Part shown: positions 1 through 64,000 of the stretch, in pieces | How positions within the stretch are numbered: the stretch's first letter is position 1 | Layout: every line of letters begins with the position of its first letter | Assembly (NCBI RefSeq): GCF_023195885.1 | Contig: NZ_JALPKO010000005.1 | Span: forward strand, 1 to 64,000 | Source: Methylonatrum kenyense | GTDB taxonomy: Bacteria; Pseudomonadota; Gammaproteobacteria; Nitrococcales; Aquisalimonadaceae | Length of the DNA: 64,000 bases | Direction: 5' to 3' | Notes under the pieces: generated by a model | Database searches by the model: none | Seen by the model: only the letters and a program-made list of their open reading frames with translations | What the model was told of the DNA's origin: nothing | Position numbers and translations under genes: made by a program

Positions 1-6
1 AAAACG

Positions 7-588
7 TTAAACTTCCAAATCAGGTAATAACCGTTTCAGCAGTCGCAGGCGTTCCATCGGGTCGTGGGTCTCGAGTAACTGCTGTCGTTCGGGTAGTTCC
101 AGCGGCATGACCTCGGCCAGCCGGCAGCCCAGCCAGTGGGCGCGGTCGCGCTGGTCCTCGATCAGGTGATAACCCAGGTCGCGGATCTGCATGACGCGGT
201 CGAGAAGTTTGTCGATGGCCTCGGGCTGGCGGGGGGCGGGCAGGTCCAGGGGGTCATCCAGGCGCTCAATGTGCCCGGTCAGCAGGCCGGAATCGCTGAC
301 CGAGGTGTCCAGCAGGCGGAAACGCTGTTCGCCGACCACGGTAATCCCCAGCAGCCCGTCCTGGCGTTTCTCCCAGTCGATGATCCGCGCCATTGTGCCG
401 ATCTGGAACGGAATGGCCGGCTTGCCGGCCTCCTGCCCATCGCGAATCAGGCAGACCCCGAAACAGGCATTCTCCCGCAGACAATAGCTGACCAACTCCA
501 GGTAACGTGTCTCGAAGATTCTGAGTTGCAGCGGGCCGCCGGGAAACAGCACTGTTCGCAGCGGGAAAAGCCTGATTCGCTCGACCAC
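7..588 (-). CDS. LON-protease substrate-binding (N-terminal) domain protein
   Basis: Stand-alone LON substrate-binding domain protein of about 193 residues with no AAA or protease domain. It opens with VVERIRLFPLRTVLFPGG, the usual first strand of this domain (PL.TVLFPG), followed by the conserved RIFE.RY segment. Such proteins are common next to housekeeping genes in gammaproteobacteria and their function is unknown. An open frame extends far upstream, but it runs over ubiX in another frame. I chose the GTG at 586-588 because GGAG lies 8 nt upstream; a GTG at 595-597 is the alternative. The start overlaps or abuts the ubiX stop, so it is probably the last gene of the mpl-ubiX unit. The stop lies in an AT-rich AAAACGTTAAAC tract that recurs in the purH-purD repeat. 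Confidence 0.8.
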   Translation of the reverse strand: MVERIRLFPLRTVLFPGGPLQLRIFETRYLELVSYCLRENACFGVCLIRDGQEAGKPAIPFQIGTMARIIDWEKRQDGLLGITVVGEQRFRLLDTSVSDSGLLTGHIERLDDPLDLPAPRQPEAIDKLLDRVMQIRDLGYHLIEDQRDRAHWLGCRLAEVMPLELPERQQLLETHDPMERLRLLKRLLPDLEV

Positions 589-593
589 CGCAA

Positions 594-1214
594 TCACTCC
601 GGCTGTGCGCCCCAACGGGGCAGCATACTGTGTTCGATATCCAAATGATCGAGTATGCGTGCCACCACGAAATCCACCAATGCCTCGACCGACTGGGGAC
701 GATGATAGAAGCCGGGGTTCGGTGGCAGGATCACCGCGCCACAACGGCTCAGTCGCAGCATGTTCTCCAGGTGCAGGGTCGACAGCGGTGTCTCTCGGGG
801 CACAAGGATCAGCCGTCCCCGTTCCTTCAGGATCACGTCTGCGGCGCGCTCGATCAGGTTGTTGCTGGTGCCGGCAGCAATACTGCCCAGGGTGCCCGTG
901 GTGCAGGGACAGATCACCATGCGCGAGGGTGCGCCCGAGCCGGAGGCCACGGCTGCGGTCCATTCGCTGGGACCGAACAAACGCAGCTGCTCATCGCGGG
1001 CATCGAACTGCTGGCACAGGTGGCGTGCCGCCTCGCGGTTGCGGGCGGGCAGGCGCAGGTCGGTCTCGGTGCCAATGACCACCCGTGCCGGATCGGAGAT
1101 CAGCAGGGCCACCTGCCGGTCGAGCTGCAGCAGGCATTGCAGTAGACGCAGGCCGTACTGCATTCCGGAGGCGCCGGTAAACGCAAGCGTGATGCCGTCG
1201 TTGCGCCAGTTCAT
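594..1214 (-). CDS. ubiX: UbiX flavin prenyltransferase
   Basis: Cytosolic flavin prenyltransferase of 206 residues. In this family the enzyme joins a dimethylallyl group to FMN, making the prenyl-FMN cofactor used by UbiD decarboxylases in ubiquinone synthesis. The sequence shows the N-terminal flavodoxin-like [12 protein letters not shown] motif, the [14 protein letters not shown] segment with the conserved serine-rich turn, and the C-terminal LVPRETPLS and [10 protein letters not shown] motifs. The start codon overlaps the mpl stop in an ATGA arrangement (1211-1214), so the two genes are translationally coupled. No ubiD is in the window. Confidence 0.95.
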
Positions 1215-2581
1215 GCCTCGGTTTCCTGACGGCTTTCCAGCGCTTGCAGCAGCTTCTGGTGAATGCCGCCGAACCCGCCGTTACTCATGATCACGATGCG
1301 GTCCCCCCAGCGGCTTTCACGAGCCAGGTCGCTCACCAGCCGGTCCAGGTCGTCCCGGCACTGGCCACGACCGTCGGAGATTGCCATTGCCAGATCGTCC
1401 ACCGGCCAGTCCACTTCGGGGCCCTGATACAGCCAGACGCGATCCGCTTGGTCGAGACTGGCCGGCAGCTGCTGCCGGTGCGTGCCCAGGCGCATGGTAT
1501 TGGAGCGCGGTTCCAGCACCGCGATCAGGCGGCCGGCATCATCCGTCTGCCGCATTGCCTCCAGGGTGGCAGCGATGGCGGTCGGGTGGTGAGCGAAATC
1601 GTCATAGACCCGCACGCCAGCGGTTTCGCCACGCAGTTCCTGCCGGCGCCGCATGCCACGAAACTCGCGCAGCGAGCGCAGGCCGTCCTTCAGGGGCACG
1701 CCGACATGGCGGGCGGCGAGCAGGGCGGCCGCGGCGTTTGCCGCGTTGTGCGCGCCCGGCATGCCCGAGTCGAGTACCGCCTGGTGCAGGCCGAAGCCGC
1801 TCAAATGATGCGCGGTTCCCGTCGAACCCAGGCGCAGCGCGTTGTCGGCGTGCTGGCCGACATGCTGCACCGGCGTCCAGCAGCCCATGGCCAGGGTTTC
1901 GGCAATACTCGCCTGGTCGCCGTTGGCGATGATCAGGCCGTCGCCCGGTACGGTACGGACCAGATGGTGGAACTGGCGCTGGATTGCGGCAAGGTCCGGG
2001 AAGATGTCGGCATGATCATGCTCGAGGTTGTTGATGATCAGCGTCCGCGGCCGGAAGTGCACGAACTTGGAGCGCTTGTCGAAGAAGGCGGTGTCGTACT
2101 CATCGGCCTCGATCACGAAAAAGCGGGTACCACCAAGTCTTGCCGATACCGGAAAGTTGCCGGGTGCGCCGCCAATCAGGAATCCCGGTTGCAGTCCGGC
2201 CGACTCCATCAGCCAGGCAAGCATTCCCGCGGTGGTGGTCTTGCCATGGGTGCCGCTGACCGCCAGCACCCAGCGATCATGCAGCACGTTCTCGGCCAGC
2301 CATTGCGGCCCCGAGGTGTAGGGCAGACCGCGGTTCAGTACCGTCTCCACCAGCGGGTTGCCACGGCTCATGGCGTTGCCGACCACAACCATGTCCGGGG
2401 CCGGATCAAGTTGGGCGGGGTCGAAGCCCTCGGTGATGCGGATGCCGCCGGCGCGCAGCAAATCGCTCATCGGCGGGTACACGTTGGCATCGCAGCCGCT
2501 GACCGTATGCCCGGCCTCGCGGGCTAGCAGCGCAAGGCTGCCCATGAAGGTGCCGCAGATGCCGAGGATGTGGATGTGCAT
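1211..2581 (-). CDS. mpl: UDP-N-acetylmuramate:L-Ala-gamma-D-Glu-meso-DAP ligase Mpl
   Basis: Murein tripeptide ligase of 456 residues. Mpl recycles the peptidoglycan tripeptide by ligating it to UDP-MurNAc with ATP in the cytosol. The N-terminus [14 protein letters not shown] is the Mur-ligase Rossmann motif, SGTHGKTTT at residues 109-117 is the ATP-binding loop, and DDFAHHPTA is the Mpl-type C-terminal motif. The frame is open well upstream of 2581, but the family begins at MHIHILG, so I start there. It precedes ubiX with a 4-bp overlap and follows a membrane protein gene at a 44-bp gap. Confidence 0.95.
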
Positions 2582-2625
2582 CGGGGGTGGTTCTCCTGCA
2601 TTCGACCTGCGACGCAAAATCCGCT

Positions 2626-3117
2626 TCAGGCGATCATCGCCGTAACGTTGACCGAAAGGAACAGGTACAGCATCGCAGCCAGCACGCCGCCGACCAGCGG
2701 CAGATCCAGCGCATTGCGCAGGATGTGACCGACCACGACCAGCGTCCAGAGCAGTACGCCCAGGAGCCAGACGGCAGCCACGGGCGAGATCTCCTCCGCC
2801 GCCCGGTCCAGGCCAGCGGTGGCGGGCAGCGCGATCAGGGTCAGCAGGGCGTCGGTACCGAAGAAGGCGGTCGCGGTCTGGATGAACCGGTTGCCGAGCC
2901 CGCGCAACTGCAACGCGACGGCAACGAACAACAATGTGAAGCCGGCGGCGGCGGCGATCTGCAGGGCCGGGTTGTCGTTGCCCATGATGCCGAGCGCAAT
3001 CAGTGACAGGGCGCAACTTACGGCAATGGTTGCCGCCAACGCACTACTCGTGCCCGGCAGATCCTGAGGACCGTTCTGCAAGCGCAGGATACCCAGCAGC
3101 CCCATCAGCAATCGCAT
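2626..3117 (-). CDS. Small integral membrane protein, unknown function
   Basis: I do not recognise a named family. From ATG 3115-3117 the product is 163 residues. It has about four hydrophobic segments (near residues 25-45, 50-68, 85-100 and 115-160), with polar loops such as ATAGLDRAAEEISP between. Codon use and strand match mpl and ubiX, so it is probably the first gene of that group. GTG 3121-3123 is an alternative start 10 nt after GGAGG. The longer reading to 3216 adds a Gly/Arg-rich stretch with no membrane character and is unlikely. Confidence 0.7.
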   Translation of the reverse strand: MRLLMGLLGILRLQNGPQDLPGTSSALAATIAVSCALSLIALGIMGNDNPALQIAAAAGFTLLFVAVALQLRGLGNRFIQTATAFFGTDALLTLIALPATAGLDRAAEEISPVAAVWLLGVLLWTLVVVGHILRNALDLPLVGGVLAAMLYLFLSVNVTAMIA

Positions 3118-3209
3118 GTCCACCTGCAGCCGTCCTCCCGATCCGTCACGCACGCCATGGCAAGGATACCTGTCTGGCAAGTGACTGCCACCGCCAGAAA
3201 TTCCGCAGT

Positions 3210-3238
3210 GCGACATAAGCCGTTGTTATCGGTATAAT
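3210..3238 (+). promoter_or_regulatory. Sigma-70-type promoter of ppa
   Basis: GCGACA (3210-3215), a 17-nt spacer and a perfect TATAAT (3233-3238), with a GC-rich discriminator after it. The ppa start codon lies about 32 nt past the expected transcription start and is preceded by TGGAGG. Confidence 0.6.
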
Positions 3239-3277
3239 CGCGACCCCTTTTTCAATGAGCAGTGTCGTGGAGGCCGC

Positions 3278-3808
3278 ATGAACATCGACCAGATTGACGT
3301 CGGCAAGAATGTTCCGGAGGACGTGAACGTCATCATCGAGATCCCGCAGTTTGCCGATCCGGTGAAGTACGAAGTGGACAAGGACAGTGGCGCGCTGATG
3401 GTGGATCGGTTCATGGCCACTGCCATGCACTACCCCTGTAACTACGGCTACATCCCGCACACCCTGTGTGGCGACGGTGACCCGGCCGATGTGCTGGTGG
3501 TCGCGCCGTTTCCGCTGATCCCCGGCTCGGTGATCAGCTGCCGGCCTGTTGGTGTGCTGAAGATGACCGACGAGTCCGGCGAGGATGCCAAGCTGCTGGC
3601 GGTACCGGTGGCAAAGCTCAGCCCGCTGTATGCCAACGTCAAGGAGCCGCAGGACCTGCCCCAGCTCCTGCTGGATCAGGTCAGCCACTTCTTCGAGCAC
3701 TACAAGGATCTCGAGAAGGGCAAGTGGGTTCGCGTCGATGGCTGGGAAGGAAGTGACGCTGCGCGTCAGGAGATTGTCGAAGCGGTGGAGCGCCACAACA
3801 AGGGATAA
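3278..3808 (+). CDS. ppa: Inorganic pyrophosphatase (family I)
   Basis: Soluble family I inorganic pyrophosphatase of 176 residues, the usual bacterial length. It hydrolyses diphosphate released by biosynthetic reactions. The signature [10 protein letters not shown] carries the metal-binding aspartates, preceded by [11 protein letters not shown]. The start is fixed by TGGAGG 7 nt upstream. The gene is monocistronic, diverges from the membrane protein at 3117, and is followed by about 380 bp without a gene. Confidence 0.97.
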
Positions 3809-3952
3809 ACCATCGGAACGGCCTCCTGGATGGCGCCAGGCCGCAGTTTGCGTGGCCTGGCGCCATTGTCGTTTCAGGATTCGCGGCGAGGGAACGTTTT
3901 TTGCAAGTTGCAAGTCAATTGTTGAGGCGCAGGATTTTGGGGACAAATACTG

Positions 3953-3980
3953 TGGACACGCAGAATATGGGCCCTATAAT
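3953..3980 (+). promoter_or_regulatory. Strong promoter with GC-rich discriminator
   Basis: TGGACA (3953-3958), 16-nt spacer, perfect TATAAT (3975-3980), followed at once by CCGCGC. A perfect -10 with a GC-rich discriminator is the style seen at stable-RNA promoters under stringent control. It lies 214 nt upstream of the next start codon. Confidence 0.6.
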
Positions 3981-3986
3981 CCGCGC

Positions 3987-4160
3987 ATTCGGCAGGTGTC
4001 GGGCTTCGGTGCCGTGAACCTGCCCAGGCGGAATTGCATCAGTGGCCTGGAACGTTGGTTGCCATGCAACGTTCACTGACGTCGCGGCGTCCGGCCCCTG
4101 GCCACGCGGCAGAGCATCGGGAGGATCGGCCCGGGAGGGGCTGATTCGGGATATCTCGTA
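3987..4160 (+). ncRNA. Candidate structured RNA or long leader, unassigned
   Basis: The stretch downstream of the 3953-3980 promoter has no convincing reading frame but can form several hairpins. GGCAGGT (3991-3997) pairs with ACCTGCC (4018-4024). CAGTG + AACGTTG (4040-4044, 4051-4057) pair with CAACGTT + CACTG (4067-4078) across a 6-nt bulge. I do not see hallmarks of 6S RNA, RNase P RNA, tmRNA or SRP RNA. It could be an independent small RNA or the 5' leader of the gene at 4194. There is no U-rich terminator, so the 3' end is a guess. Confidence 0.35.
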
Positions 4161-4193
4161 CGGATGCAGCAGCCGAAATCGGAGATGGTGCCC

Positions 4194-4520
4194 ATGACGC
4201 GGGTCCTCACCAAGCAGCGCCTGGAACGGGAGAACCTGGCCTATCGCTTCACCGGCGGTGTCAGTCAGGAAAACCGCGGCTTCGGCTTCCGTCCCGCCTT
4301 CCGTGACACCGATGATCGTTCGGTGTATCTGTCACTGCGGGCCTGCGGCAGCCCCGCCCCATTCCATTGCCTCGAGGGCCTTCCCTCGAACTTGATAGTC
4401 GGTCGGGACGCGGCTGGCGTGCCCATCCTGAAACCTTCCCTGGAGGCGGGGTTTGTTCGCGACGGCGTTTTCTACACCCGCGACGAAGCGGCTGCATCAA
4501 TGGCTGCCAGTGACGGCTGA
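4194..4520 (+). CDS. Conserved small protein of unknown function
   Basis: 108-residue soluble protein without signal peptide or membrane segment. It reads as one compact domain with GFGFRPAFRDT, RACGSPAPFHCLEGLP and a C-terminal GFVRDGVFYTRDEAA. Small proteins with this GFRPAF / APFH..DGLP / GFVRDG.FYTR layout occur in many proteobacteria without assigned function (recalled, not searched). ATG 4194 is chosen because GGAG lies 9 nt upstream; two ATGs further upstream are weaker. It sits 25 nt before prmA and may share its transcript. Confidence 0.7.
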   Translation: MTRVLTKQRLERENLAYRFTGGVSQENRGFGFRPAFRDTDDRSVYLSLRACGSPAPFHCLEGLPSNLIVGRDAAGVPILKPSLEAGFVRDGVFYTRDEAAASMAASDG

Positions 4521-4545
4521 GCAGCAATCCGTCTACCCTGCCTGA

Positions 4546-5424
4546 ATGGCTTACACCCAGGTTTTTCTCGAACTCGACGCTGAAGATACCCAGGCGGCGG
4601 AAGACCTGCTGATGGAATCCGGTGCTCTTGCCGTGACCCTGCGTGACCCGGGCGGCGAACCAGTGCTGGAACCCGCTCCGGGCGATGTTCCGCTCTGGCC
4701 CAGCCTGACCCTCTGTGCCCTGTTCCCCGACGGTATGGACCTGGTGGCCCTGCGCCGACAGGCAGCGCTCGCGCTTGGCGAAACCACGATAGCGAGCTGG
4801 CGGCAGGAAACGCTGCAGGACCGGGTGTGGGAGCGCGTCTGGATGGACGATTTCACGCCCATGCGCTTCGGCCGCCGCCTGTGGATCTGCCCCAGCACGC
4901 ACCAGGTGGACGCCACCGATGCGGTGGTCGTGAAACTTGATCCGGGCCTGGCATTCGGCACCGGCACCCATCCGACAACGGCGCTTTGCCTGCGCTGGCT
5001 GGATGCTCAGGACCTGCGCGGGCAATCGGTCATCGACCTGGGCTGCGGCTCAGGCGTGCTGGGAGTTGCGGCACTTCTGCTCGGCGCGGGTCGCTGCGTT
5101 GGCATCGACAACGACCCACAGGCGTTGATCGCAAGCCGGGATAACGCGATACGCAACGACGTCTCCGCGCGATTGCGCTTGCTCGATGCGGGGGACCCGG
5201 ACCCGGAGCCGGCCGATGTGCTGGTGGCCAACATCCTGTCCAGTATCCTGATTCGCCTGCAGCCGCAGGCGGCACGGCTGCTGCGGCCGGGTGGCCGGCT
5301 GGCGCTGTCCGGCATCCTCGACACCCAGGTGGATGCCGTCACCGAGGCCTATGCCGGCAGCTTCGCCCTCGACCCACCCCAGCAGGACGGCGACTGGATG
5401 CTCCTCAGCGGGCGGAAGCGCTGA
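4546..5424 (+). CDS. prmA: Ribosomal protein L11 methyltransferase
   Basis: 292-residue SAM-dependent methyltransferase that trimethylates ribosomal protein L11. GLAFGTGTHPTT (residues 134-145) and the SAM-binding loop DLGCGSG (164-170) are diagnostic, and VLVANILSSIL near residue 225 is the catalytic N-I-L motif of PrmA. In Escherichia coli and Pseudomonas prmA is followed by dusB and fis. Here it is followed by a zinc-ribbon protein and fis, with no dusB. Confidence 0.97.
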   Translation: MAYTQVFLELDAEDTQAAEDLLMESGALAVTLRDPGGEPVLEPAPGDVPLWPSLTLCALFPDGMDLVALRRQAALALGETTIASWRQETLQDRVWERVWMDDFTPMRFGRRLWICPSTHQVDATDAVVVKLDPGLAFGTGTHPTTALCLRWLDAQDLRGQSVIDLGCGSGVLGVAALLLGAGRCVGIDNDPQALIASRDNAIRNDVSARLRLLDAGDPDPEPADVLVANILSSILIRLQPQAARLLRPGGRLALSGILDTQVDAVTEAYAGSFALDPPQQDGDWMLLSGRKR

Positions 5425-5507
5425 AGCTGGGGCTGGGTTCCAATCTCTACGTGTGGCTTCGCGTTCCATCGACTGTTTCCTTTACTCCGGACGACCGTGG
5501 CCGAAAA

Positions 5508-6314
5508 ATGCCCGGCATGACCACTGCGTCTCAGCCGTATTACACCCAGTGTCCGGAATGCGCCACGCTGTTTCGTGTCGACGTGCTGCCGAAGCAGGCG
5601 CGCTGCGGTGCGTGCGGGAATTGTTTCAATCCGGCGCGCCGCCACGCCCAGCATCTGCCCCTGGTATTCAAGCCGTTCGTCCCGGAAGCCTTTCGCCTGA
5701 CGGCCCTGCCTGCCGTGATGCCCGCGCCGGAAGCGCCGACCACGGTTACGCCGTCGCCCGGCCGGGCCGCAGGGCATCCGGCCGCCGACGGGGCCGCGGC
5801 GCCTGTTCGCCGCCGCCGGCCGACGGGTCGGGTCGCCGGCGCGTCCTGGCTGGTGGCCAGCCTGCTGTTGTCGATCGGGTTACTGGCGCAGGGGCTTTTG
5901 CTGCAGCGGGATAACCTGGCCGACCACCGGCCGCTGCGCCCGTTGCTGGCTGCGCTGTGCGATATTGCGGGCTGCACGCTGCGGCCGCTGCGAGAGCTTG
6001 ACGCATGGCAGTTGAGCGACGCGGAGTTGATGCCGGATTCAGGGCAGCCCGGCACGCTACTGGCGACGGGGCGGTTGCGGCACGACGCGGACCAGCGGCT
6101 GGAATTGCCGCTTTTGCAGATCGAGCTGCTCGACGCCGGCGGCAGAGTTGCGCATCAGGGCGTGTTCTCTGCCGATACCTATCTGGACGCCGAGATGGCG
6201 GCGCAGGACTGGACAAGGGGGCTGGCCCCCGGTGAGTCCCTCGCCATCGAATTTCGGCTGGAGGGCGCGGGCATGGCGCCGGATCAGTTCCGGTTCCGCT
6301 TAAGGAAGCGCTGA
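5508..6314 (+). CDS. Zinc-ribbon plus DUF3426 membrane protein
   Basis: About 268 residues. The N-terminus has a zinc ribbon of the MJ0042 type: CPECATLFRV followed by CGACGNCF, giving two CxxC knuckles. A Pro/Ala/Arg-rich linker follows, then one membrane helix (SWLVASLLLSIGLLAQGLLL), then a periplasmic DUF3426-like domain. Proteins of this layout sit between prmA and fis in pseudomonads; the function is unknown. ATG 5508 is chosen because it is close to the zinc ribbon; ATG 5517 is equally possible and no strong ribosome binding site decides. Confidence 0.8.
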   Translation: MPGMTTASQPYYTQCPECATLFRVDVLPKQARCGACGNCFNPARRHAQHLPLVFKPFVPEAFRLTALPAVMPAPEAPTTVTPSPGRAAGHPAADGAAAPVRRRRPTGRVAGASWLVASLLLSIGLLAQGLLLQRDNLADHRPLRPLLAALCDIAGCTLRPLRELDAWQLSDAELMPDSGQPGTLLATGRLRHDADQRLELPLLQIELLDAGGRVAHQGVFSADTYLDAEMAAQDWTRGLAPGESLAIEFRLEGAGMAPDQFRFRLRKR

Positions 6315-6497
6315 GGCGAACGGTAAGGGGGCACACATCGACGCCACCTTGAGGTATGATCGCTAACTGTTCGTTTCTCAGCTCCGAGGAGACGCAAACG
6401 CTTTCGTCACCGGCAGGCCGGCATGGCACTGATCATGTCCGTTCATCGGTCGAGCGCGGGCTTGCGTGGAGCAAAGGGCACAGCAGACAAGAAAGCC

Positions 6498-6797
6498 ATG
6501 ACTGAGCAAAGCAGCGCGCAAAAGAAAGAGACTGTCTGCGGCAAGGATGCCGACTCCGACACCAATGTTGGAGCGATCCGGGCCTGCGTCGCCGACTCCC
6601 TGGAAACCTATCTGCATCAACTCAACGGCCACGACTGCGCCAATCTCCACAGCCTGGTGCTGGCGGAGGTGGAACCGCCTTTGTTGGCCACGGTGCTGGC
6701 GCATTGCAACGGTAACCAGACCAAGGCGGCCCAACTACTCGGCCTGAACCGGGGGACCCTTCGCAAGAAGCTGGTTCAGTACGGCATCGATCATTAG
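6498..6797 (+). CDS. fis: Fis family nucleoid protein
   Basis: From ATG 6498 the product is 99 residues, close to E. coli Fis (98). Fis is a DNA-bending nucleoid protein and growth-phase regulator. The C-terminal helix-turn-helix GNQTKAAQLLGLNRGTLRKK is the Fis signature, and SLETYLHQLNG..NLHSLVLAEVEPPLL is the dimerisation region. The open frame begins at 6423, but the added residues have no Fis counterpart. A TATGAT at 6355-6360 may be its -10 element. The TAG stop starts a TAGGGAAAC tract that matches the end of the 280-bp repeat at 62111. Confidence 0.92.
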   Translation: MTEQSSAQKKETVCGKDADSDTNVGAIRACVADSLETYLHQLNGHDCANLHSLVLAEVEPPLLATVLAHCNGNQTKAAQLLGLNRGTLRKKLVQYGIDH

Positions 6798-6852
6798 GGA
6801 AACACCGGATCGGTTGGGTTCGCGGCCGACTGCTTGAACTAAAGGATTCGCC

Positions 6853-8433
6853 ATGACTGCCATTCCCGGTCTTCGCCCAGTGCGGCGCGCCCTCCTCAGT
6901 GTGTCCGACAAGACGGGCGTCACCGATTTCGCCCGGGCGCTGGCTGCCGCCGGGGTCGAGCTGCTGTCCACCGGCGGCACGGCAAAGGCCCTGCGCGAGG
7001 CGGGACTCGAGGTCAAGGATGTGTCCGAACACACCGGCTTTCCCGAGATGATGGATGGCCGCGTCAAGACGCTGCATCCAATGGTCCACGGCGGCTTGCT
7101 GGGGCGGCGCGGCATTGATGACGCGGTGATGCAGGAACACGGCATTGCGCCCATCGACCTGCTGGCGGTCAATCTGTACCCCTTCCGCGAAACCGTGGCG
7201 AAACCGGGTTGCACCTTCGAGGATGCGGTGGAGAACATCGATATTGGCGGACCAGCCATGGTTCGCGCGGCGGCCAAGAATCATGAGGGTGTCGCCGTCG
7301 TGACCGACCCCAAGGATTACGCTGCGGTGATCGCCGAGATGGAGGCGCATCAGGGGCTCGGATTCGAGCGTCGCCTGGCGCTTGCGGTAAAGGCATTCGA
7401 ACATACAGCGGCCTATGATGGCGCGATTGCCAACCATTTCGGCCGTCTCAATGCCAGGCGCCGGCCGGAAGGTTATGCGCGAACGCTGAACCTTCAGTTT
7501 CACAAGGTGCAGGACATGCGCTACGGCGAGAATCCTCACCAGTCCGCAGCCTTCTATCGCGAGGCCGATAGCGCCGAACCGTCGGTGGCCAGAGCGCGCC
7601 AGGTCCAGGGCAAGGCCTTGTCCTACAACAACGTGGCCGACACCGATGCGGCCCTGGAGTGCGTCAAGGCGTTCAGCGCCCCCGCCTGCGTCATCGTCAA
7701 GCATGCCAACCCCTGTGGCGTGGCCGTCGCGGACAGCCAGATCGAGGCCTACGAGCGGGCCTTCGCCTGTGATCCCACATCGGCATTTGGCGGCATCATC
7801 GCATTCAACGAGCCGCTGGATGCGGTGACGGCGCGGGCGATTGTCGAGCGGCAGTTTGTCGAGGTGATCATTGCGCCGGGCGCCGAGGAAGCGGCGCAGG
7901 AACTGGTTGCCACCAAGAAGAACGTGCGTCTGCTGGTGTGCGATGGGTGGACCGCCAGTCGCGCGGGGCGGCTGGATTTCAAACGCGTCACCGGTGGTCT
8001 GCTGGTGCAGGATGCGGATATCGCCCTGGTGTCCGACGGCGAGCTGCGCGTTGTCAGCAAGCGGCAGCCGACCTCGCAGGAGTTGCGTGATCTGCGCTTT
8101 GTCTGGGACGTGGCGCGCTTCGTCAAGTCCAATGCCATCGTCTACGGTCACCACGGCCAGACCGTCGGCATCGGCGCCGGCCAGATGTCCCGTGTCTGGA
8201 GTGCACGCATCGCCCGCGAGAAGGCCATCGATGCCGGACTGAAAGTGGAGGGCGCGGTGATGGCCTCCGATGCATTCTTCCCGTTCCGCGACGGTATCGA
8301 CCAGGCCGCCGAGGCCGGCATCGCCGCAGTGATCCAGCCCGGCGGTTCAATCCGCGACCAGGAAGTGATCGCCGCCGCCGACGAACACGACATGGCGATG
8401 GTGTTTACCGGGATGAGGCATTTTCGCCATTAG
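6853..8433 (+). CDS. purH: Bifunctional AICAR formyltransferase / IMP cyclohydrolase
   Basis: 526-residue bifunctional enzyme for the last two steps of IMP synthesis. The N-terminal MGS-like IMP cyclohydrolase domain opens with [18 protein letters not shown] and contains TGGTAK. The AICAR transformylase domain begins near residue 200 and contains [10 protein letters not shown] and the C-terminal [15 protein letters not shown] lies 7 nt before the ATG. The fis-purH-purD order matches pseudomonads. Confidence 0.98.
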
Positions 8434-8452
8434 CAGGCTGCGTTTTACGTTT

Positions 8453-8489
8453 AAGGTTTTAGGTTTTAGGACCTAAAACGTTAAACCTT
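8453..8489. repeat. AT-rich inverted repeat between purH and purD
   Basis: Two 18-nt arms (8453-8470 and 8472-8489) match at 16 of 18 positions when one is reverse-complemented, with the core TTTTAGG-A-CCTAAAA. The tract is made of TTTTAGG / AAAACGTTAAAC units and stands out from the GC-rich surroundings. AAAACGTTAAAC also occurs at the left edge of the window. It may act as a transcript-processing or attenuation hairpin between the two pur genes. Confidence 0.7.
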
Positions 8490-8523
8490 AAAACTTTAAA
8501 ACAACGATTCCGGAATCGACTGT

Positions 8524-9810
8524 ATGAACGTTCTGATAATCGGCAACGGTGGCCGGGAGCATGCGCTGGCCTGGTCCTGTGCGCGTGCGGATCGCGTTGA
8601 ACAGGTGTTCGTGGCGCCGGGCAATGCCGGTACCGCGCAGGAGCCCAAGTGCCGCAACGTCAATGTCGGCGTGACCGATATTCCGGCGCTGGTCTCTTTC
8701 GCCCGGGACAATGCCGTGGATCTGACCATCGTCGGGCCGGAGACGCCGCTGGTGATGGGCGTCGTGGACGCCTTTCGCGAGGCCGGCCTGCGTTGTTTCG
8801 GTCCGGATGCCGGCGCGGCGCAACTGGAGGGGTCGAAGTCGTTTAGCAAGGACTTTCTGGCCCGGCACGGCATTCCGACCGCCGAGTATGCAAGCTTTAC
8901 CGACCCGGCCGAGGCGCGCGCCTACGTGATGGAGCGCGGCGCGCCGATCGTGGTCAAGGCGGACGGGCTTGCGGCGGGCAAGGGCGTGGTCGTGGCACGC
9001 ACCGTCGACGATGCATTGGCTGCGGTCGACAGCATGTTGGAGGACAACGCCTTCGGCGATGCCGGTGCCCGGGTCGTGGTCGAGGAGTTCCTGGACGGCG
9101 AGGAGGCGAGCTTCATCGTCATGGTGGACGGCGAACATATCCTGCCCCTGGCCAGCTCCCAGGACCACAAGGCCCGTGACGAGGGCGACACCGGCCCCAA
9201 CACCGGGGGCATGGGCGCCTATTCCCCGGCACCGGTCATCAGCCCGGCCATCCACACCCGCGCGCTGCGCGAAGTGATCGAACCAACGGTCCGCGGCATG
9301 GCAGCCGAGGGTCACCCCTACACGGGTTTTCTCTATGCCGGTCTGATGATCTCCGGCGACGGCACCCCCAAGGTGCTGGAGTTCAACTGCCGCATGGGCG
9401 ACCCGGAGACCCAGCCGATCCTGCTGCGCCTGCGTTCCGATCTCACGGCGTTGTGCGAGGCGGCGCTGGATGGCCGGCTGGACCAGGTGGACTGTGACTG
9501 GGAGCCCCGTGCAAGCCTCGGCGTGGTCATGGCAGCCGGCGGCTATCCTGGCAGCTACCGCAAGGGCGATGCAATCGAGGGCCTGCCCGCGCCGGATGCC
9601 GAGTCGGACCGCAAGGTGTTCCATGCCGGTACCGCACAGGACGAACAGGGCCGCACCGTGACCGCCGGTGGCCGGGTGCTGTGCGTCTGCGCGCTGGGTG
9701 AAAGCGTCAGCATCGCCCGTGACCGGGCCTACCAGTGGGTCGATGCCATCCACTGGAACGACGCCTTCCACCGCCGCGACATCGGCCACCGCGCAATTGC
9801 CCGGGAATGA
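8524..9810 (+). CDS. purD: Phosphoribosylamine-glycine ligase
   Basis: 428-residue ATP-grasp ligase making glycinamide ribonucleotide from phosphoribosylamine and glycine. The start MNVLIIGNGGREHALAW is the family N-terminus; KADGLAAGKGV is the ATP-grasp loop, GPNTGGMGAYSP the conserved glycine-rich segment and EFNCRMGDPETQ the metal-binding motif. The start codon follows a perfect palindrome CGATTCCGGAATCG (8505-8518) that overlaps the likely ribosome binding site. The pair with purH is separated by 90 bp holding an AT-rich hairpin. Confidence 0.98.
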   Translation: MNVLIIGNGGREHALAWSCARADRVEQVFVAPGNAGTAQEPKCRNVNVGVTDIPALVSFARDNAVDLTIVGPETPLVMGVVDAFREAGLRCFGPDAGAAQLEGSKSFSKDFLARHGIPTAEYASFTDPAEARAYVMERGAPIVVKADGLAAGKGVVVARTVDDALAAVDSMLEDNAFGDAGARVVVEEFLDGEEASFIVMVDGEHILPLASSQDHKARDEGDTGPNTGGMGAYSPAPVISPAIHTRALREVIEPTVRGMAAEGHPYTGFLYAGLMISGDGTPKVLEFNCRMGDPETQPILLRLRSDLTALCEAALDGRLDQVDCDWEPRASLGVVMAAGGYPGSYRKGDAIEGLPAPDAESDRKVFHAGTAQDEQGRTVTAGGRVLCVCALGESVSIARDRAYQWVDAIHWNDAFHRRDIGHRAIARE

Positions 9811-9840
9811 AGGTGGGCGGGCACCGAGGCTCCCGCCCGG

Positions 9841-10033
9841 CGTAGGGCGGATCAAGCGCAGCGGATCCGCGCGGTGTGATTCGTTGGCGGGACAAAAAAG
9901 GTTTTCGGACAAGGAAGGTGTTCGGACCAGACAAGGCCGGGGCGGGCCATGGCCGGGGTGGTCACCGCAAGATCGGTGCCGCGGTCTGTGGTCTGACACC
10001 GCGTGGATTCGCTGCCGCTTAATCCACCCTACG
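9841..10033. repeat. 193-bp dispersed element, copy A
   Basis: Intergenic element with inverted ends. The left end starts CGTAGGGCGGATCAAGCGCA and the right end closes with TTAATCCACCCTACG. The interior carries GGTGTGATTCGTTGGCGGGA, GGTTTTCGGACAAGGAAGGT and TGACACCGCGTGGATTCG, all shared with copies B and D. It encodes no credible protein. Past the right end (10075-10115) lies a CCGAAAACCTTCTTTGTCCG tract, the reverse complement of the internal motif. The rest of the purD-lrgB gap shows nothing else. Confidence 0.85.
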
Positions 10034-10113
10034 AAAACTGACACAGCACGCACGCTGCAGAGCCACCGACGTGTCCGAACACCGAAAACCTTCTTTGTCC
10101 GAAAACCCTTTCC

Positions 10114-10830
10114 CTATATCCATGCCCCGGCCAGCGCAAGCATCAACGCCGTGATCACCCCCGCCATGCTCAGGCCCAGGCCGGCAAAGGCGCCGGCCGT
10201 GGCGCTGATGCCGAAGGCCTGGGCCGTACCGAAACCGTGAGCGGCGAGCCCCATCGCGAAGCCCTTCACCTTGTCGTCCCGGATGCCCAGCAGGCGGATC
10301 AACGGGGGCGCCAGCATGCAGCCAAGGCTGCCGGTGATCAGAACCAGTGCGGCCGTCAGCGATGGCAGGCCGCCGAGCTTCTCGGTAACGCCCATGGCGA
10401 TGGGTGATGTGACGGATTTCGGGGCCAGCGACAGCAGCGTCAGGCGATCGGCACCAAGCAGCCAGGCAACGCCGACCGCGCTCAATGCCGCGGTGCCGGC
10501 ACCGACCACGCCGGACAGGATCAGCGGCAGGATCAGCCGGCGAATCGCGTGGCGATGATCGTAAAGCGGTATTGCCAGTGCCACGGTGGCTGGGCCGAGC
10601 ATGAAGTGGATGAACTGTGCACCCTCGAAGTAGGTGTCGTAGTCGGTGCCCGTGAGCAGAAGAATCAGCATCAGTCCGGCCATGGCCAGCAGCACCGGAT
10701 GCAACACGGGGTTGGAGCCCAGGCGGGCGTTCAGCCAGATCGCTCCCTGGAAGACGATGAAGGTTGCCGCCAGCCAGAGCAGCGGTGTGGCAGACAGGTA
10801 GACCCAGATGTCGACGATCTCATCCGCCAC
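10114..10830 (-). CDS. lrgB: LrgB/CidB family membrane protein
   Basis: 238-residue inner membrane protein with about six to eight hydrophobic helices. LrgB/CidB proteins work with LrgA/CidA. In Firmicutes the pair affects murein hydrolase activity and pyruvate transport, and the plastid relative PLGG1 moves glycolate and glycerate. Diagnostic segments are APKSVTSPIAMGV, GSLGCMLAPPLI and the C-terminal GLAAHGFGTAQAF. It starts 11 bp inside the end of lrgA, so the pair is coupled. With Calvin cycle genes 18 kb away a photorespiratory glycolate role is conceivable, but that is inference. Confidence 0.9.
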   Translation of the reverse strand: MADEIVDIWVYLSATPLLWLAATFIVFQGAIWLNARLGSNPVLHPVLLAMAGLMLILLLTGTDYDTYFEGAQFIHFMLGPATVALAIPLYDHRHAIRRLILPLILSGVVGAGTAALSAVGVAWLLGADRLTLLSLAPKSVTSPIAMGVTEKLGGLPSLTAALVLITGSLGCMLAPPLIRLLGIRDDKVKGFAMGLAAHGFGTAQAFGISATAGAFAGLGLSMAGVITALMLALAGAWI

Positions 10831-11194
10831 GCCGTTCTCCTTCCGCCGAGTTGTTGCTCTTCAGCAACAGATTGAACAGCAACAGCGTGACCGCGATGGC
10901 CAGCCCGGTGCTGATAAGCAACGCCAGGCCGATGGCCAGCCAGTCCCTGCCGATCAGATCGAAATGCACCATCAGCCCCACGCCGGCCGGCACGAACAGC
11001 AGGGCCAGGTAGCGCAGCAGGGTGTCCGCGACCAGACGCAGCGAATGCGGCACCGCACCATGCCAGACAAGGCCGGCCAGCATGATCAGCATGCCTACCA
11101 CCGGGCCGGGTATCGGCAGTTCCAGCAGTTGCACGAAGGTCTCTCCGGCCAGCTGGCAGAGCAGGATCAGGCTGATGCCCGGCAGCGCATGCAT
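10820..11194 (-). CDS. lrgA: LrgA/CidA family membrane protein
   Basis: 124-residue membrane protein with four predicted helices, the holin-like partner of LrgB. The motif ELPIPGPVVGMLIMLAGL is typical of the family (PIPGSVIGM), followed by LLFVPAGVGLM. It begins the lrgAB pair and diverges from the porin gene at 11448, with a 253-bp control region between them. Physiological function here is unknown. Confidence 0.9.
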   Translation of the reverse strand: MHALPGISLILLCQLAGETFVQLLELPIPGPVVGMLIMLAGLVWHGAVPHSLRLVADTLLRYLALLFVPAGVGLMVHFDLIGRDWLAIGLALLISTGLAIAVTLLLFNLLLKSNNSAEGERRGG

Positions 11195-11263
11195 GGTGTA
11201 GACTCCGTGTGTGGCTTATGAACAACAGCGTTGTTGTTTTTTGCTTGCATTAGTGTTGCACAG

Positions 11264-11316
11264 GTGTCACAGTTCGTTGCGAGTGACACAGTTCACTGTC
11301 CTGATCTTTGATCAGG
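11264..11316. promoter_or_regulatory. Inverted repeats upstream of the porin promoter
   Basis: GTGTCAC (11264-11270) and GTGACAC (11283-11289) form an inverted repeat with a 12-nt spacer, and the half-sites sit in partly direct-repeated CACAGTTC tracts. A second perfect palindrome CCTGATC-TTT-GATCAGG spans 11300-11316. Both lie 50-120 bp upstream of the sigma-54-type promoter, where enhancer-binding proteins usually bind. The bound regulator is not known. Confidence 0.5.
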
Positions 11317-11367
11317 TGCTTTATGCAGAAAACCGGCTAACAGGCTGTTAAACAACAAAAACAGCGT

Positions 11368-11385
11368 TTGGCACGGCTTCTGCTT
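11368..11385 (+). promoter_or_regulatory. Sigma-54 (-24/-12) promoter of the porin gene
   Basis: TTGGCACGGCTTCTGCTT has the invariant GG and GC dinucleotides separated by exactly 10 nt and matches the consensus TGGCACG-N4-TTGCW except for one base. Expected transcription starts near 11395, about 50 nt before the porin ATG. Confidence 0.7.
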
Positions 11386-11447
11386 AGGTCAGTGCACCGT
11401 TCAGTGACGAACGGGCATGAACAATCGTACATGGGGAGGAAAATTCC

Positions 11448-12719
11448 ATGCGCATCAAGAACACTGCATTGGCGGGTGCCGCTGTCACCGCCCTGGCCCT
11501 GGCCGCTCCGGCCCAGGCCGACCTCAGCTTCCAGGCCGGCGACTGGACCGTTGGCTTTGACGGTAACGTCAACGCCTTCTACACGGTCACCGATTCCGAG
11601 TCTGATCCGAATGACGTTGACGGCGGTCTGGCCTCTGTCGATGATCGCGGTTCCAAGACCCACAACATCCGTACTGGTCTGCTGCCGTCCAAGCTGGGCT
11701 TCAGCGCCTCCACCCGTCAGAACGGTTTTGACGTCGAGGCGTATGTTTCCTATTGGCCTGGTGTTGATGGCAGCCCGGTAACCGGCGCCGATCGCTCCGC
11801 GGCCCTCGGCTTCGGCGGTGCCAACTTCCGTCAGGTCTACCTGGCGTTCGGTAACGAAACCATGGGTACGATCAAGATGGGTCGTGACCTGGGCGTTTTC
11901 GGCTCTGACGCCATCCTGAATGATATGACCATCATGGGCGTCGGGACCGTTGGTCCGACCCTGAATGGCGGCAACACGACCCTGGGCCGCATCGGTACCG
12001 GCTATGTCTATGCCGACTTCAAGGCGCAGTTCCAGTATCAGACGCCTGACTACAATGGTCTTCAGGCAACTGTTGCCATTTCCGAGCCGCTGGCGGCCGG
12101 TTCGCTTGCGAATGTTCCCGGCGACCCGGATCGCACCTACAGCTTCGCGGATGGTGTGAACGGCAACCAGAACAATGATCGGCCGGCTTTCGAAGGCAAG
12201 ATCACTTACGACTTTGCCCTGCCGGACGGTCTGGAAGGCCGTTTCTGGGTTGGTGGTATCCAGCAGCGTGTCCGTGGTGAACTGGCCAATGAAAACAGCG
12301 CAAGCCACAACGCCTATGCGGGTGAAGTCGGTATTTCTGCCGGTGTCGGTCCGATCTCGGGCGTGGCCTACTACTATCGGGGTAAGGGTATCGGCACGAC
12401 TGCGCAGCTGCTGGATGGCTATTCCATCAACAGCGAGTCGGCTCGCAAATCCGATGGTTTCTACCTCCAGGGCATGTATGAAGTCCCGGTCATCGGCTCC
12501 AAGCTGGGCGTGAGCTACGGTGAGTCCCGTCTGGACGATAACAGCGGCGACGAAGGAACTCTGTTGGACAACAACAGTTCCTGGATCGGTGGTATCTATC
12601 ATCCGCTGACCCCGAACCTGACCTTGGTGGCCGAGTACACCCGTACCGTTGCCGAAAACCATGACAGCGAAAAGAACCGTGAGCACAACGTCGCCGTCGG
12701 CGGCATCCTGTTCTTCTAA
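11448..12719 (+). CDS. Gram-negative porin
   Basis: 423-residue outer membrane porin. A 24-residue signal peptide ends ALAAPAQA before DLSF. The mature part is made of alternating polar and aromatic strands, is rich in Gly, Asn and Tyr, and ends in a C-terminal phenylalanine (GGILFF) as OMPs need for Bam recognition. Blocks such as RTGLLPSKLGFSAST and FRQVYLAFGNETMGTIKMGR resemble the general porin family (PL3 loop and eyelet region). GGGGAGG precedes the ATG. Codon use is biased to GGT, GTT and CGT, which suggests high expression. Substrate is unknown. Confidence 0.9.
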   Translation: MRIKNTALAGAAVTALALAAPAQADLSFQAGDWTVGFDGNVNAFYTVTDSESDPNDVDGGLASVDDRGSKTHNIRTGLLPSKLGFSASTRQNGFDVEAYVSYWPGVDGSPVTGADRSAALGFGGANFRQVYLAFGNETMGTIKMGRDLGVFGSDAILNDMTIMGVGTVGPTLNGGNTTLGRIGTGYVYADFKAQFQYQTPDYNGLQATVAISEPLAAGSLANVPGDPDRTYSFADGVNGNQNNDRPAFEGKITYDFALPDGLEGRFWVGGIQQRVRGELANENSASHNAYAGEVGISAGVGPISGVAYYYRGKGIGTTAQLLDGYSINSESARKSDGFYLQGMYEVPVIGSKLGVSYGESRLDDNSGDEGTLLDNNSSWIGGIYHPLTPNLTLVAEYTRTVAENHDSEKNREHNVAVGGILFF

Positions 12720-12808
12720 GGTTCGAATCGGGTAGTAACGCTTAAAAGAAAGGGGGCCGGGACGGCTCCGATAATCACACAAGGCTGTGTGACCCATGTA
12801 TGACCTCA

Positions 12809-12834
12809 AGGGCCGCTGACGCGGCCCTTTTTTT
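12809..12834 (+). terminator. Intrinsic terminator of the porin gene
   Basis: AGGGCCGC (12809-12816), loop TGAC, GCGGCCCT and a run of seven T (12828-12834). The 8-bp GC-rich stem with T-run sits 90 bp past the porin stop. Confidence 0.92.
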
Positions 12835-12862
12835 ATGAGCACGCGCTTTGCGCGTGGGTTTA

Positions 12863-13203
12863 CGGACAAGGAAGGTTTTCGGTTTTCGGACGGAGGGCCG
12901 CTTTAGGTCCTAGCGGTTTCCGAGTTTTTTGTAGGGTGGATTAAGCGCAGCGAATCCACGCGGTGTGATTCGTTGGCGGGACAACAAAGGTTTTCGGACA
13001 AGGAAGGTGTTCGGACCAGACACGCCTGGGGTAGACGTTGGCCGGAGCGGTCGCCGCCAAATCGGTACCGTGGTCGATGGGCCTGACACCGCGTGGATTC
13101 GCTGCGCTTAATCCACCCTACGAGGCGCGGGCGATGCCAATGAGGTTTAGGCCCGCGGCAGCGGGCCATGTCTCGTCCGAAAACCGAAAACCTTCCTTGT
13201 CCG
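12863..13203. repeat. Nested inverted-repeat unit around element copy B
   Basis: A 30-nt sequence starting CGGACAAGGAAGGTTTTCGG (12863-12892) recurs as its exact reverse complement at 13174-13203. Between these outer arms lies a complete copy of the 193-bp element (12931-13121), which has its own 30-bp inverted ends. The interior of that element holds another copy of the outer-arm motif. The whole stretch from the porin terminator to the HAD stop is non-coding. Confidence 0.85.
12931..13121. repeat. 191-bp dispersed element, copy B (perfect 30-bp ends)
   Basis: The first 30 nt (12931-12960, starting GTAGGGTGGATTAAGCGCAG) and the last 30 nt (13092-13121) are perfect reverse complements. The interior shares GGTGTGATTCGTTGGCGGGA, TTTTCGGACAAGGAAGGTGT and CCTGACACCGCGTGGATTC with copies A and D. 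There is no transposase, so it resembles a MITE or REP-like element moved in trans. The GTAGGGTGGATTAAGCG end motif is widespread in proteobacterial intergenic DNA (recalled). Confidence 0.88.
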
Positions 13204-13214
13204 GAAGCCCGCCG

Positions 13215-13922
13215 TCAGGCGGGCGGTCCCAGGACCGGCTCTCCGGTCCGCAAATCTGTCACCGCCGGCCCGCGCAGGCTCAGGATCGGCCAGTTGCGGG
13301 CTTCGGCTTCGGCCTGGAGGGTGTCGTCCGGATCCACGGCAAAGGGGCGATCGACCCGTTCCAGCAGCGGCAGATCGTTCAGGGAATCGCTGTAGAACCA
13401 GGTTTCGGTAACCGGTTTGTTCTGCTCCACCAGCCAGCCGTCCAGCGCCGTGATCTTGCCCTCGCGAAAGGTCGGCGTGTCGATGACCCGGCCGGTATAC
13501 CAGCCATCCCTTATTTCAGGCGTCGTTGCCAGCAGGGCATCAACCCCGAACAGCTCGGCAATGGGCGCGGTGATAAAGCGATTGGTGGCGGTCAGGATCA
13601 GGGTCCGGTGACCGCTGTCCCGGTGATTCGAAACCAGCGCCTGCGCGGCCTCCGTGATGATCGGACGGATCGCCTGGTCGACGAATTCCGTGCGCAATCG
13701 GTGCAATGCTTCCGCAGGGTGTTCGGTCAGGGGCCTCAGCGAGAAACGCAGAAACTCGTGTATGTCCAGCGTGCCGGCCTTGTACTGGGCATAGAAGTCG
13801 CGGTTTGCCCGATCGTAGGCCTCGGCGTCCACCAGGCCGCGCTCGACGAGGAACCGGCCCCACAGGTAGTCGCTGTCGCCGGCAAGAAGCGTGTTATCAA
13901 GGTCAAAGATCGCAAGTTTCAT
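13215..13922 (-). CDS. HAD-IB family hydrolase (SerB-like)
   Basis: 235-residue HAD phosphatase. The nucleophile motif DLDNTLL has Asp7 and Asp9, motif II is LILTATN near residue 110, and motif III/IV is [12 protein letters not shown] near residue 190. The SerB-like cap lies between motifs I and II. In Pseudomonas aeruginosa an HAD protein lies beside rppH and ptsP in the same divergent layout. Its substrate is unknown; similar HAD-IB proteins act on phosphoserine or phosphocholine-like substrates. Confidence 0.9.
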
Positions 13923-14063
13923 GGTTGGGAAGAGTCGGGGCTAGTGGACCGGGGTTCAAGTCCTGGTGCGGGTTTGAGTGCTTTTCTGCGGCTAGACATC
14001 ATCGATTCAATTTGCCGCAAGTGCCGGAAATGTGGAAGAATCAAGGCATCTTTCAAGGCTAGG

Positions 14064-14648
14064 GTGAAGCGCCAAGTGATTGATTCCGACGGCTTTCGGC
14101 CAAATGTGGGGATCATCCTGACGGATGGCGCGGGGCGTGTTTTCTGGGCGCGGCGCATCGGGCAGGATGCCTGGCAGTTTCCGCAGGGCGGCATTGATGC
14201 CGACGAAACGCCGGAACAGGCCCTCTACCGGGAACTCATGGAGGAGGTGGGTCTCGGCCCCTCGCAGGTCGAGTTGGTCGGCTCCACGACCCGCTGGCTC
14301 CGCTACCATCTTCCCCGCCACCTGATCCGCCGCCACCGGCGGCCGTTGTGTATCGGCCAGAAACAGCGCTGGTTCATGCTGCGCCTGGTTGGTGATGAAT
14401 CGGATGTGCGGCTCGACGCCGCCGACAAGCCGGAGTTCGACCACTGGCAGTGGGTGGATTACTGGCGTCCGGTGCGCGAGGTGGTGTTCTTCAAGCGCCA
14501 TGTCTACCGGCGTGCGCTTGGCGAGCTGGCACCCTTGGCGTTCCCGGAAGGCGAGGTGCCCGAGCCCCCGGCGCGAGAGCGGCGTGGCCGGCGGGCTGGA
14601 GTCAACGGCTCCCGCCGGCGGCGCGACAAGGCCAACCGACCGGCCTGA
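14064..14648 (+). CDS. rppH: RNA pyrophosphohydrolase
   Basis: Nudix hydrolase of about 194 residues that removes pyrophosphate from mRNA 5' ends to trigger decay. The family start [13 protein letters not shown] is present, and the Nudix box runs from [11 protein letters not shown] through REL to MEEVGL (residues about 42-64). GTG 14064 is chosen from AAGG 5 nt upstream. GTG 14076 would give the shorter N-terminus V-I-D-S-D-G usual in the family. The frame is open back to 13038, but that lies over repeat DNA and the HAD gene. The C-terminal tail after about residue 160 is Arg-rich and probably disordered. Confidence 0.92.
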
Positions 14649-14708
14649 GCGGCTTTCTCCGTATCGGTTTCCCGATGATTTTGGCCCGCAGGCGGGCAAG
14701 GCGAGTTC

Positions 14709-16979
14709 ATGCTTCAGACATTGCACAGCATCATCCAGGAGGTGAACGCCGCTCGCGGGCTGGATCATGCGCTGAAGATCATTGCCAAGCGCGTGGCGGA
14801 TTCCACGCATGTGGATGTCTGCTCCGTCTACCTGGTCGACCCGGATAGTCAGGAGTACGTGCTGATGGCGACGCGGGGCCTGAATCCGGAGTCGGTTGGC
14901 CGGGTGCGGCTGCGCTTCGACGAGGGTCTGGTCGGCCTGGTGGGCGAGCGCAAGGAAGTGCTGAACCTGGAGGATGCCGAGGCCCATCCCCGGTTCCGCT
15001 ATTTCCCTGAAACCGGCGAGGAACGTTTCCACTCCTTCCTCGGTGCGCCGATTATCCATTTCCGCCGTCTGCTCGGCGTGCTGGTGGTGCAGCAGACCGA
15101 GCGTCGCCGCTTCGATGAGGAAGAGGTCGCCTTCATCGTCACCATGGCATCCCAGCTCTCCGGTGCCATCGCCCACAGCGAGGCCAGCGGTGACGCCCAG
15201 GGCGGTGCCCTGCCCTCCAGCCATTCCCTGCGCCGCCGTGCCCTGACTGGCGTGCCGGGCAGCCCCGGTGTCGCGATGGGAACTGCCATGGTGGCCTATT
15301 CTCCGGCGGATCTTTACGCGGTACCGGACCGCCCGGTCAAAGATGTCGGGCGCGAGATCGAGCTGTTTACCTCGGCGCTGGAGGGGGTAAAGGAAGAAGT
15401 CAGGGAACTGGCAGATCGACTGGCCGATGCCGTGCCGTCGGATGAGCACCGTCTGTTCGAGGTGTATCTGCGCATGCTGGAAAGTGAAAGCCTGACCGAG
15501 GGCACCATCGAGCGGATTCGTGGCGGCAACTGGGCCAGCGGCGCCCTGCGCGAGAGTATTTCCCAGTACGTCAGCGTGTTCGACGAAATGGAAGACCCGT
15601 ACCTGCGCGAGCGGGCCAGCGATATCCGCGATATTGGCCGGCGTATTCTGATGCGGCTGCAGCTCGACACCGGCGACAGCCGCGCCATTCCCGAGGGTAC
15701 GGTGCTGGTGGGTGAGGAGATCAGTGCCTCGCAGCTTGCCGAGATTCCGACGGACCGGCTGGCCGGTGTCGTGACCGCTCGCGGGTCGGGCAATTCGCAT
15801 GTGGCCATCCTGGCGCGGGCGCTGAATATTCCGGCGGTCATGGGGGTGAGCGAGTTGCCCGTGGGCCGGCTGGAAGGCAAGGAAATGATCGTCGATGGCT
15901 ACGCCGGGCGCATCCATGTCGAGCCGGGACAGGACGTCCGCAAGGAATACCGACGCCTGCTGCGCGAGGATTCCGAACTGGCCGCCGGACTGGAGCCGCT
16001 GCGTGACGAAGTGGCGCAGACCCCGTGCGGATTCCGTATGGGCCTGTACGCCAATACCGGCCTGATGTCCGACATCAACGCCTCGATTGGCAGCGGCTGC
16101 GACGGTATCGGCCTGCACCGCACCGAGTTTCCGTTCATGGTGCGGGAACGGTTCCCCGGTGAGGACGAGCAGACCCTGGTTTACCGCCAGGTCCTGGAAC
16201 CGTTCGCACCCCGACCGGTGGTGTTGCGCACGCTGGACGTGGGCGGAGACAAGCCGTTGCCGTATTTTCCGGTGCGGGAGGAGAACCCGTTTCTCGGCTG
16301 GCGCGGCATCCGCCTGACACTGGACCACCCCGAAATCTTCCTGACCCAGTTGCGCGCCATGCTGCGGGCTAACAGTGGCTGCGGCAATCTGCGCCTGCTG
16401 TTGCCCATGGTCAGCCGCATGTCGGAGCTGGACGAGACCCGCGCCCTGCTCGAGCGGGCCCGCGAGGAGCTGGAGGAGGAGGGTGTTGCCGTCGACATGC
16501 CCGAGGTCGGCGTCATGGTCGAGGTCCCGTCGGCCGTTTATCAGGCCGAGCGCCTGGCGGAGTCGGCCGATTTCATTTCCATTGGCTCGAATGACCTGAC
16601 CCAGTATCTGCTGGCGGTGGACCGCAACAACGCCCGTGTCGCCGATTTGTATGACGAGTTGCACCCGGCGGTGCTGGAGGCCCTGCGTCAAACCGTCGAT
16701 GCCGCCTGCCGCCATGACAAGTCGGTGACCGTCTGCGGTGCCATGGCCGGCGATCCGGCCGCGGCGATCCTGCTGCTGGGCATGGGCGTCACCGGACTGA
16801 GTATGAGTGTCTCCAGCCTGCTGAAGGTGAAATGGGTGATCCGCAGCTTCAGTTGCGACGATGCCAGCGAATTGCTGGAGCGCGCCTTGCTGATGGACGA
16901 TCCGGCCGAGATCCGCAAGATGTTGAACCAGGCCCTGGACCAAGCGGGCCTCGGCGGCCTGATTCGCGCCGGGAAGTAG
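14709..16979 (+). CDS. ptsP: PEP-protein phosphotransferase of the nitrogen PTS (EI-Ntr)
   Basis: 756-residue enzyme I of the nitrogen-related PTS. It passes phosphate from PEP to NPr and on to EIIA-Ntr, a regulatory relay for nitrogen, carbon and K+ homeostasis. Domains in order: GAF (1-150, MLQTLHSIIQEVNAA start), a short linker, the EI N-terminal domain, the swivelling phosphohistidine domain with GSGNSHVAILARALNIPAVMG (His364), and the PEP-binding TIM barrel with GCDGIGLHRTEFPFM and VCGAMAGDPAA. It lies 60 bp after rppH, as in many gammaproteobacteria. Confidence 0.96.
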   Translation: MLQTLHSIIQEVNAARGLDHALKIIAKRVADSTHVDVCSVYLVDPDSQEYVLMATRGLNPESVGRVRLRFDEGLVGLVGERKEVLNLEDAEAHPRFRYFPETGEERFHSFLGAPIIHFRRLLGVLVVQQTERRRFDEEEVAFIVTMASQLSGAIAHSEASGDAQGGALPSSHSLRRRALTGVPGSPGVAMGTAMVAYSPADLYAVPDRPVKDVGREIELFTSALEGVKEEVRELADRLADAVPSDEHRLFEVYLRMLESESLTEGTIERIRGGNWASGALRESISQYVSVFDEMEDPYLRERASDIRDIGRRILMRLQLDTGDSRAIPEGTVLVGEEISASQLAEIPTDRLAGVVTARGSGNSHVAILARALNIPAVMGVSELPVGRLEGKEMIVDGYAGRIHVEPGQDVRKEYRRLLREDSELAAGLEPLRDEVAQTPCGFRMGLYANTGLMSDINASIGSGCDGIGLHRTEFPFMVRERFPGEDEQTLVYRQVLEPFAPRPVVLRTLDVGGDKPLPYFPVREENPFLGWRGIRLTLDHPEIFLTQLRAMLRANSGCGNLRLLLPMVSRMSELDETRALLERAREELEEEGVAVDMPEVGVMVEVPSAVYQAERLAESADFISIGSNDLTQYLLAVDRNNARVADLYDELHPAVLEALRQTVDAACRHDKSVTVCGAMAGDPAAAILLLGMGVTGLSMSVSSLLKVKWVIRSFSCDDASELLERALLMDDPAEIRKMLNQALDQAGLGGLIRAGK

Positions 16980-16982
16980 AGG

Positions 16983-17008
16983 CACCCGGCGACCGCCGGG
17001 TGGGTTTT
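16983..17008 (+). terminator. Terminator after ptsP
   Basis: CACCCGGCG (16983-16991) pairs with CGCCGGGTG (16994-17002), followed by GG and TTTT (17005-17008). The start codon of the hairpin lies a few bases after the ptsP stop. Confidence 0.7.
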
Positions 17009-17147
17009 CGGAGAAGGAAGGTGTTCGGTTTTCGGACTGGACCAAGGCCGGGGCGCGGATTGGCCGGGGTGGTCACCGAACGACTTGTGCCGCGATCATG
17101 GTGGAGCACACTGCGCACATTCGCTGCGTTCAATTCACCCTATACGA
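17005..17147. repeat. Dispersed element, partial copy C
   Basis: Shares TTCGGAGAAGGAAGGTGTTC, CCAAGGCCGGGGCG, GGCCGGGGTGGTCACCG and a right-end TTCGCTGCG..CACCCTATACG with the complete copies, but the left 30-bp end is missing. It directly precedes copy D, so two copies stand head to tail. Confidence 0.7.
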
Positions 17148-17158
17148 CCTCCAGGCGG

Positions 17159-17353
17159 CGTAGGGCGGATCAAGCGAAGTGGATCCGCGCGGTGTGATCC
17201 GTCGAAGGGACAAGGAACGTTTTCAGACATGGAAGGTGTTCGGACCAGGCGAAGCCGGGGCGCGAGTTGGCTGTTGCGGTCACCTGAGGGATTTTTTGCC
17301 GTGATCGGTGCGCCTGACACCGCGTGCATTCGCGTCGCTTAATGCACACTACG
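17159..17353. repeat. 195-bp dispersed element, copy D
   Basis: Starts CGTAGGGCGGATCAAGCGAA and closes CGTGCATTCGCGTCGCTTAATGCACACTACG-like, with imperfect ends compared with copy B. The interior shares GGTGTGATCCGTCGAAGGGA, GACATGGAAGGTGTTCGGAC and CGCCTGACACCGCGTG. It ends 42 bp before the Fur box of bfd. Confidence 0.8.
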
Positions 17354-17394
17354 ACAAAATACGAAAACCTCCTTGTCCGAGCACCCTCATTTGT

Positions 17395-17414
17395 AATTGA
17401 CAATCACTCTCATT
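17395..17414 (-). promoter_or_regulatory. Fur box upstream of bfd
   Basis: On the minus strand the sequence AATGAGAGTGATTGTCAATT matches the 19-bp Fur consensus (AATGATAATGATTATCATT) at about 15 positions. It sits 38 bp before the bfd start, where iron-loaded Fur would repress. Confidence 0.65.
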
Positions 17415-17452
17415 TGCATTCATGCTTTGGCTAACGCAGCCGAGGTCTTGCC

Positions 17453-17692
17453 ATGTACGTCTGTCTCTGTAACGGCATTACCGATCGCCAGATCCGCCAG
17501 GCGGTGGAAGATGGCGCGTCGTCCATGCGCGAGCTGCGCCGGCAACTCGGCGTTTGCGGGAACTGCGGCCGTTGCGGCCCGGAGGCGCGGGAAATTCTCT
17601 GCCAGACGCAATGCCGGGTCGCCGCCGAAAAGGTGACCATCGATCTGCCGCCGGTGCCCGCCCTGACCCAGCCCGCCTGGGCTGCCGGCTAG
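17453..17692 (+). CDS. bfd: Bacterioferritin-associated ferredoxin
   Basis: 79-residue [2Fe-2S] ferredoxin. In the family it reduces the heme of bacterioferritin to release stored iron. The four cluster cysteines are visible as CLC near residue 4-6 and CGNCGRC near residues 35-41, with the helical Fer2_BFD fold between. GAGG lies 8 nt before the ATG. A Fur-type site lies just upstream and bfr follows 119 bp downstream. The TAG stop (17690-17692) lies in the CTAGGGAAAC end of a relic of the 280-bp repeat. Confidence 0.93.
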
Positions 17693-17721
17693 GGAAACAC
17701 GGATTTATTCGTACGCCCGCG
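17689..17721. repeat. End fragment of the 280-bp MITE-like element
   Basis: CTAGGGAAACACGGATTTAT followed by TCGTACGCCCGCG matches the left end of the complete copy at 62111 at nearly every position. The first four bases CTAG contain the bfd stop codon. Confidence 0.75.
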
Positions 17722-17784
17722 TTTTCGGCCGCGGTTGTCCTTGCCCTTCCCCGGCGCGCTCGCGCTACACTCGGGTTATATACC

Positions 17785-17799
17785 TTGAAACCGTTTCAA
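17785..17799. promoter_or_regulatory. Palindrome directly upstream of the bfr ribosome binding site
   Basis: TTGAAAC-C-GTTTCAA is a perfect 7+1+7 palindrome, 1 nt before GGAGG. It has the form of a LacI/GalR-type operator (GAAACCGTTTC) or a small leader hairpin. It lies downstream of a possible -10 TACACT (17766-17771). Confidence 0.45.
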
Positions 17800-17811
17800 T
17801 GGAGGCTTGCC

Positions 17812-18276
17812 ATGAAGGGCGACCCGAAGGTCATCGAGCACCTGAACACGATCCTCTTCAACGAACTCACGGCGATCAATCAGTACTTCCTGCATTCCCG
17901 CATGCTGAAGGACTGGGGGCTGACCAAGCTGGCCGACCACGAATACCAGGAATCCATCGAGGAGATGCAGCACGCCGACAAGCTGATTGATCGCATCCTG
18001 TTCCTGGGCGGGCTGCCCAACCTGCAGGATCTCGGCAAGCTACTGATCGGTGAAGACGTTCGGGAGATTCTGGAATGCGATCTGCGGCTTGAGGAAAAAG
18101 GCATCCCGGACCTGCGTGAGGCTATCGCCTACGCCGAATCCATCCGGGATTACGTTAGCCGCGACCTGTTCCAGACCATCCTCGCCGATGAGGAGGAACA
18201 CGTGGATCACCTGGAAACCCAACTCGGACTGATCGAGCGTCTGGGGCTGGAGAACTATCAGCAGTCGCAGGTTTAA
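17812..18276 (+). CDS. bfr: Bacterioferritin
   Basis: 154-residue iron-storage ferritin that forms a 24-mer shell with heme at dimer interfaces. All ferroxidase ligands are at standard positions (Glu18, Glu51, His54, Glu94, Glu127, His130), and heme ligand Met52 is present, so this is a heme-binding, catalytically complete subunit. The start [12 protein letters not shown] follows GGAGG at 6 nt. The open frame continues upstream through bfd in another register, but those residues are not bacterioferritin. Bfd supplies electrons for iron release. Confidence 0.97.
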
Positions 18277-18280
18277 TTTA

Positions 18281-18307
18281 TCGTCCGGCGCTTGCCGGAC
18301 GAAGTTT
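18281..18307 (+). terminator. Hairpin after bfr
   Basis: TCGTCCGGC-GCTT-GCCGGACGA (18281-18302) is a perfect 9-bp stem with a tetraloop, followed by AGTTTTC. The T-run is short, so termination may be partial. Confidence 0.65.
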
Positions 18308-18401
18308 TCAGTGTTCAGTGATTCAGTTTTCAGACGGGCAATCCCAACCTTAGTCGCGCCGCCGCGGAATTTGTCTGAAAACTGAACACTGAAACCTGAA
18401 A
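18304..18401. repeat. Inverted repeat between convergent bfr and lpxR
   Basis: TTCAGTGATTCAGTTTTCAG (ending at about 18334) and GTCTGAAAACTGAACACTGAA (from 18373) are reverse complements over about 22 positions with one 1-nt indel. They are built from TTTTCAGTGTTCAG-type units and resemble in style the AT-rich hairpin in the purH-purD gap. Confidence 0.6.
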
Positions 18402-18413
18402 TCTCCGCTTTTT

Positions 18414-19400
18414 TCAAAAGCGGTAAGACAACGACACACTGCCGAAATTGGTCTTGCCCTTCTGCGCGCTGAATTCACGGGTGGAGAACACGTGGGTGTA
18501 GGTGATGCGGGTGCGGAGGCCGATGTTCATCGCGCCGCCAACCTGCAGCTCGCCCACGAGATAGCGTTTGTCGTTTACGCTGCGGCTGTTCTGATAGGTG
18601 TTGCCGTCAAGGAAGATGTTGTGCAACACGATTCGGCTGTCGAGGCTGCCGAACAGGTACCAGCCGAACTGGCTGGTGGGACGGAATACGCCGGAGCCGG
18701 GCAGGGTGGGGCTGATTCTCGGCGGCCCCCAGTCGTTGGGCAGGTTCTTGCCCACCCGGACCGTGAAGCCGCCATTGAGCTGGGTGAAGACGTTGCCCAC
18801 CGAGCCACCCCAGAACGGCGTGCCATCCCAGGCCCAGCCATCCTCGCCCTGACCAATCCAGGCGCGGTTCTGGCGCTGGTAGGCCAGTAACAGGGCGGGT
18901 TCGTTGCGCAGCTGCTTGCGCCAACCCCTCGGCTGCGGTGAGCCGGTGAAGCGGTGGACCTCCTTCTGAATCTTGTCGGCGCCCGAGGCCGGCCCGACCA
19001 CGCCGACGCTGAGCTGCAGCCGGTCCAGCCGATTCTCCGTTTCCGAGCCGAGACCGACAGTGGCGTACAGCCAGCCGGCATAGGGCCGATCATCCTTCGG
19101 CGGGTCGACCAGCGTAATGTCATCGGGCGTGTACATGTTCTGGCCCAGCGAGTAGCTGACCTTCAGTTCGCCACGCTGGGAGAAAAACGGCAGTTGATCC
19201 GCCCCGCGCCGAACCAGGTCGGGGACGTGATCGTCGGGCGACAGCCAGGTGGCGCGGATGCCGTTGGTGTAGTAGCGGTCTTCGCCACCGAACAGGTCAT
19301 TTTCGTACTCCAGCACCAGGGTGCCCCATTCCATGCGTCCGTCATCCGCCTGCGTAACCGCGGCCATGGCAAGGCCGGTCAGGAGCAGGAGGCATCTCAT
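18414..19400 (-). CDS. LpxR-type lipid A 3'-O-deacylase (DUF2219)
   Basis: 328-residue outer membrane beta-barrel with a signal peptide ending near VTQADD. LpxR removes the 3'-acyloxyacyl group of lipid A. The family catalytic segments are visible: YENDLFGGEDRYYTNG carries the Asn-Asp pair and downstream Tyr/Asn, and the segment PASGADKIQKEVHRFTG plus PRGWRKQLRNEPAL carries the catalytic His and Glu neighbours. It ends in a C-terminal phenylalanine (SLSYRF), as expected for an OMP. It overlaps the SDR gene upstream by 4 bp (ATGA). The substrate is inferred from the family. Confidence 0.85.
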   Translation of the reverse strand: MRCLLLLTGLAMAAVTQADDGRMEWGTLVLEYENDLFGGEDRYYTNGIRATWLSPDDHVPDLVRRGADQLPFFSQRGELKVSYSLGQNMYTPDDITLVDPPKDDRPYAGWLYATVGLGSETENRLDRLQLSVGVVGPASGADKIQKEVHRFTGSPQPRGWRKQLRNEPALLLAYQRQNRAWIGQGEDGWAWDGTPFWGGSVGNVFTQLNGGFTVRVGKNLPNDWGPPRISPTLPGSGVFRPTSQFGWYLFGSLDSRIVLHNIFLDGNTYQNSRSVNDKRYLVGELQVGGAMNIGLRTRITYTHVFSTREFSAQKGKTNFGSVSLSYRF

Positions 19401-20296
19401 GGCCGTTGCTCCCGGCGTTGCCTTGGTAGTCGCCGCTCGTCGGCGGTTGCCCGCATCAACACGGCATCCATCGCCCGGCTCGGCAGCAGACGGCGCAGAT
19501 AACCGAACAGGTAGGTCGGCACGGTGACGTAATAGCGTGCCCGGGGCCGGCGGCTTTCCAGCGCATGCACGAGCCGTTTGAGTACCGCCTCGGGTGGCAG
19601 CGTGAAGGGTCCGGAGGCGGGTTCGTCGTCTTTTGCCAGGCGGTACTCAACCGCGCGGTAGGCGTCCCGGTGCGGGCTGTCCTCGGTTTGGATGTGCTGG
19701 CGGAAGCGTGCGTAGGCGTTGGCCCGGAAACGGCTGCTGATGGGGCCGGGTTCGATCAGGCTGACCTGGATGCTGCTACTGCGCAGTTCCATGCGCAGGG
19801 TGTCGGCCATGCCTTCCAGCGCAAACTTCGATGCCGTGTAGGCACCGCGGTAGGGCAGTGCCGCGAAACCCAGAACTGAGCTGTTGAACACGATGCGGCC
19901 ATGGCCATGCCTGCGCATTGCCGGCAGCACGCTCGCCGTCAGCTCCATTGCACCGAACACATTGGTCTCGAACTGCTCGCGTAACGCTTTGCGGGGCACG
20001 TCCTCCAGGGCCCCGGGCTGGCCGAAGCCCGCATTGTTGAACAGCGCGTCGAGGCGCCCGTCGGTGGCGGCAAGCACGGTTTCCACCGCCGCGTGAATGC
20101 TGGCGGAGTCGTCCACGTCCAGCAGGACCGCATCAAGGCCGCGTTCGTGCAGGTCGGTGATCTGTGCATCACGCCGGACGCCGGCAAAGACCCGCCAGCC
20201 GCGTTTCTGCATGGCATGCGCGCAGCACAGGCCGATACCACTGGAGCATCCGGAGATGAGCAGGGCGGGTCGGCGGTGGTCATGCGGGTCAGTCAT
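19397..20296 (-). CDS. Short-chain dehydrogenase/reductase
   Basis: 299-residue classical SDR with an extended C-terminus. SGCSSGIG near residue 15 is the NAD(P) glycine motif, NNAGFGQPG the NAG motif, SSVLGF the catalytic serine and YTASKFALEGM the Y-x3-K pair. The C-terminal 60 residues are hydrophobic and basic (YYVTVPTYLFGYLRRLLPSR), which suggests membrane association. This layout matches SDRs acting on lipids or retinol-like substrates, but the substrate is unknown. It is coupled to the lipid A deacylase gene, which hints at an envelope role. Confidence 0.85.
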   Translation of the reverse strand: MTDPHDHRRPALLISGCSSGIGLCCAHAMQKRGWRVFAGVRRDAQITDLHERGLDAVLLDVDDSASIHAAVETVLAATDGRLDALFNNAGFGQPGALEDVPRKALREQFETNVFGAMELTASVLPAMRRHGHGRIVFNSSVLGFAALPYRGAYTASKFALEGMADTLRMELRSSSIQVSLIEPGPISSRFRANAYARFRQHIQTEDSPHRDAYRAVEYRLAKDDEPASGPFTLPPEAVLKRLVHALESRRPRARYYVTVPTYLFGYLRRLLPSRAMDAVLMRATADERRLPRQRREQRP

Positions 20297-20489
20297 GCCG
20301 GCATGCTACACCGGTCGGGTGGCAGACCGAACCCTTCCCGGGACCTGCCGAAGAACCGGAACCCGGCGGGTGCGGACAGAAATAAATCACTGTCTCACTT
20401 GTTTCTGCCGACGCATGCCCGTATATAAATGGCGTTTCCATTCAACCCCGGAATCTGTGTTGTTTTGCCGGGCTTCGAGGATGCGTGCG

Positions 20490-20801
20490 ATGCCGATTTA
20501 CGAATACCAATGCGAGTCATGTCAGCATGAGCTGGAGGCGATCCAGCGCATGAGCGATGCACCGCTGACGGATTGCCCCGAATGCAGCCGTGCCTCGTTG
20601 CGGCGCAAGATTTCTGCTGCCGGGTTTCGGCTGGCGGGAGGCGGTTGGTACGAAACGGATTTCAAGTCCGCCAACAAGCGGAATCTGGCCGGCGACCAAA
20701 AGGCCGGTGAGTCGAAGTCGAAGCAGGCGGACTCCGGTGCCGGATCCAGTTCCGGCAAGAGCGATGCCGGCAAGGCGGCGAGCAGCTCCGCGGCCGTCTA
20801 A
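20490..20801 (+). CDS. FmdB-type zinc-ribbon protein
   Basis: 103-residue protein with an FmdB/Rv-type zinc ribbon: MPIYEYQCESC followed 20 residues on by CPEC. A Gly/Ser/Lys-rich disordered tail (KSKQADSGAGSSSGKSD) follows. Small FmdB proteins precede aspS in many proteobacteria, as here. Function is unknown. ATG 20490 is chosen since MPIYEY is the family start and GAGG lies 9 nt upstream; longer readings run over the SDR promoter region. Confidence 0.85.
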   Translation: MPIYEYQCESCQHELEAIQRMSDAPLTDCPECSRASLRRKISAAGFRLAGGGWYETDFKSANKRNLAGDQKAGESKSKQADSGAGSSSGKSDAGKAASSSAAV

Positions 20802-21048
20802 GCCGGGGCCTGAGCCCGGCCGCCCGCCTTGCGCCCCCTTGGGGCACCCCGTACCATTCCACGCCTTGGAAAAGCCCCGTTCCGGCGGGGCCTGAGGCGG
20901 TACCGAACGTACTTCCCAGCTGCGTCCGATAGCGATTTCCCTTCGCAGACGGAGCGCCGGGGACGCGCGGTATCGCCGTTTTCGGTCGATTCGCCGTCGC
21001 GGGTGGCCGTCGTTTTCGCGAATTCTACTCAGGTATCGGGGACTGGCT

Positions 21049-22848
21049 ATGCGCACGCATTACTGCGGACAGGTGACGGAACAGCATCTGGATTCCACCG
21101 TTTCACTCTGCGGCTGGGTGCACCGTCGGCGCGATCATGGCGGTGTGATCTTCATTGATCTGCGCGACCGTGATGGCCTGGTCCAGGTGGTGTTCGATCC
21201 GGACAACCCGGACGTGTTTGCGTTGGCCGAGAGCGTGCGCAGCGAGTTCGTGCTGCATGTCAGCGGACGGGTGCGGCGGCGGCCGGCGGGCACCGAGAAC
21301 GCCGGCATGAAGACCGGACAGATCGAAGTCTTCGGTCAGCAGCTGGAAATCCTGAATACCGCGAAGACCCCGCCGTTCCAGCTCGACGACGAGGATGTTG
21401 GCGAGGACGTGCGCCTGCGGCACCGCTATGTGGACCTGCGGCGACCCGAGATGCAGGAACGCATGCGCACCCGCGCTCGGGTGACCACGGCCCTGCGAGG
21501 GTTCCTGGATGCCGAGGGCTTTCTCGATATCGAGACCCCGATGTTGACCCGGGCAACCCCGGAAGGGGCCCGGGATTACCTGGTGCCTAGCCGCGTGCAT
21601 CCGGGCAGCTTCTATGCCCTGCCGCAGTCGCCCCAGCTGTTCAAGCAGCTGCTGATGATGTCCGGCATGGACCGCTACTACCAGGTGGTGCGTTGTTTCC
21701 GTGACGAGGATCTGCGCGCCGATCGTCAACCGGAGTTCACCCAGCTCGATATCGAGACCTCGTTCATGGATGAAGAGGGGATCATGTCGCTGATGGAGCG
21801 CATGATTCGCGAGCTGTTCCGCGAGGTGCTGGGCGAGGAAATTCCGAACCCGTTCCCGCGCATGAGCTGGCAGGAGGCCGTGGACCGGTTCGGCATCGAC
21901 CGGCCCGATCTGCGTATCCCGCTGGAACTGGTGGATGTCTCCGAGTTGATGGCCGATGTGGACTTCAAGGTCTTCGCCGGTCCCGCGGCCGACCCCAAGG
22001 GTCGCGTCGCGGCCCTGCGCCTGCCGGCCGGTGGCGATCTGAGTCGAAAGGAAATCGACGACTACACGAAGTTCGTCGGCCGTTACGGGGCCAAGGGCCT
22101 GGCCTACATCAAGGTGAATGAACCGGCCCAGGGTCGTGAGGGCCTGCAGTCGCCGATCATCAAGTTCCTGCCCGACGCCACGGTCAGCGGCATACTCGAG
22201 CGTACCGGTGCCGAGGCCGGCGACCTGATCTTCTTCGGCGCCGACAAGACGACCGTGGTCAACGAGTCACTGGGCGCGCTGCGGGTCAGGCTGGGCCATG
22301 ACCGCGGTCTGGTGGAGGCGGGCTGGCGGCCGCTGTGGGTGGTCGATTTCCCGATGTTCGAGTACGACGACAAGGACGGCCGCTTGTATTCGCTGCACCA
22401 TCCCTTTACCGCGCCCAGTGTCGACAGCATCGAAGCACTGCGGCAGGGCGACCCGGAGCGGATCCTGTCCCGCGCCTACGACATGGTGCTCAATGGCACC
22501 GAGGTCGGCGGCGGCTCGATCCGTATCCATCGGCCCGACATGCAGATGGCGGTGCTGAAGATGCTCGGTATCGGCGAACAGGAAGCGCGGGAGAAATTCG
22601 GCTTCCTGCTGGATGCGCTGGAGTACGGCGCGCCGCCGCACGGGGGGCTCGCCTTCGGCCTGGACCGCCTGGTCATGCTGATGACCGGTGCCGGTTCAAT
22701 CCGCGACGTCATGGCCTTCCCCAAGACCCAGACGGCGAGCTGCCTGCTGACCGAGGCGCCGTCCACCGTGGCCGAGGAGCAGTTGCGCGAACTCCACATC
22801 CGGCTGCGTCGGACCGCCACTGTCGAGACGGAGCCCGCGACCCAGTAA
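21049..22848 (+). CDS. aspS: Aspartyl-tRNA synthetase
   Basis: 599-residue class II synthetase of the bacterial type. The N-terminal OB-fold anticodon-binding domain starts [12 protein letters not shown], motif 2 is [20 protein letters not shown], a GAD insertion domain lies near residues 290-420, and motif 3 is [12 protein letters not shown]. Length and order are standard. The 247-bp upstream gap holds GC-rich hairpins (for example AGCCCCG..CGGGGCC at 20872-20893) and no gene. Confidence 0.98.
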
Positions 22849-22907
22849 AACTTGACCGCGGTGCCGTTGTCTTAGCCGGTACCTTGTAGTGAAGAGACGG
22901 GGTTCGG

Positions 22908-23462
22908 ATGTCGCAGCTTGCGGATGAGTTGGAAGTCATCACCCTGGGTGGCGGCTGTTTCTGGTGCCTGGAAGCCGTGATGCAGCAGCTGGACGGCGTG
23001 CACGACGCCATCCCCGGCTATGCGGGCGGCCGGCGTGCTGACCCCACTTACCAGCAGGTTTGCACCGGCGCCACCGGTCATGCCGAGGTGGTGCAGGTCC
23101 GTTTCGATCCGCAGCGCCTGCCACTGGCGGATCTGCTCGCGGTTTTCTTCGCTGCCCATGACCCCACCCAGCTCAATCGGCAGGGCAACGACGTCGGTAC
23201 CCAGTACCGCTCGGTGATCTTCTGGCACGACGAAGCCCAGCGCGACGTTGCCCGAGACGTCATTGATGCGCTCGAGGCCTCGGGTCGGCTGAGCGGTCCG
23301 GTGGTCACCGAATTGTCCCCCGCGCCGACCTTCTATCCCGCGGAGCGCTACCACCACGACTATTTCAGCAACAATGCCATGCAGCCCTACTGTCAGCTGG
23401 TGGTCGAACCCAAGGTCATGGGCACCCGGCGCAACTTCCCGCAGCTCGTGCGGCGCTCCTGA
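22908..23462 (+). CDS. msrA: Peptide methionine (S)-S-oxide reductase
   Basis: 184-residue methionine sulfoxide reductase A, which repairs oxidised methionine. GGGCFWC (catalytic Cys17, GCFW motif) lies at the N-terminus, followed by GYAGG, TGHAEVV and YRSVIFWHDE, all family hallmarks. No partner msrB domain is fused. A bidirectional terminator follows the stop directly. Confidence 0.96.
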   Translation: MSQLADELEVITLGGGCFWCLEAVMQQLDGVHDAIPGYAGGRRADPTYQQVCTGATGHAEVVQVRFDPQRLPLADLLAVFFAAHDPTQLNRQGNDVGTQYRSVIFWHDEAQRDVARDVIDALEASGRLSGPVVTELSPAPTFYPAERYHHDYFSNNAMQPYCQLVVEPKVMGTRRNFPQLVRRS

Positions 23463-23465
23463 ACG

Positions 23466-23498
23466 AAAAAAGCCCCGGCCGACTGGCCGGGGCTTTTG
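23466..23498. terminator. Bidirectional terminator between msrA and the 56-aa gene
   Basis: AGCCCCGGCC-GACT-GGCCGGGGCT (23471-23494) is a perfect 10-bp stem. It is followed by TTTT on the plus strand and preceded by AAAAAA, which is the T-run for transcripts arriving on the minus strand. Confidence 0.92.
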
Positions 23499-23524
23499 CT
23501 GATTGCATTGCAATGACCGATCGC

Positions 23525-23695
23525 TCAGGCAGCAGCCAGCTTCCTGCGGGGGAAGAGCTGGCGCACTGCGCGGACCGCTCGGGTAATCACCGCCGCGGCC
23601 AGTTCGCCACGCAGCATATCAGCCTCGAGCCGGATTTCGTGCAGCGGCCGGATGCCGGTGACGACAGGGGCGGTATTACGGGTCGTTTCATGCAT
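23525..23695 (-). CDS. 56-residue protein of unknown function
   Basis: From ATG 23693-23695 the product is 56 residues: MHETTRNTAPVVTGIRP, then a basic amphipathic helix (EADMLRGELAAAVITRAVRAV, split by no helix breaker) and RQLFPRRKL. Support is the textbook ribosome binding site AAGGAGGTG (23702-23710) 6 nt upstream and the terminator after the stop. The upstream leader has a GATGGCC/GGCCATC hairpin (23720-23738). I do not recognise the family. The pattern of a short basic helix with LRGE resembles small RSP_7527-like proteins, but that link is weak. Confidence 0.65.
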   Translation of the reverse strand: MHETTRNTAPVVTGIRPLHEIRLEADMLRGELAAAVITRAVRAVRQLFPRRKLAAA

Positions 23696-23842
23696 GTCGA
23701 CACCTCCTTCTGATGGTTGGATGGCCACCGCGGCCATCACTGACAATGTCGCATTTTCTTCGTGAAACCCGATATTTGCGGGCTTCCTTCACCTGACTGA
23801 GAGTCTACCCTTTCTAATGCGCCCTGCATAGTGGTGCAGTGC

Positions 23843-23871
23843 AAAAAAAACGGAACCCGCAAGGGGTTCCG
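23843..23871 (-). terminator. Intrinsic terminator of the minus-strand small RNA
   Basis: Read on the minus strand: CGGAACCC, 5-nt loop, GGGTTCCG, then eight T. It is not positioned to serve any annotated gene, since both flanking genes transcribe away from or end before it. Confidence 0.85.
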
Positions 23872-23948
23872 TCAAAGCTTCGTTGAAGTCCACGAAGAAG
23901 GAGGAGAATACATCCAACAACGAGTCTGTGAGCTTCGTCATTGAATGT
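23843..23948 (-). ncRNA. Candidate ~106-nt small RNA with CTCCTCC motif
   Basis: On the minus strand a promoter (23955-23983) is followed by about 106 nt ending in a textbook terminator. The RNA would carry an unpaired pyrimidine tract CTCCTCCTTCTTC (complement at 23894-23906), which is perfectly anti-Shine-Dalgarno, then a CTTCGT/ACGAAG hairpin (23878-23897), then the terminator. This order is typical of Hfq-type trans-acting small RNAs. A 50-codon frame starting at 23941 would read through the terminator and lacks a ribosome binding site, so coding is unlikely. No known small RNA family is recognised. Confidence 0.5.
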
Positions 23949-23954
23949 TTGCAG

Positions 23955-23983
23955 ATGATAGGGATGCTCAGCTTGTCCGACAA
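23955..23983 (-). promoter_or_regulatory. Promoter of the minus-strand small RNA
   Basis: Minus strand TTGTCG (23978-23983), 17-nt spacer, TATCAT (23955-23960). The -35 lies inside the palindrome-like CTTGTCCGACAAG. Confidence 0.45.
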
Positions 23984-23990
23984 GTTGAAT

Positions 23991-24013
23991 ATAGGAATAG
24001 GATCTGTTCCTAT
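23991..24013. promoter_or_regulatory. Inverted repeat upstream of the LysR gene
   Basis: ATAGGAA (23991-23997) and TTCCTAT (24007-24013) are exact inverted repeats with a 9-nt spacer, 30 bp before the LysR start and just upstream of the small RNA promoter. The form fits a LysR-type autoregulatory site controlling both directions. Confidence 0.5.
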
Positions 24014-24043
24014 GTGGAATAAAGTTCTGCCGGGAGTATGCCT

Positions 24044-24988
24044 ATGGATCGAGCCTCCGAAATGATGATCTTTATACGCTGCGTCGAGGACGGGAGTTTC
24101 TCGGCGGCGGCCCGCTCGCTGGCCATGACGCCGTCGGCAATCAGTAAACAAATCCGCCGATTGGAGGATCGCTTGGGTGCCCGCTTGTTCAACCGTACTA
24201 CGCGGCAGATCAATGTCACCGAGGTCGGACGGAATTTCTACGAACGCTGCTCGAGGATCATGGCGGATATTGAGGCTGCGGAGGAGTCCGTCAGCTCTCT
24301 GCAGGACCGTGTCCACGGTATGCTGAGGGTCTGCGCAACAGTGGCTTTCGCCCGCGGGGAAGTCCTGCCAAGAATTCAAGAGTTTCTCGGCCGCTATCCG
24401 GAAATCCGGCTGGAACTGGAGCTGACCGACCGAGCCGTCGATCTGGTGGACGAGGGTGTCGACTGCGCCATCATGCTTCAGGAACAGGTGGATGATCCGT
24501 CTCTGGTGGCTCGGAAGCTCGCCGTGAACAGGCGTATCATCGTTGCCGCGCCGTCCTACCTGGAGCGTCAGGGTGAGCCGAAGACGCCGGAGGATCTGCT
24601 CAACCACAACTGCCTGGTCATGTACAACGTCAGCCGGTTCAACGATTGGGAGTTTAAGTTGTCGGGCGGCGATAGCCGGGTAATCCAGGTGAATGGCAAC
24701 CTGCGATCGAATACGGCGGGCGCACTCTACGATGCGTGTCTTGGGGGCGTCGGGCTTGCTCGCCTACCGACGTGGCTCGTTGCGCCGGCGATCCGGGATG
24801 GACGTCTGGTACAAGTTTTACCGGAGTACGCGCATGAGGGATCAGCATACTACGTGCTTTTCCCGCAGGGCCGTTTCCTGTCCCGCAAGGTGCGGGCCTT
24901 TGTCGACTTCCTCGTGGAGAAGTTCACGCCGGTGCCGCCGTGGGAGCGGGATGACCGCGAACTGGTGCGCCGAACCCACACTGCCTGA
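24044..24988 (+). CDS. LysR-family transcriptional regulator
   Basis: 314-residue LysR regulator. The N-terminal winged helix is FIRCVEDGSFSAAARSLAMTPSAISKQIRRLE, and the C-terminal half is a periplasmic-binding-like effector domain. ATG 24044 is chosen because GGGAG lies 7 nt upstream; ATG 24038 is too close to it. The closest well-known group is the CrgA/DsdC-like LTTR cluster that often governs adjacent genes, but no metabolic neighbour is divergently encoded. Only the candidate small RNA at 23843-23948 is divergent. Sequence here is less GC-rich than the flanks, which could reflect acquisition. Confidence 0.92.
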   Translation: MDRASEMMIFIRCVEDGSFSAAARSLAMTPSAISKQIRRLEDRLGARLFNRTTRQINVTEVGRNFYERCSRIMADIEAAEESVSSLQDRVHGMLRVCATVAFARGEVLPRIQEFLGRYPEIRLELELTDRAVDLVDEGVDCAIMLQEQVDDPSLVARKLAVNRRIIVAAPSYLERQGEPKTPEDLLNHNCLVMYNVSRFNDWEFKLSGGDSRVIQVNGNLRSNTAGALYDACLGGVGLARLPTWLVAPAIRDGRLVQVLPEYAHEGSAYYVLFPQGRFLSRKVRAFVDFLVEKFTPVPPWERDDRELVRRTHTA

Positions 24989-25054
24989 TTCCACCCTGGC
25001 CGGGGGGCGCCGACGGTTTGCGCCTGTCGACGCGTTTCAAGCGGAGATGGTTGC

Positions 25055-25957
25055 ATGGCGAGAGTGCATCGCGGTTTCTCGACGCTTGGTCTGGATCCGG
25101 CCGAACCTCAGGAGACCGTGCGTCCGGATGTCGCCGCGCTGGACGCCCTGAGCGATCATCTGGAGCAGTGCCGGCACGTCCTCGTCCTTAGCGGCGCCGG
25201 TTGCAGCACCGAATCCGGCATACCGGACTACCGGGCCACCGACGGGACCTGGCGGGGGCGGCGGCCCATCCAGTTTGCCGATTTCCTGCGCCGCGAGGCC
25301 ATGCGTCGTCGGTACTGGGCCCGAAGCATGGTGGGCTGGCCGGTGGTTGCCGCGGCGCAGCCGAATCCGGCGCATCGGGCCCTGGCCCGCCTGCAATGCG
25401 ACGGGCCGGTTATGCGCCTGGTCAGCCAGAATGTGGATGGCCTGCATTCACGGGCGGGCAGCAGCGGCGTAATCGATCTGCATGGCCGCCTGGATCGCGT
25501 GGTCTGCCTGGACTGTGCGGCGCTCGGTGATCGCCGCTTATTCCAGCAGCGCTTGCAGGAACTCAATCCGGGCTGGCAAGCGACAGGGGCGGCGGCGCCG
25601 GACGGCGATGCGGATCTGGCCGATGATGCCTATCAGGCGTTTCGAGTGCCGGACTGTGAGCGTTGCGGCGGCCTGATGAAGCCGGATGTCGTGTTCTTCG
25701 GCGAAAACGTGCCCAAGCCGCTGGTTGCCGAAGCCTTTCAGTCCCTGGACCGGGCGGATGCCTTGTTGGTGGTCGGCAGTTCCCTGATGGTCTGGTCCGG
25801 TTACCGGTTCGTGCGCCGAGCGGTGCAGCAGGGGGTGCCAGTGTACATTCTCGGTCTTGGCAGAACGCGGGGCGATGACGAGGCGGCCCTGCGGGTCCGT
25901 GGCAGTTGTGGCGATCTGCTCTCGCGTCTTGCTGATCGGCTCACGGCCGGACGGTGA
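25055..25957 (+). CDS. SIR2-family NAD-dependent protein deacetylase
   Basis: 300-residue sirtuin. The NAD-binding motif GAGCSTESGIPDYR spans residues 47-60, with QNVDGLH (catalytic environment) and HGRLDRVVCLDC carrying the catalytic His and first zinc CxxC. The second zinc pair is CERCGG. GSSLMVWSGYR closes the Rossmann fold. Bacterial homologues deacetylate lysines on metabolic enzymes such as acetyl-CoA synthetase. GGAG lies 8 nt before the ATG. It precedes murI by 87 bp on the same strand. Confidence 0.93.
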   Translation: MARVHRGFSTLGLDPAEPQETVRPDVAALDALSDHLEQCRHVLVLSGAGCSTESGIPDYRATDGTWRGRRPIQFADFLRREAMRRRYWARSMVGWPVVAAAQPNPAHRALARLQCDGPVMRLVSQNVDGLHSRAGSSGVIDLHGRLDRVVCLDCAALGDRRLFQQRLQELNPGWQATGAAAPDGDADLADDAYQAFRVPDCERCGGLMKPDVVFFGENVPKPLVAEAFQSLDRADALLVVGSSLMVWSGYRFVRRAVQQGVPVYILGLGRTRGDDEAALRVRGSCGDLLSRLADRLTAGR

Positions 25958-26044
25958 CACCTGTCCGGTTGTTGGCCCGACGCGGCAGCTTGCATCCCGT
26001 GCGGTCTGCGGTAACCATGCCGCAACCTCACACGGATACCGGGA

Positions 26045-26890
26045 ATGGGCGGAACGGAAACTCCTGAAAGCAGGGCAGCGCTGCCGGTTGGTGTCTTCGA
26101 CTCCGGCGTGGGTGGATTGTCGGTGTTGCGGGATATCCGCGCGCTGTTGCCGCATGAATCGCTGACCTATGTTGCCGATGCGGGGTGTGTGCCCTATGGC
26201 GGCCGGCCCGCGGCGATGATTCGCGAGCGATCGGAAGCGCTTGTGCGGTTTTTCCGGGAGCTCCCGGTCAAGGCGGTGGTGGTCGCCTGCAACACGGCAA
26301 CGGCGGCCGCAGCGCCTGCATTGCGCGCGCGTTGGCCCGAGTTGCCGATCATCGCGATGGAGCCGGCGGTCAAGCCCGCCGTGGCAGTCAGCCGCACTGG
26401 CATCATCGGTGTGCTGGCCACCGAGGGCACCCTGGCCAGCGATCGTTTCAGCGGGCTGGTGTCCCAGTATGCCGGTTCGGTCAGGGTGCTGACCCAGCCC
26501 TGTCCCGGCCTGGTGGAGCGGGTGGAGCAGGGGGATACCGAGAGCCCGCTGCTGGATCGCCTGCTACGGTCGTACCTGCAACCGCTGCTGGACGCCGGCG
26601 TCGATACCCTGATCCTGGGCTGCACCCATTACCCGTTCCTGCGGCATCGGATCCAGGCCCTGGCCGGGCCGGCGCTGCACCTGATCGAGACGGGCCCGGC
26701 GGTCGCCCGGCAACTGCAGCGCCGACTGGATCGGGCCGGGTTGCTGGCGCCAGCGGCTGCGGATCGCAATATTGCATTCTTCACCACCGGCGAACCCGAG
26801 GCGCTGCAAACCTTCCTGCAACGGCAGTGGCCCGAAGCCACGGGTGCCGTGGGCAGGCTGGACTTCAGCAACGAGCAGGCCCAGCAATAG
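26045..26890 (+). CDS. murI: Glutamate racemase
   Basis: 281-residue racemase giving D-glutamate for peptidoglycan. VGVFDSGVGGLSVLRD is the N-terminal signature; the catalytic cysteines are Cys82 in VVACNTAT and Cys192 in LGCTHYPF. YVADAGCVPYG near residue 42 replaces the more common ADxxxxPYG with the aspartate kept. The spacing from the sirtuin stop is 87 bp. Confidence 0.97.
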   Translation: MGGTETPESRAALPVGVFDSGVGGLSVLRDIRALLPHESLTYVADAGCVPYGGRPAAMIRERSEALVRFFRELPVKAVVVACNTATAAAAPALRARWPELPIIAMEPAVKPAVAVSRTGIIGVLATEGTLASDRFSGLVSQYAGSVRVLTQPCPGLVERVEQGDTESPLLDRLLRSYLQPLLDAGVDTLILGCTHYPFLRHRIQALAGPALHLIETGPAVARQLQRRLDRAGLLAPAAADRNIAFFTTGEPEALQTFLQRQWPEATGAVGRLDFSNEQAQQ

Positions 26891-26940
26891 CGCAGCGTTT
26901 CCCCGGTTTCCCTATTTCGATGACCAACAGGGATGATGGC

Positions 26941-27696
26941 ATGGCATTACAGGCATTGCTTTTCGATGTGGACGGTACGCTGGCGGAAACCGAGGAGGTC
27001 CACCGCCAGGCCTTCAACGAGGCGTTTCGGGCCTTCGGGCTTGACTGGGTCTGGGATCGCGCGCTGTACGGTGAATTGCTGAAGGTCACCGGCGGGCGCG
27101 AGCGCATGCGGCATTACGCGCAGTCGCGGGAACTGGCGATCGCAGCCGATCCGGAATTTCCGCACCTGGTCGGGCGTATACACCAGCACAAGACGCGGCT
27201 TTACGGCGAGATCCTGGCCGGTGGCGAGGTCAGCCTGAATCCCGGTGTGGCCCGGCTGCTGGGCGACGCGCGGGAAGCGGGTCTGCGCCTGGCCATCGCC
27301 ACCACGACGACCCCGGAAAATGTCGAGGCCCTGCTGGCGCCGACCCTGGGAACGGATGCCATGGGCTGGTTCGACGCCATCGGTGCCGGCGACTGCGTGC
27401 CGGAGAAGAAGCCGGCGCCGGACATCTATGACTGGGTGATGCGGGAGCTGGCGCTGCCGCCGCAATCCTGTATCGCCTTCGAGGATTCCGCCAATGGCGT
27501 GCGCTCGTCACGTGCCGCCGAGTTACCGGTGCTGGTCACGCCCGGTTTGTATACGCGCGATGACGATTTCGCCGGTGCCACCGCGGTGATCAGTCATCTG
27601 GGCGAGCCTGGCTTGCCGTTCGACGTGCTGGCCGGAGAGCTGCCCGATGGACGGTATGTGGATGTGGATTGGCTGCAGAGGCTGGTGGGGCGCTGA
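26941..27696 (+). CDS. cbbY: HAD-IA phosphatase of the CbbY type
   Basis: 251-residue HAD phosphatase. LLFDVDGTLAETEEVHRQAFN (split here as DVDGTLAETEEVH) gives nucleophile Asp9 and acid Asp11, and PEKKPAPDIYDWV and EDSANGV are motifs III and IV. CbbY in autotrophs removes xylulose-1,5-bisphosphate, a RuBisCO inhibitor. The Calvin cycle genes within 2-6 kb support that role here. AGGG lies 8 nt before ATG 26941; ATG 26920 upstream lacks a ribosome site. Confidence 0.88.
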   Translation: MALQALLFDVDGTLAETEEVHRQAFNEAFRAFGLDWVWDRALYGELLKVTGGRERMRHYAQSRELAIAADPEFPHLVGRIHQHKTRLYGEILAGGEVSLNPGVARLLGDAREAGLRLAIATTTTPENVEALLAPTLGTDAMGWFDAIGAGDCVPEKKPAPDIYDWVMRELALPPQSCIAFEDSANGVRSSRAAELPVLVTPGLYTRDDDFAGATAVISHLGEPGLPFDVLAGELPDGRYVDVDWLQRLVGR

Positions 27697-27739
27697 AGCA
27701 AAGCCTCCTCTGATCCCCCGGTTCCAGTCAGACTTTGTG

Positions 27740-27816
27740 CCGGGGGAGGACAAGCTTTTTCCGTGGTGACGACGCTCCGCGTCAACAGCGCCGGAAAAAA
27801 CTTTCTCCTCCCCCGG
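27740..27816. repeat. Long hairpin 1 with conserved 22-nt loop
   Basis: Arms 27740-27763 (CCGGGGGAGGACAAGCTTTT then TCCG) and 27792-27816 are near reverse complements over 24 nt. The loop contains TGACGACGCTCCGCGTCAAC + AG (27767-27788), identical at 20 of 22 positions to the loop of hairpin 2. The 539-bp gap between cbbY and rpe otherwise holds no gene. Confidence 0.8.
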
Positions 27817-27956
27817 CAGTCAGCGGCGACCGGTATGGCAGTGGTCGTCCCAAGTGCGTCGGAATCCCGCGCCCCCGTTCCGGTCGGAGCAGCCGCATTT
27901 GCTGCCTGGTAGGGGCAGTGGAAGCTCTCGTAAAAGCACCAGATGCCCCCGGCCGC

Positions 27957-28020
27957 GGTGGGATTTTTTCCTCGGGCTGACGACGCTTCGCGCCAACAGG
28001 CCCGAGGAAAAACTCCCACC
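27957..28020. repeat. Long hairpin 2 with the same loop
   Basis: Arms 27957-27977 (GGTGGGATTTTTTCCTCGGG + C) and 28000-28020 are reverse complements except for one or two positions. The loop is TGACGACGCTTCGCGCCAAC + AG (27978-27999). Stem sequence differs from hairpin 1 but base pairing is kept, as in a selected structure. Confidence 0.8.
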
Positions 28021-28207
28021 ACAGCCTGTCATGCCATCCGGCGTTTGTGATCCTGTTGGTTGATTGATTCGCGGGTGCCACGCTAAGCCGTTGCAATTAC
28101 CGCGGGGTGGGGCGGCCTCCGCGGAGGAACGTCGGCCGCAGGGATGCGGCCGTCGAGCCCCCAGGGACGGGTTCACGGCGTTTCCGTAGCGGAGGACGGT
28201 CCACCCC

Positions 28208-28233
28208 CGCCGGGGCATGTCGAAGCCCCGGCG
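28208..28233 (-). terminator. Hairpin after rpe
   Basis: CGCCGGGGC (28208-28216), 8-nt loop, GCCCCGGCG (28225-28233): a 9-bp GC-rich stem starting two bases after the rpe stop. There is no T-run. Upstream at 28140-28185 lies a GAGCCCCCAGGGACGGGTTC tract that I recall as a common intergenic motif in gammaproteobacteria. Confidence 0.5.
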
Positions 28234-28235
28234 TA

Positions 28236-28913
28236 TCAGCGCCTGGCCTTGCCCAGTTCGCTGCGCATCTCGTCGATGACGGCCTTGTAGTCGTCCTTGT
28301 TGAAGATCGCCGAGCCGGCGACGAAGGTGTCGGCGCCCGCTTCGGCAATCTCGCGGATGTTGTCCGGCTTGACGCCGCCGTCCACCTGCAGCCGGATGTC
28401 GCGACCACTGCGCTCGATGATTGCCTTGGCGTCGCGCAGCTTCTGCAGCGAGGCCGGGATGAAGCTCTGGCCACCGAAGCCCGGGTTCACCGACATGATC
28501 AGCACCATGTCCACCAGGTCGGTCAGGTATTCCAGGTGGTCCAGCGGCGTGCTCGGGTTGAACACCAGCCCGGTCCTGCAGCCCTTGTCGCGGATCAGTT
28601 GCAGGCTGCGGTGAACATGCTTGCTGGCTTCAGGGTGGAACGAGATCCAGTCGCAGCCGGCGTCGGCGAACATGCCGATCAGGTCGTCCACCGGCTCCAC
28701 CATCAGGTGCACGTCGATGATGTCCTTGATGCCGTAGTTGCGCAGCGCGGTGCAGATCACCGGGCCGAAGGTCAGGTTCGGCACATAGTGATTGTCCATG
28801 ACGTCGAAATGAATGATGTCCGCGCCTGCCTCGAGCACGTTCTCCACTTCCTCGCCCAGGCGGGCCATGTCGGCAGACAGGATGGACGGGGCAATCAGTA
28901 GATCGGAAGCCAT
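28236..28913 (-). CDS. rpe: Ribulose-phosphate 3-epimerase
   Basis: 225-residue TIM-barrel epimerase interconverting ribulose 5-phosphate and xylulose 5-phosphate in the pentose phosphate and Calvin cycles. APSILSAD opens the barrel, [11 protein letters not shown] and [12 protein letters not shown] are family signatures and QVDGGV near residue 175 is the metal/phosphate site. GGAG lies 7 nt before ATG 28913, which excludes the six-codon longer reading. It diverges from the cbbR-type gene. Confidence 0.97.
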
Positions 28914-29040
28914 AGGTTTTCTCCGCATTGGGATAGGTTGCCGCCGGGCCTCGACGGCTCCGGCTCATGGTGTTCAGGGGACAAACTGACCGATTCCCGC
29001 ACGCTGTTGGATGGCCGGGACGAGTCCCGGAGGCAGCGGT

Positions 29041-29064
29041 GGAAATGAATCAGTGTTTCCCTAG
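29041..29064. repeat. End fragment of the 280-bp MITE-like element
   Basis: GGAAATGAATCAGTGTTTCC + CTAG matches the right end of the copy at 62111-62390 except for three positions. It lies between rpe and the cbbR-type gene, directly before an AT-rich stretch (29065-29100) with TATTAT and T-N11-A elements that could serve CbbR binding. Confidence 0.6.
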
Positions 29065-29194
29065 TCTAAATGACGCGTATTATAAGTATTACGTTATGGA
29101 TTCGCGGCTGATCCGCTTTTGCCCGTCGCGCCGGACACAAGCGCTGATGCTGCCGCGTCCCGCGCCAGGGATCAATGCCCGTCGGGAGTTGTGC

Positions 29195-30097
29195 ATGCAC
29201 GTCACGCTGCGCCAGTTGGCCATTTTCAACATGGTTGCCGAGAAACTTAGCTACACCCAGGCCGCATCCGAGTTGCATCTCACCCAACCGGCGGTTTCCC
29301 TGCAGGTGCGCAAGCTCGAGGACTCGGTCGGACTGCCCCTGTTCGAGCAGTTGGGCAAGCAGATCTACCTGACCCAGGCCGGCAAGGAACTGCTGCGCTA
29401 CAGCCGCGAGATTTTCGGTCAGCTTGGCGAGGCGCGGGAAATGCTGGCGCAGATGAAGGATATCTCGCGCGGCACGCTGCTGCTGTCGGTCGCCACCACG
29501 GCCAGCAGCTTCACCTCCCGGCTGGTAGCGGCGTTCCTCGACCAGATGCCCGGGGCCACGGTGCGGCTCGATGTCAGCAACCGCGGAACCCTGTTGCGCC
29601 AATTGCGGGACAACGAGAAGGATCTCGTGATCATGGGCCAGCCACCATCCGATATGGACCTGGTCGTGGAACCGTTCATGACCAACCCGCTGGTGGTCAT
29701 CGCGCCGTCGAGTCACCCCCTTGCCGGACGCGAGCGGATCAGTCTGCAGCAGCTGGCTCGGGAGCCGTTCGTACTGCGCGAACCTGATTCCGGTACCCGT
29801 GCCGCCATGGAACGCCTGTTCCAGGAGCACGGCCTAAAGCCGCTCATTCAGGCCGAGATCGCCGATAACGAATCGCTAAAGGAAGCGGTGGCCGCCGGCC
29901 TGGGGCTGGGTGTCGTCTCGCTGCACACGGTCGATCTGCATTTGCAGAGTGGCCGCCTGATGGTGCTGGACGTGGAGCATTTCCCGATCCAGCGGAAATG
30001 GTACCTGGTCTATCGTGAAGGCAAGCGCCTGTCGCCCATCGCCCTCGCTTTCAAGTCCTTCGTGTTCAGTCAGATTCCGGCGCAGTCGCGGCCCTGA
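29195..30097 (+). CDS. cbbR: LysR-family regulator, CbbR type
   Basis: 300-residue LysR regulator. The DNA-binding start MHVTLRQLAIFNMVAEKLSYTQ continues as AASELHLTQPAVSLQVRKLE, close to CbbR proteins (LTQPAVS.Q...LE). The effector domain has GLGLGVVSLHTV. CbbR controls cbb operons in response to NADPH or PEP. The gene sits between rpe and prk, both transcribed in the opposite direction, which is the usual CbbR layout. GGGAG lies 6 nt before ATG 29195; the open frame to 28967 is non-conserved. Confidence 0.88.
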   Translation: MHVTLRQLAIFNMVAEKLSYTQAASELHLTQPAVSLQVRKLEDSVGLPLFEQLGKQIYLTQAGKELLRYSREIFGQLGEAREMLAQMKDISRGTLLLSVATTASSFTSRLVAAFLDQMPGATVRLDVSNRGTLLRQLRDNEKDLVIMGQPPSDMDLVVEPFMTNPLVVIAPSSHPLAGRERISLQQLAREPFVLREPDSGTRAAMERLFQEHGLKPLIQAEIADNESLKEAVAAGLGLGVVSLHTVDLHLQSGRLMVLDVEHFPIQRKWYLVYREGKRLSPIALAFKSFVFSQIPAQSRP

Positions 30098-30167
30098 ACG
30101 CCGCAGTTCCGGCAAGTCACGGTGAGCGGCGGCGCCCACCAGGCAACCGCCGCCTCGGCAGCCGGAA

Positions 30168-31049
30168 TCAGCCGCGCAGTTCGCGCCCTTCCATGACCAG
30201 CTTCTCGATGATCGGCTGCAGCACCAACTCGAGCGCCATGCCCATCTTGCCACCGGGCGTCACGATGGTGTTGCGCCGGCTCATGTGCGAGTCGTGCAGC
30301 ATGGTCAGCAGGTGCGGGAAATCCACATTGAATTTCTTCGGGTTGCGGAAGCGGATCACGGTCATGCTCTCGTCCAGGGATGGCACTTCGCGGGCGATGA
30401 ACGGGTTGGAGGTATCCACCGTCGGCACGCGCTGGAAGTTGATATCGGTCTGCGAGAACTGCGGCACGATGTGGTTCACGTAGTCCGGCATGCGTCGCAG
30501 GATGGTGTTGGTCACCACTTCCCGGTCGTGGCCGCGTTCGGAGGTGTCCCGATGCAACTTCTGGATCCACTCCAGGTTGACGATCGGCACCACGCCGACC
30601 AGCAGGTCCACATGCTGGGCCACGTTGACGGTATCCGTTTTCACACCACCATGCAGGCCCTCATAGAACAGCAGGTCGGCACCCTTGGGGATGTCCTGCC
30701 AATCGGTGAAGGTGCCGGGCGCGGTGCCGTGAAGTTCCGCCTCCTCATCGTTGTGCACGTAAAAGCGCCGCTTGCCGGTACCGCTCTCGCCGTATTCCCG
30801 GAACAGTGCCTCGAGGTCCTCGAACAGATTGCCTTCCGGCCCGAAATGGCTGAGGTTCCGGCCTTCCTTGGCCGCCGCGGCCAGTTCGGCCTTCATCTGC
30901 TGGCGGTCGTAACGATGAAAGCTGTCCCCTTCGACAATCGCGGCCTTGAAGCCGTCGCGACGCAGGATGTGCTGCATCGCGGTCTTGACCGTCGAGGTGC
31001 CGGCACCGGATGAGCCGGTCACGGCGATGATCGGAAATTTCTTGGACAT
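30168..31049 (-). CDS. prk: Phosphoribulokinase
   Basis: 293-residue proteobacterial (class I) phosphoribulokinase. It makes ribulose 1,5-bisphosphate from ribulose 5-phosphate and ATP, and is a Calvin cycle marker enzyme. The P-loop GSSGAGTST is at residues 12-20, followed by VEGDSFHRYDR with the catalytic Asp and RuBP-binding His/Arg, and FYEGLHGG. Octameric bacterial enzymes of this type are activated by NADH. GGAGGAG lies 6 nt before ATG 31049. Confidence 0.97.
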   Translation of the reverse strand: MSKKFPIIAVTGSSGAGTSTVKTAMQHILRRDGFKAAIVEGDSFHRYDRQQMKAELAAAAKEGRNLSHFGPEGNLFEDLEALFREYGESGTGKRRFYVHNDEEAELHGTAPGTFTDWQDIPKGADLLFYEGLHGGVKTDTVNVAQHVDLLVGVVPIVNLEWIQKLHRDTSERGHDREVVTNTILRRMPDYVNHIVPQFSQTDINFQRVPTVDTSNPFIAREVPSLDESMTVIRFRNPKKFNVDFPHLLTMLHDSHMSRRNTIVTPGGKMGMALELVLQPIIEKLVMEGRELRG

Positions 31050-31206
31050 GGAAAACTCCTCCGCTGGTCGCGGTTGCAATATCGATTGCGCTTCGCTGGC
31101 CCCTCTGCACAACAATGCCCTGCACGCCGGAAACGTACAGGGCAGGAGCCGTCATTCGGCCGCCCCGGGCAGGGATCCCGGGCGGTTGTCGTCAGCGCAT
31201 GCGCGT

Positions 31207-32247
31207 TCAGGCGGCCTTTTCGCTGGCTTCGGTGTAGTCGCCAGTCGAGGCCAGCGAGTTCATCTTGGCCCGGGTCAGGAAGGCCTGTTGCGCCTCCTTC
31301 ACCTTGCTGTTGTCCGGACCCCAAATGTCCAGCGCCGGCTGCTGCAGCGCGCGAGCATAGGAGAAGGTCATGTTCCACGGGGTCTTGTCACCCCAACGCT
31401 GGTTCATAGCGCTCAGATGTGCGCTGGACTCGACATGGCCCTGGCCGCCGGACAGGAACACCACGCCGCCCAGCGCCGGCGGAACGGTCCGCATCAGGGT
31501 TTCGACCGTGCGGTCGGCGACTTCGGTGACGCCGGCGCGGTTCGGCGCCTTCAGGCCGGAAATGACCATCGAAGTCTTCAGGATAGTGCCTTCCAGCATG
31601 ACTTCCTGTTCGGCCAGTTCCTGGAACACGATGCGCAGGTTCTGCTCGGTGACTTCCTGGCAGCGTTCGATGCTGTGATCGCCGGAGATCAGCACTTCCG
31701 GCTCGATCATCGGCACGATTCCGGCTTCCTGGCAGAGTGCGGCATAACGGGCCAGGGCGTGGGCGTTGGCCTTGTAGCAGCCGATGGTCGGCATGCCGTC
31801 TCCAATGGTGATCACCGCACGCCACTTGGCGAAGCGGGCGCCGAGATCGTAGTACTCGGCAAGACGATCACGCAGGCCATCCAGGCCCTCGGTCATCTTT
31901 TCGCCACGGCCGCCGGGCAGGTCCTTGGCGCCGGTGTCGACCTTGATGCCCGGGATCTGGCCGCGATCCTTCAGTACCTTGACGAACGGGGTGCCGTCGT
32001 CGGTGGCCTGGCGGATGGTTTCGTCGAACAGGATCGCGCCACTGATGTACTTCTGCGCCTCCGGCGCGGTGATCAGCAGCTGCCGATACTGGCGACGGGT
32101 TTCTTCGCTGGACTGGGCGCCGACATCCTCGAACCGCTTGGTGCAGGTGGCATTGCTCTCGTCGAGCGCGACGACGCCCTTGCCCGGCTCGACCATGGCC
32201 TTGGCCGTGGCGCGCAATTCATCAGCATGTTTCGGTACATAACGCAT
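31207..32247 (-). CDS. Fructose-bisphosphate aldolase, class I
   Basis: 346-residue class I (Schiff-base) aldolase. GKGVVALDESNATCTKRFE is the family start, KWRAV carries Lys141, and the Schiff-base lysine is Lys224 in EGTILKTSMV. GVVFLSGGQ follows. Class I aldolase in a Calvin cycle setting acts on fructose and sedoheptulose bisphosphates. It lies 157 bp upstream of prk on the same strand. Confidence 0.95.
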   Translation of the reverse strand: MRYVPKHADELRATAKAMVEPGKGVVALDESNATCTKRFEDVGAQSSEETRRQYRQLLITAPEAQKYISGAILFDETIRQATDDGTPFVKVLKDRGQIPGIKVDTGAKDLPGGRGEKMTEGLDGLRDRLAEYYDLGARFAKWRAVITIGDGMPTIGCYKANAHALARYAALCQEAGIVPMIEPEVLISGDHSIERCQEVTEQNLRIVFQELAEQEVMLEGTILKTSMVISGLKAPNRAGVTEVADRTVETLMRTVPPALGGVVFLSGGQGHVESSAHLSAMNQRWGDKTPWNMTFSYARALQQPALDIWGPDNSKVKEAQQAFLTRAKMNSLASTGDYTEASEKAA

Positions 32248-32511
32248 GTCAGACTACCTCCAGTTGAATAAATAAAGGCAGTCGGGCCGACCAGCGGGGT
32301 CGACCCGACGTCGCCGGCCCGGGTCGATTACCCGGCCGGTGAAAATCATGTTGTGATCCTTCGCGGCGGCGCTGATCAACCTCGCACCCCCGCAGTGCTT
32401 CCGGCGGTCGCGCCCCGACCGGTGCGGGCTCTTGTGGGGCCCGATCACCGTCTTTGTGCCCGGCGTCGCCCGAAAAGGCGGCCATGCCGTCCCTCTTTCC
32501 CGAATATACGC

Positions 32512-32540
32512 CGGTCGCGGCAGCCATGTCGCCGCGACCG
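32512..32540 (-). other. Hairpin in the glpX-aldolase gap
   Basis: CGGTCGCGGC (32512-32521) and GCCGCGACCG (32531-32540) form a perfect 10-bp stem just past the glpX stop. No T-run follows in either direction. The rest of the 306-bp gap (32248-32553) shows no gene; its open frames are GC-driven. Confidence 0.6.
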
Positions 32541-32553
32541 TAAAACCTGCAGC

Positions 32554-33519
32554 CTAATCGTTCAGCAGCCGGTCCGTCGTCAACCAGCGTAGCATCTGGT
32601 TGCCGCCGCCGATCAGCAGTGTCTCGGTCCTCGTGCGGCCATTGACCTTGCGAACGCCACCCAGCATGTCGTCTCCGGTGATACCGGTGGCGGCGAAGAT
32701 CACTTCATCGGAGGACACCAGCTCGTCGCGAGTCAGGATCTGCCCGGGCTTGAGCCCGAACTCCTCGACCTTGGCCTTCTCCTCGTCGCTCTGGGGGGCC
32801 ATCATGCCGAACATGTCGCCACCAAGCGCGCGGGCGACACAGGCGGAGATCACGCCTTCCGGGGTACCGCCAACGCCCATCAGTGCGTCAACCCGGTCAC
32901 CCAGCACCGCGAACAGACTGCCCAGCACATCGCCGTCACTGACCAGTCGGCAGGATGCACCAGCGGCACGAATATCGGCAATCAACTTCTCGTGCCGGGG
33001 GCGTTCAAGAACGAACACGCGCAGCTGCGAAACCGGCTTGCCAACGGCCTTGCCCAGTGCCTTGAGCTGTGCCTCCACCGGGGCATTCGGGTCGATCGCA
33101 CCGCGTGCCGCTGGCGGCACGACCAGCTTGTTCATGTAGAAGGCGGGACCGGGACGGAACATGGTATTCGCTGGCGCCGCCGCCAGTACGGCAATCGCGC
33201 CCGGCATACCCTTGGCCAGCAGTGTGGTGCCCTCGACGGGGTCGATCGCGATGTCCACCGCCGGGCCGCCCAGGCCGAGGCGCTCTCCGCTGTATAGCAT
33301 CGGCGCCTCGTCCTTCTCGCCTTCGCCGATGACAATGGTGGCGTCGATGGCCTGTTCGTTGAAGGCGGCGCGCATGGCTTCCACGGCAGCGCCATCACCA
33401 TCTTCCTTGCGGCCAAGGCCGATCCAGCGGGATGCAGAGATCGCGGCAGCTTCGGTAACTGCGGTCATTGCCGTGGCGATATCCGCCAGGCGAGTGGTCT
33501 TCGTGTCCTGACTCGACAT
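32554..33519 (-). CDS. glpX: Fructose-1,6-bisphosphatase class II (GlpX)
   Basis: 321-residue class II FBPase, which also hydrolyses sedoheptulose-1,7-bisphosphate in autotrophs. IGEGEKDEAPMLYSGE and DIAIDPVEGTTL carry the metal-binding acidic residues, and GVGGTPEGVISA is the family signature. Start MSSQDTKTTRLADIA; the open frame extends 14 codons more but lacks a ribosome site. It is first in the minus-strand glpX-fba-prk series. Confidence 0.95.
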   Translation of the reverse strand: MSSQDTKTTRLADIATAMTAVTEAAAISASRWIGLGRKEDGDGAAVEAMRAAFNEQAIDATIVIGEGEKDEAPMLYSGERLGLGGPAVDIAIDPVEGTTLLAKGMPGAIAVLAAAPANTMFRPGPAFYMNKLVVPPAARGAIDPNAPVEAQLKALGKAVGKPVSQLRVFVLERPRHEKLIADIRAAGASCRLVSDGDVLGSLFAVLGDRVDALMGVGGTPEGVISACVARALGGDMFGMMAPQSDEEKAKVEEFGLKPGQILTRDELVSSDEVIFAATGITGDDMLGGVRKVNGRTRTETLLIGGGNQMLRWLTTDRLLND

Positions 33520-33561
33520 AGTTGTAGATATCCAAGGGTTTGAAAAACGGACAGGCCGCAA

Positions 33562-33869
33562 AGGGTCGCAGCGGACGACCCATTAAGTAAAATAAACGTT
33601 CGTGCGCTTTTTGATAATCTTATGTTTATTTGTTGCCTCACCGGCAATGGTAGTCAGCGTTGGTTGAAAACGCTATCCCCGGGGCATCTCTCCTTAAAGC
33701 AGCGGGAGTCCGATTGCTGTTCCGGGGTGGGACCAATGCCGTGATGCGGCCTTGGTACAGGGGGGGGCAGGCCGTGGTACGACCGATCGGTGAGGCGGGA
33801 GTGTGTGCGGGGCGAGTACCCTTCCTGATGATCTGTAACCCATGTGTCCGGTACAGACCCTAGAGGAAA
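33562..33869. other. glpX upstream region, no gene
   Basis: 308 bp without a credible gene. Close to glpX lies an AT-rich block with an inverted repeat AAATAAAC (33590-33597) / GTTTATTT (33624-33631) and T-N11-A spaced bases, a candidate CbbR-type control region. The remainder up to the tRNA is GC-rich and featureless, including a run of eight G at 33761-33768. Confidence 0.5.
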
Positions 33870-33945
33870 TGGTGGGCCGTGTAGGATTCGAACCTACGAC
33901 CAGCGGATTAAAAGTCCGATGCTCTACCACCTGAGCTAACGGCCC
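33870..33945 (-). tRNA. tRNA-Lys (TTT anticodon)
   Basis: 76-nt tRNA with encoded CCA. The acceptor arm GGGCCGT pairs with ACGGCCC; the anticodon loop is CTTTTAA with anticodon TTT; the T-arm is GTAGGTTCGAATCCTAC. It is on the minus strand, directly behind the cpoB gene, and has its own promoter. Confidence 0.97.
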
Positions 33946-33957
33946 GACCGGCGCGAA

Positions 33958-33985
33958 ATAATACTGGATGTTCCCGGAGTGTCAA
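33958..33985 (-). promoter_or_regulatory. Promoter of tRNA-Lys overlapping the cpoB stop
   Basis: Minus strand TTGACA (33980-33985), 16-nt spacer, TATTAT (33958-33963), then TTCGCGCC. The -35 hexamer contains the cpoB TGA stop codon (33982-33984). Confidence 0.75.
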
Positions 33986-34884
33986 CGACCCTCGTCGCGC
34001 ATGCGATTGAGCCGGTTCTCGGCCAGGGTGGCGACCGTGGTCCCGGAGAATTCGTCGCGCACCGTTTCGAGGATTTCACGCGCGTCGGCGTAGTCGCCCT
34101 CCTCATAATGGATGTAGCCCAGTTTCAGCATCGCGTCGGGGCGCTTGTTGTTGTCGATGTCCTCGGCGACCTCGGTGAAATAGCCCTTGGCCTCCTCGAA
34201 GGTTCGAACCACGTAGTAGGATTCAGCCAGCCAGTAGAGTGCATTGTCCGCCTCGGTGGTATCGGGATGGTCCTCGATAACCTGGCGGAAGCCATCGCCG
34301 GCCTGCGCATAGCGCCCGTCGCGTAGCAGGTTGAAGGCCTCGCGGTAGGCTTCGCCGGCATCGCCGGTGGGTTCACGGCGGGTTTCGGTCTCGGCCTCTT
34401 CCGCCTGGTCCAGCATCTCTTCCGCTTCGGCCAGGGCGTCGCGTTCATCTTCGGGCGCGGTGGTTTCGGGCTCGGCGACCTCGTCGGCCTCGGTGTCCGG
34501 CACCTCCACGTCACCTTCCACAGCGTCATCCAGCCGCGGCGTCTCGGCGACCACGGGTGCTTCCTCGTCGGCCTCGGCGATCTCCTCGTCAGGCATGTCA
34601 ACGCCTTCCGCGCCCAGTGCCTGCAGGCGCTGGTCGAGATCCTGATACAGGCTGCGTTGTTGCCGCCGCGTACCCTCGATTTCCCGCTCCAGCTCGTCGA
34701 TACGTCCGGTCAGCCGCTGGATTTCCCGGCGCAACTGCTCGTTCTGGTTACTGAGTTCCAGCAGCGCGCTGCTCTCCAGCCGCCGTTCCAGGCGATCCAG
34801 CCGTTCCTCGGTGGACTGTGCGTGCACCGATCCGGTGACCAGCAGGGCGGAAATGGCAATGGCGGCGAAGGCTGTTTTCAACAT
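33982..34884 (-). CDS. cpoB: Tol-Pal system protein CpoB (YbgF)
   Basis: 300-residue periplasmic protein coordinating PBP1B with the Tol system. Start MLKTAFAAIAISALLVTGSV with signal cleavage at VHAQ. Residues about 24-95 are a coiled coil (ERLDRLERRLESSALLE), residues about 95-180 a strongly acidic Glu/Asp/Ala-rich linker, and the C-terminal 120 residues carry TPR repeats (AYREAFNLLRDGRYAQAGDGF). The acidic linker is longer than in E. coli CpoB. ATG 34893 is an alternative start. Confidence 0.93.
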   Translation of the reverse strand: MLKTAFAAIAISALLVTGSVHAQSTEERLDRLERRLESSALLELSNQNEQLRREIQRLTGRIDELEREIEGTRRQQRSLYQDLDQRLQALGAEGVDMPDEEIAEADEEAPVVAETPRLDDAVEGDVEVPDTEADEVAEPETTAPEDERDALAEAEEMLDQAEEAETETRREPTGDAGEAYREAFNLLRDGRYAQAGDGFRQVIEDHPDTTEADNALYWLAESYYVVRTFEEAKGYFTEVAEDIDNNKRPDAMLKLGYIHYEEGDYADAREILETVRDEFSGTTVATLAENRLNRMRDEGR

Positions 34885-34992
34885 GATTGGCATCAACCGA
34901 GCGAGAGGGGTGTATAGAATGCGATTCAGTCTGTCACAGGCACAGGCGGTTCGCCACGCGGGTCAGACCCGCGTGGCGATGCCTGAGGGCGA

Positions 34993-35550
34993 CTAGCGGT
35001 AGACCAGCTCGCCGCGACGGTTGCGCGACCAGCTTTCCTCGTCGCTGCCCAGTGCGGCGGGGTTTTCCTCGCCGTAGCTGGTGACGCGGATCTGGTCGTC
35101 CGAGGCCCCATACAGGACCAGCGCCCGCTTGACCGCGATCGCCCGACGTTCACCGAGCGCCAGGTTGTATTCCGGCGAGCCGCGCTCGTCAGTATGGCCT
35201 TCTACGGCAATGCGCTGGTCCGGATGATCCGACAGGAACGCGGCGTGGGCCTCCAGGATGCTGACATCCCGCTCCCGGATCTCACTGCTGTCGAACTCGA
35301 AATAGACAGTGCGTCGGGACAACGGGCTGTTCGGATCGTTGAGAAGCTCCTCGAGCTCCGATCCTTCCAGCGAACGGCGGCCTTCAACGCCGCGGGCTTC
35401 GGAAGCGCGATCACGTTCGAGCTCAGCCAGTTCCTCATCGGTCAGGCCTTCATCGTCGTCGACGCGTTCCTCGTCGGTGGTGGCACAGGCGGCGAGTACC
35501 AATGCCATCAGGGCAATCAGCAGCCAGCGGTAAAAACTCTTGCGGTTCAT
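34993..35550 (-). CDS. pal: Peptidoglycan-associated lipoprotein Pal
   Basis: 185-residue outer membrane lipoprotein. The lipobox LVLAAC gives lipidated Cys22. An acidic linker (residues about 24-75, DEERVDDDEGLTDEELAELE) leads to the OmpA-like domain with FDSSEIRERD, DQRIAVEGHTDERGSPEYN and RRAIAVKRAL, which bind diaminopimelate in the wall. GGAG lies 6-7 nt before ATG 35550. Confidence 0.96.
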   Translation of the reverse strand: MNRKSFYRWLLIALMALVLAACATTDEERVDDDEGLTDEELAELERDRASEARGVEGRRSLEGSELEELLNDPNSPLSRRTVYFEFDSSEIRERDVSILEAHAAFLSDHPDQRIAVEGHTDERGSPEYNLALGERRAIAVKRALVLYGASDDQIRVTSYGEENPAALGSDEESWSRNRRGELVYR

Positions 35551-35600
35551 CGTGTTCTCCGGTGTATGAACGGGCAACGGTTCGTCGTGTGTCGACGTCT

Positions 35601-36899
35601 TCAGGGTGACCAGGCCGGTTCGCGAATGCGCTCGCCGGCCGTGGACATGGTTTGCCTGGCGTCCCCGAACAGGGAGACGGTTCCCAGGACGCTGCGTCCA
35701 TCGGCGCGGGTGGCGTACAGCACCATGGCACCATTGGGCGCGAAACTCGGGCTTTCGTCATGACCACCCGGGGTCAGGACACGGAAATTCTCGCCATCGA
35801 CATCCTGCACCGCGATGGCGAAACGGCCGTTGGAGCGGCGGTGGACCATGGCCACGTGGCGGCCGTCCGGTGAAACGGTTGGGGAGGCGTTGTAGTTGCC
35901 TTCGTAACTGATCCGGCGGGTGCCGGAACCATCGGCGTTGACGCGATAGATCTGGGGTCCTCCGGCACGGTCCGAGGTGAACAGCAGGCTGCGGCCGTCG
36001 GGCATCCACACGGCCTCGGTGTCGATGGACATGCTGTCGGTGACCTGGCGGGTTTCCCGGCTGTTGAGGTTCAGGACGTAGACATCCGTCTGCCCGCCGC
36101 GGGAGCGGGTGATGCTCAGGCGCCTGCTGTCCGGCGACCAGGCCGGCGCGCTGTTGATGCCCTCGAAGCTCGCGACCTTGTCGCGGTCGCCGCTGCCGAC
36201 GTTCTGCACGAACACCTCCGAGCGGCGCCCCTCGAACGACACATACGCCAGTTTCTCGCCATCCGGCGACCAGGCGGGCGACATCAGTGGTTCGGACGAG
36301 GTCAGGATGGTTTGCGGCTCGTGTCCGTCGGCATCGGCAACCAGCAGCCGCCAGCGGCGCTCGCCGTCGCGATCTTCCATGGTTACGTAGGCGATGCGGG
36401 AATTGAATGCCCCGGGGCGGCCCAGCAGGATCTCGTAGATCTCGTCGCTGATCACGTGAGCCAGGGTGCGCAGGGCGTCATCCGCCACACGGAAGTTCTT
36501 GCCTTCCTGGCGCTGGCCGGTGAACACGTCGAGCAACTCGTAACGCACGCGGTAGCTGTTGCCGTCGCGTTCCACCGCGCCCACGACCAGGTTGTCGATG
36601 CCAAGCGCGCGCCAGTTGGGGAAGCGCACGTCCTCGCGGCGGGCCGGCGTTTCGATGAATTCGCTGCGGGCCAGTGGCTCGAACTGGCCGGAGCGTGCCA
36701 GGTTGGCGTCGATGACGCGGGCCATGTCCTCCGGCAGTTCACCGTCACCGTCCCAGGCGAAGGGGACGACGGCGATTGGAATGGCTGCCTCTGCTCCGCC
36801 GGTGATCTCGATGACGAGTTCGGCGCGGGCCAGCACCGGCAGCAGCAACAGGCCGAAAAGCAGGGGGCGAAGTCGGGCGAATGTCTTGCGCATGATCAT
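35601..36899 (-). CDS. tolB: Tol-Pal translocation protein TolB
   Basis: 432-residue periplasmic TolB with signal peptide ending VLARA before ELVIEIT. The N-terminal alpha/beta domain is followed by a six-bladed beta-propeller built from repeats such as PAWSPDSRRLSITR, EAVWMPDGRSLLFTSDRAG and SPTVSPDGRHVA. It shuttles between Pal and TolA. Its ATG overlaps the tolA stop (ATGA, 36896-36899). Confidence 0.96.
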   Translation of the reverse strand: MIMRKTFARLRPLLFGLLLLPVLARAELVIEITGGAEAAIPIAVVPFAWDGDGELPEDMARVIDANLARSGQFEPLARSEFIETPARREDVRFPNWRALGIDNLVVGAVERDGNSYRVRYELLDVFTGQRQEGKNFRVADDALRTLAHVISDEIYEILLGRPGAFNSRIAYVTMEDRDGERRWRLLVADADGHEPQTILTSSEPLMSPAWSPDGEKLAYVSFEGRRSEVFVQNVGSGDRDKVASFEGINSAPAWSPDSRRLSITRSRGGQTDVYVLNLNSRETRQVTDSMSIDTEAVWMPDGRSLLFTSDRAGGPQIYRVNADGSGTRRISYEGNYNASPTVSPDGRHVAMVHRRSNGRFAIAVQDVDGENFRVLTPGGHDESPSFAPNGAMVLYATRADGRSVLGTVSLFGDARQTMSTAGERIREPAWSP

Positions 36900-37936
36900 T
36901 GATCCGGGTTGAACCTGAAGGTGATGTTATCGAGCCCGGCGCGGCGGAATGCAGCCGCATCATCGGGCACCGGCAGCGGCGATGCACGTCGAATTGCAGA
37001 CTCCACCGAGCGATCGAAAACGGCGTCGCCGCTACTGCGCACGATCTCCACGCTGGTGACCTCTCCATCCGGCATGACGCGAACCCGTACATCGGCAGTC
37101 AGCCCGGATTCCGACCCCGGTGGCCGGGTCCAGGCGCGGCGCACGGCCTGTCCCCAGGCATCCACGAACCGGGTGCGGGCCCGCTCCGCCGCCTGCTGCG
37201 CCGCCTCTTCCTCGAGCTGACGTTGCAGTTCCGCCTCGCGTTCGCGTTGTGCCTCTTCCTCGGCGCGGCGCCGTTCCTCTTCTTCGCGCTGCCGCCGGGC
37301 CTCTTCCTCCTGCCGGCGACGCTCCTCTTCCTCGGCCTGTCGCCGTTCCTCCTCTTCGGCGCGACGCCGTTCTTCCTCCTCCCTGCGACGCTGCTCCTCG
37401 GCCTCGCGTTGGCGGCGTTCCTCTTTCTCCGCCTGGCGCTGTGCTTCCGCTTCTTCCTGGCGCCGTTGCTCCTCTTCGGCCTCCCGCTGGCGTTGAGCTT
37501 CTTCCTCGCGGCGTTGCTGCGCCTCCTGCTCGCGCCGTTCCTGTTCCCTGGCGGCGGCCTCCTGGCGTTCCTGCTCCGCCTGTTCCTGGCGTTGCCGCTC
37601 CTCGGCCTCCTGCTGTTCGCGCTCGCGCTGCTCCTGTTCGACCTGGCGCTGGCGTTCCTCCTCCGCCCGGCGCTGTTCCTCTTCGGCCTGCCGCTGCCGT
37701 TCTGCAGCCTCTTCGGCGCGACGCTGTTCGACCTCGCGTTGTTCGCGTTCCTGCTGGACCTGCGCCAGGCTCTCTTCATCCACGGTGATGGCGTGGATGA
37801 TCTCCGGCGGCTGTGCCTGCTGCACGCTGGTGATCGGGCTCAGGTTGATCAGCAGAATAGCGAGCAGCCCGGCATGAACCAGCAGGGAGTAGAGCAGATA
37901 GCGGCCTTCGCTGGGGCGAAATGCCTTGTGCGGCAC
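36896..37936 (-). CDS. tolA: TolA, membrane-anchored energiser of Tol-Pal
   Basis: 346-residue protein with one N-terminal helix (YSLLVHAGLLAILLINLSP), a very long charged helical domain II (residues about 60-260) of Glu/Arg/Gln repeats, and a C-terminal TonB-like domain (ARTRFVDAWGQAVRRAW to FRFNPDQ). Low-complexity codons GAG, CGC and CAG in domain II open artefactual reading frames in every other frame. It links the TolQR motor to TolB and Pal. It overlaps tolB by 4 bp and tolR by 1 bp. Confidence 0.94.
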   Translation of the reverse strand: MPHKAFRPSEGRYLLYSLLVHAGLLAILLINLSPITSVQQAQPPEIIHAITVDEESLAQVQQEREQREVEQRRAEEAAERQRQAEEEQRRAEEERQRQVEQEQREREQQEAEERQRQEQAEQERQEAAAREQERREQEAQQRREEEAQRQREAEEEQRRQEEAEAQRQAEKEERRQREAEEQRRREEEERRRAEEEERRQAEEEERRRQEEEARRQREEEERRRAEEEAQREREAELQRQLEEEAAQQAAERARTRFVDAWGQAVRRAWTRPPGSESGLTADVRVRVMPDGEVTSVEIVRSSGDAVFDRSVESAIRRASPLPVPDDAAAFRRAGLDNITFRFNPDQ

Positions 37937-38388
37937 TACTGCTGCTCCCGGGGCGGTTCCGTCATCAGCCCCACCTGTGGCACTCCTGCGCCACGTAGTG
38001 TCGACATGACCTGCAGCACGTGTCCGTAGGCGACGTTGCGGTCTCCGCGTACCAGCACCGGTGTTTCCGGGCTGTTGCGCATGACCCGGCTGACCAGATC
38101 CATGATCTCGTCCATGCCCAGCGGTGCATCCGGATCATCACCGATGCTCAGTGTGTATTCACCGTCACGGCTCACCGTGACGACCACCGGATCCCTCTCG
38201 TCCTGCGGCAGAGGTTCGGCGGCCTCCTGCGGCAGATCCACGGCTACACCCTGATACAACAGGGGCGCGGTCACCATGAAAATGACCAGCAGCACCAGCA
38301 TCACATCAATGTAGGGTACGACATTGATCTCCGACATCGGTTTGCGGCGACCGCGTCGTGCGCTGCGTGGTGGGCTCACGGTTGCCAT
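37936..38388 (-). CDS. tolR: TolR, ExbD/TolR family
   Basis: 150-residue protein with one membrane helix (PYIDVMLVLLVIFMVTAPLL). The Asp in YIDVMLVLL is the conserved protonatable residue of the motor. The C-terminal part is the periplasmic dimerisation domain. It joins TolQ in the proton-driven stator. Confidence 0.96.
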   Translation of the reverse strand: MATVSPPRSARRGRRKPMSEINVVPYIDVMLVLLVIFMVTAPLLYQGVAVDLPQEAAEPLPQDERDPVVVTVSRDGEYTLSIGDDPDAPLGMDEIMDLVSRVMRNSPETPVLVRGDRNVAYGHVLQVMSTLRGAGVPQVGLMTEPPREQQ

Positions 38389-39104
38389 CAGTCGCTCCGT
38401 CGCTCCGTGCTGCGTTCCGGCATGGCCGGTGTGCTATGGGAGTGCCGTTGCAGGATACTGATGAACTCCTCCATGAACGTCTCGTAGCGGCCTGCGGTGC
38501 GCTCTGCTGCGTTGGCGTAGCGGTTGTAGCCGATCACGGCCGGAATCGCGGCGAACAGCCCCAGTGCGGTCGCAATCAGGGCTTCGGCGATGCCCGGTGC
38601 CACGGTGGCCAGGGTCGCCTGTTGCTGCATACCCAGTGCGCGGAAGGAATTCATGATCCCCCAGACGGTACCGAACAGGCCGATGTAGGGGCTCACCGAA
38701 CCCACCGTCGCCAGAAACGGCAGGTGCTGCTCCAAGTCGTCCTCTTCCCGCGCCAGGGCAATCCGCATGGCGCGCTGTGCCGCCTCCACCTGCGCCTCAC
38801 CGGGAACACCCGTCTGTTTGCGCATGCGGGAAAATTCTCGGAAGCCGGCCCGGAAGATGCGCTCCATGGCGCCGTCGACCTCCTCGGTTGGCTCGATCCG
38901 CGCGTAGATCTCGGCCAGGTTGCCGCCGGACCAGAAGCGGTCCTCGAATTCCTCGGCCTCCTCGACGGCCTGGCGCAACTGCGCCCGCTTGCGGAACATC
39001 ATGGCCCAGGACGCCACCGAGGCCAGGACCAGGATCAGCATGACCAACTGAACCAGAAGGCTGGCATCCAGAATCAGACGCAGGATAGACATCTCGTCAT
39101 GCAT
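38388..39104 (-). CDS. tolQ: TolQ, MotA/TolQ/ExbB proton channel
   Basis: 238-residue membrane protein with three helices. Helix 1 is ASLLVQLVMLILVLASVASW; helices 2 and 3 lie at VGSVSPYIGLFGTVWGIMNSF and ALIATALGLFAAIPAVIGYN, both typical of TolQ/ExbB. ATG 39104 is chosen for GGAG 7 nt upstream; it overlaps the ybgC stop by 8 bp. Confidence 0.96.
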   Translation of the reverse strand: MHDEMSILRLILDASLLVQLVMLILVLASVASWAMMFRKRAQLRQAVEEAEEFEDRFWSGGNLAEIYARIEPTEEVDGAMERIFRAGFREFSRMRKQTGVPGEAQVEAAQRAMRIALAREEDDLEQHLPFLATVGSVSPYIGLFGTVWGIMNSFRALGMQQQATLATVAPGIAEALIATALGLFAAIPAVIGYNRYANAAERTAGRYETFMEEFISILQRHSHSTPAMPERSTERRSD

Positions 39105-39498
39105 GGGCGATCTCCGCGGACAGGTCGTCGGGCAGGGGGGTGGGGACGAAGCGGTCCGCGTCGACGCAAACCACACGCACGGTGGCCAGGCAGAACATGG
39201 TTTCCATGTCCTCGCTCAGGATCCGCTGATCCAGATTCAGGCTGGTCCGCCGCTGCTCCAGCAATTCGGTGGTGACGTTGACAAGGGCGTTGAAACGGAT
39301 CGGCTTCAGGTAACGCACCTCCATGGAATGTACCGCGAACACCAGGCGCCGCTCTTGCAGCAACTCGTCCTGCTCAAAGCCGAGCTGGCGCAGCCACTCG
39401 GTGCGGCTGCGCTCGAAAAAGCGGATGTGATTGGCGTGATAGACCACACCTCCGCTATCGGTATCCTCGTAGTAAATCCGGATTGGAAGTCGAAACAC
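39097..39498 (-). CDS. ybgC: YbgC acyl-CoA thioesterase
   Basis: 133-residue hotdog-fold thioesterase. IYYEDTDSGGVVYHANHIRFFERSR contains the catalytic Asp of the 4HBT family (reported here in two parts, YYEDTDSGGVVYH and ANHIRFFERSR). Start is GTG 39496-39498 after GAGGGG. It is the first gene of ybgC-tolQRAB-pal-cpoB, the same order as in E. coli. Confidence 0.95.
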   Translation of the reverse strand: MFRLPIRIYYEDTDSGGVVYHANHIRFFERSRTEWLRQLGFEQDELLQERRLVFAVHSMEVRYLKPIRFNALVNVTTELLEQRRTSLNLDQRILSEDMETMFCLATVRVVCVDADRFVPTPLPDDLSAEIAHA

Positions 39499-39756
39499 GT
39501 TCCCCTCAGTGGAGCTGTGTGGCCCTCGAACGAAATGCGGTGCCTGCTTTCATCGTTGTGCCGCACGCCGGCTGAACGATTGATTTCGTTGACCAGTGTG
39601 TTTGCGGCCATAACGCAATTTAACTCATAACCTTAGCTTTACATCCCAATAATGTACATGAAGAACTCGTTTGCTAGTTTGCAGGACAGGTCGCCGGCAC
39701 GCCAGTGCTATTTCGACGGATGGTAATGCGGCAGCTCGCGAGCTGAAACGCGTTGC

Positions 39757-39801
39757 CTAAAGGAAACACTGAATTATTCGCGCGCCTGCGTTGGAGTCCG
39801 C
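39757..39801. repeat. End fragment of the 280-bp MITE-like element
   Basis: CTAAAGGAAACACTGAATTA followed by TTCGCGCGCCTGCG and TTGGAGTCCGC matches about 45 nt of the left end at 62111. No matching right end is nearby. The rest of the 399-bp gap 39499-39897 holds an AT-rich stretch (39615-39665), probably the tol operon promoter region, and a CCCGGTGCG/CGCACCGGG hairpin (39855-39886) past glrR. Confidence 0.75.
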
Positions 39802-39897
39802 GGCCGGTTGGTCCGCTGACCGGTAGGGAATGGAGCTTTCGGGTGGCTTGTGACCCCGGTGCGTGCCCGCGACGGCGCGCACCGGGATCAGCCAGGC

Positions 39898-41253
39898 TCA
39901 GGCGCGGTCCACGTTCTTGAACTGCGATGGGTTGATCTTGTGCCGGTGCAACAGCTTGTAGAATTCCGTGCGGTTTCGCTTGGCCAGCCGCGCGGCCTGG
40001 CTGACGTTGCCGCCGGTGGTCTGCAGCAGCCGGGCCAGGTAATCCTTCTCGAAGTGCTTGCGCGCATCGGCAAATGCCAGGATGTCCGCCGGCTGGTCGT
40101 GCAGGGCGCTTTGCACGAGCTTGTCGCTGACCATTGGCGTGGTGCTCAGGGTGACGCACTGTTCCACGACGTTGTACAGCTCGCGGACATTGCCCGGCCA
40201 TGGCGCACTCACCAGCCGTTCCATCGCGTCCGGGGCAAAACCACGCACCGATCGCTTGTACTTGCTGTTGAGCTCTCCCAGGAACCGTGCGGCCAGCAGC
40301 GGGATGTCCTCGCGGCGCTCACTTAATGGCGGCACCTCCAGCGACACGACATTCAGCCGATAGTAGAGATCCTCCCGGAAACGGCCCTCGTTCATGTCCT
40401 CTTCCAGGTCACGGTTGGTGGCCGAGATGATCCGCACGTCCACCGGCACCGCATGACGGCCCCCGAGCGCCCGGACCTCCCTGTCCTGCAGCACACGCAG
40501 CAGCTTGACCTGCAGCGGCAACGGCAATTCGCCGACCTCGTCCAGCAGCAGGGTGCCCTTGTCGGCGGCTGCGAACAGACCTGGCTTGTCTTCGGTCGCG
40601 TCGGGGAAGGCATCCCTGGCGTAACCGAACAGTTCCGCTTCCAGCAGATCTTCCGGAATGGCGGCGCAGTTGAGCGCGATGAACGGCCCCTCGTGTCGGC
40701 CGCTGGCACGGTGCACCGCCTGTGCCAACAGTTCCTTGCCGGTGCCGCTGTCGCCGCGAATGAACACGCTTGCGTCGGAGTCGGCAACCTTGCGCGCCTT
40801 GCTCAGCACATCCTTCATCAGGGCGCTGCGCGTGATTACGTCCCGCGCCCAGTCCACGGTGTCGGACACCGTGCCGGTGCTGCCGCCGGCCGCCTCGATG
40901 GCGTTGGCGACGTGTTCCAGCAGGTTCTGGCTCTCGAACGGTTTGGTCAGGAAGCTGAAAACACCGTTGCGGGTCGCCTCGACGGCGTCCGGGATCGAGC
41001 CATGGGCAGTGAGGATGATGACCGGCAGCGTCGGATGCTGGCGGTGCACCGTATCAAACAGGGCCAGACCGTCCATGCCGTCCATGCGCAGGTCGGTGAT
41101 GATGACGTCCGGACGCCAGGTTGCGAGGATCGCAAGCGCCCGCTCGCCGCTCTCGGCGGCGGTGACCTCGTAACCCGCGGATTTCAGGCGCAGTGACAGC
41201 AGCCGCAGCAATCCCGGATCATCGTCAACCAGTAGAATTGAACCGTGTTTCAT
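39898..41253 (-). CDS. glrR: GlrR-type sigma-54 response regulator with degenerate GAFTGA
   Basis: 451-residue NtrC-family response regulator. Receiver domain residues 1-120 with phospho-acceptor Asp54; AAA+ domain with Walker A GDSGTGKE (167-174) and Walker B LLLDEVGEL (236-243); C-terminal Fis-type helix-turn-helix GNVSQAARLAKRNRTEFYKL. The loop that contacts sigma-54 reads DAFPDA at residues 214-219 where GAFTGA is expected. In family knowledge the Thr of GAFTGA is essential for sigma-54 activation, so this protein may work without sigma-54 or be inactive there. Otherwise order and synteny with QseG and GlrK match E. coli. Confidence 0.93.
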   Translation of the reverse strand: MKHGSILLVDDDPGLLRLLSLRLKSAGYEVTAAESGERALAILATWRPDVIITDLRMDGMDGLALFDTVHRQHPTLPVIILTAHGSIPDAVEATRNGVFSFLTKPFESQNLLEHVANAIEAAGGSTGTVSDTVDWARDVITRSALMKDVLSKARKVADSDASVFIRGDSGTGKELLAQAVHRASGRHEGPFIALNCAAIPEDLLEAELFGYARDAFPDATEDKPGLFAAADKGTLLLDEVGELPLPLQVKLLRVLQDREVRALGGRHAVPVDVRIISATNRDLEEDMNEGRFREDLYYRLNVVSLEVPPLSERREDIPLLAARFLGELNSKYKRSVRGFAPDAMERLVSAPWPGNVRELYNVVEQCVTLSTTPMVSDKLVQSALHDQPADILAFADARKHFEKDYLARLLQTTGGNVSQAARLAKRNRTEFYKLLHRHKINPSQFKNVDRA

Positions 41254-41315
41254 CGCTTCACCTCGCTTGGATGGACTGACGGCTCCGCAGGCTCGCGGGC
41301 GCCGGCAGCGTCTCC

Positions 41316-41876
41316 TCAGTCGTTGGAATTGCCGCGTTCGCGCAGACTCCGTTCGATTTCTCGTAGCTCCTGCAGCTGCCGTGAGGTGGTCTCCTCCCGC
41401 TGTTGCAGGGCATTCAACTCCTGGCGCAACTCGGCCCGCCGCTGGCGCTCCGATTCTCGGACCTGCAACTGGTTGAGAAGCGTTGCGGCCATGCCGCCCG
41501 GCACCGCGCGGCGCTCGTCATCCAGACAATGCTCCATCGCACGGATCAGGTCAGGTCGGTCCTCCACCGGCACCGGGTCCCGGCCGGACTGGACCAGGGC
41601 CATCACCAGGCTTTCCTGGCCGCAGCGATCAAACCGGCCGGTCCGCTGCATGGATTCGTAACGGGCCAGGCGGGCGTCCAGGTCCGCCTGATGGAACCAG
41701 TCCAGTTCGCTGCGCAGCAACACCTCGGCTGGCGTGGCCGCAATCGGTGCCGTTTCCGCCGGCCGCTCGCGAACCTTGTCCTCAACCTGCGGCAGATGCT
41801 CGCAACCGAACAGGACCAGGGCGGACAATAGTGCTACCGCTGCGCCGCGGGTCAACACGACGTAAAATCCCGACAC
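41316..41876 (-). CDS. qseG: QseG-like outer membrane lipoprotein
   Basis: 186-residue lipoprotein with lipobox VLFGC (Cys25) after a hydrophobic signal. The remainder is soluble with a C-terminal coiled coil (ESERQRRAELRQELNALQQ). QseG (YfhG) lies between glrK and glrR in enterobacteria, where it interacts with the histidine kinase. Position here is identical. Start is a GTG at 41876. Sequence similarity in this family is weak, so the name rests on synteny and lipobox. Confidence 0.8.
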   Translation of the reverse strand: MSGFYVVLTRGAAVALLSALVLFGCEHLPQVEDKVRERPAETAPIAATPAEVLLRSELDWFHQADLDARLARYESMQRTGRFDRCGQESLVMALVQSGRDPVPVEDRPDLIRAMEHCLDDERRAVPGGMAATLLNQLQVRESERQRRAELRQELNALQQREETTSRQLQELREIERSLRERGNSND

Positions 41877-41882
41877 ATCTGC

Positions 41883-43307
41883 TCAAGCCTGGCCCAGCGG
41901 CAGAATGACGCGCATTCTTGTGCCGCCGCCTTCGCCCGGCAAGGCTTCGATGCTGCCATCGTGGGCATCCACATACTCCTTCGCTATGGACAGCCCCAGC
42001 CCTGAACCCTTGACGTAGCCGCTGGCCCGGTGACTGCCCTGAAAGAAGGCGCCAAAGACCGATTCCCGCTCGCTGTCCGGTATTCCGGGTCCCTGGTCAC
42101 TGACCTCGATGACAACAGTGTTTCCATGGCGTTCGGTCAGGACGCGAATCACGCCCTCCGAGGGCGAGAATTTCACCGCGTTCGACAATAGATTATCAAC
42201 GATAGTCCGCAGTTTTTCCTCGTCGGCCTCCAGGCGAACGTCCCGCAGGTCGGTCTGCAGGTGAAGAGAACGGTTGATCATTACCGGCTTGTGATTACGA
42301 CAGACCGCGTCGATCAGCGGCGCCAGCTGTACATGCGCCAGGTGCAGGCTTCGGCGCTCGCCCCTGGAGGTTCCGAAATTGAGCATGTCCTCGATCAGGC
42401 GCTGCAGGGCCAGCGTGTTGCTCTGCAGGATCAGGGCGACCTCCTGCTGCTCGGCATTCAGTGGCCCGACCACCTTGTCCTGCAGTAATTCGGCCCCTTC
42501 GCGGATCGCCGTCAGCGGTGTTTTCAGCTCATGCGACATGTGCTGCAGAAAACGGCTCTTCTGTTCTTCCAGGTCCTTCAGCCGCAACCGCATCCAGTCC
42601 AGCCGCCGTCCCAGGTCTTGCAGGTCCTGCGGGCCGCCGACCGCGACCTCGTGACCAAAGCGGCCGTCGCCGAGTTGATGGATTGCCTGGTCAAGTTGCT
42701 TGACCGGCCGGGTAATCAGCACGGCGAAAAGGATTGCCAACAGCACGGTGAGCGGCGGCAATGTGGCCGCGGTCAGCAGCAGCATGCGCCGCGCGTCTGC
42801 GGCAGTCTCGCGCATGGCGTCCGCCTCGCGGTCGACCAGGCGATTGCTGCTGGCGAGAAGCCGGCGGGCCAGCAGGTTCAGGTTCTGGAACGTCTGCACC
42901 AGGTCTTCCTGGCTGCCGACCTCGCCGTCCTGGAGTTGCTGGTAAAGTTCCAGTTCCGTCACCGAAAAGCTGTTCAGTTGCTGCCGGTGGCCGTCTTCCA
43001 GCGGCAGCCGCTGCAGGCGGCGGAGGATCTCGGCGGTTTCCACGTGGGTTTCCGCATAGTCTTCCAGCAGCGCCTCGTCCTCGAGGATCAGGAACTGCCG
43101 GGCAGTCCGCTCCATGTCGGTCAGCCGGTCCAGTAACTGATGGCTGCTGGTGGTGGCCTGCACCGCCTGATAGACGGCATGCTGGCTTTTCTGTGCGACT
43201 CGGTCCATGTGCACCACGGCATAGGCCAGTGCCAGCAGCAACGGCAGCGAGACGATGCCGAAACCGTAAAGGATGAGCTTGCGCAGTGATTTCGGCTGGT
43301 AGGCCAC
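41883..43307 (-). CDS. glrK: Sensor histidine kinase GlrK (QseE)
   Basis: 474-residue membrane histidine kinase. Two membrane helices (residues about 12-33 and 175-198) flank a helical periplasmic sensor domain; HAMP follows, then the HisKA motif MSHELKTPLTAIREG with phospho-acceptor His259, and the HATPase domain with DNLLSNAVKF and GSGLGLSIAKEY. It pairs with GlrR. It lies 18 bp upstream of ruvB in the reverse order, in one continuous minus-strand run. Confidence 0.94.
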   Translation of the reverse strand: MAYQPKSLRKLILYGFGIVSLPLLLALAYAVVHMDRVAQKSQHAVYQAVQATTSSHQLLDRLTDMERTARQFLILEDEALLEDYAETHVETAEILRRLQRLPLEDGHRQQLNSFSVTELELYQQLQDGEVGSQEDLVQTFQNLNLLARRLLASSNRLVDREADAMRETAADARRMLLLTAATLPPLTVLLAILFAVLITRPVKQLDQAIHQLGDGRFGHEVAVGGPQDLQDLGRRLDWMRLRLKDLEEQKSRFLQHMSHELKTPLTAIREGAELLQDKVVGPLNAEQQEVALILQSNTLALQRLIEDMLNFGTSRGERRSLHLAHVQLAPLIDAVCRNHKPVMINRSLHLQTDLRDVRLEADEEKLRTIVDNLLSNAVKFSPSEGVIRVLTERHGNTVVIEVSDQGPGIPDSERESVFGAFFQGSHRASGYVKGSGLGLSIAKEYVDAHDGSIEALPGEGGGTRMRVILPLGQA

Positions 43308-43325
43308 GTTGCGTTCTCTGTCGGC

Positions 43326-44375
43326 TCAGTCGCGCGGATCGCCGTTCGGCGCGAACAGGTCCACCTCGGGGCGCTGCGGCAGGACCCGGCCGAAATGCTG
43401 ATAGGCGGTTCGCGTTGCGATGCGGCCGCGGGGCGTGCGCATCATGAAGCCCTGCTGAATCAGGAACGGCTCGACCACTTCCTCGATGGTGTGACGTTCC
43501 TCGCCGATGGCGGCCGCCAGGTTGTCGAGGCCCACGGGGCCGCCATCGAACTTGTCCATGATTGCCAGCAGCAGGCGCCGGTCCTGGGTGTCGAATCCGT
43601 TGTCGTCCACTTTCAGCAGACGCATGGCTTCATCGGCGATTGCCGCGGTGACCCGGCCATCGGCGCGAATCTCGGCCACGTCCCTGACCCGCCGCAGCAG
43701 CCGATTGGCGATCCGCGGTGTGCCACGTGATCGCCGGGCCACCTCGCGTGCGCCGTCCTGCTCGATGGGCAGATTCATCAGCCCGGCCGAGCGCAGCACA
43801 ATGGTGGTCAGGTCTGTTTCATCGTAGTACTCCAGCCGTTGCACGATGCCGAAGCGGTCGCGCAACGGTGAGGTCAGCAGGCCGGCACGTGTGGTCGCCC
43901 CGACCAGCGTGAACGGCGGCAGGTCAATGCGGATGGAGCGTGCCGTCGGTCCCTCGCCGATCAGGATGTCGATGGTCTGGTCTTCCATCGCCGGATACAG
44001 CACTTCCTCGACCGGCGCGCTGAGCCGGTGGATCTCGTCGACGAACAGCACGTCGCCCGGTTCCAGGTTGGTCAGCAGCGCGGCCAGGTCGCCGGCCTTC
44101 TCCAGCACCGGTCCGGAGGTCTGGCGCAGATTGACGCCCATTTCATTGGCCACGATATGCGCCAGGGTGGTCTTGCCCAGGCCGGGGGGGCCGAAGATCA
44201 GCAGGTGGTCCAGCGCCTCGCCGCGCCGCCGCGCCGCCGGGATGAAGATTTCGAGCTGTTCGCGAACCGCAGGCTGGCCAACGTATTCGGCCAGTGATTT
44301 CGGCCGAATGGCGCGGTCCAGCTCGGCCTCCTCCGGGGCGCTTTCGCCGGTGACGAGACGGTCGGATTCGATCAT
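43326..44375 (-). CDS. ruvB: Holliday junction branch-migration motor RuvB
   Basis: 349-residue AAA+ ATPase. Walker [12 protein letters not shown] near residue 65, Walker [10 protein letters not shown], sensor motif GATTRAGLL and a C-terminal winged helix with [10 protein letters not shown]. With RuvA it drives branch migration of Holliday junctions. It follows ruvA by 16 bp. Confidence 0.98.
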
Positions 44376-44391
44376 GGGGGAGGACCCTTCC

Positions 44392-44988
44392 TTAGCGGAC
44401 CGATTTCTGCAAAGCCTGCCGGATCAACTCATCGCTGGCGAGCCCGTCACTCGGCAAGTCCCTTAACAGGCGGCTGGCCTCGGCCGGCTTGTAGCCAAGC
44501 GCCACCAGGCCACTGACCGCGTCAGCGCGCGCGTCACCGTCCTTCGGCCGTGACCCTTGGCCAATCGATGTCGCCCGCGCCGGCAGTGTGCTGACCCGGT
44601 CACGCAGTTCGATGACCAGCCGCTCGGCGGTTTTCTTGCCGATGCCGGGCAGGCGGGTCAGCAGGGCCGCGTCCTGGTTTTCGACACAGCGGATCAGATC
44701 CTCCGCCGACATGCCGGAGAGCAGCGCCAGGGCCATCTTCGGGCCGACGCCGCTGATCCGGATCAGGCTGCGGAAAAGGTTGCGTTCGGTCAGGCTCAGA
44801 AAGCCGAACAGGCTCTGCGCGTCCTCGCGTACCACCAGATGCGTATGCAGCGTCACCTCGGCACCGGTGGTCGGCAGATCGATGACGGTCGACATCGGCG
44901 CGTCCAGCTCGTAGCCGACGCCCTGGACATCGATCAGCAGGTGTGGCGGATCCTTTTCCAGCAATACGCCGTGCAGCCGTCCAATCAT
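44392..44988 (-). CDS. ruvA: Holliday junction-binding protein RuvA
   Basis: 198-residue junction-binding tetramer subunit. MIGRLHGVL starts the OB domain, two helix-hairpin-helix motifs follow ([14 protein letters not shown] and [16 protein letters not shown]) and the C-terminal domain III contacts RuvB. AGGAG lies 8 nt before the ATG. It overlaps the ruvC stop by 4 bp. Confidence 0.98.
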
Positions 44989-45491
44989 CGTGCTGCTCCT
45001 GATCGCAGGCTGCGGACTCGCTCGCTGAGCCGTGCCTGCTGGGCGTGGCACAGCGCCACCGCAAGCGCATCCGAGGCGTCCTCCTGCAGCGTACCGCGCA
45101 GCGACAGCAACTGCCTGACCATCTGCTGCACCTGGTCCTTGGTCGCGCCGCCGGAGCCGGTTAGTGCCTGCTTGATGGTGCGCGGTGCGTATTCGGCCAT
45201 CGGCAGGTCGAGTACCGCGGCGGCGCAGATTGCCGCGCCACGCGCCTGGCCCAGTTTGAGGGCGCTGGCCACATTGCGCTGCACGAAGACCTGCTCGATT
45301 GCAACCGCGTCCGGACTGTGTGCCGCGATCAGTTGCTGCAGCTCCAGGAAAATGGTGCGGAGGCGGGGCGCAAAATCGCCGCTGGTGCGGATCACGCCAC
45401 TGCTGAGGTAGCTGGCCCCGGCGCCGTCGCCCTCGATCAGGCCGAAGCCGGTTGCCCGGGAGCCGGGGTCAATGCCGAGTATGCGTGGCAT
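44985..45491 (-). CDS. ruvC: Crossover junction endonuclease RuvC
   Basis: 168-residue resolvase. RILGIDPGSRATGFG carries the first catalytic Asp; VAIEQVF and the C-terminal DASDALAVALCHA supply the remaining acidic residues and conserved His. It resolves Holliday junctions. It follows yebC by 23 bp. Confidence 0.98.
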   Translation of the reverse strand: MPRILGIDPGSRATGFGLIEGDGAGASYLSSGVIRTSGDFAPRLRTIFLELQQLIAAHSPDAVAIEQVFVQRNVASALKLGQARGAAICAAAVLDLPMAEYAPRTIKQALTGSGGATKDQVQQMVRQLLSLRGTLQEDASDALAVALCHAQQARLSERVRSLRSGAAR

Positions 45492-45514
45492 GCGCCTGCC
45501 CCGGTAAGGCTTGC

Positions 45515-46252
45515 TCAGGCATAGGCCTCTTCGTCGATGTCCGCATTGCTGTATACCTGCTGCACATCGTCCAGATCTTCCAGCGCCTCCAGCATCTTGA
45601 CCATGCCCGCGGCCTCGTCACCGCCTACCGCCACCGTGGTCGCCGGCCGCATCGTGACTTCGGCATCTGCCGGCTCAAGCCCGGCCGCCATCAGGCCATC
45701 CTTGACGGTGATGAACTCGTCCGGTTCGGTCAGCACTTCGAAGGAGCCGTCCTCATGGCTCAGAACGTCCTCGGCGCCGGCCTCCAGGGCCGCTTCCATC
45801 AGGCGGTCTTCATCGGTGTCCGGACCGTAGCTGAGTACCCCGGCCTTGCTGAACAGGAACGCCACCGAGCCGTCCGTGCCCAGGTTGCCACCATGCTTGG
45901 TGAACGCATGGCGTACCTCGGCCACGGTTCGGTTGCGGTTGTCGGTCATCACGTCAACCATGACCGCAACGCCGTTGGGGCCATAACCCTCGTAGCGGAT
46001 TTCCTCGTAGACAACACCTTCCTCCTGGCCCGAGGCACGCTTGATCGCACGTTCGATGTTGTCCTTCGGCATGTTGACCGACAGCGCCCGGTCAACCGCG
46101 AGTCGCAGTCGGGGATTGCTTGCCGGATCCGGGTCGCCCATGCGCGCGGCGACGGTTATTTCACGGATCATGCGGGTGAAGATCTTGCCGCGCTTGGCAT
46201 CCTGGGCCTTCTTGCGATGCTGGATGTTGGCCCACTTGCTATGGCCTGCCAT
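45515..46252 (-). CDS. yebC: YebC/PmpR family regulator
   Basis: 245-residue TACO1/YebC protein. [20 protein letters not shown] is invariant, [12 protein letters not shown] and [10 protein letters not shown] are further signatures. The family acts on translation of proline-rich proteins or as transcription factor (PmpR). It precedes ruvC as in most gammaproteobacteria. Confidence 0.97.
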
Positions 46253-46323
46253 GGGTCTGAGTCCTCGTTCACTGTCGTGGGACGCGTTCGATAAACCGCG
46301 CAAGAGTACCATGAGGCGGGGCC

Positions 46324-47334
46324 TCACGGCCCCTCGCCGGCCTGTCCCTGCAGCCAGTTGTCCATGTGCTGCCTGCCCAGGTCGCGCAGATGACAGAGGA
46401 AGGCCCATTCGGTGTTCAGGCGACTGGAGCTGCCGAGCCCCTGCATGCTTTCGCCGGACTCGATGCGATGCAGGCGTGGCCGCCAACGGCGCAAGCCGAA
46501 CCAGCCCGGTCCCTGCTGCTGCAGCATTTCGACAAACGCCCGTTCCCGGGACAGATTGGCGTGGAATGCGATTTCCCGGGCCCGGGCGACAATATCATTG
46601 ACACGTCGCGGTGCCTGCTGGCAATCGGCGGGGGTAAACTGAACCAGGTAGATGTCGCGGGCCCGGCATTCAAACAACAGGGGGTAGAGCGCCGGGTTGC
46701 CGGTGTAGCCACCGTCCCAGTAAGGCCGCCCATCGATTTCCACGGCCTGAAACAGCAGCGGCAGGCAGGCGGAGGCGGCCAGGACATCGGCATTGATTGC
46801 GCCGTTCCGTCGCAGCGCCAGTTCGCCACTGCGCACATCGGTCATCGAGACGAACAGCCGGATACCGTCGCTTCGGTTCAGGCGCTCCATGTCGAAGACG
46901 TCCTCCGCGATGTCGGTGATCGGGTTGTAGCCGGAGGGGTTCAGCGCGTAGGGGGAGGCCAGATGCGTCAGCCGGTTGAGGAATAGAAAGCCCGGAGACA
47001 GATCCCGGTTCCAGCCGGACAACAGGTAATCCAGCGGGGTGCTGCGGGCGGGCGTGCCCTGCAGCGTGCGGCTGATCGTCTGCCAGAGCCGTTCCAGGGC
47101 CTCGCGCGCGCCCTCCCGGCCGTTGCGTGACCAACCATCCACCAGCGCTGCTGCGTTCAGCGCCCCGGCACTGGCACCGCTGACGCCATCGACGAGGATG
47201 TCCTCTTCCAGCAGTCGGTCGAGCACACCCCAGGTAAACGCCCCATGGCTGCCGCCGCCCTGCAGCGCCAGCGACAGTTTTCGCGGCCGTGATCGCAGGA
47301 TGCGCAGCAGGGGGCGCAACAACGAGCGCTGCAT
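46324..47334 (-). CDS. Patatin-like phospholipase
   Basis: 336-residue patatin-domain protein. [18 protein letters not shown] is the oxyanion-hole glycine motif, GASAG (53-57) carries nucleophile Ser55, and the dyad Asp is in WDGGYTGN. An N-terminal basic stretch suggests a cytoplasmic or membrane-surface enzyme. Patatins of this group act as phospholipases and have been linked to PHA granules in some bacteria, but nothing here ties it to PHA beyond a 3.5-kb distance. Its ATG overlaps the fadD stop by one base. Confidence 0.92.
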
Positions 47335-49049
47335 CAGTCTGCGCTCACCTCGTCGCGCAGCGTCTTGCGCAGCACCTTGCCCACCGAGGTTTTCGGGAGC
47401 TCATCGCGGAACACGACGTGCCGTGGCCGCTTGTAGCCGGTCAGGTTGTCCTTCGCATGCCGGTTGACCGCATCCTCGTCCAGCGTTGCATCGTTGCGCA
47501 CGACAAAGGCAAGCACGCTTTCATTGCCTTCCTCGTCGCGATGGCCAATCACGGCCGCCTCGTCGATGCCCGGGTGCCGCTCCAGGGCCTGCTCAACCTC
47601 GTTCGGGTAAACGTTGAAGCCGCCGACGTCGATCATGTCCTTCTTTCGGTCGACGATGCGCAGGAAGCCATCCTCGCCCATGCAGGCCATGTCGCCGGTC
47701 AGGAACCAGCCATCGCGGATGGCGTTGCGGGTCTCTTCCTCCTGCTGCCAGTAGCCGGAGAACAACTGCGGCCCGCGTACCGCCAGTTCGCCTTCCTCGC
47801 CAAGCGGGACCGGGGAGCCGTCATCGCCCAGGATCAGCACCTCCGTACCGGGCACCGGCAGGCCGATCGTGCCGAGCCGGATTTCGCCGCTGGGCTGGTT
47901 GACGCTGACCACCGGACTGCTTTCCGACAGGCCGTAGCCCTCGCAGATCGGGCTGCCCACCAGTTCCTGCCATTCCTCGGCCACCGCCTCGTGCAGTGCG
48001 GTGCCGCCGGCAATGCTCATGTCGATGGCTGGCGGATTGCTGCGAAACCAGTCCTCCTTCAGCAGGCCGCGAAACAGCAGGTTGACGCCGGAGAACTTGG
48101 TGACCGGATACTTCTCGAATGCCTTGCGCAGCTTGGACGGCGGTCGCGGCGACGGGCACAGGATGTTGTGCGCGCCATTCATGTAGAAGGTCATCAGGTT
48201 AAAGCTGAAGGCAAAGATGTGATAAAGCGGCAGCGCGGTGAGAACGGTCTCACCTTCCTCGCGCAGGGCCGGGCGGGCAATCGCCTGGATCTGGGCAAGA
48301 TTGGCCAGCAGGTTGGCCTGGCTCAGCATCGCGCCTTTCGGTACGCCGGTGGTGCCACCGGTATACTGCAGCGCCGCCAGGTCCTTCTGGTTCGGCTCCG
48401 GCAATTGTTGCCCGGCGTGAGTCCGGCCAAGTTCCAGTGCACGGGTGAAACGGGTCACCGGTCGGGCGGGGCGCGGCAGTTCCCTTTTCAGGGTCAGTAC
48501 GGCGCGGATCAGGGCCCGCGACAGCAGCGGAAAGAAATCGGCCACGCCGGCAAGGATTACCTGCTCCACGTCGGTATCCTGCAATCCCGTTTCCAGCTTG
48601 TCTGCGAACAGGTCGATCAGGACCAACGCGCGGGCGCCACTGTCCTTCAACTGCTGTTGCATCTCCGGCGCCGTGTAGAGGGGGTTCACGTTGACCAGCA
48701 CCAGTCCGGCCTTGAACACGCCGAAGGCGGTCACCGGATAGGCAAGGCAGTTGGGCATCTGGATCGCGACCCGGTCACCCGGGCTCAGCCCCAGTTCGCC
48801 GAGCAGGAAGCGTGCGAACTGGTCTGACAGGCGCTCGACCTCGGCAAAACGCAGCGAGCCGTTGAGCCCGTTGTCCAGGCAGGTGGTGAACGCCGTGCGA
48901 TCGGCAAAGCGTTCGCTGCTTCGCCGGATCAGCGCGCCCAGGTTGGTATCGGCAAGCGGTTCGAAATCCGGCGAGATATCGCTGGCGTAGGCTTGCCGCC
49001 AGGGTTGTCGGGCGTAGGCTGTCTTGGCATCTGCAGCGTTGTCGGCCAT
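47334..49049 (-). CDS. fadD: Long-chain acyl-CoA synthetase
   Basis: 571-residue AMP-forming acyl-CoA ligase. ALQYTGGTTGVPKGAMLSQ is the P-loop (A3), CEGYGLSESSPVV the A5 motif, DGWFLTGDMACM and GFLRIVDRKKDMI the hinge, and PKTSVGKVLRKTL the C-terminal catalytic lysine. FadD activates fatty acids for beta-oxidation or phospholipid synthesis. It probably forms a two-gene unit with the patatin lipase. Confidence 0.95.
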   Translation of the reverse strand: MADNAADAKTAYARQPWRQAYASDISPDFEPLADTNLGALIRRSSERFADRTAFTTCLDNGLNGSLRFAEVERLSDQFARFLLGELGLSPGDRVAIQMPNCLAYPVTAFGVFKAGLVLVNVNPLYTAPEMQQQLKDSGARALVLIDLFADKLETGLQDTDVEQVILAGVADFFPLLSRALIRAVLTLKRELPRPARPVTRFTRALELGRTHAGQQLPEPNQKDLAALQYTGGTTGVPKGAMLSQANLLANLAQIQAIARPALREEGETVLTALPLYHIFAFSFNLMTFYMNGAHNILCPSPRPPSKLRKAFEKYPVTKFSGVNLLFRGLLKEDWFRSNPPAIDMSIAGGTALHEAVAEEWQELVGSPICEGYGLSESSPVVSVNQPSGEIRLGTIGLPVPGTEVLILGDDGSPVPLGEEGELAVRGPQLFSGYWQQEEETRNAIRDGWFLTGDMACMGEDGFLRIVDRKKDMIDVGGFNVYPNEVEQALERHPGIDEAAVIGHRDEEGNESVLAFVVRNDATLDEDAVNRHAKDNLTGYKRPRHVVFRDELPKTSVGKVLRKTLRDEVSAD

Positions 49050-49214
49050 GCTCTGCTACCTCCTGTCGGCCGGCGCATCAGGCTGTAGCCCGGGCGATGG
49101 GCTAATGGCCGGCACGGGTTTAGACGGTTCTCCGCGGTGCCGGGCACCGCTGGCGCGTTGTCTGTAACGGGGCGCCGCGCCGGCGCGGATGCAAGCCTCC
49201 AGATCCGAGGAACG

Positions 49215-50582
49215 ATGTCAGCTTTTTCCTATCATGCCTTGCCCTACCAGCCTGATCCGGTCCGCGCCTTTCGGCAACTGGCAGGTCTGCGGCGCCTGCA
49301 ATGGCTGGATTCCGGTCGCCCGGCCATCGAACTCGGCCGCTACGATGTGTTCGTTGCGGAACCGGCCGAGGTGCTGGTGGCTTCCCATGGTGAGGTTCGC
49401 CTGAAGCAGCGCGATGGCCAAAAGTCCGTGCTGCGCGGAGACCCGTTCCGGCTGCTGCAGCAGCGGCTGGCCCGATGGCCGGCGCAGGCCGTGCGCGGAC
49501 CCTTCGCCGGCGGCGCGGTCGGTTATTTCGGCTACGAACTTGGTTACGCCTGCCAGCAGCTGGCACGTCAGCCGCGTGGCAGTGCCGGCGTGCCGGATAT
49601 GGTGGTGGGGCTGCACGACTGGGCCCTGGTGCTGGATCATGCCGAGCAGCGAACCTGGCTTGCGCATCTGCCGCAGGCGCCGATGACGCCGCATCGCATC
49701 GAGGCGCTGCTGGCGGTGGAACCGCCGGCGCTGGCCGGTTACGGCCTGGCCGCCGTGACACCGGAACAGGATCGGGCGGGTTACGAACGTGCCTTCCAGC
49801 GGGTCAGCAGCTACATCCACGACGGTGATTGCTACCAGGTCAATCTGGCGCGTCCGCTGCGCGCTGCATGCAGTGGCGACCCGGCGAATGCCTACCTGAA
49901 TTTGCGTGCCCTGTCGCCGGCGGCGCATGGGGCGTGTCTGCTGTTGCCGGAGGCGGCGGTCCTCAGCATTTCGCCGGAGCGCTTCCTGTTGCTGCGCAAC
50001 GGCGATGTGGAGACACGGCCAATCAAGGGGACCCGGCCACGGGGCGAGGACGAGGCGGTCGACCGGGCCCTGGTGCAGTCTCTGCGCGACAGTCCGAAGG
50101 ATCGCTCCGAAAATGTCATGATTGTCGATCTGCTGCGCAACGATCTCGGCCAGATCTGCGAGACCGGCTCGGTCTCGGTGCCTGAACTGTTCCGGGTCGA
50201 GAGTCACGCCACGGTGCACCATCTGGTGAGCACGGTAACCGGTCGTCTGCGCGCTGACGCCGATGCCTGTGACCTGCTGCGGGCCTGTTTTCCCGGCGGT
50301 TCGATCACCGGAGCGCCCAAGCGGCGGGCCATGGAGATCATTGCCGAGCTCGAGCCGCGCGAGCGCGGCCCCTATTGCGGAGCGATCGGTTATATCGGTC
50401 TGGACGGGGCAATGGACACCAGCATCGCGATACGTACCGCGGTCTGGCACAACGGTGTGGCCCGCTACTGGGCCGGTGGCGGGCTGGTTGCCGAGTCGCG
50501 GGCGGACGAGGAATTCCAGGAAACGGTGGACAAGGCTCGCGCTTTCTACGCACTGGCGGAAGGTGCCGACGACGTGGCGTGA
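49215..50582 (+). CDS. pabB: Aminodeoxychorismate synthase component I
   Basis: 455-residue chorismate-utilising enzyme. VETRPIKGTRPRGEDE contains the Lys (PIKGT) that acts as nucleophile in PabB, where TrpE has PIAGT, so PabB is favoured. SENVMIVDLLRNDLG and CFPGGSITGAPKRRAMEII complete the family motifs. GAGG precedes ATG 49215. It makes aminodeoxychorismate for folate. No pabA partner is nearby. Confidence 0.95.
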   Translation: MSAFSYHALPYQPDPVRAFRQLAGLRRLQWLDSGRPAIELGRYDVFVAEPAEVLVASHGEVRLKQRDGQKSVLRGDPFRLLQQRLARWPAQAVRGPFAGGAVGYFGYELGYACQQLARQPRGSAGVPDMVVGLHDWALVLDHAEQRTWLAHLPQAPMTPHRIEALLAVEPPALAGYGLAAVTPEQDRAGYERAFQRVSSYIHDGDCYQVNLARPLRAACSGDPANAYLNLRALSPAAHGACLLLPEAAVLSISPERFLLLRNGDVETRPIKGTRPRGEDEAVDRALVQSLRDSPKDRSENVMIVDLLRNDLGQICETGSVSVPELFRVESHATVHHLVSTVTGRLRADADACDLLRACFPGGSITGAPKRRAMEIIAELEPRERGPYCGAIGYIGLDGAMDTSIAIRTAVWHNGVARYWAGGGLVAESRADEEFQETVDKARAFYALAEGADDVA

Positions 50583-50619
50583 ATGCTGCTGTTTGCGACG
50601 TCTGCACGGCCCGTTTCGC

Positions 50620-50649
50620 TTGACACCCAGGCCGCCCCACACCTATCTT
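50620..50649 (+). promoter_or_regulatory. Promoter of phaA
   Basis: Consensus TTGACA (50620-50625), 18-nt spacer, TATCTT (50644-50649). It leaves a leader of about 215 nt before the phaA start. Confidence 0.5.
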
Positions 50650-50872
50650 CTGGCCTGGGATGCTGCGCCGCGTCAACGCAGCTTGCTGCGCAACATCCGG
50701 TCGACAAGACCCGTCATCCTGACTCGGGGACCGCCAAACGTGCGAGTCTGCCGTCCCCGGAGCCGTTCCCAAGACGCAGACGGCGGGTGGGCAAGCGTAT
50801 GTCGTCACGTGATGTCGAACCTGTAATCGCCGGACAGTGCGCTCCGAACCGCCGCAAACTGGAGAGATGAAC

Positions 50873-52054
50873 ATGCAAGATGTCGTCATTGTCGCCGCCG
50901 GCCGCAGTCCGGTTGGGAGTTTCAACGGAGCGCTGGCATCGCTCAGCGGCGCCCAGATCGGGGCCCAGGTTCTCAAGGCCGTGCTGGAGCGTACCGGCGT
51001 GCAGCCCGATCAGGTCGATGAAGTCATTCTCGGGCAGGTCCTGACCGCGGGTGTCGGCCAAAATCCCGCGCGGCAGACGACCCTGCTCGCCGGTTTGCCG
51101 GACACCACGCCGGCAATGACCGTCAACAAGGTTTGCGGCAGCGGTTTGAAGACCGTGCAGTTGGCCGCCCAGGCCATCGCCACCGGTGATGCCGAGGTGG
51201 TGGTGGCCGGCGGCCAGGAGAGCATGTCGCAGTCGGCGCACGTCTTGCCGCGGTCGCGCACCGGGCAGCGAATGGGCGACTGGAAGCTCGAAGACACCAT
51301 GATCAAGGACGGTCTGTGGGACGCCTTCAACCAGTATCACATGGGTGTCACGGCCGAGAACCTGGCCGAGAAATACCAGATCTCGCGGGAAGAGCAGGAC
51401 GAACTGGCGGCGACGTCGCAGCAGCGCGCCGAGGCCGCTATCGGCGCCGGCCATTTCGAGGCCGAGATCGTTCCGATCAGCGTGCCTCAGCGCAAGGGTG
51501 ATCCGGTGGTCGTCGACAAGGATGAATACCCAAAAAGCGGCGTGACGGCGGAAGGACTTGCCAAGCTGCCGCCAGCTTTCAAACGCGATGGTGGCAGCGT
51601 GACCGCGGGCAATGCCTCCGGGATCAACGATGGCGCGGCAATCCTGCTGGTGATGTCGGCGAGCAAGGCGGAGTCTCTCGGGCTGAAGCCGATCGCCCGC
51701 ATCAAGGCCTTCGCCAGTGCCGGCGTCGACCCGGCTATCATGGGTTCCGGCCCGGTGCCGGCCACCCGCCGCTGCCTCGAGCGCGCAGGCTGGACCGTTG
51801 ACGAACTGGATCTGGTGGAAGCCAACGAGGCGTTCGCCGCTCAGGCCCTGGCCGTGGCGCGCGAAATGAAGTGGGACATGGCCAAGGTCAACGTCAATGG
51901 CGGCGCAATCGCACTGGGTCACCCGATCGGGGCCTCCGGTGCCCGCGTGCTGGTCACGCTGTTGCACGAGATGACGCGCCGGGACGTTAACAAGGGCCTG
52001 GCCACACTGTGCATCGGTGGCGGCCAGGGTGTTGCGTTGGCGGTGGAACGATAA
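50873..52054 (+). CDS. phaA: Acetyl-CoA acetyltransferase (beta-ketothiolase)
   Basis: 393-residue thiolase, the typical PhaA length. [10 protein letters not shown] gives acyl-Cys88, [10 protein letters not shown] the His and CIGGGQG the second Cys. The first PHA pathway step condenses two acetyl-CoA. GGAG lies 8 nt before ATG 50873. It starts the phaA-phaR-phaB series. Confidence 0.95.
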
Positions 52055-52125
52055 AACCGACTGCCTGGCCCGGATCGCGTCATGACGACGCGATCCGTTA
52101 TTGAACACTGCGAGAGTGAATGGGT

Positions 52126-52668
52126 ATGACGGACGTCCGTATCATCAAGAAGTATCCGAACCGCCGCCTCTACGACACCGCGATCAGCAGCTACATCACG
52201 CTGGCGGATGTCAAGCGGTTGGTCATCGACGGTGTCGATTTTCAGGTCATCGATGCCAAGAGCAAGGACGACCTTACGCGCACCATCCTGCTGCAGATCA
52301 TCAGCGAGGAGGAGGAGGGCGGCGAGCCCATTTTCAGCAGTGAGTTGCTGGCCCAGATCATTCGCTCGTACGGCGGCAACATGCAGAATCTGCTGACCAG
52401 CTATCTGGAAAAAAGCATGGACATGTGGTCCGAGCAGCAGCGCGCATTCCGTGAGCGGACGCGCGAGTTCATTGATGGCAACCCAATGACCATGCTGACC
52501 CAGATCGCCGAGCGCAATCTTGCCATGTGGCGTGCCATGAGCGGCGTTGCCGGCGAGGAAGGCAAAGGCGCCGACGCCTCCAGCCAGAGGTCAGCGGCTA
52601 ACACCGAAGAGCAGACCGGCGGCGACAAGCCCACGCCGGATTCCCGACGCCAGGCCAGCGGTAAATAG
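52126..52668 (+). CDS. phaR: PHA synthesis repressor PhaR
   Basis: About 180 residues. The N-terminal PHB/PHA accumulation regulator domain reads [20 protein letters not shown] and [19 protein letters not shown]; the second domain contains [22 protein letters not shown]. PhaR binds PHA granules and represses phasin and synthesis genes. ATG 52120 is an alternative start. It follows phaA by about 70 bp. Confidence 0.95.
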
Positions 52669-52696
52669 CCCCGACGGTACCTGGCTGCCGGTTTGA

Positions 52697-52723
52697 GCCC
52701 GCGGCTCCGGTTTTTCCGCGGGC
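52697..52723 (+). other. GC hairpin after phaR
   Basis: GCCCGCGG (52697-52704) and CCGCGGGC (52716-52723) form a perfect 8-bp stem with five T in the loop, 30 bp past the phaR stop. A T-run after the stem is absent, so it may be a processing or weak terminator hairpin. Confidence 0.5.
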
Positions 52724-52727
52724 AAAG

Positions 52728-52756
52728 TTGACAGGTGAACCACCTGTCTTTACTGT
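52728..52756 (+). promoter_or_regulatory. phaB promoter with overlapping operator palindrome
   Basis: TTGACA (52728-52733), 17-nt spacer, TACTGT (52751-52756). The spacer holds the perfect palindrome GACAGGTG-AAC-CACCTGTC (52730-52748), covering the -35 region. A repressor there would block the promoter. Confidence 0.65.
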
Positions 52757-52867
52757 GCCCCTCAATTGTTGCGTTGCATCAAATCCTGATTGTCTTCATC
52801 GACCCGACGCCGTCTCCGGTGGGTCGGTCGGTGTTTAATAGTTAATTGAATAGCAAGGGGTTTATCC

Positions 52868-53614
52868 ATGGCGAATCGTGTTGCTCTGGTCACCGGCGGA
52901 AATGGCGGTATCGGCACCGAGATCTGCAAGCAGCTTGCCACTGCGGGCTATCGGGTGGTCACGACCTGTGTCGATGCCGAGCGTGAAAAGATTGCCGACT
53001 GGCAGAAGGAACTCGCCGCGGCGGGCACCCAGGTGGACTGGGTGGAATGTAACGTCACCGATTTCGAAGCCTGCAAGGCAATGGCCGCGGAGGTTACCGA
53101 AAAATTCGGTCCGGTGGATGTGCTGATCAATGCGGCCGGTATCACCCGCGATGCCTTTGCCCACAAGATGCCGTTGGAGAACTGGGACTCGGTTATCCAG
53201 ACCAACCTGTACAGCGTCTTTAACGTGACGCGGCAGTTTGTCGAGGGCATGCGCGAGCGTGGCTTTGGCCGGATCATCAATATTGCATCGGTAAACGGCC
53301 AGACCGGCCAGTTCGGTCAGGCCAACTACTCTGCGGCCAAGGCAGGCATGCACGGTTTTAGCATGGCGCTGGCCAAAGAGGGCGCACGCAAGGGCATTAC
53401 CGCGAATACCATCTCGCCGGGCTATGTCGAAACCGCAATGACTGCGGCGATTCCGGAAGAAGTGCGTAACGGTATCGTTGCCCAGGTGCCGGCGGGCCGG
53501 ATGGGTCGTCCGGATGAAATCGCCCGTGCCGTCGTGTTTCTCGCCGCCGACGAAGCGGAATACATCAACGGCGCCAACATCCCGGTGAATGGCGGCCTGT
53601 TCACCAGTTTCTGA
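52868..53614 (+). CDS. phaB: Acetoacetyl-CoA reductase
   Basis: 248-residue SDR, the usual PhaB length. VTGGNGGIGTEICKQL binds NADPH; NAAGITRDAFAHKM and NIASVNGQTGQFGQANYSAAK are PhaB-specific segments with catalytic Ser, Tyr and Lys. It makes (R)-3-hydroxybutyryl-CoA for PHA synthase. Confidence 0.96.
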   Translation: MANRVALVTGGNGGIGTEICKQLATAGYRVVTTCVDAEREKIADWQKELAAAGTQVDWVECNVTDFEACKAMAAEVTEKFGPVDVLINAAGITRDAFAHKMPLENWDSVIQTNLYSVFNVTRQFVEGMRERGFGRIINIASVNGQTGQFGQANYSAAKAGMHGFSMALAKEGARKGITANTISPGYVETAMTAAIPEEVRNGIVAQVPAGRMGRPDEIARAVVFLAADEAEYINGANIPVNGGLFTSF

Positions 53615-53633
53615 CAATCCCGTCAGGGTCTTC

Positions 53634-53729
53634 CAGGTCTGGCGGTGGATGCCCGAAAGCGTTAAGCGCCAGACCTGCAGGGTTTCGGATGCGGTGCAAA
53701 AATATGTTGACAGCCTAGTCAGGTCTGGC
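53634..53729. promoter_or_regulatory. Three CAGGTCTGGC motifs around the small-RNA promoter
   Basis: CAGGTCTGGCG (53634-53644) and its exact inverse CGCCAGACCTG (53667-53677) form an 11-bp inverted repeat, and a third copy CAGGTCTGGC (53720-53729) fills the promoter spacer. A dimeric regulator or a leader hairpin would fit. The bound factor is not known. Confidence 0.6.
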
Positions 53730-53735
53730 TATGCT
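53707..53735 (+). promoter_or_regulatory. Promoter of the PHA-locus small RNA
   Basis: Perfect -35 TTGACA (53707-53712), 17-nt spacer, TATGCT (53730-53735). Transcription would begin near 53742. Confidence 0.7.
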
Positions 53736-53772
53736 GCAAAGCAACAAAGGCAGACAAAAAGAAAGGGACCGG

Positions 53773-53862
53773 ATGGTCCCTGGCATGGCGCTCTCTTGGA
53801 GTCTGGCTTTATTGATTGTTATCGGCCTGAAGGCCATTTGCGACCAGCGGAGCGCTTTGTAA
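53773..53862 (+). CDS. 29-residue candidate small membrane protein
   Basis: ATG 53773 opens MVPGMALSWSLALLIVIGLK, followed by nine residues AICDQRSAL and a stop. AAGGGA ends 5-6 nt upstream. The peptide is one hydrophobic helix with a polar C-terminus, as in many small membrane proteins. The ribosome site and start codon lie in the GGGACC-GGAT-GGTCCC hairpin. Length is below what sequence alone can prove coding, so this is tentative. Confidence 0.35.
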   Translation: MVPGMALSWSLALLIVIGLKAICDQRSAL

Positions 53863-53937
53863 GTTGGTGCTTCCGGAAACCAGGTTCTCGGACCTGGAAC
53901 CATCTCCTCCAAGGCGGCACCCGTGCCGCCTCTTTCG

Positions 53938-53963
53938 CCCCCTCGCCCGAGGGGGTTTTTTTT
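53938..53963 (+). terminator. Intrinsic terminator of the PHA-locus small RNA
   Basis: CCCCCTCG-CC-CGAGGGGG (53938-53955) followed by eight T (53956-53963), directly after a second GC hairpin (53913-53930). Confidence 0.92.
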
Positions 53964-54083
53964 GTCCGGTATTCAGCCGAACGGATAACTGGTTTGAAGT
54001 GTACGCGATGTACCGACAGTCGCAAGCCCTTTTGATGCTGCGGCGCATCAGTTGTGCCGCGGTGGAAAGGGTCGGGCGGCATC

Positions 54084-55091
54084 TCAAGCGAGCCAGTCGA
54101 GGATGCGCGCGACGGCCGCTCGCCCCTGCCGGCCGCCGGTAAACAGGCCGAGGTGACCACCCGGCAGGCAGTGGTTGCTGTAACGCTCGGCGGGCAGCAG
54201 GTGCTCCAGGCCCCTGGTGACCGCCGGAGGCACCAGGTGGTCGGCATCGGCAATGACCGACAGGACCCGGGCCTGAATCGCGGACAGGTCCACCTGCCGT
54301 TCGGCAATCCGAAGCTCGCCGGCGAGTAGGGCGCCGCGCTGGTAAATCTCCTCAACGAACTGGTTGAACAGGGCGGCCGGCTGGTCCGGACAGTCGTACA
54401 TCCAGGCTTCCAGGTGCAAAAAGTCGTCCAGCGCCTCATCGTTGCCGGTGATCTCGGGCAGGTTGCTGTAGCGGCGGATCAACAGGTCGGTCGGTTTCAA
54501 TGCGGTAAAGGCGGCGGAAAGCGCCGGGCCGGGAATATTGCCGTCTGCGGCCGTGGTCGGCTGCCAGGTCGCCGCGAGATGCCCCAGTCCGTGGCCGCAG
54601 GCGGGCGGGTTGAGTGGCACTGCCATGTTGACCAGGCGCCCGATTGCCTCCGGATACAATGCCGCGTAACAGCTGAGAAAAATGCCGCCCTGGCAGACGC
54701 CAATGGCATTCAGCGGTTGCCCGCCGTTGCGGTGGCGCAGCCAGCGAACCACTCGGCCAAGGAAATCATCCACATAGTCATCCAGGTCCAGCAGGGTATC
54801 GGCCGCGAGTGGTCGACCCCAGTCCACCAGGTAGACGTCGTGGCCGGCTTCCAGCAGGCGCCGTACCATGGAGCGGCGTGGCGACAGGTCCAGCAGATCG
54901 GGTCGATTGACCGTTGAATAGACCAGCAATAACGGCGTGCCGCCGGGCTCCTGCTCTGGCAGATGGTAGCGGCGCAGGCTGAAGGGCAGTTGCCGCAGTA
55001 CGGTATCGAAGGGCGTGGCGTCACGGCGCACTGGCTGTCGGGCGCTGCAGCGGCGGAGCGCCTGCAACATCTCCGGGCCGATGAACGTCAT
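54084..55091 (-). CDS. phaC: Class III PHA synthase catalytic subunit PhaC
   Basis: 335-residue alpha/beta-hydrolase polymerase, close to class III length (about 355). The lipase-like box GVCQGG has nucleophile Cys133, with Asp284 in ADADHLVPP and His313 in PGGHLGLF completing the triad. PhaC polymerises (R)-3-hydroxyacyl-CoA and needs PhaE. Its ATG overlaps the phaE stop by 4 bp. It runs toward phaB. Confidence 0.95.
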   Translation of the reverse strand: MTFIGPEMLQALRRCSARQPVRRDATPFDTVLRQLPFSLRRYHLPEQEPGGTPLLLVYSTVNRPDLLDLSPRRSMVRRLLEAGHDVYLVDWGRPLAADTLLDLDDYVDDFLGRVVRWLRHRNGGQPLNAIGVCQGGIFLSCYAALYPEAIGRLVNMAVPLNPPACGHGLGHLAATWQPTTAADGNIPGPALSAAFTALKPTDLLIRRYSNLPEITGNDEALDDFLHLEAWMYDCPDQPAALFNQFVEEIYQRGALLAGELRIAERQVDLSAIQARVLSVIADADHLVPPAVTRGLEHLLPAERYSNHCLPGGHLGLFTGGRQGRAAVARILDWLA

Positions 55092-55915
55092 GACTGGTGT
55101 GCGGCGACCTGACGCCGTAAGGCGGCAAGCTCGGTACGCAGGCGCTGGACGTCCGCCTGCAGTTCCGCCAATTCGACGGGGACTGTCGGGTCTGGCATCT
55201 GGCGACGCAGCTGTTGCAGGCGCTGCTGGGTGGACAGCAGGTCACGGCGGGTGGGCAGTCGAAACATCTGCAGTACGTCCTCCAGCAGCCGCCCGCCCGC
55301 ATCGCGCAAGGCCGCCAGTGCCGTGTTCAGACGCCGCAGGCAGCGCTGGTAGGCTGGATCCTGCAGCAATTCCTGCCAGGCCGACTCCAGGGCTGCGAGC
55401 CAGGCCTGCTCCAGTCGTTCGGCATCCGGGGGCTCGTCGCTCGCGGTCAGGTCCTCGCGCCAGCGCCGGCTCGCATCCTCGCTCATCTGCAACAGGCAGA
55501 TGCCGTAGTCACGTTGCGCCCGCTGGAACTCCGGCAGCGCCTCCCGCAGTTGCCGCCATTCCCGGTCGCGGCAGGCGGTGAGCCCGAGTGCGGGCCATTG
55601 GCAGAGCAGCGGGCCAAGCAGTGCCGCAGCCTCCGGCGACCCCGGGTCGGCGCTTCCGCCAGCAACCTGCTGCAGCCAGTCGGCCAGCCGCCGGCTGACC
55701 TGGTCGGCTTCCTCCACGTAGTGGCGCAAGCCATCCAGCAGATCCCGGGTCTGGTCCGACAAGGCATCCTGCCAGTTGGCCTGCTGACGGAGATGGTGCG
55801 CCATCTGCTGCATCGCCGCGCGCAACCCGCCCTGCCAGGGCGCCTGGCCATCGGGGGTGTCACCGCCGGCATGCTGCAACCAGGTCAGCCACTGATCGAG
55901 GAATCCACCATGCAT
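55088..55915 (-). CDS. phaE: Class III PHA synthase subunit PhaE
   Basis: 275-residue, mostly helical protein with Trp/Gln-rich N-terminal half (WLTWLQHAGG) and a C-terminal coiled coil (ELAELQADVQRLRTELAAL). LLQDPAYQRCLRRLN and FRLPTRRDLLSTQQRL match the PhaE pattern. PhaE stimulates PhaC in Chromatiaceae-type synthases. Its start lies 2 nt after the bepA stop, so the three genes form one unit bepA-phaE-phaC. Confidence 0.93.
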   Translation of the reverse strand: MHGGFLDQWLTWLQHAGGDTPDGQAPWQGGLRAAMQQMAHHLRQQANWQDALSDQTRDLLDGLRHYVEEADQVSRRLADWLQQVAGGSADPGSPEAAALLGPLLCQWPALGLTACRDREWRQLREALPEFQRAQRDYGICLLQMSEDASRRWREDLTASDEPPDAERLEQAWLAALESAWQELLQDPAYQRCLRRLNTALAALRDAGGRLLEDVLQMFRLPTRRDLLSTQQRLQQLRRQMPDPTVPVELAELQADVQRLRTELAALRRQVAAHQS

Positions 55916-55917
55916 GA

Positions 55918-57381
55918 TCAGCGAAACTCGCTCTGCGTTTCGAACAGCCGTACCAGTTCGTCCCGTCGGGAGATGGCGCGGGAGCGGATGTTGATGTCGG
56001 CATCTGACGCGTCGATGACCTGGTTCAACTGTTCCACGGCAAGTTGCAGCCTGCCGTACATCTGGTAATGCTCGGCCATCGCCAAGCGGCTCTCGTGGGG
56101 TCGGCCGGCCTCGGAGGCGGCCTGGCCGTGCAGGCGGTAGAGATGCGCGTCCGGGCCACTGCGCCGCAGCTGGCGGCGCACCAGTTCTCGGGCCTCCATC
56201 GGTTCGCCGGCCTCCAGCAGGGCTTCGGCCAGGCCAACGGTCAGCGGATAGTTGTGCGGAAACAGGCTGAGGCCCAGTTCATAGAGAGAGATGCTTTCCG
56301 ACAGGCGGCCATCCTCCCGCGCGGCCATGGCCTTGGCGCTGAAGATGGGGACATGTTCACCGAGCGTTTCCATGACGCCTTCCAACGCCTGTTCGGCATC
56401 GGCGAATCGCTCCTTGCGAATCAATGCAATCGCATGGCCGTATTTCGCATAGGCGCGTTGCTCGTCCGTGCCCGCATTCTCCTTGGCCGCCCGGAAGTGG
56501 CGTTCCGCAGCCTCGCCTGAGTCGGCCTTCTGCGCGATCAGCCGGGCCCGCATGAAGCCGAACATCGGACTCTCGTTGCTATCGCGTTCGCCATAAGCCT
56601 GGGCGCGAGCACGCGAGTCGGAAATGCGGCTCTCGGTCACCGGGTGCGTGCTGAGGTATTCCGGTGGCCGGTCGAGAAAGCGGGTGGCCTGCTGCAGCCG
56701 CTCGAAGAAACGTGGCATGCCGTGGGGATCCAGTCCGGCGCCAGCCAGGATTTGCATGCCGATGTTGTCGGCTTCTCGTTCGTGCGCACGGGTGTAGTCG
56801 ATCTGTTCCTGAATTGACCCCGCGATACCAGTCATGGCCGCCGCCTGACCGGCCTCCGGGTCCTGCATCCCGAGCAGGATGGCCGCCATGATGATGCCCA
56901 GGGTCCGCAGGCCGCTTCCCCGCGTGGCATCCAGCGTGCGCGCGATATGCCGCTGGGTGACATGCGCGATTTCGTGGGCCATGACCGCGGCCAGTTCGCT
57001 TTCGCTCTCCGTGCGCATGATCAGGCCGCTGTTCATGCCGATATAGCCGCCGGGCATCGCAAAGGCATTGACCGTGTTGCTGTCAACCACGAAAAACTCA
57101 AAGTCGAAGCCGGGGTTGTTGGCGCTGGCCAGCAGGCGGTCACCCAGGTCCTGGATATAGTGCCGCAGTTCCGGGTCGTCACTGAGCGGGATACGCTGGC
57201 GCACCTCCCGGATCAGGCTGTCGCCAAGCCGCTTTTCCTGGGACACGGTGAGGGTGCGTCCTGCCGGGTCACCGATATCCGGCAAGCGAATCGGTGACCG
57301 TTCGCCGTCGGCGCTGGCCGCGGTAACGCCAATCGCCAGTGTCAGCAGGACTACGATGCAGTGTGTCAGTAAGCTCTTCAC
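55918..57381 (-). CDS. bepA: Periplasmic M48 metalloprotease/chaperone BepA
   Basis: 487-residue periplasmic protein. The signal peptide ends near TAASADG; the zinc motif HEIAH (136-140) with downstream EREAD gives the M48 site; TPR repeats fill the C-terminal half. BepA supports LptD maturation and degrades stalled outer membrane proteins. In E. coli it neighbours perM and the bcp-gcvR-dapA-bamC cluster, as here. Confidence 0.95.
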   Translation of the reverse strand: MKSLLTHCIVVLLTLAIGVTAASADGERSPIRLPDIGDPAGRTLTVSQEKRLGDSLIREVRQRIPLSDDPELRHYIQDLGDRLLASANNPGFDFEFFVVDSNTVNAFAMPGGYIGMNSGLIMRTESESELAAVMAHEIAHVTQRHIARTLDATRGSGLRTLGIIMAAILLGMQDPEAGQAAAMTGIAGSIQEQIDYTRAHEREADNIGMQILAGAGLDPHGMPRFFERLQQATRFLDRPPEYLSTHPVTESRISDSRARAQAYGERDSNESPMFGFMRARLIAQKADSGEAAERHFRAAKENAGTDEQRAYAKYGHAIALIRKERFADAEQALEGVMETLGEHVPIFSAKAMAAREDGRLSESISLYELGLSLFPHNYPLTVGLAEALLEAGEPMEARELVRRQLRRSGPDAHLYRLHGQAASEAGRPHESRLAMAEHYQMYGRLQLAVEQLNQVIDASDADINIRSRAISRRDELVRLFETQSEFR

Positions 57382-57713
57382 GCTGTCCTCGGGGCATGCG
57401 TGCCAATCCGGATATCATACCAGTGTTGCCGTTTGACAAGTGTTGCGCTGCTCGCGGCCGATACCGGCAAGGCGCCATTTTAGGTGGCCCCGGCCACTGT
57501 CGTTGACGCAGCCTCAACCCCATCCTTGGCGCCCTCTGCCGGGCCCGGGTATCCTCTGGTTCGAGGAAACGCTGATCCGTTGCCAGGGCGCTGCCGGAGG
57601 CCGGTTCCGGTCAGCCGGCAAGGCGCGCAGGACCGTCGAAATCGGTCAGTAATCCGGATTGGCGCGCCGATCAGCCCGTCCGATAACGCTCACGCCACGG
57701 AATTCCCGGAACT
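57382..57713. other. bepA-perM divergent control region, no gene
   Basis: 332 bp between divergent genes. A fragment GAGGAAACGCTGATCCG (57563-57579) resembles the end of the 280-bp element. No clear -35/-10 pair is visible on either strand and the open frames are GC-driven. Confidence 0.4.
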
Positions 57714-58811
57714 ATGCAGCAGATCCGTCAGTGGTTCGCACGCCATTTCAACAACCCCCAGGTCATGGGCCTGGCCGTGGTGTTGTTGCTTGGTTTCGGA
57801 TTCTTTCTGTTCTTCGGCGGCATGCTGGTGCCAGTCATTGCCGCGGTGGTGCTGGCCTATCTGCTTGAAGGGGTAGTGCGTCAGCTGGAGCGGCGTGGAA
57901 TACCCCGCATGCCCTCGGTGCTGTTCGTCTTCTCGGTGTTCTTCGCCGGCCTGCTGCTGGTTTTCTTCCTGCTGATACCGGTGCTGATTCGCCAGGTTTC
58001 TCAGCTGGTCGACGAGTTGCCGAAGATTCTCAGTGCCAGCCAGGCCTTGCTGCTGCAGCTTCCCGAGCAATATCCGCAGCTCTTCTCGGAGGATCAGATC
58101 ACGGATCTGATTCTTGCCATCCGCCGTGAGGCGCTGGACCTGGGGCAGCGGCTGCTGACCTCGTTCTCGATGCAATCGCTGGTGGTGCTGATCACGCTGC
58201 TGGTGTACCTGCTGCTGGTGCCGTTTCTGGTCTTCTTCTTCCTCAAGGACAAGAAACCGCTGGTGAACTGGTTCAGCAGTTACCTGCCCCGGGACCGGGA
58301 ATTGCTGCAGACCATCTGGCGGGACGTGGACGCGCAGATCGGCAACTACGTCCGTGGCAAGTTTCTCGAAATCCTGATCGTCTGGGCGGTGACCTTTGTC
58401 ACCTTCCAGATGCTCGGGCTGTCATTCGCCATGCTGTTGTCACTGATGGTTGGCCTTTCGGTAATCATTCCCTACATCGGCGCCGCCGTGGTGACGGTTC
58501 CGGTGGGGCTGATCGCCTATTTTCAGTTCGGTTTTGGCAGCGAATTCGTCTGGATCATGGTGGCGTATGGCGTCATCCAGGCGCTGGACGGAAACGTACT
58601 GGTGCCCGTCCTGTTTTCCGAAGTGGTCAATCTGCACCCGGTGGCGATCATCGTCGCGATCCTGGTGTTCGGGGGGATCTGGGGTTTCTGGGGTATCTTT
58701 TTCGCGATCCCCCTCGCCACCGTGATTCAGGCCATCCTCAAGGCCTGGCCGGTGGCCACCACCGGCCCCGACGGGCAGGACGGCGATCAGGAGCAGGCAC
58801 CGGCCGCCTAA
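57714..58811 (+). CDS. perM: AI-2E family transporter (PerM)
   Basis: 365-residue membrane protein with about seven or eight helices. GIPRMPSVLFVFSVFFAGLL, VPFLVFFFLKDK and SLMVGLSVIIPYIGAAVVTV are typical. The family includes PerM and TqsA; substrates are mostly unknown. Position divergent to bepA is conserved in gammaproteobacteria. Confidence 0.92.
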   Translation: MQQIRQWFARHFNNPQVMGLAVVLLLGFGFFLFFGGMLVPVIAAVVLAYLLEGVVRQLERRGIPRMPSVLFVFSVFFAGLLLVFFLLIPVLIRQVSQLVDELPKILSASQALLLQLPEQYPQLFSEDQITDLILAIRREALDLGQRLLTSFSMQSLVVLITLLVYLLLVPFLVFFFLKDKKPLVNWFSSYLPRDRELLQTIWRDVDAQIGNYVRGKFLEILIVWAVTFVTFQMLGLSFAMLLSLMVGLSVIIPYIGAAVVTVPVGLIAYFQFGFGSEFVWIMVAYGVIQALDGNVLVPVLFSEVVNLHPVAIIVAILVFGGIWGFWGIFFAIPLATVIQAILKAWPVATTGPDGQDGDQEQAPAA

Positions 58812-58821
58812 GGCAGTGTGC

Positions 58822-59298
58822 TCACCCGTCGTACAGTTCGCCGGCGGCCGCCAGCACTTCCTCGGCATGACCGGGGACCTTGACGCCACGCCATTCCCGG
58901 CGCAGCACGCCCTCGGCATCAATCAGGAAGGTGCTGCGTTCGACCCCCATCACCTTGCGGCCGTACATGTTCTTCTCGCGGATGACGTCGAACTGGCGGC
59001 AGAGGGTTTCGTCCTTGTCCGACAGCAGCGGGAAGTTGAAATCATATTTCGCGCCGAAGTTCTCCTGCGCCTTCAGTCCGTCGCGGGAAACGCCCAGGAT
59101 TACCGTGTTCACGGCCTCGAAGCGGTCCCTTAAATCCCGAAAGTCCTGGCCTTCGCGGGTGCAGCCCGGGGTGCTCGCCTTGGGGTAGAAGAACAGCACG
59201 ATCTGCCTGCCCTTCAGTTCGGACAGGCTGATCGTGCGATCGCCGGTGGCCGGCAGGCTGAACTCGGCTACGGTCTTGTCCACGGCAGAGGTGTTCAT
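58822..59298 (-). CDS. bcp: Thiol peroxidase Bcp (PrxQ family)
   Basis: 158-residue peroxiredoxin. The peroxidatic Cys46 sits in YPKASTPGCTREGQDFRDL. In E. coli Bcp a resolving Cys follows five residues later; here that position is not Cys, so a 1-Cys or intermolecular mechanism is likely. GGAG lies 7 nt before ATG 59298. It follows gcvR on the minus strand in the opposite orientation to dapA. Confidence 0.93.
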   Translation of the reverse strand: MNTSAVDKTVAEFSLPATGDRTISLSELKGRQIVLFFYPKASTPGCTREGQDFRDLRDRFEAVNTVILGVSRDGLKAQENFGAKYDFNFPLLSDKDETLCRQFDVIREKNMYGRKVMGVERSTFLIDAEGVLRREWRGVKVPGHAEEVLAAAGELYDG

Positions 59299-59363
59299 GA
59301 ATAAACTCCGTATGGTCGGCAACGTCTGATCAATTGGTCTGTTCCGAGCTGTTCCCCCGGATG

Positions 59364-59395
59364 CGCAGGTGCGGGGATAAATCAGTGTTTCCTTA
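59364..59395. repeat. End fragment of the 280-bp MITE-like element
   Basis: CGCAGGTGCGGGGATAAATC + AGTGTTTCCTTAA matches the right end of the 62111-62390 copy over about 30 nt, with TTAA in place of the terminal CTAG. It lies between bcp and gcvR. Confidence 0.65.
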
Positions 59396-59439
59396 ATGGT
59401 TCGATTGGTCGTTCGCGGGGGATCACTGCCAGCGCTGCA

Positions 59440-59970
59440 TCATCCCTTGACCGGCTCGAACATGGAGTCGAGGTTCAACTGATCGCAGAAATCCAGGAAT
59501 TCTTCGCGCAGCACCGATATCTGGGTGCTGGCCGGTACGTCCAGTGTCATGTGTACGGAAAACATCGGTGTGCCGGTATGGGCCGCGGCATAACGGCTGG
59601 TTTGCAGATCCCGGATGTTGATCTGGCGCTCGGAAAAGAAGTGGGCCAGCTTGTGCACGATTCCCGGGTGATCCATGGCCACAACGTCCACCGCATACGG
59701 CAGCAGATCGCCGCTGGAGCGTGGCGCCGCGGTTCGCTTCCAGAAAATCTCCAGATTCAGCTCGGAGCCGGCGTTGCCCAGCAGGCTCTCCAGCTTTGCC
59801 AGCTGGTTCCACTTGCCGGAAACCAGCTGGATTACGGCGAACTCGCCGCCGAGCACAGTCATGCGGCTGTCAAGAATGCTGCAACCGGAGTTGGCAATGA
59901 TTCCGGACAGGGCGTCGACGATGCCGGGGCGGTCCTCGCCGAGGGCGCTGATGACGAGCATGTTCTGCAT
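59440..59970 (-). CDS. gcvR: Glycine cleavage repressor GcvR
   Basis: 176-residue protein of two ACT domains (MLVISALGEDRPGIVDALSG and VVAMDHPGIVHKLAHFF). GcvR binds glycine and antagonises GcvA. The dapA-gcvR-bcp order is conserved with E. coli, with gcvR divergent from dapA. Confidence 0.94.
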   Translation of the reverse strand: MQNMLVISALGEDRPGIVDALSGIIANSGCSILDSRMTVLGGEFAVIQLVSGKWNQLAKLESLLGNAGSELNLEIFWKRTAAPRSSGDLLPYAVDVVAMDHPGIVHKLAHFFSERQINIRDLQTSRYAAAHTGTPMFSVHMTLDVPASTQISVLREEFLDFCDQLNLDSMFEPVKG

Positions 59971-60152
59971 GAGGTCGCGGTCTCTCCGCTGGTTATGGCC
60001 TGGCCTGGCGGGTAAGGCCGGCAGGGCCGGAAATCAGCATTTCCGTGGTGGCCGGCGAGTCTAGCACGGGGCAGCGTTTTCGCCGCCCTGCGTGCTTGTC
60101 TGACCGCAGGCGCAAACGTAGTATGCAGCTTTGATTTTTAGCCAGGGGGCGG

Positions 60153-61034
60153 ATGATGTTCCGGGGAAGCATGGTGGCCATGGTCACCCCCATGCACGAG
60201 GACGGCGCGGTCGACTGGGACGCGCTGGGGCGGCTGGTGGAGTTCCACGTCAACCAGGGCTCCGACGCGATCGTCGCCGTCGGCACCACTGGCGAGTCCG
60301 CCACCCTCGACTACGACGAGCACTGTCAGGTTATGCGGCGCGTGGTCGAATTTGCCGCCGGCCGCCTGCCGGTGATCGGTGGTACCGGCGCCAACTCCAC
60401 CTGGGAAGCCATCAAGCTGACCCGATGCGCGATGGAGGGGGGCTGCGACGCTGCACTGCTGGTCACTCCGTATTACAACAAGCCGACCCAGGAAGGTCTG
60501 TACCTGCACTTCAAGGCGGTGGCCGACGCCGTGCCGATCCCCCAGATCCTGTACAATGTGCCAGGCCGGACTGCCTGCGACATTCTGCCGGAGACCGTCG
60601 AACGGCTGGCCGAAATCCCCAACATCGTGGCGATCAAGGAAGCGCAAGGCACGGTGCAGCGCCCGCGTGAGATCATCGAGCGTTGCGGTGACCGGCTGGA
60701 TGTCTACAGCGGAGACGACGGGAATGCGCGGGAAATCATTCTCGCCGGCGGCAAGGGTGTTATCTCCGTGTCCGCCAATGTTGCACCGGCGCTGATGCAT
60801 GCCATGTGCATGGCAGCACTGGACGGAAAGCGGGAAGAGGCCGAGGCGATCGACGCTCGGCTCGCGGCTCTGCACAAGGCACTTTTCGTGGAATCGAATC
60901 CAATACCGGTGAAGTGGGCGGTGGCCCAGCTCGGTCTGGTCGGCACCGCGATCCGGCTGCCAATGACCCCGCTCTCCGAACACCATCATGAGACCGTCCG
61001 TCAGGCAATGATCCTGGCTGGCGTTCTCGAGTGA
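60153..61034 (+). CDS. dapA: 4-hydroxy-tetrahydrodipicolinate synthase
   Basis: 293-residue TIM-barrel aldolase for lysine and diaminopimelate synthesis. FRGSMVAMVTPMHEDGAVDW, GTTGESATL, YYNKPTQEGLY and IVAIKEAQG (Schiff-base Lys) are diagnostic. ATG 60156 is an alternative start. It precedes bamC by 12 bp. Confidence 0.97.
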   Translation: MMFRGSMVAMVTPMHEDGAVDWDALGRLVEFHVNQGSDAIVAVGTTGESATLDYDEHCQVMRRVVEFAAGRLPVIGGTGANSTWEAIKLTRCAMEGGCDAALLVTPYYNKPTQEGLYLHFKAVADAVPIPQILYNVPGRTACDILPETVERLAEIPNIVAIKEAQGTVQRPREIIERCGDRLDVYSGDDGNAREIILAGGKGVISVSANVAPALMHAMCMAALDGKREEAEAIDARLAALHKALFVESNPIPVKWAVAQLGLVGTAIRLPMTPLSEHHHETVRQAMILAGVLE

Positions 61035-61046
61035 GTCAGTGAACCA

Positions 61047-62114
61047 ATGAGCCGATTTTCTGTTTGTAGATTTGTCCTGGTCCTGCTGCTGGTCGGCGGG
61101 CTCAGCGCCTGTTCCATGTTTGGCCGCGGTGGCGACCAACCGGTCGATGAAGCCGAACGTCTAACCATCCCGCCGGACCTGTCCGACGAGCGAATCGGTT
61201 CGGTGCCGGATACCCAGGGCCGTCAGTCGGCCCGTTTGTCGGATCTGGCCGCGGGTCGCGGGGGCGGACTGTTGCCCGAGGCGCCCGGCATGCAGATCCA
61301 GCGCTATGGTTCGGACCGCTGGCTGGAGCTTGAAGCCGGGCCGGATCAGGTCTGGCGTTGGCTGAACCGCTACCTGGACGACAACGACGTCGAGGTGGTG
61401 CGCCGCTCGCAAAGCCTGGGTCTGGTCGAAACGGACTGGCTGCCGCGGCCGCTTGGCGTCAGTGGCGGGATTTTCATGCCGATTCCGATGGATGCCGATG
61501 CACCGGTGCGCGAACAGTACCTGTTTCGTCTGGAGCCGCTGACTGGTGGTGGCGGCACCGAGCTGTACGTGGCCCATCGACGCGCCGTGCAGGTCGAACG
61601 TGACGGCGAGATGCGCTGGGAACCGCGGGACGCCGAGCGCGGCCGGGAAGCCGAGGCATTGCGGGGTTTCATGGTGCACATGGGCATGGCCGAGGCCGAG
61701 GCGGCGCGGGCCGGTTCGGCGGCCGATGCCGGGCCGATCCGTACCGCGATGGAAAGTGACAACGGCGTGCCGCGGCTGGTGATCGAGGAGCCCTATCTGC
61801 AGGGCTGGCGGCGCACCGGCCTGGCGCTGGACCGTGCCGGCTTTACTGTCGAGGACCGTGATCGGTCGGCCGGGCGCTATGTGGTGCGCTACGATCCGGC
61901 GGCCGAGGCCGATCGCGGTGGTCGCGGCTTCTTCTCGCGGCTGGCGTTCTGGCGCGACCGGGAGGAAGAGCTCGAACCCGGCAATTACGTCATTCGTGTG
62001 CAGTCGGAGGCGGGCCGCACCGTGCTTGGCGTCGCTCCCGAGGACGACGAGGGCTCGGTATCGGCGGAACTGGCGGAACAGTTGCTGGCCCTGATCGAGG
62101 AGCAGCTTCGCTAG
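61047..62114 (+). CDS. bamC: Outer membrane assembly lipoprotein BamC
   Basis: 355-residue lipoprotein with lipobox LSAC (Cys22). The conserved N-terminal lasso RLTIPPDLSDE follows, then two helix-grip domains. BamC binds BamD in the beta-barrel assembly machine. Its TAG stop (62112-62114) is contributed by the CTAG end of the following repeat element, so the C-terminus may have been set by the insertion. Confidence 0.95.
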   Translation: MSRFSVCRFVLVLLLVGGLSACSMFGRGGDQPVDEAERLTIPPDLSDERIGSVPDTQGRQSARLSDLAAGRGGGLLPEAPGMQIQRYGSDRWLELEAGPDQVWRWLNRYLDDNDVEVVRRSQSLGLVETDWLPRPLGVSGGIFMPIPMDADAPVREQYLFRLEPLTGGGGTELYVAHRRAVQVERDGEMRWEPRDAERGREAEALRGFMVHMGMAEAEAARAGSAADAGPIRTAMESDNGVPRLVIEEPYLQGWRRTGLALDRAGFTVEDRDRSAGRYVVRYDPAAEADRGGRGFFSRLAFWRDREEELEPGNYVIRVQSEAGRTVLGVAPEDDEGSVSAELAEQLLALIEEQLR

Positions 62115-62390
62115 GGAAACGCTGATTTATTCGCACGCCTGCGTTGGAGTCCGCATTTTTCTCCGAGGCAAGGCGCGCTGTGCAGCGCCGCAGTCGTTCT
62201 GCGGTCAAGCAGCGCAACGCAGCAGTCGGGAAAAATGCGGCCCAACCCGAAGGGCCCGGCCGGTTTTGGCCCCTGGCTGTGTTGCGCCACCGGCCCGGTA
62301 GCGACGGCTACGGAACCGGCACCGCGCCTTGCCAGATGACCAAAAACCGGTCTCGGGCGCAGACGCGGGAATAAATCAGCGTTTCCCTAG
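62111..62390. mobile_element. 280-bp MITE-like element with 22-bp inverted ends
   Basis: The left end CTAGGGAAACGCTGATTTAT + TC and the right end are perfect reverse complements for 22 nt, closing with TTTCCCTAG at 62390. Both edges finish in CTAG. The interior is GC-rich, with sub-terminal GCATTTTTCTCCGAGGCAAG / GGGAAAAATGCGG inverted segments, and encodes no transposase. At least five end fragments of the same family occur in the window. It appears non-autonomous. Confidence 0.88.
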
Positions 62391-62422
62391 CTGTTGCCGA
62401 CAGGCTTGAACAGACTGGATAA

Positions 62423-62455
62423 CGGCAGGCACCGCTCGGTGCCTGCCGATTTGTT
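62423..62455 (+). terminator. Terminator between the element and purL
   Basis: CGGCAGGCACCG (62423-62434) and CGGTGCCTGCCG (62437-62448) form a 12-bp stem (with a 2-nt loop, or 11 bp with 4), followed by ATTTGTTT. It probably ends dapA-bamC transcription. Confidence 0.75.
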
Positions 62456-62512
62456 TATGGCCCGACCATGGCCCGCCGGGCCAGCGCCGCGGCCCTGGTG
62501 GAAACAGACCCG

Positions 62513-64000
62513 ATGTTGCGACTGACCGGCAGTGAAGCCCTTTCCGTGTCCCGCCGCCAGCGTTTGCTGGCGACCCTGCAGGACGCCATCCCGGCCCTGG
62601 TCTCGATCCGGGCCCGGTTCGAATATTTCGTGCAGACCAGTCGCGAACTCGACGCCGGGGAGCAACAGCGCCTGCAGGCCCTGCTGCACGAGGGCGAGCC
62701 GCTGACCATGGATCAGGTCGGTACCCGGCTACTGGTCACGCCCCGCCCCGGAACGATTTCACCCTGGTCAAGCAAGGCCACGGATATCGCCCACAATTGC
62801 GGTCTGGCCGCGGTCAACCGGATCGAGCGCGGCGTGCTGTATTGCCTGGAGCATCCCGGCACCCTGGACGAGGCTGAGCGCGAGGCCGCGCAGGCCGCCA
62901 TTCACGACCGCATGACCGAAACGGTGTTGCCGCCGGAGCAACTCGCCACCGATCTGTTCCGGCAGGCGGCGCCGGCGCCGCTGGTGATAGTGGACGTGCT
63001 GGATGGTGGCCGCGAGGCGCTGCGGCGTGCGGATCAGCGCATGGGCTTCGCGCTGGCGGACGACGAGATCGACTACCTGGTTGCCCAGTACCAGGCGCTC
63101 GGCCGCAACCCCAGCGACGTCGAGCTGATGATGTTTGCCCAGGCCAACTCCGAACACTGCCGGCACAAGATCTTCCGCGCCGATTGGCAAATCGATGGCA
63201 AGCCGCAGCAGCATTCGCTGTTCGACATGATCCGCAACACCTTCCAGCAGCGGTCGGACGGCGTGTTGTCCGCCTACAGCGATAATGCGGCGGTGGCCGA
63301 GGGCCATCCGGCGGCACGCTTCTTTGCCGATCCGGCAAGCCGCATCTACCGCAGCCGGGAGGAGATGGCGCACCTGGTGATGAAGGTCGAGACCCATAAT
63401 CATCCCACCGCCATCTCGCCGTTTGCTGGCGCGGCCACCGGCGCCGGCGGCGAGATCCGCGACGAGGGCGCCACCGGTCGCGGTGCCCGGCCGCGGGCCG
63501 GCCTCACCGGCTTCACCACGTCCAATCTGCGGATTCCCGGCTTCGAGCAGCCCTGGGAGTCCGAGGACAGCGGGCGCCCGGGTCGCATTGCCTCGCCGCT
63601 GGAGATCATGCGCGACGGCCCCATCGGGGCCGCATCGTACAACAACGAGTTCGGTCGCCCGGCGCTGAGCGGTTATTTCCGCACCTTTGAACAGCGGGTG
63701 GCCACCGCCGACGGCACCGAGGTCCGTGGTTTCCACAAGCCGGTGATGTTGGCCGGAGGCATCGGCGTGGTGCGCGAGCAGCATGTGCAGAAGGGACAAG
63801 TCCCGGCCGGTGCCCTGGTCGTTGTCCTTGGCGGCCCGGCGATGCTGATTGGTCTGGGCGGAGGTGCCGCGTCCTCGGTGGCCAGTGGTGCCGGCGATGC
63901 CGAACTGGATTTCGCCTCGGTGCAACGCAGCAACCCGGAGATCCAGCGGCGTGCCCAGGAGGTGATCGACGGCTGCTGGGCCCAGGGCGAGGCCAATCCG
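62513..64000 (+). CDS. purL: Phosphoribosylformylglycinamidine synthase, N-terminal part
   Basis: Partial gene: 496 codons run off the right edge of the window. [47 protein letters not shown] and [16 protein letters not shown] are PurL motifs of the FGAR-binding and ATP domains. The large single-chain gammaproteobacterial type is expected (about 1,290 residues). ATG 62513 fits the E. coli N-terminus; in-frame ATG 62468 is possible. Confidence 0.97.

Follow-up and report, generated by a model that had tools for sequence, protein, structure and literature searches.

A small RNA gene in the PHA locus

The window, a 64,000-nt stretch of the Methylonatrum kenyense genome, carries a PHA locus in which phaR and phaB converge on a phaC-phaE pair (Table 1). 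A preliminary description had proposed a regulatory RNA gene in the gap between phaB and phaC, citing TTGACA and TATGCT hexamers 17 nt apart, followed by about 220 nt that end in a double hairpin and T8. Each of these elements was located where it had been described.

Table 1 Features of the sRNA gene and the surrounding PHA genes in the window.
Feature	Position	Strand	Remarks
phaR, PHB/PHA accumulation regulator, presumed sRNA repressor	52120..52668	+	PF07879 7e-30, PF05233 1e-15
Second PhaR-type box TGTTGCGTTGCATCA, phaB promoter region	52767..52781	+	Motif match
phaB-type acetoacetyl-CoA reductase gene	52868..53614	+	SDR family
Predicted stand-alone sRNA gene	53707..53963	+	Promoter, ~220-nt RNA, UCUCCUCC, hairpin, intrinsic terminator
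Sigma-70-type sRNA promoter TTGACA-17 nt-TATGCT	53707..53735	+	TTGACA 53707-53712, TATGCT 53730-53735
PhaR-type operator TGCTGCAAAGCAACA	53732..53746	+	Overlaps -10 and +1; fits TG[N]TGC[N]3GCAA
Predicted sRNA transcript, ~220 nt	53741..53963	+	Start inferred from promoter spacing; end at terminator
sRNA 5' hairpin, an intrinsic terminator when read on the minus strand	53764..53781	-	Probably the end of the phaE-phaC mRNA
Central stem GCGCUCU (53788-53794) / GGAGCGC (53849-53855)	53788..53855	+	Consensus fold; closes a small hairpin at 53824-53835
Hairpin 5' of anti-SD (CCAGGU..ACCUGG)	53880..53897	+	In this copy; sequence not conserved
Anti-Shine-Dalgarno (anti-SD) motif UCUCCUCC	53903..53910	+	Invariant in 13 family copies; also in the second order
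Conserved hairpin 3' of anti-SD (GGCGGCA CCCG TGCCGCC)	53913..53930	+	Compensatory changes
Intrinsic terminator with T8	53937..53963	+	Stem 53937-53955, T8 53956-53963
phaC, class III PHA synthase, convergent	54084..55091	-	Alpha/beta hydrolase; class III inferred from adjoining phaE
phaE, class III PHA synthase subunit	55088..55915	-	PF09712 1e-16

A promoter match alone is at chance level, with 1 seen against 0.6 expected in 2.5 kb, and is thus unremarkable. Yet the promoter, the palindrome that overlies it, the anti-SD motif, the hairpin and the terminator are each conserved in other genomes, TTGAC and its spacing being kept in the 25 sRNA copies from the order of the window organism that bear the palindrome (hereafter the box). 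This conservation of the whole arrangement marks positions 53707-53963 as a genuine sRNA gene, as judged by sequence comparison. Lack of conservation of promoter and terminator in related genomes had been named beforehand as grounds for abandoning the proposal; both proved to be conserved.

No Rfam 15 family matches the sRNA at its gathering threshold, the only Rfam hit in the window being a tRNA, and membership in a known Rfam family was therefore rejected. In the open-licence literature searched, no RNA of this kind was found to be reported from these bacteria, in agreement with the earlier remark that none had been described in this position. Matches to plasmids and phages are limited to the 28-33 nt of the terminator, and an origin in a mobile element or phage was likewise rejected. 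Between phaB and the sRNA promoter lies a perfect inverted repeat, CAGGTCTGGCG..CGCCAGACCTG at 53634-53680, which is not followed by a T-run; no intrinsic terminator was seen in this interval.

Conserved core and predicted fold

A BLAST search with a 281-nt query against 59 related genomes gave matches in 15, of which three were near full length (the genome itself and two congeners). Most of the others align over the last ~65 nt only, and this shared 3' piece consists of UCUCCUCC, the hairpin and the terminator. The covariance search suggested in the preliminary description was carried out on the related genomes and returned model scores in 41 of the 54 genomes of the order. Scores are strong in the window organism's own family and in the Halorhodospira family, with copies in Aquisalimonas (A. 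lutea CECT 8326), Halorhodospira (H. abdelmalekii DSM 2110) and uncultured Ectothiorhodospiraceae represented by metagenome-assembled genomes. The weak matches are probably due to chance, and the weakest ones inspected lack CTCCTCC.

Homologs are mostly 165-237 nt long, with compact forms of ~93-140 nt. The 5' half varies among copies and is absent from compact ones such as L058 (~108 nt) and L078 (~93 nt). Since compact copies of ~93-110 nt retain only the box, a short leader, UCUCCUCC, the hairpin and the terminator, the anti-SD module is the predicted working core of the sRNA. Extra copies of the 3' module occur away from PHA genes in Aquisalimonas-type genomes (L009, L044 (=L010) and L016). 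Their promoters are overlaid by a different palindrome, TGTACAaTAaTTGTACA (TGTACA..TGTACA), which suggests that another regulator drives the same module there.

Folding of the full-length RNA gave -93.7 kcal/mol (z = -3.0), lower than all 200 shuffled sequences. Covariation over the whole structure was 0.161 against 0.071 for shuffled alignments, with none of 500 shuffles as high, and in the hairpin at 53913-53930 three of the seven pairs are altered on both sides with pairing kept. The preliminary description had depicted CTCCTCC (53904-53910) as unpaired between two stable hairpins. Both hairpins are present in the window copy, and the 3' one is conserved, but the sequence of the 5' one is not. 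As to accessibility, the motif is unpaired in the consensus fold of the alignment and mostly open across the family, with a mean unpaired probability of 0.69 in 24 copies and 0.76 in 17 copies from a second order (see below), compared with ~0.4-0.5 for the whole RNA. In the window copy, however, it is paired in the minimum-energy fold, with a mean unpaired probability of 0.48 and an opening cost of 3.2 kcal/mol.

A PhaR-type operator on the promoter

The -10 hexamer of the sRNA promoter is fused to the palindrome TGCTGCAAAGCAACA, an element absent from the preliminary description. The motif that it fits was confirmed by footprinting for the Herbaspirillum PHB regulator PhbF (PMC3206438), and the TGC/GCA core of the Bradyrhizobium PhaR operator also fits the box (PMC6201568); these comparison operators are beta- and alphaproteobacterial, and PhaR binding is assigned here by motif only. 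The box is present in 25 of 29 inspected sRNA copies of the order, against a chance rate of ~0.001 per 30-nt window. The copies lacking it comprise one at a PHA locus (L053) and the three extra copies with the different palindrome.

A genome-wide search with the looser pattern TGNTGCN3GCANCA returned 23 sites, compared with 2 for the reversed pattern. They include the phaB promoter region, two phasin genes and a site preceding a second PHA synthase gene. Both inspected phasin genes (Pfam Phasin_2) carry paired boxes, one of each pair being fused to its -10 in the manner of the sRNA promoter. Most inspected phasin genes across the order share this design, for example GTGCTATGTTGCAACGCACAA, so that, quite apart from the sRNA, the box marks the phasin regulon. 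With the operator on its promoter and PhaR encoded in the same genome, the sRNA gene almost certainly belongs to the PhaR regulon.

Further elements of this kind were observed in the window genome. A PhaR-like box, TGCTGCGGCGCATCA, lies at 54036-54050, just beyond the phaC stop codon. The second synthase, with a PhaC_N domain (G000:C27:161800-163115, L035), gives the genome a class I-type enzyme besides the class III phaC-phaE pair, and it too has a PhaR-like box upstream. A third phasin-family match is found at G000:C25:70516-70803, ~7 kb past the window end.

Linkage to PHA genes within and beyond the order

PHA genes lie within 1.5 kb of the sRNA in 29 of 35 entries for the order, a tally in which a few contigs are counted twice and one Aquisalimonas contig is included by virtue of its M48 gene, which follows phaE in the window. 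The commonest arrangement is phaR-phaB, sRNA and convergent phaC-phaE. The entries without nearby PHA genes are the three different-palindrome copies, the box-bearing L018 and L171, and the contig fragment L062.

In a second gammaproteobacterial order, that around G223, the module is detected by model match in 53 of 61 genomes. The RNAs are compact there (~90-140 nt), some of them in tandem, and a box, typically TATACTGCACCGCAACA, is present at 17 of the 21 inspected loci. Sixteen of the 21 follow phaR, and PHA genes occur within 1.5 kb in 18 of 23 entries. These loci have phaR upstream and no convergent phaC, yet keep the box and the anti-SD motif. Behind phaR in L253, L260 and L261 stand two tandem CTCCTCC motifs, apparently tandem compact copies of the sRNA with its box. 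Two genomes from a further family carry the anti-SD module in the 3' part of a phasin-like gene, downstream of tandem PhaR boxes (L076:1060-1572 and, on the minus strand, L074), with phaA-phaR upstream in L076; no Pfam phasin match was found for this gene, whose identity is assigned from context and composition.

The preliminary description had linked the RNA to PHA genes by position. With a PhaR-type operator on the promoter and PHA linkage recurring across lineages, that link is now much stronger than position alone could make it.

Proposed mechanism

These features are best explained by a PhaR-repressed, trans-acting anti-SD sRNA of the PHA regulon, a reading to which we assign a probability of roughly 0.7. 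In the absence of polymer, PhaR would occupy the palindrome over the -10 and +1 and block the promoter. As PHA granules form, PhaR would be drawn onto them, and the phasin genes and the sRNA would be derepressed jointly. The 3' hairpin and terminator would then stabilise the transcript, probably with help from Hfq, and pairing of UCUCCUCC with Shine-Dalgarno regions would reduce translation of the mRNAs concerned. The outcome might be a feed-forward brake on mRNAs of the PHA regulon, such as those of phasins, or a wider damping of translation during carbon storage.

What the sequence shows is a conserved gene, the operator and its recurrence at phasin genes, the PHA linkage and the conserved anti-SD core; transcription, PhaR binding, titration, the part of Hfq, base pairing and the targets are steps that we infer. 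An intrinsic terminator with a long U-run (T8) and an hfq gene in the same genome (E 2e-29) are both as expected of an Hfq-type sRNA, and Hfq is encoded in 52 of the 54 genomes of the order. That the RNA acts in trans through its anti-SD motif is the most likely mode of action.

A simple duplex-energy screen covered the 56 window genes, the two phasins and the second PHA synthase gene. In this crude comparison the window genes ranged from -4 to -22 kcal/mol; the start region of phasin B (-16.1 kcal/mol) came within the upper third and that of phasin A (-12.9 kcal/mol) near the middle, so that the phasins are not singled out. Complementarity over 14 nt to the anti-SD region gave many near matches genome-wide, in a search that had no annotation by which to rank them.

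Alternative explanations

The sequence could instead be the tail of the phaB mRNA, released by processing, with the local promoter of minor importance. phaB is also preceded by a PhaR box, and both the lack of a visible terminator between phaB and the sRNA promoter and the placement of the L076/L074 module in the 3' part of a phasin-like gene fit such an origin. Against this stands the conservation of the local promoter and box in 25 copies, and we regard a 3'-end RNA as unlikely; it would in any case alter the biogenesis of the RNA and not the anti-SD mechanism.

A second alternative concerns the opposite strand. Because the minus-strand terminator coincides with the sRNA 5' hairpin and its A-tract, the phaE-phaC mRNA should cross the sRNA gene and end there, and its 3' UTR should be complementary to the greater part of the sRNA. 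The two RNAs might then form a cis-antisense or sponge pair whose main role is mutual control or RNase III cleavage. The minus-strand terminator lies at a near-constant 29-34 nt from the box start in most of 15 box-bearing copies, and a convergent phaC accompanies the sRNA in most copies. Several Halorhodospira copies, however, have no minus-strand terminator, the second order keeps the box and anti-SD motif without a convergent phaC, and the L076/L074 module stands behind a phasin-like gene. As the antisense layer is not general, we hold it as a rival or an addition to the PhaR-repressed trans-acting sRNA; it could tune the sRNA, and that it constitutes the main function is improbable.

Sequestration of CsrA/RsmA, as by RNAs of the RsmY/CsrB type, was considered on account of several GGA motifs in the window copy, one of them in a hairpin loop (~53771-53773), and of a sub-threshold RsmY score, seen in L259 only. 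Neither close relative keeps the loop GGA (GGACCGAAGG, GGACCGATGG), the domain that holds it is missing from compact copies (~94-108 nt), and no RsmY/CsrB match occurs in the window; a CsrA decoy is thus very unlikely and was rejected, the loop GGA not being conserved. A short translated gene of 25-29 codons (MALSWSLALLIVIGLKAICDQRSAL), open with an ATG in the window copy and partly similar in G001, was dismissed as scarcely credible, since neither start nor frame is conserved: the ATG is lost in G002, no frame of at least 14 codons exists in G003, G005, G011 or G022, and the 5' part is absent from compact copies.

Comparison with known RNAs

The closest described circuit is PhaR-MmgR of Sinorhizobium, which the preliminary description did not mention. 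In Sinorhizobium meliloti, mmgR is repressed by PhaR, and its RNA reduces the amount of phasin proteins (PMC12542648, PMC8401924). The mmgR promoter has a PhaR (AniA) site, and the RNA acts in PHA (PHB) control. For Caulobacter members of the MmgR family, pairing by means of an anti-SD 10-mer has been proposed (PMC12559287); this signature was reported for SisA-D, and MmgR has the same 10-mer. Unlike the window sRNA, MmgR (alpha-r8, RF00519) is a 77-nt alphaproteobacterial RNA that is also under NtrC, and the sources give no pha-locus position for it. The window sRNA scores 13.4 bits against RF00519, below the threshold of 41.

The best sub-threshold Rfam match is anti-hemB, or Burkholderia RNA 7 (RF02837; 27.8 bits, E 1.7e-4, curated score 49.5), which shares the anti-SD motif, two hairpins and U8; the window sRNA lacks that family's extra stem around the anti-SD. 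The Betaproteobacteria toxic small RNA (RF02278) resembles it in UCUCCU, the hairpin and the terminator with its U-run, but the window sRNA reaches only 17.1 bits against a threshold of 50, and a class-wide search gave no match in its genome. RF02278 RNA is toxic in E. coli, and its native function is unknown (PMC4603805).

PHA is a commercial bioplastic. MmgR, from one alphaproteobacterial lineage, was the sole sRNA under PhaR control encountered in the open-licence literature searched. If the proposed function holds, many PHA-accumulating Gammaproteobacteria possess an unannotated sRNA whose level reports free PhaR, and hence polymer. Granule formation would thereby be tied to translation in a way open to direct test, and PHA yield could be approached through a small element that can be deleted. 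A native trigger is also suggested for one branch of the anti-SD sRNAs, a widespread group of largely unknown function. We put at somewhat better than even the chance that an sRNA switch responding to granules belongs to the regular equipment of the PHA regulon in much of the Gammaproteobacteria. Such PhaR-operated anti-SD sRNAs, in long or compact form and singly or in tandem, would stand between phaB and phaC, downstream of phaR or at a phasin gene's 3' end, paralleling PhaR-MmgR of the Alphaproteobacteria by descent or independently, and polymer stores would set the translation of selected mRNAs.

At E <= 0.01, RF02278-like RNAs are detected in 138 of the 369 gammaproteobacterial genomes searched, but only 2 reach the curated score, and the family model in Rfam is perhaps too narrow. 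In a contrast set of 30 such copies from the class, none has a PHA gene nearby and most are without a box, which sets them apart from the window sRNA. The four exceptions, L274, L285, L286 and L290, lie away from PHA genes yet have a PhaR-like box upstream.
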